From Heterostelium multicystogenum (taxonomy: Eukaryota; Evosea; Eumycetozoa; Acytosteliales; Acytosteliaceae): DNA of 17,685 bases. The stretch lies in contig RCNN01000415.1 of the NCBI GenBank assembly GCA_003667245.1, positions 1 to 17,685 of the forward strand. Direction: 5' to 3'. Positions 1-17,685 of this stretch are shown here, piece after piece; within the stretch, counting starts at the first letter, position 1; each line of letters starts with the position of its first letter. The notes beneath the pieces were generated by a model, which was not told where the DNA came from, made no database searches, and worked only from the letters and a program-made list of their open reading frames with translations. The position numbers were made by a program, and so were the translations under genes.

Positions 1-1194
1 GCTGACGAAGGTGAACCAGGTACCTGCAAGGAGTGAGATTATGCGTCATGACCCACACAAGTTGATTGAGGGTTGCTTGATTGCTGGATTTGCCATGCGT
101 GCATGTGCAGCCTACATCTATATCCGTGGTGAGTTCCACCAACGAAAGCCAGGTGCTTGAGAAGGCAATCGATGAGGCCTACAAGGCTGGATACCTGTTG
201 GTCCCCAACGCATGTGGAACCGGATACCACTTTGAATGTCTAGCGACACCGTGGTGCTGGTGCCTACACTCTGCGGTGAAAGAAACTGCACTGATCGAAT
301 CACTCGAAGGTAAACAGGGTAAGCCACGTTTAAAGCCACACTTCCCAGCTATGTCTGGTCTCTACGGATGTCCAACTACCGTCACCAAACGTTTGAAAAC
401 TGTTGCAGTTGCTTCCAACCATTTTGAGACGTGGTGGAGCATGGTTCGCAGGATTTGGTTCGTCCAAAGAACAGCGGAACCAAGCTCTTACTGTATCTCG
501 TCTGGTCACGTCAACAACCCATGCCACCGTTGAGGAGAAGAAATGTCAATTCCATTGCGTGAGCTCATCGACAAACACTGTGGTGGTGTCATTGGAGGTT
601 GGGACAACTTGTTGGGTGTCATTCCTGGTGGAAGTTCCGTACCCGTCATTCCAAAGGACATCTGTGACGAGGTAACTCATGGATTTCGACGAATTTTAAG
701 ACGTGTTCGTTCCGGTCCTCGGAACTGCTGCCGTCATAGTCATGGACAAATCAACTGACATTATTGCAGCAATCGCTCGTCTTTCTAAATTCTATAAACA
801 CGAGTCCTGTGGACAGTGCTCTCCTTGCCGTGAAAGGTACTGGATGGTTTATGGGACATCACGGAACGTCTTGTAACTGGTGATGCAAGTTAGATGAGAT
901 CGATATGCTTGAGGAGTTCTCGCGTCAAATAGAGGACACACAATTTGTGCATTGGGAGGATGCAGCTGCTTGGCCAGTTTCAGGTAAATTACACCAAAAC
1001 CCTTGACATGTTTATTTTTAATGATAAATATTAAATTTCATTTATACATCCATTTTTATAAGGGTTTTATCAGACACTATCGTCCAGAGATTGAAAGAGA
1101 ATTCAAGATTACCAAGCCAACAGAAAGCAATCACCATTTTGAGTCATTGACAAAGCTAATACTAAATATTAAATATATCCAAATTATTAAATAA
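1..1194 (+). pseudogene. Decayed 51 kDa complex I flavoprotein subunit gene (NDUFV1/NuoF type), 5' end outside window
   Basis: The intact protein binds NADH and FMN and carries the N3 iron-sulfur cluster of respiratory complex I. The family is recognisable in pieces spread over all three frames: [11 protein letters not shown] (1-33), [15 protein letters not shown] (from 35), ETALIESLEGKQGKPRLKP (near 285-345), RRGGAWFAGFG (near 430), [20 protein letters not shown] (from 543) and the cluster motif [11 protein letters not shown] (802-834). Frame changes occur about every 20-100 bases, mostly from single-base gains or losses, and there are stops at 34 and 889. An intron at 984-1062 (GTAAAT...TAAG) still sits between WPV(S)Q and GFIRHYRPEIERE, so this is a copy of the intron-bearing gene and not a retrocopy. 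The 3' end after the ERE motif is poorly defined. A functional copy must exist elsewhere, because complex I needs it. Many indels but few amino-acid changes could also reflect poor base calling, but the long intact frames nearby argue for real decay. Confidence 0.9.
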
Positions 1195-1845
1195 ATAACT
1201 ATAACATTACAGATGCAGATTGTTCTAATCAGTTCTTATTGTTTGTTTTTTAAGTGTGAGATAGATGCATGGTAATGATAATGCTTGATCTATAGTTGTG
1301 AGAAGAACTTCGACCAAAGCTCAAAGTAAAGTGAATATTTTCATCCATTAAACTTTACATTTATTAAATATTTATCAACAATTTAATGATAGAAAAGTAA
1401 TGAAAATATTTTATGATGGAACCACAAACTTAAGTCGGCAATATATCAAGCAAAATTTCAATTTTTGTCATGACAGGAAACTAGTATTAGAGAATTCAGA
1501 TCTACTACCTAATTGGTGATAGCTCAGAAGAAAGAAATCATTTTTTAATGTTCATTTACAATATCATTGACTATTGTCTATTATTTGTATACATAGGATG
1601 TTTTAGTTTGAAACCAAAGCCTTTATTATTTATTATTTTATATCTTTTTTTTCTTATTCCACATGACTACAATCAACATTACATTAAAAAGAATCGACCA
1701 AACAAGTGAAAGCAGTTTAGTGAGGTGTTCGCCGAATGTCATATAGAATATCATTCTCAAGACTTTCAATATTCCAAACTAAAAAATAAAAAATTCAAAT
1801 CAGATACCTCTCCTCAACTTTAAATGATTTCACAATGATTGTAGA

Positions 1846-1945
1846 AAAAATCATGATAATAAAAATTCTAATGTTCTCAAGTTTAGAATATTGAGCAAAT
1901 ATAACAATGGTAAAACTTTGAGCGAATTGGACAACAACACATAAA
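1846..1945 (+). repeat. Degenerate third copy of the R1 repeat (3' portion)
   Basis: The string containing AATGTTCTCA, GAATATTG, GCAAATATAACAA, TAAAACT and ACAACAACA occurs in the same order and spacing as in R1 copies A (3655-3740) and B (9483-9560). Identity is lower than between A and B. The + strand frame (SKYNNGKTLSELDNNT) resembles the copy B frame (CKYNNTKTVTKFNNN), which suggests an old coding exon shared by a gene family. The continuation to about 2110 has no counterpart in A or B. Confidence 0.5.
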
Positions 1946-2364
1946 TATGTGTTACATTGTCAGGTATTGGAACAGAGAGATTTTCAAAGAGTAGCAGGCA
2001 CATTGAAGTTAATAGAAACATCTGGAGGAACCAAAGGATAAAAGTTAATTTTGGCTTTCTTGATATTACAAAACCTATCAAAGATGGGGCACTCTTAGTT
2101 GGGAATAAAAAGTAAATCCCTTTTTTTTTTGGGAGCAATAGAAGTTGATTTTCAAAATGAATAGTGAATATGTTATCCATATATTTATTTGTATTATGGG
2201 AAATTTTAAATTAGTTTAATGGTAAAATTTCAAATTTAAATATTTAATTATTAGAAACCTTTGACAAAGGTTAATATTGCACGGCCTAAACAACAGAAGC
2301 AGTTCAATTTGTATAGATTAAAAGCTTTCACAGTTTAATATCTCAGCTTTTGAGATAAGATTTT

Positions 2365-2407
2365 GGATTTCATCAAGACAATCAAGATCATTGACAGAAG
2401 TGACTCT
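2365..2407 (+). pseudogene. Short glycosyltransferase-like fragment
   Basis: About 40 bases match, with few differences, the sequence at 13181-13223 just upstream of the recognisable GT4 segment: TTGGATTT(C/T)ATCAAGA then ATCAAG and CTACAGAAGTG-like text. It translates as LDFIKTIKII, the kind of helix found before the nucleotide-sugar-binding half of GT4 enzymes. Nothing else of the enzyme is visible around it, so it is a fragment of a dispersed gene family. Confidence 0.4.
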
Positions 2408-2964
2408 CCAAAAAAATCAAATCACATTGGTAGAGAGACTATTCTTAAATTCTCGATTAAAATATACCCTTTGATTATTTGCTGCCTGTGAAATTAATTT
2501 GGTGGATGATAATGAGTTACAATCAAATTTTGGTTCCGATCTTCAAAGGCCAGTCGACAGTCTGGCAATCTGATGATATTAACAACTATTCATTTTAAAA
2601 TAAATTTGTGAATCACCACCGTAAACATGACATATTAAGTTATTATGAACTCTCTGGGATGTTTAAACCAACATGAAGGATTTAACATGACATATTGAGA
2701 TTAAGTTACTAATTAATAAAATAAAACAAGACAAATTAAGTGTGGTAGTTATTTACTAGTGACTAGTGAGTTATTTCTATTAAATATGTGTTATTGTCTA
2801 TCTCCTGAAATACAAATGAAGAAATTTAAATAGATATAAGAAAAAACAACAAGGTATGAAAATTCACCAATATCTATTCAATCACTTTCTCATTATAACC
2901 AACATCATTTTCTTTATTTGGTATTTACTTCTTAACAATTATTTATTTATTTTTTGTTTACTCA

Positions 2965-3217
2965 ATGTCTGATACCACCACAGCTTCATCTTCTTCTACC
3001 CAACCTTCTTTCCATGATGTCCGCATTAATAGACTCAAGGATTTTTAAGATTACTTTGAAGCTGGTCTCATAACTCTTGCAGATTATAAAAAATAACAAA
3101 CATCTATTCTGGATGAACTTGTCAATTCAAAAAGCACAAATTGAACTATCTCCCAGGTGATCAATGGCGAAAATGAATCTTTAATTTCTCAGAATTTCAA
3201 TCCCTAATCATTATTCA
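2965..3217 (+). pseudogene. 5' exon relic broken only by stop codons; SHOCT-like N-terminal motif
   Basis: From ATG 2965 a single frame runs 84 codons to a GTAACT splice-donor-like site at 3219. It begins MSDTTTASSSSTQPSF, then RINRLKDF, stop, DYFEAGLITLADYKK, stop, QTSILDELVNSKSTN, stop, TISQVINGENESLISQNFNP, stop, SLFTK. No frameshift is needed. Three stops are TAA and one is TGA. The segment LKDF-DYFEAGLITLADYKK-QTSIL has the spacing of SHOCT-type short helical pairs (L..L...G.IT..EY...K..IL). The serine/threonine-rich start followed by such a motif is a plausible dictyostelid N-terminus. The donor site leads directly into R1 copy A, so both belong to one broken gene. Function unknown. Confidence 0.6.
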
Positions 3218-3832
3218 CAAAGGTAACTATAAATTACACTAAAGTTATGCTTCATGATGAAACCAATGTTTATATTAATATCAATAAACATTCATTTTCG
3301 ACACAATTATGGAAGTCTCAATAGAGTAGCATCTTAGAATCACAGTAAATCTCAATCATCTATTTTCAATTTTGTCAACAACTGTACAATATTCAAAATT
3401 CAAAGCGGATTGTTTCTCCCCAAACATCACTTAGTGGTCCTTCAACTAAAGGTTTCTATCATCATACAAGTTTCATAGACAGGTCTAATGATATTCAGCT
3501 ATCAACACCAACAAACTATGGACATTTCTCTTTCCATTTTACAACTATCATATCAACTGCTGATTGTGATGATAACTGGATATGTGCAAAGAAATATATA
3601 TTTAATAAAAATTTGTATGTTTCAATAGTTTTGAATTTCATTTTTAATAAAATACCAATGTTCTCAGATTGAAATATGTTGCAAATATAACAACACTAAA
3701 ACTGTTACTAAATTCAACAACAACTTCATCATGATAAAATATATTTTGATTGTTTAAATATTATAACGGTTATCCAATTTGAATTTGAATTAAAAAATAC
3801 AAGCAGCTTTGATATATAAACTCTAAACTATT
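3190..3832 (+). repeat. Repeat R1, copy A (about 640 bp)
   Basis: Nearly the same sequence recurs at 9020-9660 in the same orientation, with roughly nine bases in ten equal by eye and small indels. Both copies end at the same place (ACTCTAAACTAT). On the + strand it contains a coding-like stretch (LSGPSTKGFYHHTSFIDRS, then GHFSFHFTTIISTADCDDNW) followed by what in copy B is a GTATGT...TCTCAG intron. In copy A the donor has become ATATGT. It is best explained as the 3' part of a duplicated, decayed gene of unknown, probably extracellular, type. No terminal inverted repeats or transposase were seen. Confidence 0.8.
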
Positions 3833-4824
3833 TCTGTCACTTTGATATGGTGTCATATTAACGTTCTGTGTGGAGAAATCATTTATACTTTTCTTTAGCA
3901 TCAACTCCTCTGGTAAGTGTGCCACTCTTTTAAATTAATTATCGGTTCTAATTATAAATCCATTAAAATTAAAGATGATTTACAGCATATGCTGGATACA
4001 ACTTGCTTTCTTATCGATCTGGCTACACAAGGTAGTTGAAGATGTAGAAAAAATTCTTAATACATCTAAGATGTTGAATAACCTGGGGTCGAAGGTATCT
4101 CCATATGATCCTCCTCGTAAACCAAGACTCCAGCAACCTACACAGATTCATATCCAGTCCAATCCATGTGTTCTACCGAACTTTTCAGCCCTAGAGCCAA
4201 CTACAACAAAACAACTTCATTTGCATCTGTTCACAAGATCATTTTGATTGATCAAAGTAATTTTTTAAGGATTGGATTGATAGGATGCTTTAAAATGAGA
4301 CATAGTTAGAAGTAAATTTTGGGATTTGATTGTGTCGCCTCAAGTTCTTGACCAGATTTTAATTTTTATTTCGTTTCGATTCTCAATTCCCTCAAGATCA
4401 AAAAAAAATTGTATGTTTACAGTGCCCATGAGTCCAAAGTTGTTTCATTGTTTTTTTTTGTTTTTTGTTTACCTTTTCAGGTAATGTATTGAACGTCAAC
4501 TTTAATGTCGTTTCAATATCCAAACATTAATTTTTTTTTTACATTATTTTGATGTTGAAGTCCATATAAATGGTCTCAAAATACAAATGAGGGATTGGTA
4601 AAATGTTTAGATGTTATAAGAATACAGAAATAACATTTTAGAACAGATTTTCAGACTCATAAAATATACTAATAATTTTGTAAATCAATCAATAAATGAA
4701 CCGTTGCTGACTTCGCCAATCAAAATAGTTTTCCATCCAATAGTTTTATTTATTTTTTGTAAACTTCAAAAATATCTGAATCAACTTTTACTTAAAGGTC
4801 AAGAGGTTTATTTTCTTAAAAATG
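3833..4824. other. Intergenic region upstream of the Cry-like gene
   Basis: AT-rich, with poly-T runs near 4450 and 4530. The one stretch with coding-like composition is 3975-4247, open for 90 codons on the + strand. It resembles no family I know, its other frames are nearly as open, and no splice structure or codon signature makes it convincing, so I do not call it a gene. Confidence 0.5.
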
Positions 4825-4841
4825 GGGATTATTTAAATCCC
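4825..4841. promoter_or_regulatory. GGGATT/AATCCC inverted repeat just upstream of the TATA box
   Basis: GGGATT (4825-4830), five bases ATTTA, then AATCCC (4836-4841), 14 bp before a TATA box. It is a rare G/C-containing palindrome in a spacer otherwise close to pure A/T, so it could bind a dimeric regulator of the downstream secreted protein gene. Position and symmetry are seen; the role is inference. Confidence 0.35.
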
Positions 4842-4854
4842 TTCTCAAGAAAAG

Positions 4855-4863
4855 TATAAATAG
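4855..4863 (+). promoter_or_regulatory. TATA box of the Cry-like gene
   Basis: TATAAATAG lies 142 bp upstream of the preferred start codon at 4997. Transcription would begin near 4885-4890, giving an AT-rich leader of about 110 nt. The same TATAAATAG motif occurs at 17021, before another gene start. Confidence 0.6.
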
Positions 4864-4996
4864 GAGTGATTTCGAGTAGTATTTTCATCATTACTTAAAT
4901 AACAATTAAGATATTCATTGTTGTAAACAGGTATATATATAAATATTGTTCTTTCATTTTCCGATAGTTTCACTAATTGAATTTTTCAATAGTAAA

Positions 4997-7558
4997 ATGA
5001 AATATATTCATTTATTTTTATTAGTTTTAGTTCTATCTCCGCTTTACATCAAAGCAGGTGAACAAATTATGTTACCAGCTTATGATCTGTGCCTTCAGGA
5101 TCCTGGTGATTTATCAAATAGATATGTTAAGGCTGTTACCTGTGATTCTTCCAATTTATTGCAGAAGTTTTCCAAAAAAGATTTTACCACATACCAATAT
5201 TACGTCAATGATGTAACTGGTAGATGTTTAGATGGAAATATTGATGATGGAACTCTTGCTGTTATCCAATGTAACAACGGATATCCATCTATCAAGACCA
5301 ATCCAAACCAGAAATTTGTTACCGCCCTTCCTCAAATCAAGGTTTTATCTACAACAAAGTGCATTGAAGTAGATTTAACTACTAAAGTATTTAAAATGAA
5401 CACATGTAATACAAACTCTAAAGGTCAACAGTTTTCTATTGCAGGTGACTACTCTGCAGATTCTCTTGGTGATCTTGAAACTCATCGTGAAAAAGTAATG
5501 AACAAGGTGCAACTTGGTCTTAATATAGCATCCAGTGCCTTAGGTATTCTGTCCGCAGTTCTAGCAGTCCCAACTGGTGGTGCTTCTGAAGTAGCTTTTG
5601 GTATTTTCAAAGCAACTAAAGCGGCCTTTGGTAGTGCTGGTGCATCATCATTAGGATCCCTTCTTTCAATTGGATCTTCTGTTGGAGGTGCCTTGACCAA
5701 AAACAATCAACAAGAAACAATGTGGAAGAAGATGATCCAAGAAACACAAAAGATTGTTGGTGAGAAACTTCAAGAAGATGATATGATTCAACTTCAAGAA
5801 ACATTGTCTGGTTTAAACAGACTTATCAATGAATTTTATTCACCAACAATGACCAGTCTCACTGTCTCTCAACAACACAAATCTGAAGTTTTTGTTTCTG
5901 TACTTGCAGAATTGATTGCTCAAGAAGAAATTTTCAAAAATCCTCTCTATCAATACTTGTTGCTGCCAATTTACTGTCAATATGCCAATTTCCATCTTTC
6001 TGTGCTCAGAGATGGTGTTTTATTGGGTCCATCTTTGGGTTACACTCAAGAAACAGTAAAATTCTACCAATCAATGCTAGATGATAAGATTCAATCATTT
6101 AAATCTCATGTTGATAATTCAATTAAACTTTATAATATTCTTAATTTCCAAGCATCTTATACTGGTACAACAACTGATTGGCAAAAATATATTGATGCTC
6201 TTACATATCAAGAAGTTGCACTTAAATCATTCTCCAATAGATGGCCAAAGTTCAGTCTTACAGATAATCCAAATGGTTCAGATATTGACCCACTTCCACA
6301 GTTAACTACATCACGAATTTTTGGAGATGTATCTTCGATTTCATTCCCAAATGATGCTTTGGGTCAATTCCCCTTGAAATATAGATTGGCTAAACTAGTT
6401 ATCGGTTATGGATTTAAAACTACTGGTGGTGCCTATTTTAGTTATATTACTCAAATAGTAATGACTGATGTTTCTGGAGCCACCTTCACTATTGGAACTG
6501 TCGCCGGAATGTATACTACAACAGTAGTTGTTTCAAGTCCAATTGTATCAGTAGATTTTTACACTGGAGCATCAATTGATGCAATGAAATTAAACTTTCA
6601 AGATGGAACATCCAGTGGACAGATTCCAAGTACTACCCCAGTACCACCACCAGTACATGTTTCAGTTGAAGGTCAAATGCTTGCTGGTTTCATTTTGGGA
6701 GCTGGTCCACAAACTGTTATTAATGGAATAGCTGCTGTCTTCCATGATCTTGATCTTGTTCCAAATCAACCAATGGTTAACATTCAAAATAGAGAATCAT
6801 TATCATGTATGGGAATAACTCAACCATCAAGTGGACTAGGTACATTCCAAATGCAAGTTTGCAATTGGGGTATGATTTACCAGAAATGGGTATTGTCTTC
6901 TACTGGAATTCTTTTCAACCCAATTACTTTCCAAACCGTATCAACAACTACTTCAAACACTGTCTCTCTCAAACGATTTGATTCAACATCAACTAAATAC
7001 ACCCTAATACCTTCATATGAGGGAAATGGTGTCATTCTACATCAACTTCAAATTTTAGGAACAAATACTTGTCTCAAGGATAATCTTGGAAACATTAATG
7101 TTGTTACTTGTTCAGCAACCGATAAAACACAACTGTGGGATATGGACTACCTTTTAATGTCTGGATTCTTTGATCCTTTGATGACTGGAGTTGTGATTCA
7201 ATCTGTAAAAACATCAACTACATGTATTGTTTCTCCAAGTACAAGTGGTACATTATCAGCTTCTACCTGTGCTACTACATCTGCCAATCAACAATTCAAA
7301 GTTAATAGAAACTATATCCTTGGTATAAATGATCTACAAATTAGATCTAATGGAGTACAAAATACAGCTGCTCTTGCTGGTGCTGATCCCTACCCCAACT
7401 TGATGGTAAACCAAATTGGTACAACTTCAAAATACACTATCATGGATGCATCATCTCTTGGATGTCTTGAACTATCCTCCACAAACACATTATCATTCGC
7501 AGTTTGTGATCAACTTGAAACCAATCTTGCTCAACAATGGAAATTCATTAAACCATAA
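4997..7558 (+). CDS. Secreted Cry/delta-endotoxin-like protein with lectin domains, 853 aa
   Basis: Intact, intron-free. An in-frame ATG at 4946 adds 17 residues, but the start at 4997 gives a classic signal peptide (MKYIHLFLLVLVLSPLYIKA, cleavage near residue 20), so I chose it. Residues 21-165 look like a ricin-type beta-trefoil (repeated CL-D and C-x-G/N blocks, QQF near 155). Residues 165-420 are helical: a hydrophobic Gly/Ala-rich segment (171-235), amphipathic helices, then LPIYCQYANFHLSVLRDG (323-340) followed by a GYT...FYQSML pattern. That arrangement matches the pore-forming helical domain I of Cry toxins (Pfam Endotoxin_N). Residues 430-585 are beta-rich, perhaps jacalin-like, with a proline-rich linker near 547-554. 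Residues 588-853 form ricin-like trefoils with QKW, QLW and QQW motifs. It may act as a secreted glycan-binding pore former against bacteria or competitors; target and activity are inference. Confidence 0.9.
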   Translation: MKYIHLFLLVLVLSPLYIKAGEQIMLPAYDLCLQDPGDLSNRYVKAVTCDSSNLLQKFSKKDFTTYQYYVNDVTGRCLDGNIDDGTLAVIQCNNGYPSIKTNPNQKFVTALPQIKVLSTTKCIEVDLTTKVFKMNTCNTNSKGQQFSIAGDYSADSLGDLETHREKVMNKVQLGLNIASSALGILSAVLAVPTGGASEVAFGIFKATKAAFGSAGASSLGSLLSIGSSVGGALTKNNQQETMWKKMIQETQKIVGEKLQEDDMIQLQETLSGLNRLINEFYSPTMTSLTVSQQHKSEVFVSVLAELIAQEEIFKNPLYQYLLLPIYCQYANFHLSVLRDGVLLGPSLGYTQETVKFYQSMLDDKIQSFKSHVDNSIKLYNILNFQASYTGTTTDWQKYIDALTYQEVALKSFSNRWPKFSLTDNPNGSDIDPLPQLTTSRIFGDVSSISFPNDALGQFPLKYRLAKLVIGYGFKTTGGAYFSYITQIVMTDVSGATFTIGTVAGMYTTTVVVSSPIVSVDFYTGASIDAMKLNFQDGTSSGQIPSTTPVPPPVHVSVEGQMLAGFILGAGPQTVINGIAAVFHDLDLVPNQPMVNIQNRESLSCMGITQPSSGLGTFQMQVCNWGMIYQKWVLSSTGILFNPITFQTVSTTTSNTVSLKRFDSTSTKYTLIPSYEGNGVILHQLQILGTNTCLKDNLGNINVVTCSATDKTQLWDMDYLLMSGFFDPLMTGVVIQSVKTSTTCIVSPSTSGTLSASTCATTSANQQFKVNRNYILGINDLQIRSNGVQNTAALAGADPYPNLMVNQIGTTSKYTIMDASSLGCLELSSTNTLSFAVCDQLETNLAQQWKFIKP

Positions 7559-7644
7559 ACACCATTTTCAAATTTTAACATAAATCAATAACATGTCAGA
7601 TACAAGTTTATTGTATCTTGAATACCAAAAAATAATCTTAATCA

Positions 7645-7650
7645 AATAAA
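7645..7650 (+). terminator. Polyadenylation signal of the Cry-like gene
   Basis: AATAAA 87 bp after the stop codon at 7556-7558, in an AT-rich 3' UTR. It is the first canonical hexamer downstream of the gene. Confidence 0.5.
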
Positions 7651-7783
7651 GAATTTAGAAATTATCTTTGAAATTCCTAAACAATGAATTCCGACTTTAA
7701 TATTTATTAAAATGAAAGTAATGTTCTTTATTGATCAGATTAAGAGTTACAATCTAAAGTATATTAATATTATTTAAATATAT

Positions 7784-8640
7784 GCCCATTTCAACTTGTT
7801 TTTTTAGTAACAAGTAAAGCTATTATCAAGTGATATAAAGATAATCAGTTATGACTTGATGATATCAATACTTTTTGTATATTTAATCTTCAAATATTTT
7901 TAGTTTCATTTAATTTAACAACAAACAATAGCTACATATTTTTAAAGATTTAATATGTTATTATAGTAGTATTTATTGTTGTAGTTGTATTAACAGTTTG
8001 TCAAAGTATATATATATTATACAACTACTATGATAGACGACTAAGTAAGCTGAACATAGAAGAATTATAGTTATAAGAGTTGTTATTAATTTATTTTAAA
8101 AGATAACTAAGAGTTAGTTAATTTGGTTATTGATGTAACCTTTGGTAGACTAACACCCTCATCACGGACAAGATAAGTGAACATAAATTGGATATTATGA
8201 ATTCAAGTCTGGAACATTTTCTTTCAGCCACCAAGACAAAGCTACTATTCGGCGATATTGAAGATTGCACTACTTGTCAGAGTTATAGCAATATCTTTCA
8301 GAGACTAAGAACAAGGTAGACCTTGATTTGAATGGACCATGGTATTAAAGGTATATTCAATGTTCATGACAAAAAATTGGTATGTTTAGCGGTGCAGAGT
8401 TTGTTGATGGATATCAATAAGCACTTCACTTCAAGGATGTCATCAAAAGATGATCTCAATCAATCATAATCTAGAAAGAAGAGTATTAATTAAAATTAAA
8501 TTAATTATAGCTTTTCTTAATGTTCTTTTATCAATAACCAAGGATATCAGAGTAACTATGACAGAATTCCGATGCTTCATATTCTACAGAAGATGGGAGA
8601 GATTTACCAACAGAAACTGTTTAAACAGCTCTTGATCATC
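7784..8640 (+). repeat. Repeat R2, copy 1 (most diverged)
   Basis: Shares ordered blocks with R2 copies 2 (11962-12799) and 3 (16499-17320): CAACTTGTTTTT, an ACAAGTA...TATCAAGTGATATAAA hairpin arm, CGACTAAGTAAGCTGAACAT, TATAGTTATAAGAGTTGTTATT, AGATAACTAAGAGTTA, GTTATTGATGTAACCTTT, AAGTGAACATA and CCAAGACAAAGCTACTATTCG. Near 8555-8635 it ends in a degraded version of the reading-frame start seen in the other copies (ACTATGACAGAATT...ACAGAAGATGGGA). The unit thus carries the 5' flank and first codons of a gene family. No open frame survives in this copy. Confidence 0.75.
7981..8028. repeat. Inverted repeat GTAGTTGTAT/ATACAACTAC
   Basis: Perfect 10-bp arms at 7981-7990 and 8019-8028 within R2 copy 1. 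Copies 2 and 3 have a different nested stem in the corresponding region, so some pairing is kept while the bases differ. Confidence 0.6.
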
Positions 8641-9015
8641 TGGAATACACTCAGCCAGCAATTTTCATCTATGACATTGGTTTATGCAACAATTTCTCTT
8701 CATTCGTTGACCAATGTTCCAAATTAGCAATTGGTGAAATTGAATCAACTTGAATACTCTTTCTTAGGCAAATCGAAAGAAATTCTGGGCAGTTCACAAT
8801 CTATATGTCTTTATGTTTGATCAGAGCAATCAACTTGGTGATCAATGACGTTAATGACTCATTACTTGACACTTGTTCGACAACTGAAGAATATCAATTG
8901 GATGTAACAATGAGTTCAATTCGCAGAGTTTGGAACTAAAACTATCATTGGTTTCAATATGACTTTCTTTAACAACGGTATCAATGATATAGTTTCTTAG
9001 TACTGTTCACAATCA
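8641..9015 (+). pseudogene. Unidentified protein-coding relic
   Basis: Two coding-like stretches in different frames: QPAIFIYDIGLCNNFSSFVD followed by QCSKLAIGEIEST and a TGA (8656-8752), and EFGTKTIIGFNMTFFNNGI with NDIVS, a TAG, then YCSQSNDDLNQ (8925-9030). Codons and residues look like genuine dictyostelid protein, but I recognise no family. It runs into R1 copy B at the point where copy A follows the relic at 2965-3217, so chimeric or paralogous gene ends are joined to the same 3' unit. Confidence 0.45.
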
Positions 9016-9019
9016 AACG

Positions 9020-9660
9020 ATGATCTCAATCAAAGATAATCAGTATTCACAAAGTTAACTATAATATAAACTAAAGTTATGCTTCATGATGAAACTAATT
9101 TTTCTATTAACATCAATAACATTCATTTTCGACACAATTATTGAAGTCTCAATAGAGTCGCATCGTAGAAACACAGTAAATCTCAATCATCTATTTTCAT
9201 TTCGTCAACAACTGTACAATATTCAAAATCAAAGCGGATAGCTCTCCGCAAACATCACTTAGTGGTCCTCCACAGAAAGGTTTTAACATCATACAAGATT
9301 CATAGACAGGTCTAATGATATTCAACTATCAATACCAACAGACTATGGACATTTCTCTTTCCATTTCACAACGGTCATATCAACTGCTGATTGTGATGAT
9401 AATTGGGTATGTGCAAAGAAATATATATATTTAATAAAAAATTTGTATGTTTCAATAGTTTGAATTTCATTGTAATAAAATACCAATGTTCTCAGATTGG
9501 AATATGCAAATATAACAATACTAAAACTGTTACTAAATTCAACAACAACTTCATCATGATTAAATATACTTGATGTTTAAATATTATAACGGTTATCCAA
9601 TTTGAATTTGAATTTGAATTAAAAAATACAAGCAGCTTTGATATATAAACTCTAAACTAT
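9020..9660 (+). repeat. Repeat R1, copy B
   Basis: Direct repeat of 3190-3832. It keeps a better splice site than copy A: DCDDNW, then GTATGTGCAAAG...GTTCTCAG (9407-9496), then IGICKYNNTKTVTKFNNN. It differs from A by point changes and short indels, including one more GAATTT unit near 9605 (three against two). Both copies stop at ACTCTAAACTAT, 125 bp before the start of the next gene. Confidence 0.8.
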
Positions 9661-9784
9661 ACTCATTTTAGTTTTAAGATAGAATTAAACAAATTATTTA
9701 ATAATATCTTTTATTATCTGCAGTTAATTAATTAATTATAGATTTATCAATATTTACACATAAATTATTACAAGAATAACAAAT

Positions 9785-11048
9785 ATGAATAATTATTTAA
9801 ATATACACAAATATTATAGCAAAAGCATAGGACTCCAAGAGTCAAGATTCAACTCTAGTATTAAAAAAGTAGAGAATGTAGATTTTTCACAAGTAGAGAA
9901 AGTGAATCAACCACAACAACAGCCACTTCAACAAAAGGATAGACATTTCATGATGCCAACAGAATCTTCAATGGCAAAGATTTGTAATAATAGTACACCA
10001 ATTGATCCAGTCAAGTTGCCAAATGTCATTAGAAGAAAGATATATGCTCCAAACATTATGGAGCATTATATAAATCCAACAGTTTCATCACTGGTATGTT
10101 AAATTAAGAAAACTATTAATTATTTAATTAATATTTATTAATGTTAATATTTAAAGGCAAAGGAACATATTCCAAATAAAGGTTTGGATCAAGGAATTAA
10201 ACCTCTGGAAAGAGTTGCCCGCAGAACGTTAAAGGTACCAAGCATCAACAATAGATTTATTAATCCTACAGTTTCATCAAACGTATGTAGATTATTATTA
10301 TCAATAATTATTATTAATTAGATAAATACAGGCCAAGCAGACTCCAAGTGAAAATTTGGATCAAGAAAATAAGCCTCTGGAAAGAGTGACTAAAAGAACG
10401 TTAAAGGTACCATCCATCAACAATAGATTCATAAATCATACAATTTCATCTGGCGTATGTATATTATTATACAATACTTAAATAATATTAATTGGAATTT
10501 AAAAAAGGCAAAGAAACAACCTAAGATTGTATCTGTGGATCAAGAAAAGAAGCCTCTGGAAAGAGTGACCAAAAGAACGTTAGGTGTACCAAGCATTAAA
10601 AACAGATTTGTCCAAGACACCATATCATCAATGGTAATAGAGAGTTTTAAAATAATTCTAAATTGTTAATTAATATATATCTGTTATTTGTATAGGGCAA
10701 GAAACATAGTCCTAGTTTACCTATGGATAGATTAGAAACTACTTTGGCAAGAGTCAACAAAAGAACGTTAGATGTACCAACCATCAACAATAGATTTGTC
10801 CAAGACACCATATCATCAAGAGTATTATAAATTTAAATAACAAATCTAAAGTATATATATTAATTAATCTTTTATGAATATAGGCCAAACAGCAGTTTAA
10901 AAGTCATAGAGTAAGATCGGAGTCCAACAGAGTTACACCAGAGTCTACAGAGGTCAAAGATTGTGAGAATCTTATTGTTGAAAGTGGCTTTTTAATACAT
11001 TTTTGTATTATTATCAGTATTATTGTAAGTATCTGTAAGTATGTATAG
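9785..11048 (+). CDS. Six-exon tail-anchored protein made of repeated symmetric exons, 324 aa
   Basis: Exons: 9785-10093, 10157-10282, 10332-10454, 10508-10633, 10696-10821, 10884-11048, with introns of 49-63 nt. All introns are phase 0, start GTA and end AG, and the spliced frame is open throughout. Exons 2-5 (42, 41, 42 and 42 codons) each encode one copy of a module: AK...., K/T-L-E/A-RV..RTL.VP.I.NRF(I/V)..T(I/V)SS. The end of exon 1 holds an older copy (AKICNN...NVIRRKIYAPNI...INPTVSSL). Exon 6 starts like a module (AKQQFKSHR) and then switches to an acidic linker and a hydrophobic segment FLIHFCIIISIIVSI (306-320) before CKYV, which looks like a tail anchor. Exon 1 has a Gln-rich stretch. 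There is no signal peptide. The basic modules could bind nucleic acid or acidic partners on a membrane surface; that is inference. Family not recognised. Confidence 0.85.
10157..10821 (+). repeat. Four tandem exon duplications (exons 2-5)
   Basis: Each unit is one exon of 123-126 nt plus a short intron. Exons share long identical strings such as AAGCCTCTGGAAAGAGT, AAAAGAACGTTA and CAACAATAGATT, while the introns share little beyond splice sites. Exons 4 and 5 share the ending GTCCAAGACACCATATCATCA, and exons 2 and 3 share the AAGGTACCA...ATCAACAATAGATT core, which suggests stepwise duplication. Confidence 0.9.
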
Positions 11049-11095
11049 AAGTATATTGGAATTGAATAGTGGTTGGTTGGACGGTTTCGGTAGGT

Positions 11096-11142
11096 ATCTA
11101 TTAATAGATTTTTCTTTTTTTCTTTTCTTCTTCTCTTTCTCC
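11096..11142 (+). other. Palindrome followed by polypyrimidine tract
   Basis: ATCTATTAATAGAT (11096-11109) is a perfect 14-nt palindrome, followed by an almost uninterrupted C/T tract to 11142. It lies between the stop codon of the exon-repeat gene and the first hairpin of the array, so it could mark a transcript boundary. Nothing firmer can be said. Confidence 0.4.
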
Positions 11143-11175
11143 AAAATTAACTCCAAGGGAAATCGGTCCAGCAGA

Positions 11176-11800
11176 TTGAGCAACATTGGTTCCGACAGCT
11201 GTGACTAAGGAATAATGTTGCTCAAATGAGATAGTCAATAGAGTTGGGAACTTGAGACTATCTCATTTTCTCGAAAGAGAAACTACTGGCCGTCGTGGCT
11301 AAGGTCAACAATCGATTTTGAATGGAGGCGAGCTGTTCAAATTGATTGTGGATGTAGAGTCACATGATGATTGATTCTAAATCAATCGATCATGTCTCGG
11401 CGTAGGAGGATCAGGATCCTGGAAATATACTATTCATACTTGTTTGTGTTTGTCATAACATACTTTGACAAACACCACATCACTGGGAATCGGTCTAACC
11501 TGTGATCCTTGAGTTGCAGGAGGGGAGGTTAGGCAGTGATGGAAAGATGAATATGTACTCATTAAATCGGCATTTAATTGAGACAGTTTCCTTTGATACC
11601 TCGGCTCATATACATCTTCGACCTTGACATAGGAATCAAGTGGGACTTGGATTCTTATGGTTACACACTCACAAAGATGCTCTTGGTCTTTGGAGGCTCG
11701 AGTGTGTAAGCCACTGTGGTGCCAGTTGGACTCCACCTCCGCGTGGTTGGCACCGGGAAACTCCATGAACATCAAAGTTTGCCGAACTTGATGTTCATGG
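11176..11800 (+). ncRNA. Candidate structured RNA: chain of about 14 consecutive hairpins
   Basis: Stems in order (arm1/arm2): 11176-11187/11214-11225 perfect 12 bp; 11224-11236/11256-11268 perfect 13 bp (shares its edge with the first); 11267-11272/11277-11282 with a GAAA tetraloop; 11287-11291/11297-11301; 11308-11322/11336-11349; 11357-11376/11380-11398 (18 bp, small bulges); 11407-11412/11415-11420; 11446-11455/11466-11475 perfect 10 bp; 11493-11501/11526-11534, flanked by 11479-11484/11535-11540; 11558-11567/11572-11582; 11628-11641/11645-11659; 11661-11670/11700-11709 perfect 10 bp with inner 11672-11677/11687-11692; 11718-11724/11748-11754; 11763-11779/11785-11800 (16 bp, one bulge). 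G+C is clearly higher than in the surroundings. The odd pairs are G.U on the + strand. It begins 128 bp after the upstream stop codon, so it may be a separate RNA or a long 3' UTR. No known rRNA, tRNA, snRNA or ribozyme signature was recognised. Confidence 0.7.
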
Positions 11801-12006
11801 TGGCTAAGAGAGTCCATCAATTTTCTAATCTTTGCATCACCCACTCACACATTGTTTTGTAGATCACCAGATCAATCTTGCATTATATCTTCGCATTTTT
11901 AGATCAACAAGCACTTCACCCCACATTCCAACTTCACTTGTTTGTTTCAAAATTCATTTTTTACTTTTTCACACACCCCACTTCACAGTCAACTTGTTTT
12001 TGTCTA

Positions 12007-12072
12007 ACAAGTATTGCTATTATCAAGTGATATAAATATAATCAGTTATTACTTGGTTATAGCAATACTTGT
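12007..12072 (+). repeat. Conserved long hairpin of R2 (copy 2)
   Basis: Arms 12007-12030 and 12049-12072, 24 positions: 21 Watson-Crick pairs, two G.U pairs (as + strand RNA) and one T.T mismatch, with an 18-nt loop. Copy 3 has the same hairpin at 16541-16607, where one of the G.U pairs is A-U. In copy 1 (about 7806-7877) the arms are eroded but still partly complementary. Confidence 0.75.
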
Positions 12073-12104
12073 GTAGATTCAATTATTTATAATGTAATAT
12101 TTCC

Positions 12105-12244
12105 AATAACAACTTATTCAACTTAGTATATTTATCGTAGAATCAACAGTTTGACAAAGTTTCAAAGCATTTGTGATTGATTACTACCTATAAACGACTA
12201 AGTAAGCTGAACATCGAAGAAATATAGTTATAAGAGTTGTTATT
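12105..12244 (+). repeat. Nested stems inside R2 (copy 2)
   Basis: Outer arms AATAACAACT (12105-12114) and AGTTGTTATT (12235-12244) enclose inner arms ACTTAGT (12121-12127) and ACTAAGT (12197-12203), all perfect. The same four arms are kept in copy 3 at 16640-16649, 16656-16662, 16734-16740 and 16772-16781, while the sequence between them varies. Confidence 0.6.
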
Positions 12245-12334
12245 AATTTATTTTAAAAGATAACTAAGAGTTAATTTGGTTATTGATGTAACCTTTAGAA
12301 GTCTAGCACACAGGTCAGTTCAACAAGAGAGACT

Positions 12335-12367
12335 CATAGTTTTGACTTGTAAGTCAAAGTGACTATG
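12335..12367. repeat. Palindrome CATAGT..TTTGACTTGTAAGTCAAA..ACTATG
   Basis: Core TTTGACTT-GT-AAGTCAAA (12341-12358) is perfect, extended by CATAGT/ACTATG with a GTG interruption. It lies about 170 bp before the gene start. A related copy is in R2 copy 3 (16873-16900), and a decayed one near 16305-16330. It could be an operator-like site of the amplified promoter. Confidence 0.55.
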
Positions 12368-12799
12368 TCAAGTTCATCACGGACAAAATAAGTGAACATA
12401 GGATTGGATATTATGAATTCAAGTCTGGAGTATCACCAAGACAAAGCTACTATTCGTAGATAATGAAGCTTGCACTACTTGTCAGAGTATAGATATATTG
12501 CCATAAAGACATGATAATAATGTTGTAACTATGGCAGAATCTTCTCAAGATGCTTCCTAATCGACAGAAGATGGTATCTTGACCAACATCATCTTTCAAC
12601 GATCATCAACCACTTTTCAACAGCTCCACCAATACACACAACTCCAGCCCGAGAATTCTAATCCATCTTGTTCAGCTAGATGAATGTAGTTAAGAAATGG
12701 TACATCTGGTATTTGAAGGTAACTATTATATAAGCTTAAGCAATTTTCAATGATGATACTAATTTTTCTATTTATTAAATCAGTTTTAACATTGATTAT

Positions 12800-13164
12800 C
12801 GATTCGATTGTACAAAGGAATTCATCAAAGAGCATCTGTGCAAAATCTTTGGTCTCTCTTCATATTTCAAGCTCTCAACTAAAGTTAAACCTAAAGAACA
12901 TGAATAAAGACTCTGACTCACTAGTTCTTTTATGGATATACCTGTATACAATTCTAGGCCATTCGACTGCAGCAAGCTCTTGATGAATATTCATGTAGAT
13001 TCAACTCAACAAGTCGAATTTATTTGATGTAGTCGACTGGAGTACTGTATATATAAATAGGACAATGTATGATTCAAATTTATGTCGTTCCAGCCAATAT
13101 CATTTATTTAAGTTCACATTTATTTGGACCAGTTCAATTATGACATTTGTTTAGATCTTTCCAG
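12800..13164 (+). other. Gene debris between R2 copy 2 and the glycosyltransferase relic
   Basis: Contains the short frame RFDCTKEFIKEHLCKIFGL continuing to a TAA near 12907, further stop-interrupted frames, and a TATA-like TATATAAATAG at 13050-13060. No family is recognised. Confidence 0.4.
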
Positions 13165-14046
13165 GCATGATCGATCAATATTGGATTTTATCAAGAAAAT
13201 CAAGGTCATCTACAGAAGTGGCGTTTCATTCAAATCAAAATACTTGGAAATGTCCCATTATATGATATGCCAAAATTGATATCTGCATCCAATATTGTTT
13301 TCCTTCCCAGCAAGATGGAAGGTATTACAATGCTCTTCTATGAGGTTATGGCAGCTGGAGTGGTTCCCGTCGGAGCAAAAGTGGGTGGACAAAGTGAGTT
13401 GGTATCAATGGATGAAGGAATATTATTGGATAAAACCAAATTGCTTCATTGTCAACAGGAAATAGGTCAGTAATCATATTCTTTGAAGACATTGATATCC
13501 AATCCTCAACTCTTAAAGATCATGAGTAAGAATTGTCGTGAAAAGATTAAGAATTTGTCAATATCATGGTGATAAGATAATCACGTTTTTCTGTAAAGCA
13601 TCGACCAAAAAGCTTGAGCATTATCAAAAAGCACCAATGGGAGAATTCTCGACATTGAAGTATGGTATTGAAATGGCCATACAAGCTATCGAGTCTATGA
13701 AGTGGCAGCTATAATCTGAAGAGATTTAGAAACAATTGGAAATTCATCGAAAACGAGCTGGTTTAATCAACAGTTCCACTCAAAGTGCAATATCGACAGA
13801 TCAGAGATGTCCAGATTAAAAAATGAACTTCAAGAAGAGTTGCATAAAACTAAGAGCGACTTTGATCAGTATATCAACGAGAATGAAATCATTCATACCA
13901 AGTATGAGCAATTGAAATCTATAAATAATCAAATTGACGAAGAAGAAGATAAAATAGTTGTGATAAATAAATTTAGTTTAATAATTCCGACAAGCCAGAA
14001 TCAATGCTCAATGACACAAGTTTTTTCTATTTATTATAATTATTAG
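13165..14046 (+). pseudogene. Broken GT4-type glycosyltransferase with C-terminal coiled coil
   Basis: GT4 retaining glycosyltransferases transfer sugars from nucleotide sugars. The recognisable part is IQIKILGNVPLYDMPKLISA (from 13229), then NIVFLPSKMEGITMLFYEVM and AAGVVPVGAKVGGQSELV. It contains the family's E-x7-E pair (EGITMLFYE) and the following G-x-PV and GG..E(L) features. The same frame continues past a TAA at 13471-13473 to LISNPQLLKIMSKNCREKIK, the usual last helices, before further stops and frame changes. A tail MSRLKNELQEELHKTKSDF..., heptad-like and rich in E/K/Q, starts at 13807 and ends at 14046, as in large dictyostelid glycosyltransferases with coiled-coil tails. The N-terminal acceptor half is missing apart from DFIKKIKVIYRSG (13184). 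At least four disruptions make it non-functional. Confidence 0.75.
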
Positions 14047-14268
14047 ATAGAATAATAATAAAATCATCATCTCAACATTCGAATGACTTTTTTAAAAATT
14101 TATTATTCCTCTGATTCTTTCATTTACTTTTTATATATTTATAATTAATATTTAAGTTGTATTCCTTTATTATCTATCATTGTTGTGTTATTTTATTATC
14201 AAACTCTTTCACAATCATTTAATATCAATATTTATTTGTTTAAAATATTAAACATCATTTCTTTGATA
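14047..14268. other. AT-rich intergenic spacer
   Basis: Almost pure A/T with no reading frame. It probably holds the 3' end of the glycosyltransferase relic and the promoter of the following gene; no clear TATA box beyond generic A/T runs. Confidence 0.5.
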
Positions 14269-15902
14269 ATGTCATGGAATAAAGTTCAAACTGAACAATC
14301 TCTTTCAGAGGTGCTCTCAAAAGCTGGATGTAATCGGTCACAGCAGCTTCTTTGTTGAAATTCGGCTATGATACTCTAGAATCTATTTATTATTCCCTCA
14401 ATGACATTAACATGAGGAACGATCTGAACCAAATAGGGTTCATCGCTGGAGACATCACCAAACTGAAAATATTCCTCAATAACCAAAAAGGTGGCTCTGA
14501 TTGTAAGTTTCAAACCAATATCAAAGTAATTTCGCCATCATACTAACATTTCTAATTCTTATTCTTCTTACTTTCTTTCTTCCTTCTAAAGTTTCAGAAC
14601 TTGAGTGTAAGTTAAACATTTTACAAACTATCTTCATGTAAATTCATGCACTTGTTTTTTAATCTCCTTTTATACAATTCACACCTTTATTTCCTACACT
14701 CTCTTTCCTATCATCCCAAACTTTTTCAAAAATGCTGCTATAAAATATCATATTGTATTAAAACCTTCATATGTTGATCTTTAGTAAAAAGGAAGTCAGA
14801 ATTTACAGAACTGGAAGAAAATATACTGAAAAGAATTAAAAAAGAAATTTAATGAATTTAAAGAGGAATTTAATGAATTTAAAGAGGAAATATATATTAA
14901 ATTTGAGAGACAGGAAGATTTGACACTCTCTATTACTCAAGTGCAAAATATAGCATTTTCCACAATTTCTTCCAATGGATGGGCTTTGTTAAATGAACAT
15001 CTCCAAATTGAACTTATAGAAGAAGATACAACACTTTCACCAGCAAAAAGGCTTAAAAAACTCTTAAAACACAACCAATTCGAGAGTTTCAAATGGAATT
15101 CAGCAAAAGAGGAAATTCAAACCCCACGTACCATTACATGGTTGAGAAGATTTTTAGAATGTAAAGATATTGTCATAGAGGATGTGTCAAACAAGAAAGA
15201 ACCTCCATTCTATCAATTCAGAGTGGGCAACAAAAATCCATCTGGTACAACAGATTTAATTTTATATCATGTAAATCCAACTGAAAAAGCTCTTCAACTG
15301 GATGACGAGACCAAAAAAAAGAGAGTAAAGGTTTGTTTTGAACTCAAGAAAGTATCAGACACATCAAAAGCCCATGTAAGTATTTTTTAATGTTAAGTGT
15401 AATTCATTAAATTAATATCAAAATATTCAGTTCTTCTTTTAAATATCAAGCTATGGTAGAACATGTTGCAGCAGCAATTGCATCAGATTATCCTATTATC
15501 ACAATATTAACTGATCTTAGTACTCAGAAATGGTTTATATATTGGTTTACCTCAGCGAAAACTTTACATGTTGCTCTTGTTCAGCCAATGGTGGCACTGT
15601 CTGTAATACAACACCTGATTAATCAAAAACAAGAAACTCCAAATTTTCTTAGTCAAGAAAAAAATAATGAAGAAGACTTTGATGATGATAAATCAACAGA
15701 CAGCAAAGAAGACAGGTTATCAAAGTACAAAGAATTCTTTGGATCATTTACCAAACCAGATCTCCACGTTTTGCCATCACCTTCAGGAACACCGACAAAG
15801 AAAGAACAAACCAGCTCTCAACAAAATCAATGTATTGACAATGAGTTTCTTGATAGTCTCAAAATAGTTGAAGATGATTACTCTATATATTATATTTATT
15901 AA
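14269..15902 (+). pseudogene. PD-(D/E)XK nuclease-like protein with N-terminal helical header and coiled coil, frameshifted
   Basis: Exons by splice signals: 14269-14502, a 15-nt micro-exon 14592-14606 (FSELE), 14785-15375, 15431-15902. Exon 1 starts MSWNKVQTEQSLSEVLSKAG and, after a frame change near 14340, continues LLKFGYDTLESIYYSLNDIN, a SAM-like helical header. Exon 3 begins with a coiled coil that includes an exact heptad repeat FNEFKEE-FNEFKEE, interrupted by one extra A near 14845. The nuclease part has GTTDLIL and, 27 residues later, FELKK: the D...E-x-K signature. In exon 4 QAMVEHVAAAIASDYP then LTDLSTQKWFIYWF follow; an extra T near 15437-15440 breaks the frame. Header, coiled coil and nuclease resemble Crinkler-RHS-type proteins (inference). 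Catalytic residues are intact, but three single-base faults disrupt the frame; sequencing error in homopolymers cannot be excluded. Confidence 0.7.
14846..14886 (+). repeat. Two tandem 21-bp units encoding one heptad each
   Basis: AATTTAATGAATTTAAAGAG occurs twice in tandem, giving FNEFKEE twice. The unit length equals one coiled-coil heptad, so expansion lengthens the coil without changing its register. The extra A that breaks the frame lies just before unit 1. Confidence 0.75.
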
Positions 15903-16284
15903 GAGATGTAATTCCACCACAAGAAATGTCTGAACTTCAGACAATTTATTCGACTGAAAATATTTTCACATGGTTATAATAGAGAAGAACCAACATTTTT
16001 GCTTGAGGCTTGATAATTCAAATGTTTATTTCTTTGGAATTCAGCAAGATTATATTCTCCTGTTTAATAGATTCAACCATCTCAAATGTTATACCAATGA
16101 AATAAATTATATCCAAATCTTGATTTCCAATTTTTTTATTTATTTTTATTATTCCAATTACATATTATCATCAACACCAATGCCTGTGTCATCATTATAA
16201 TCCATCAAGTATTTTTGTCGGATATCCACGAATCAACTATATTGTATATATGGTCATCAATTGCTCAACAGTGAATGAGAATCA
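15903..16284. other. Intergenic region
   Basis: A/T-rich. The open stretch 15970-16200 has a Phe/Tyr/Ile-rich translation expected from A/T-rich noncoding DNA, so I call no gene. Confidence 0.5.
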
Positions 16285-16475
16285 AGGCGAGAGAGCCATT
16301 GTATTGACATATAAGTCAGGTAGCTATGTTACGTTCATCATGGTAAGATAAATGATCATAGATTGAAGAATTTTCTTTCGGGTACCAAGACAAAGCTAAT
16401 ATTGGCGATATTGAAGCTATCAATCTTGGTCAGAGTTTAAGTAGATTGACATAATAGACTTGATAGTATTTATAG
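16285..16475 (+). repeat. Repeat R2, copy 4 (partial, degenerate)
   Basis: Contains the middle part of R2: CATTGTATTGAC(A)TATAAGTCA, TTCATCATGGTAAGATAA, ATTTTCTTTCGG, CCAAGACAAAGCTAATATTGGCGATATTGAAG and TGGTCAGAGTTTAA. It resembles copy 1 most (same ATTTTCTTTC insertion) and lies directly before copy 3, so two R2 units sit in tandem. Confidence 0.65.
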
Positions 16476-16498
16476 GAGCATATTTGCCATTTTTATCT

Positions 16499-17320
16499 TT
16501 TTTCCCACACCCCACTTCACAGTCAACTTGTTTTTGTCTAACAAGTATTGCTATTATCAAGTAATATAAAGATAATCAGTTATTACTTGGTTATAGCAAT
16601 AACTTGTGTAGATTCAATTATTTATAATGTAACATTCCCAATAACAACTCACTCAACTTAGTATATTTATCGTAGTATCAACGTTTGACAAAGTATCTAT
16701 ACATTTGTAATTAATTACTACAACCTATAAACGACTAAGTAAGTTGAACATCGAAGAAATATAGTTATAAGAGTTGTTATTAATTTATTTTTAAAAGATA
16801 ACTAAGAGTTAATTTGGTTATTGATGTAACCTTTAGAAGTCTAGCACAAGTCAGTTCAACAGATACTCATTGTATTGACTTGTAAGTCAAAGTGACTATG
16901 TCAAGTTCATTACGGACAAGATAAGTGAATATAGGATTGGATATTATGAATTCAAGTCTGGAGTATCACCAAGACAAATCTACTATTCGGAGATAATGAA
17001 GCTTGCACTACTTCTCAGAGTATAAATAGACATGATAATCAAGAGTAACTATGGCAGAATCTTCTCAAGATGCTTCTATTCGACAGAAGATGGGATCTTG
17101 ACCAACATCATCTTTCAACGATCATCAACCACTTTTAAACAGCTCCATCACTACACAACTCCAGATCCAAGAATTCTAAGCTATCTGTTCAGCTAGGTGA
17201 ATGTAGTGATTGAAATGGCACAACAAGCATTTGCTAAGGTAACTATTATATAAGCTTAAGCTATTTTCAATGATAATGCTAATTGTTCTATTTTATTAAA
17301 TCAGTTTTAACATTGATTAT
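16499..17320 (+). repeat. Repeat R2, copy 3, carrying the promoter and first exon of an AAA-ATPase-like gene
   Basis: Closely matches copy 2 over its whole length. Hairpin arms lie at 16541-16564 and 16583-16607, nested stems at 16640-16781 and a palindrome at 16873-16900. The unit includes a TATA box (17021-17030), ATG 17051, exon 1, intron 17239-17304 and the first 16 bases of exon 2, after which copy 2 goes its own way. Confidence 0.8.
17021..17030 (+). promoter_or_regulatory. TATA box before the AAA-ATPase-like relic
   Basis: TATAAATAGA 21 bp before ATG 17051. Same motif as the box of the Cry-like gene. The spacing is so short that transcription would start at or after this ATG, so the original start codon may lie downstream. 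Copy 2 has TATAGATATA at the matching place. Confidence 0.45.
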
Positions 17321-17685
17321 GGAAACCCAACCAATATGATGACAAAGTTCATGGTACTTCATCTTGACTTCTCTGGCTTGAATCCACAAACCTTTGAGGT
17401 AAGACTACACAAAATGAAACAAGGCTAGCATCATTTCTGACTAAAAATCAAAACAGGTTTTTGAGACAGACTTTAACAGCAAGGTCAATAGTTCTGTCAA
17501 GCCTTTCATTGAGGACTACCAGCATCTTCTCATATCTAAGAGGACAGAAGAGAGGTTTCCAGATCGAGGCTTTACCCAACTGTTTGGAGAGTTTCGATTC
17601 TTTGAAGAGATCTTACACTCTGGTACACACTTTACGTTCTCATGACGAATATGTGTCAGTCTTAACAATTCGTTTCAAGCAATCT
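17051..17685 (+). pseudogene. AAA-ATPase-like (Pfam AAA-ATPase_like type) gene, frameshifted and cut by window end
   Basis: Exon 1 starts MAESSQDAS; one base fewer than copy 2 near 17078 shifts the frame before GILTNIIFQRSSTTFKQLHH, and a TAG follows. Introns 17239-17304 and 17399-17456 have clean GT/AG ends. Exon 2 encodes FNIDYGNPTNMMTKFMVLHL then DFSGLNPQTFE, the strand after the P-loop in this family. Exon 3 continues VFETDFNSKVNSSVKPFIED and RFPDRGFTQLFGEF. At 17633-17655 the text for VL-DEYVS, the Walker-B-like LIDEYD site, is present but split by a one-base loss, giving TGA 17643. No Walker A lysine motif is visible in exon 1, so the 5' part is missing or replaced. In intact relatives a PD-(D/E)XK domain often follows. 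The function of the family in amoebae is unclear. Confidence 0.65.

Follow-up and report, generated by a model that had tools for sequence, protein, structure and literature searches.

What kind of element is the dense chain of hairpins in the 17,685-nucleotide stretch of Heterostelium multicystogenum DNA analysed here (the window, contig C410 of our numbering), and does its structure serve an RNA? An initial annotation made from the letters of the window described some 14 independent stem-loops in close succession, and the density of this chain is real. On the + strand, 11176-11805 folds with a minimum free energy (MFE) of -236.6 kcal/mol, far outside the range of 40 dinucleotide shuffles (z -10.4); the - strand reaches -206.4 kcal/mol (z -7.3, dinucleotide shuffles). 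When folding z was scanned in 350 overlapping 200-nt segments covering both strands, values below -4 were confined to four segments starting at 11101-11601 and three starting at 11901 or 12001. The latter three contain a palindrome at 12007-12072, to which the lowest single z (-6.6) belongs. Segments of the block average a z of -2.8 (+) and -3.6 (-) against about -0.2 elsewhere, and GC content is higher in the block than in its immediate surroundings.

The block is a subtelomeric repeat, a fact that had been missed. Searching the species' own assembly (29.7 Mb, 528 contigs) with 11150-11830 retrieves 42 matches, 23 of which, the window's included, are full-length with 96-100% identity; the others are fragments or weak. 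Our comparison covered 21 of these 23, namely the window's copy and those on stretches L009-L028 but not the two on C474 and C483, together with 13 partial-copy stretches. Arrays of (TAGAGGG)n occupy 11 of the 17 contig ends viewed in the telomere-ward direction, and some continue into (TAAGGG)n. We further note that the telomeres look two-part, with inner (TAGAGGG)n and outer (TAAGGG)n, for example at L014:1-140 and L028:8630-8779. Exact searches, one of them with longer arrays, place TAGAGGG arrays on at least 24 contigs among the matches listed. At least 14 of these carry a full copy (C42, C43, C47, C68, C74, C290, C315, C328, C354, C388, C402, C473, C474 and C483, among the matches listed), at least seven a partial copy (C145, C199, C253, C471, C482, C484 and C485), and C382, C481 and C495 are without a block match among the matches listed. 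The + strand of the block faces the telomere array in 14/14 linked full copies listed, at a distance of 1.2 to 7.0 kb; the remaining nine full copies, including that of the window, are on contigs without an array among the matches listed.

The MFE model places the true extent of the block at about 11149 to 11830, the hairpin chain being about 690 bases long (Table 1). Perfect stems of 12, 13 and 13 bp lie at 11176/11214, 11224/11256 and 11763/11788, and 10-bp stems at 11446/11466, 11628/11650 (one G-U pair) and 11661/11700. The GAAA tetraloop of the initial annotation is that of TTTCTC-GAAA-GAGAAA. By our own count the MFE model of 11149-11835 has 13 hairpin loops; beyond a plain row, it sets the hairpins partly inside a larger branched structure. 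Domain 1 is among the two most uniform parts of the block, with five variable columns in 11150-11299 across the 21 copies, and the central domain is closed in the MFE model by pairing of 11295-11306 with 11620-11626 and 11710-11714. A shared motif had not been seen by the initial annotation; GTGGCTAAG is present at 11295 and 11800, however, and GTGACTAAG at 11201. The block has three occurrences of the motif GTGRCTAAG, of which that at 11800 alone takes part in the ribozyme fold described below; those at 11201 and 11295 are both inside near-invariant domain 1.

Table 1. Coordinates of predicted and candidate features in and around the hairpin block (positions in the window).
Feature	Position	Strand	Description	Basis
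Subtelomeric gene with repeated exons	9785..11048	+	Last exon 10884-11048; possibly co-transcribed	Sequence
Candidate upstream promoter element	11069..11094	+	GTGGTTGGTTGGACGGTTTCGGTAGG; putative function	Few differences among 21 copies
Candidate core promoter	11099..11142	+	TATA-like TATTAATAGA, then oligo-T/pyrimidine tract 11109-11142	
Domain 1	11149..11310	+	Helix 11164-11174/11283-11292 around three hairpins, then GTGGCTAAGG	Fold
Domain 1 hairpins	11176-11225, 11226-11266, 11267-11282	+		Fold
Central multi-branched domain	11295..11714	+		MFE model and consensus fold of 21 copies
Predicted self-cleavage site	11717..11718	+	Between U11717 and G11718	P1 position in RF00094 and RF02682 alignments
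HDV-like ribozyme	11718..11816	+		RF00094, 37.7 bits; pairs checked in 27 copies
P1	11718-11724/11748-11754	+	7 standard pairs	21/21 full copies
P2 pseudoknot	11728-11733/11810-11815	+	GGACUC/GAGUCC; extra pair 11727/11816 in window	21/21 full copies
P3	11735-11737/11745-11747	+	ACC/GGU	21/21 full copies
L3	11738-11744	+	UCCGCGU	21/21 full copies
P1.1	C11739-G11756, C11740-G11755	+	Two C-G pairs	Both in 21/21 full copies
P4	11763-11775/11788-11800	+	13-bp helix	21/21 full copies
J4/2	from 11802	+	GGCUAA; C11804 equivalent to the catalytic cytosine	GGCUAAG in 21/21 full copies

No RNA family had been recognised in the block, and a gathering-level Rfam search of the window returns no match. Below that level, the full RF00094 model matches 11716-11817 with 37.7 bits, at an E of 0.0012 when 1 kb is searched and of 0.00017 for 141 nt; RF02682 matches the same region with 30.8 bits. 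Both scores are under the Rfam gathering cut-offs of 50 and 44, respectively, a cut-off that is a curation threshold and describes no structural feature. RF00094 also matches 18/18 other full copies scanned directly (36.4-38.6 bits); RF02682 matches only two of these 18, both with U at 11727. Counting against a ribozyme, RF00094 finds nothing over the whole genome at E up to 10. With RF02682, the window's ribozyme reaches a whole-genome E of 0.0095, tied with two copies and behind another HDV-like site (0.002). Since E-values alone are no proof, unrelated models having reached E 0.0016, 0.0078 and 0.025 in like searches, the parts of the ribozyme were checked one by one.

Every ribozyme pair that was checked, as well as L3 and J4/2, is intact in 21/21 full copies. 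The region combines a P1 whose cleavage-site pair is R-Y, a P2 pseudoknot, P3 with L3 and P1.1, and P4 with J4/2, which together make up the structure of the HDV class. P2 lends independent support, because the printed Rfam structure line leaves its bases unpaired. Across 424,572 strand-bases of examined sequence, a descriptor of the HDV fold reaches 19 or higher at no site except copies of this ribozyme (21 full, 2 truncated), and its maximum elsewhere is 17.5; for the background level, some match arose in 42 of 200 single-base shuffles, the best again 17.5. Domain 1 was considered as the site of another HDV ribozyme, at its GTGGCTAAGG (11295), since two ribozymes could free a circular RNA; this was rejected, the descriptor score of 12.5 there being within background against 20.0 at 11718. 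The fold of 11718-11816 argues strongly for an HDV-like ribozyme, predicted by the model alignments to cleave itself just before G11718. The absence of a recognisable family therefore does not hold for the final 100 bases, whose HDV-like ribozyme scores under the Rfam cut-off, and stands for the remainder: the hairpin body (11149-11716) has no gathering-level Rfam match in the window and only weak ones at a relaxed threshold.

The candidate shares with the HDV-like ribozymes of RF00094 and RF02682 the nested double-pseudoknot order P1-P2-P3-P3'-P1'-P1.1-P4-J4/2-P2', the GGCUAA with its catalytic C, and the R-Y pair at the cleavage site (here G-C), which PMC5640933 gives as a property of the class. 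It differs in its score below the Rfam cut-off, in a single additional C separating P2 from P3, and in its place, as it closes a conserved structured block on the 3' side and does not open a retroelement. Such an additional nucleotide, mostly C, is also described for fungal HDV variants in the same paper (PMC5640933). Those variants have a loop-E in P4 and typically C-G at the cut, whereas P4 here is a plain 13-bp helix and the cut-site pair is G-C.

The better-scoring HDV-like site (C27:6433-6515, equal to L042:3434-3516) is the best RF02682 match in the genome (33.6 bits; E 0.002 in the whole genome, 0.0003 in 1 kb). It is single-copy, as a search with 321 surrounding bases retrieves itself alone. 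Both ribozymes contain the P3/L3 core CACCUCCGCGUGGU (L3 UCCGCGU), GGAAAC, a J4/2 core (GCCAAGA in the C27 ribozyme) and one C between P2 and P3. P1 (AGGGAAC/GUUCCCU in C27), P2 (UGCAGA/UCUGCA) and P4 differ in sequence with the pairing kept, a comparison made by eye because structure-blind alignment misplaced P4. The pattern CCTCCGCGTGGN{4,12}GGNAAC occurs at 31 places in the genome, 30 in the repeat and one at C27, versus none for the reversed control. On the descriptor, the second ribozyme stays at or below 17.5 because the fixed spacing suits it poorly. It lies between two AATAAA sites, about 255 nt past the stop of an upstream gene that, by eye, looks like one for phenylalanine hydroxylase, and possibly trims the 3' end of this gene or the start of the next transcript.

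Is the fold maintained among the copies? In 50-nt bins, the minor-allele frequency averages 0-0.03 between 11170 and 11820, compared with 0.005-0.08 across the gene upstream and 0.025-0.14 on the downstream side. The block is more uniform than what follows it and than the greater part of that gene, whose last exon (0.012-0.038) is near block level. Gene conversion may homogenise the copies, which share descent and are not independent. Among 240 pairs in the 21 copies, no double compensatory change is present, and pair-breaking changes were tested instead because the copies are too alike. The consensus fold has 13 pair-breaking substitutions against 30.2 expected, with 0/2000 permutations as low; pair-keeping substitutions are not enriched (12 seen, 11.7 expected). 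Because the consensus structure comes from the same sequences, the test was repeated with five single-copy folds, which give 22, 25, 20, 18 and 15 breaks against 30-32 expected (P 0.002, 0.021, 0.002, 0.000 and 0.000; 1000 permutations each). Equal-length upstream controls show no deficit (P 0.27, 0.94, 0.84 and 0.22), and the two taken downstream tend to depletion (P 0.08 and 0.06). The effect is weaker in the hairpin body without the ribozyme (21 breaks against 27.4, P 0.02). Breaks are also depleted in the fold of the - strand (24 against 32.3, P 0.006); changes keep the pair in 13/35 cases on the + strand fold versus 6/30 on the - strand fold, which leans toward an RNA of the + strand. This conserved fold with its deficit of pair-breaking changes fits both the large structured non-coding RNA and the highly structured 3' UTR put forward earlier, and from conservation alone we infer a function for the hairpin body.

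Truncated copies provide a comparison for the ribozyme. The six that retain the region and were checked are all damaged in it: the catalytic C is changed to A in L030, L032 and L033, GGC to GUC in L039, and P1 has mispairs in L030, L031, L032, L033 and L034, with L031 losing the last P1 pair only. RF00094 gives these six 33.5, 32.3, 29.6, 25.7 and 22.1 bits, and one no match. Two further truncated copies, on C253 and C484, were left out of the pair check, and their RF02682 score of 18.6 bits equals that of L034 (C485). The counts of intact and damaged ribozymes are not counts of independent events, since the copies share descent and conversion.

Dictyostelium core promoters have a TATA box followed by oligo-T. 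The order of the TATA-like and oligo-T elements at 11099..11142, where the pyrimidine tract varies in length between copies, resembles this arrangement and may mark a promoter that gives the block an independent transcript. The reading we favour, with somewhat better than even confidence, is a subtelomeric, likely non-coding RNA gene in which about 570 nt of hairpins are followed by an HDV-type ribozyme that likely forms the 3' end. A candidate promoter at about 11069-11142 would start an RNA near 11140-11149 in the direction of the telomere, and once RNA polymerase is past 11816 the ribozyme would fold and cut. Cleavage just before G11718 would set the 3' end of the RNA, and the upstream product would end in a 2',3'-cyclic phosphate beside the hairpins, with no poly(A) tail. 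The downstream piece would begin with a 5'-OH inside the ribozyme fold, run telomere-ward, and be degraded or persist as a telomere-ward RNA. A - strand ORF of 136 aa (11434-11844) was rejected as coding; it is not conserved among the 21 copies, its longest open stretch within the block being 133 codons in 6/21 copies and 76-113 in 15/21.

The closest alternative, which we regard as unlikely, makes the block the 3' UTR of the 9785-11048 gene, with the ribozyme cutting the pre-mRNA about 670 nt past the stop codon and yielding either a poly(A)-less mRNA that ends in hairpins or a lowered mRNA level. This gene, a multicopy one whose exons are internally repeated and whose product has a hydrophobic C-terminus, is on the same strand and ends about 100 nt ahead of the block. 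Its last exon is open in 16/21 copies and matches parts of the block in uniformity. AATAAA is absent between 10884 and 12300 in 19/21 copies, which agrees with this alternative and with the favoured reading alike; the variant poly(A) signal ATTAAA, present at about 11561 in the window, counts against the favoured reading. However, the ribozyme is intact in the five copies in which the frame of the last exon seems interrupted (L015, L020, L022, L026 and L027), possibly through sequencing or assembly errors, and a conserved promoter-like stretch separates gene from block.

The uniformity of the block could also come from gene conversion in a structured repeat without an RNA function, its hairpins acting, if at all, as DNA, as recombination or replication signals. 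In its favour, the repeat is subtelomeric, multicopy and near-identical between copies, and the - strand fold is both strong and depleted in breaking changes; conversion alone, however, leaves unexplained a ribozyme intact in 21/21 full and 0/6 truncated copies, and the block has fewer pair-breaking changes than its equal-length upstream neighbours. We consider this improbable. Of similarly low probability is a small-RNA precursor cut by a Dicer-type enzyme, an idea suggested by the hairpins in series: most stems are shorter than miRNA hairpins usually are, the Rfam miRNA matches in the block are weak (E > 1), and the ribozyme is left unexplained.

HDV-like ribozymes of eukaryotic genomes are best known from retroelements (PMC7761336), and freeing the 5' end of retrotransposon RNA is a well-known role of theirs (PMC7761336, PMC3774820). 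A relic or part of an R2/LINE-type mobile element, with the ribozyme freeing such an end at 11718, would agree with this and with the multicopy nature of the block. The R2, L1Tc and other LINE ribozymes (PMC3774820, PMC4035085, PMC4748587) are likewise multicopy and genomic and cut their co-transcript, as is predicted here, but they are at the 5' end of the element, whereas here the conserved block precedes the predicted cut. The uniform sequence is mainly upstream of the cut and stops with the ribozyme. The starting points of six truncated copies with a retained ribozyme are about 11424, 11597, 11648 (two) and 11694 (two). An R2-type element is highly improbable because none of 15 ORFs compared with Pfam has a reverse-transcriptase domain and none of these six copies starts at 11718. 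An integrated structured RNA replicon is not supported: the other CTAAG motifs of the block have background descriptor scores, which leaves it without the second ribozyme of a circular replicon, and two exact patterns gave 0 matches in viral contigs. Phage similarity amounts to a single chance 25-nt match.

A non-coding RNA gene ended by its own ribozyme invites a comparison at the telomere. TERRA and other telomeric RNAs that initiate in subtelomeres are transcribed from the subtelomere toward the telomere, and the orientation of the block is compatible with this if the + strand is transcribed. We are aware of no TERRA cleaved by a ribozyme of its own. More tentatively, and as a possibility we hold to be doubtful, many chromosome ends may encode a long structured RNA that its own HDV-type ribozyme cuts into a stable hairpin RNA and a 5'-OH telomeric RNA; if so, this splitting of a telomere-directed transcript would amount to a ribozyme-run making of telomere-associated RNAs. 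If an RNA that is conserved, probably non-coding and directed at the telomere ends in an intact ribozyme in many chromosome-end copies, the class would gain a role new to it, and subtelomeric RNAs a ribozyme-based path of production. The portions of the open-licence literature available to us describe no HDV-like ribozyme element of this subtelomeric or telomeric kind, nor one in Dictyostelium.

Other features of the window and of the contig ends deserve mention. An ORF of 870 aa at 4946-7558 has Ricin_B_lectin and delta-endotoxin N-terminal Pfam domains, and a protein search with it gave no match at E 0.001. Positions 1-700, with about 50% GC, are coding-like in shifting frames and read by eye like what we take to be the 51-kDa subunit of mitochondrial complex I, which would make them a pseudogene or else a gene disturbed by errors of assembly. 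In another repeat-bearing stretch, L028:290-1759 is a 490-aa ORF without a Pfam match, and L028:6710-7338 contains telomere-proximal gene fragments from the AAA-ATPase_like family (PF09820), with 6710-7030 above and 7057-7338 below the family cut-off. The palindrome with z -6.6 is a near-perfect one of 26 bp (88%) found both at 12007-12072 and near 16541, and its first occurrence falls within 11989-12803, a segment similar to 16488-17323.
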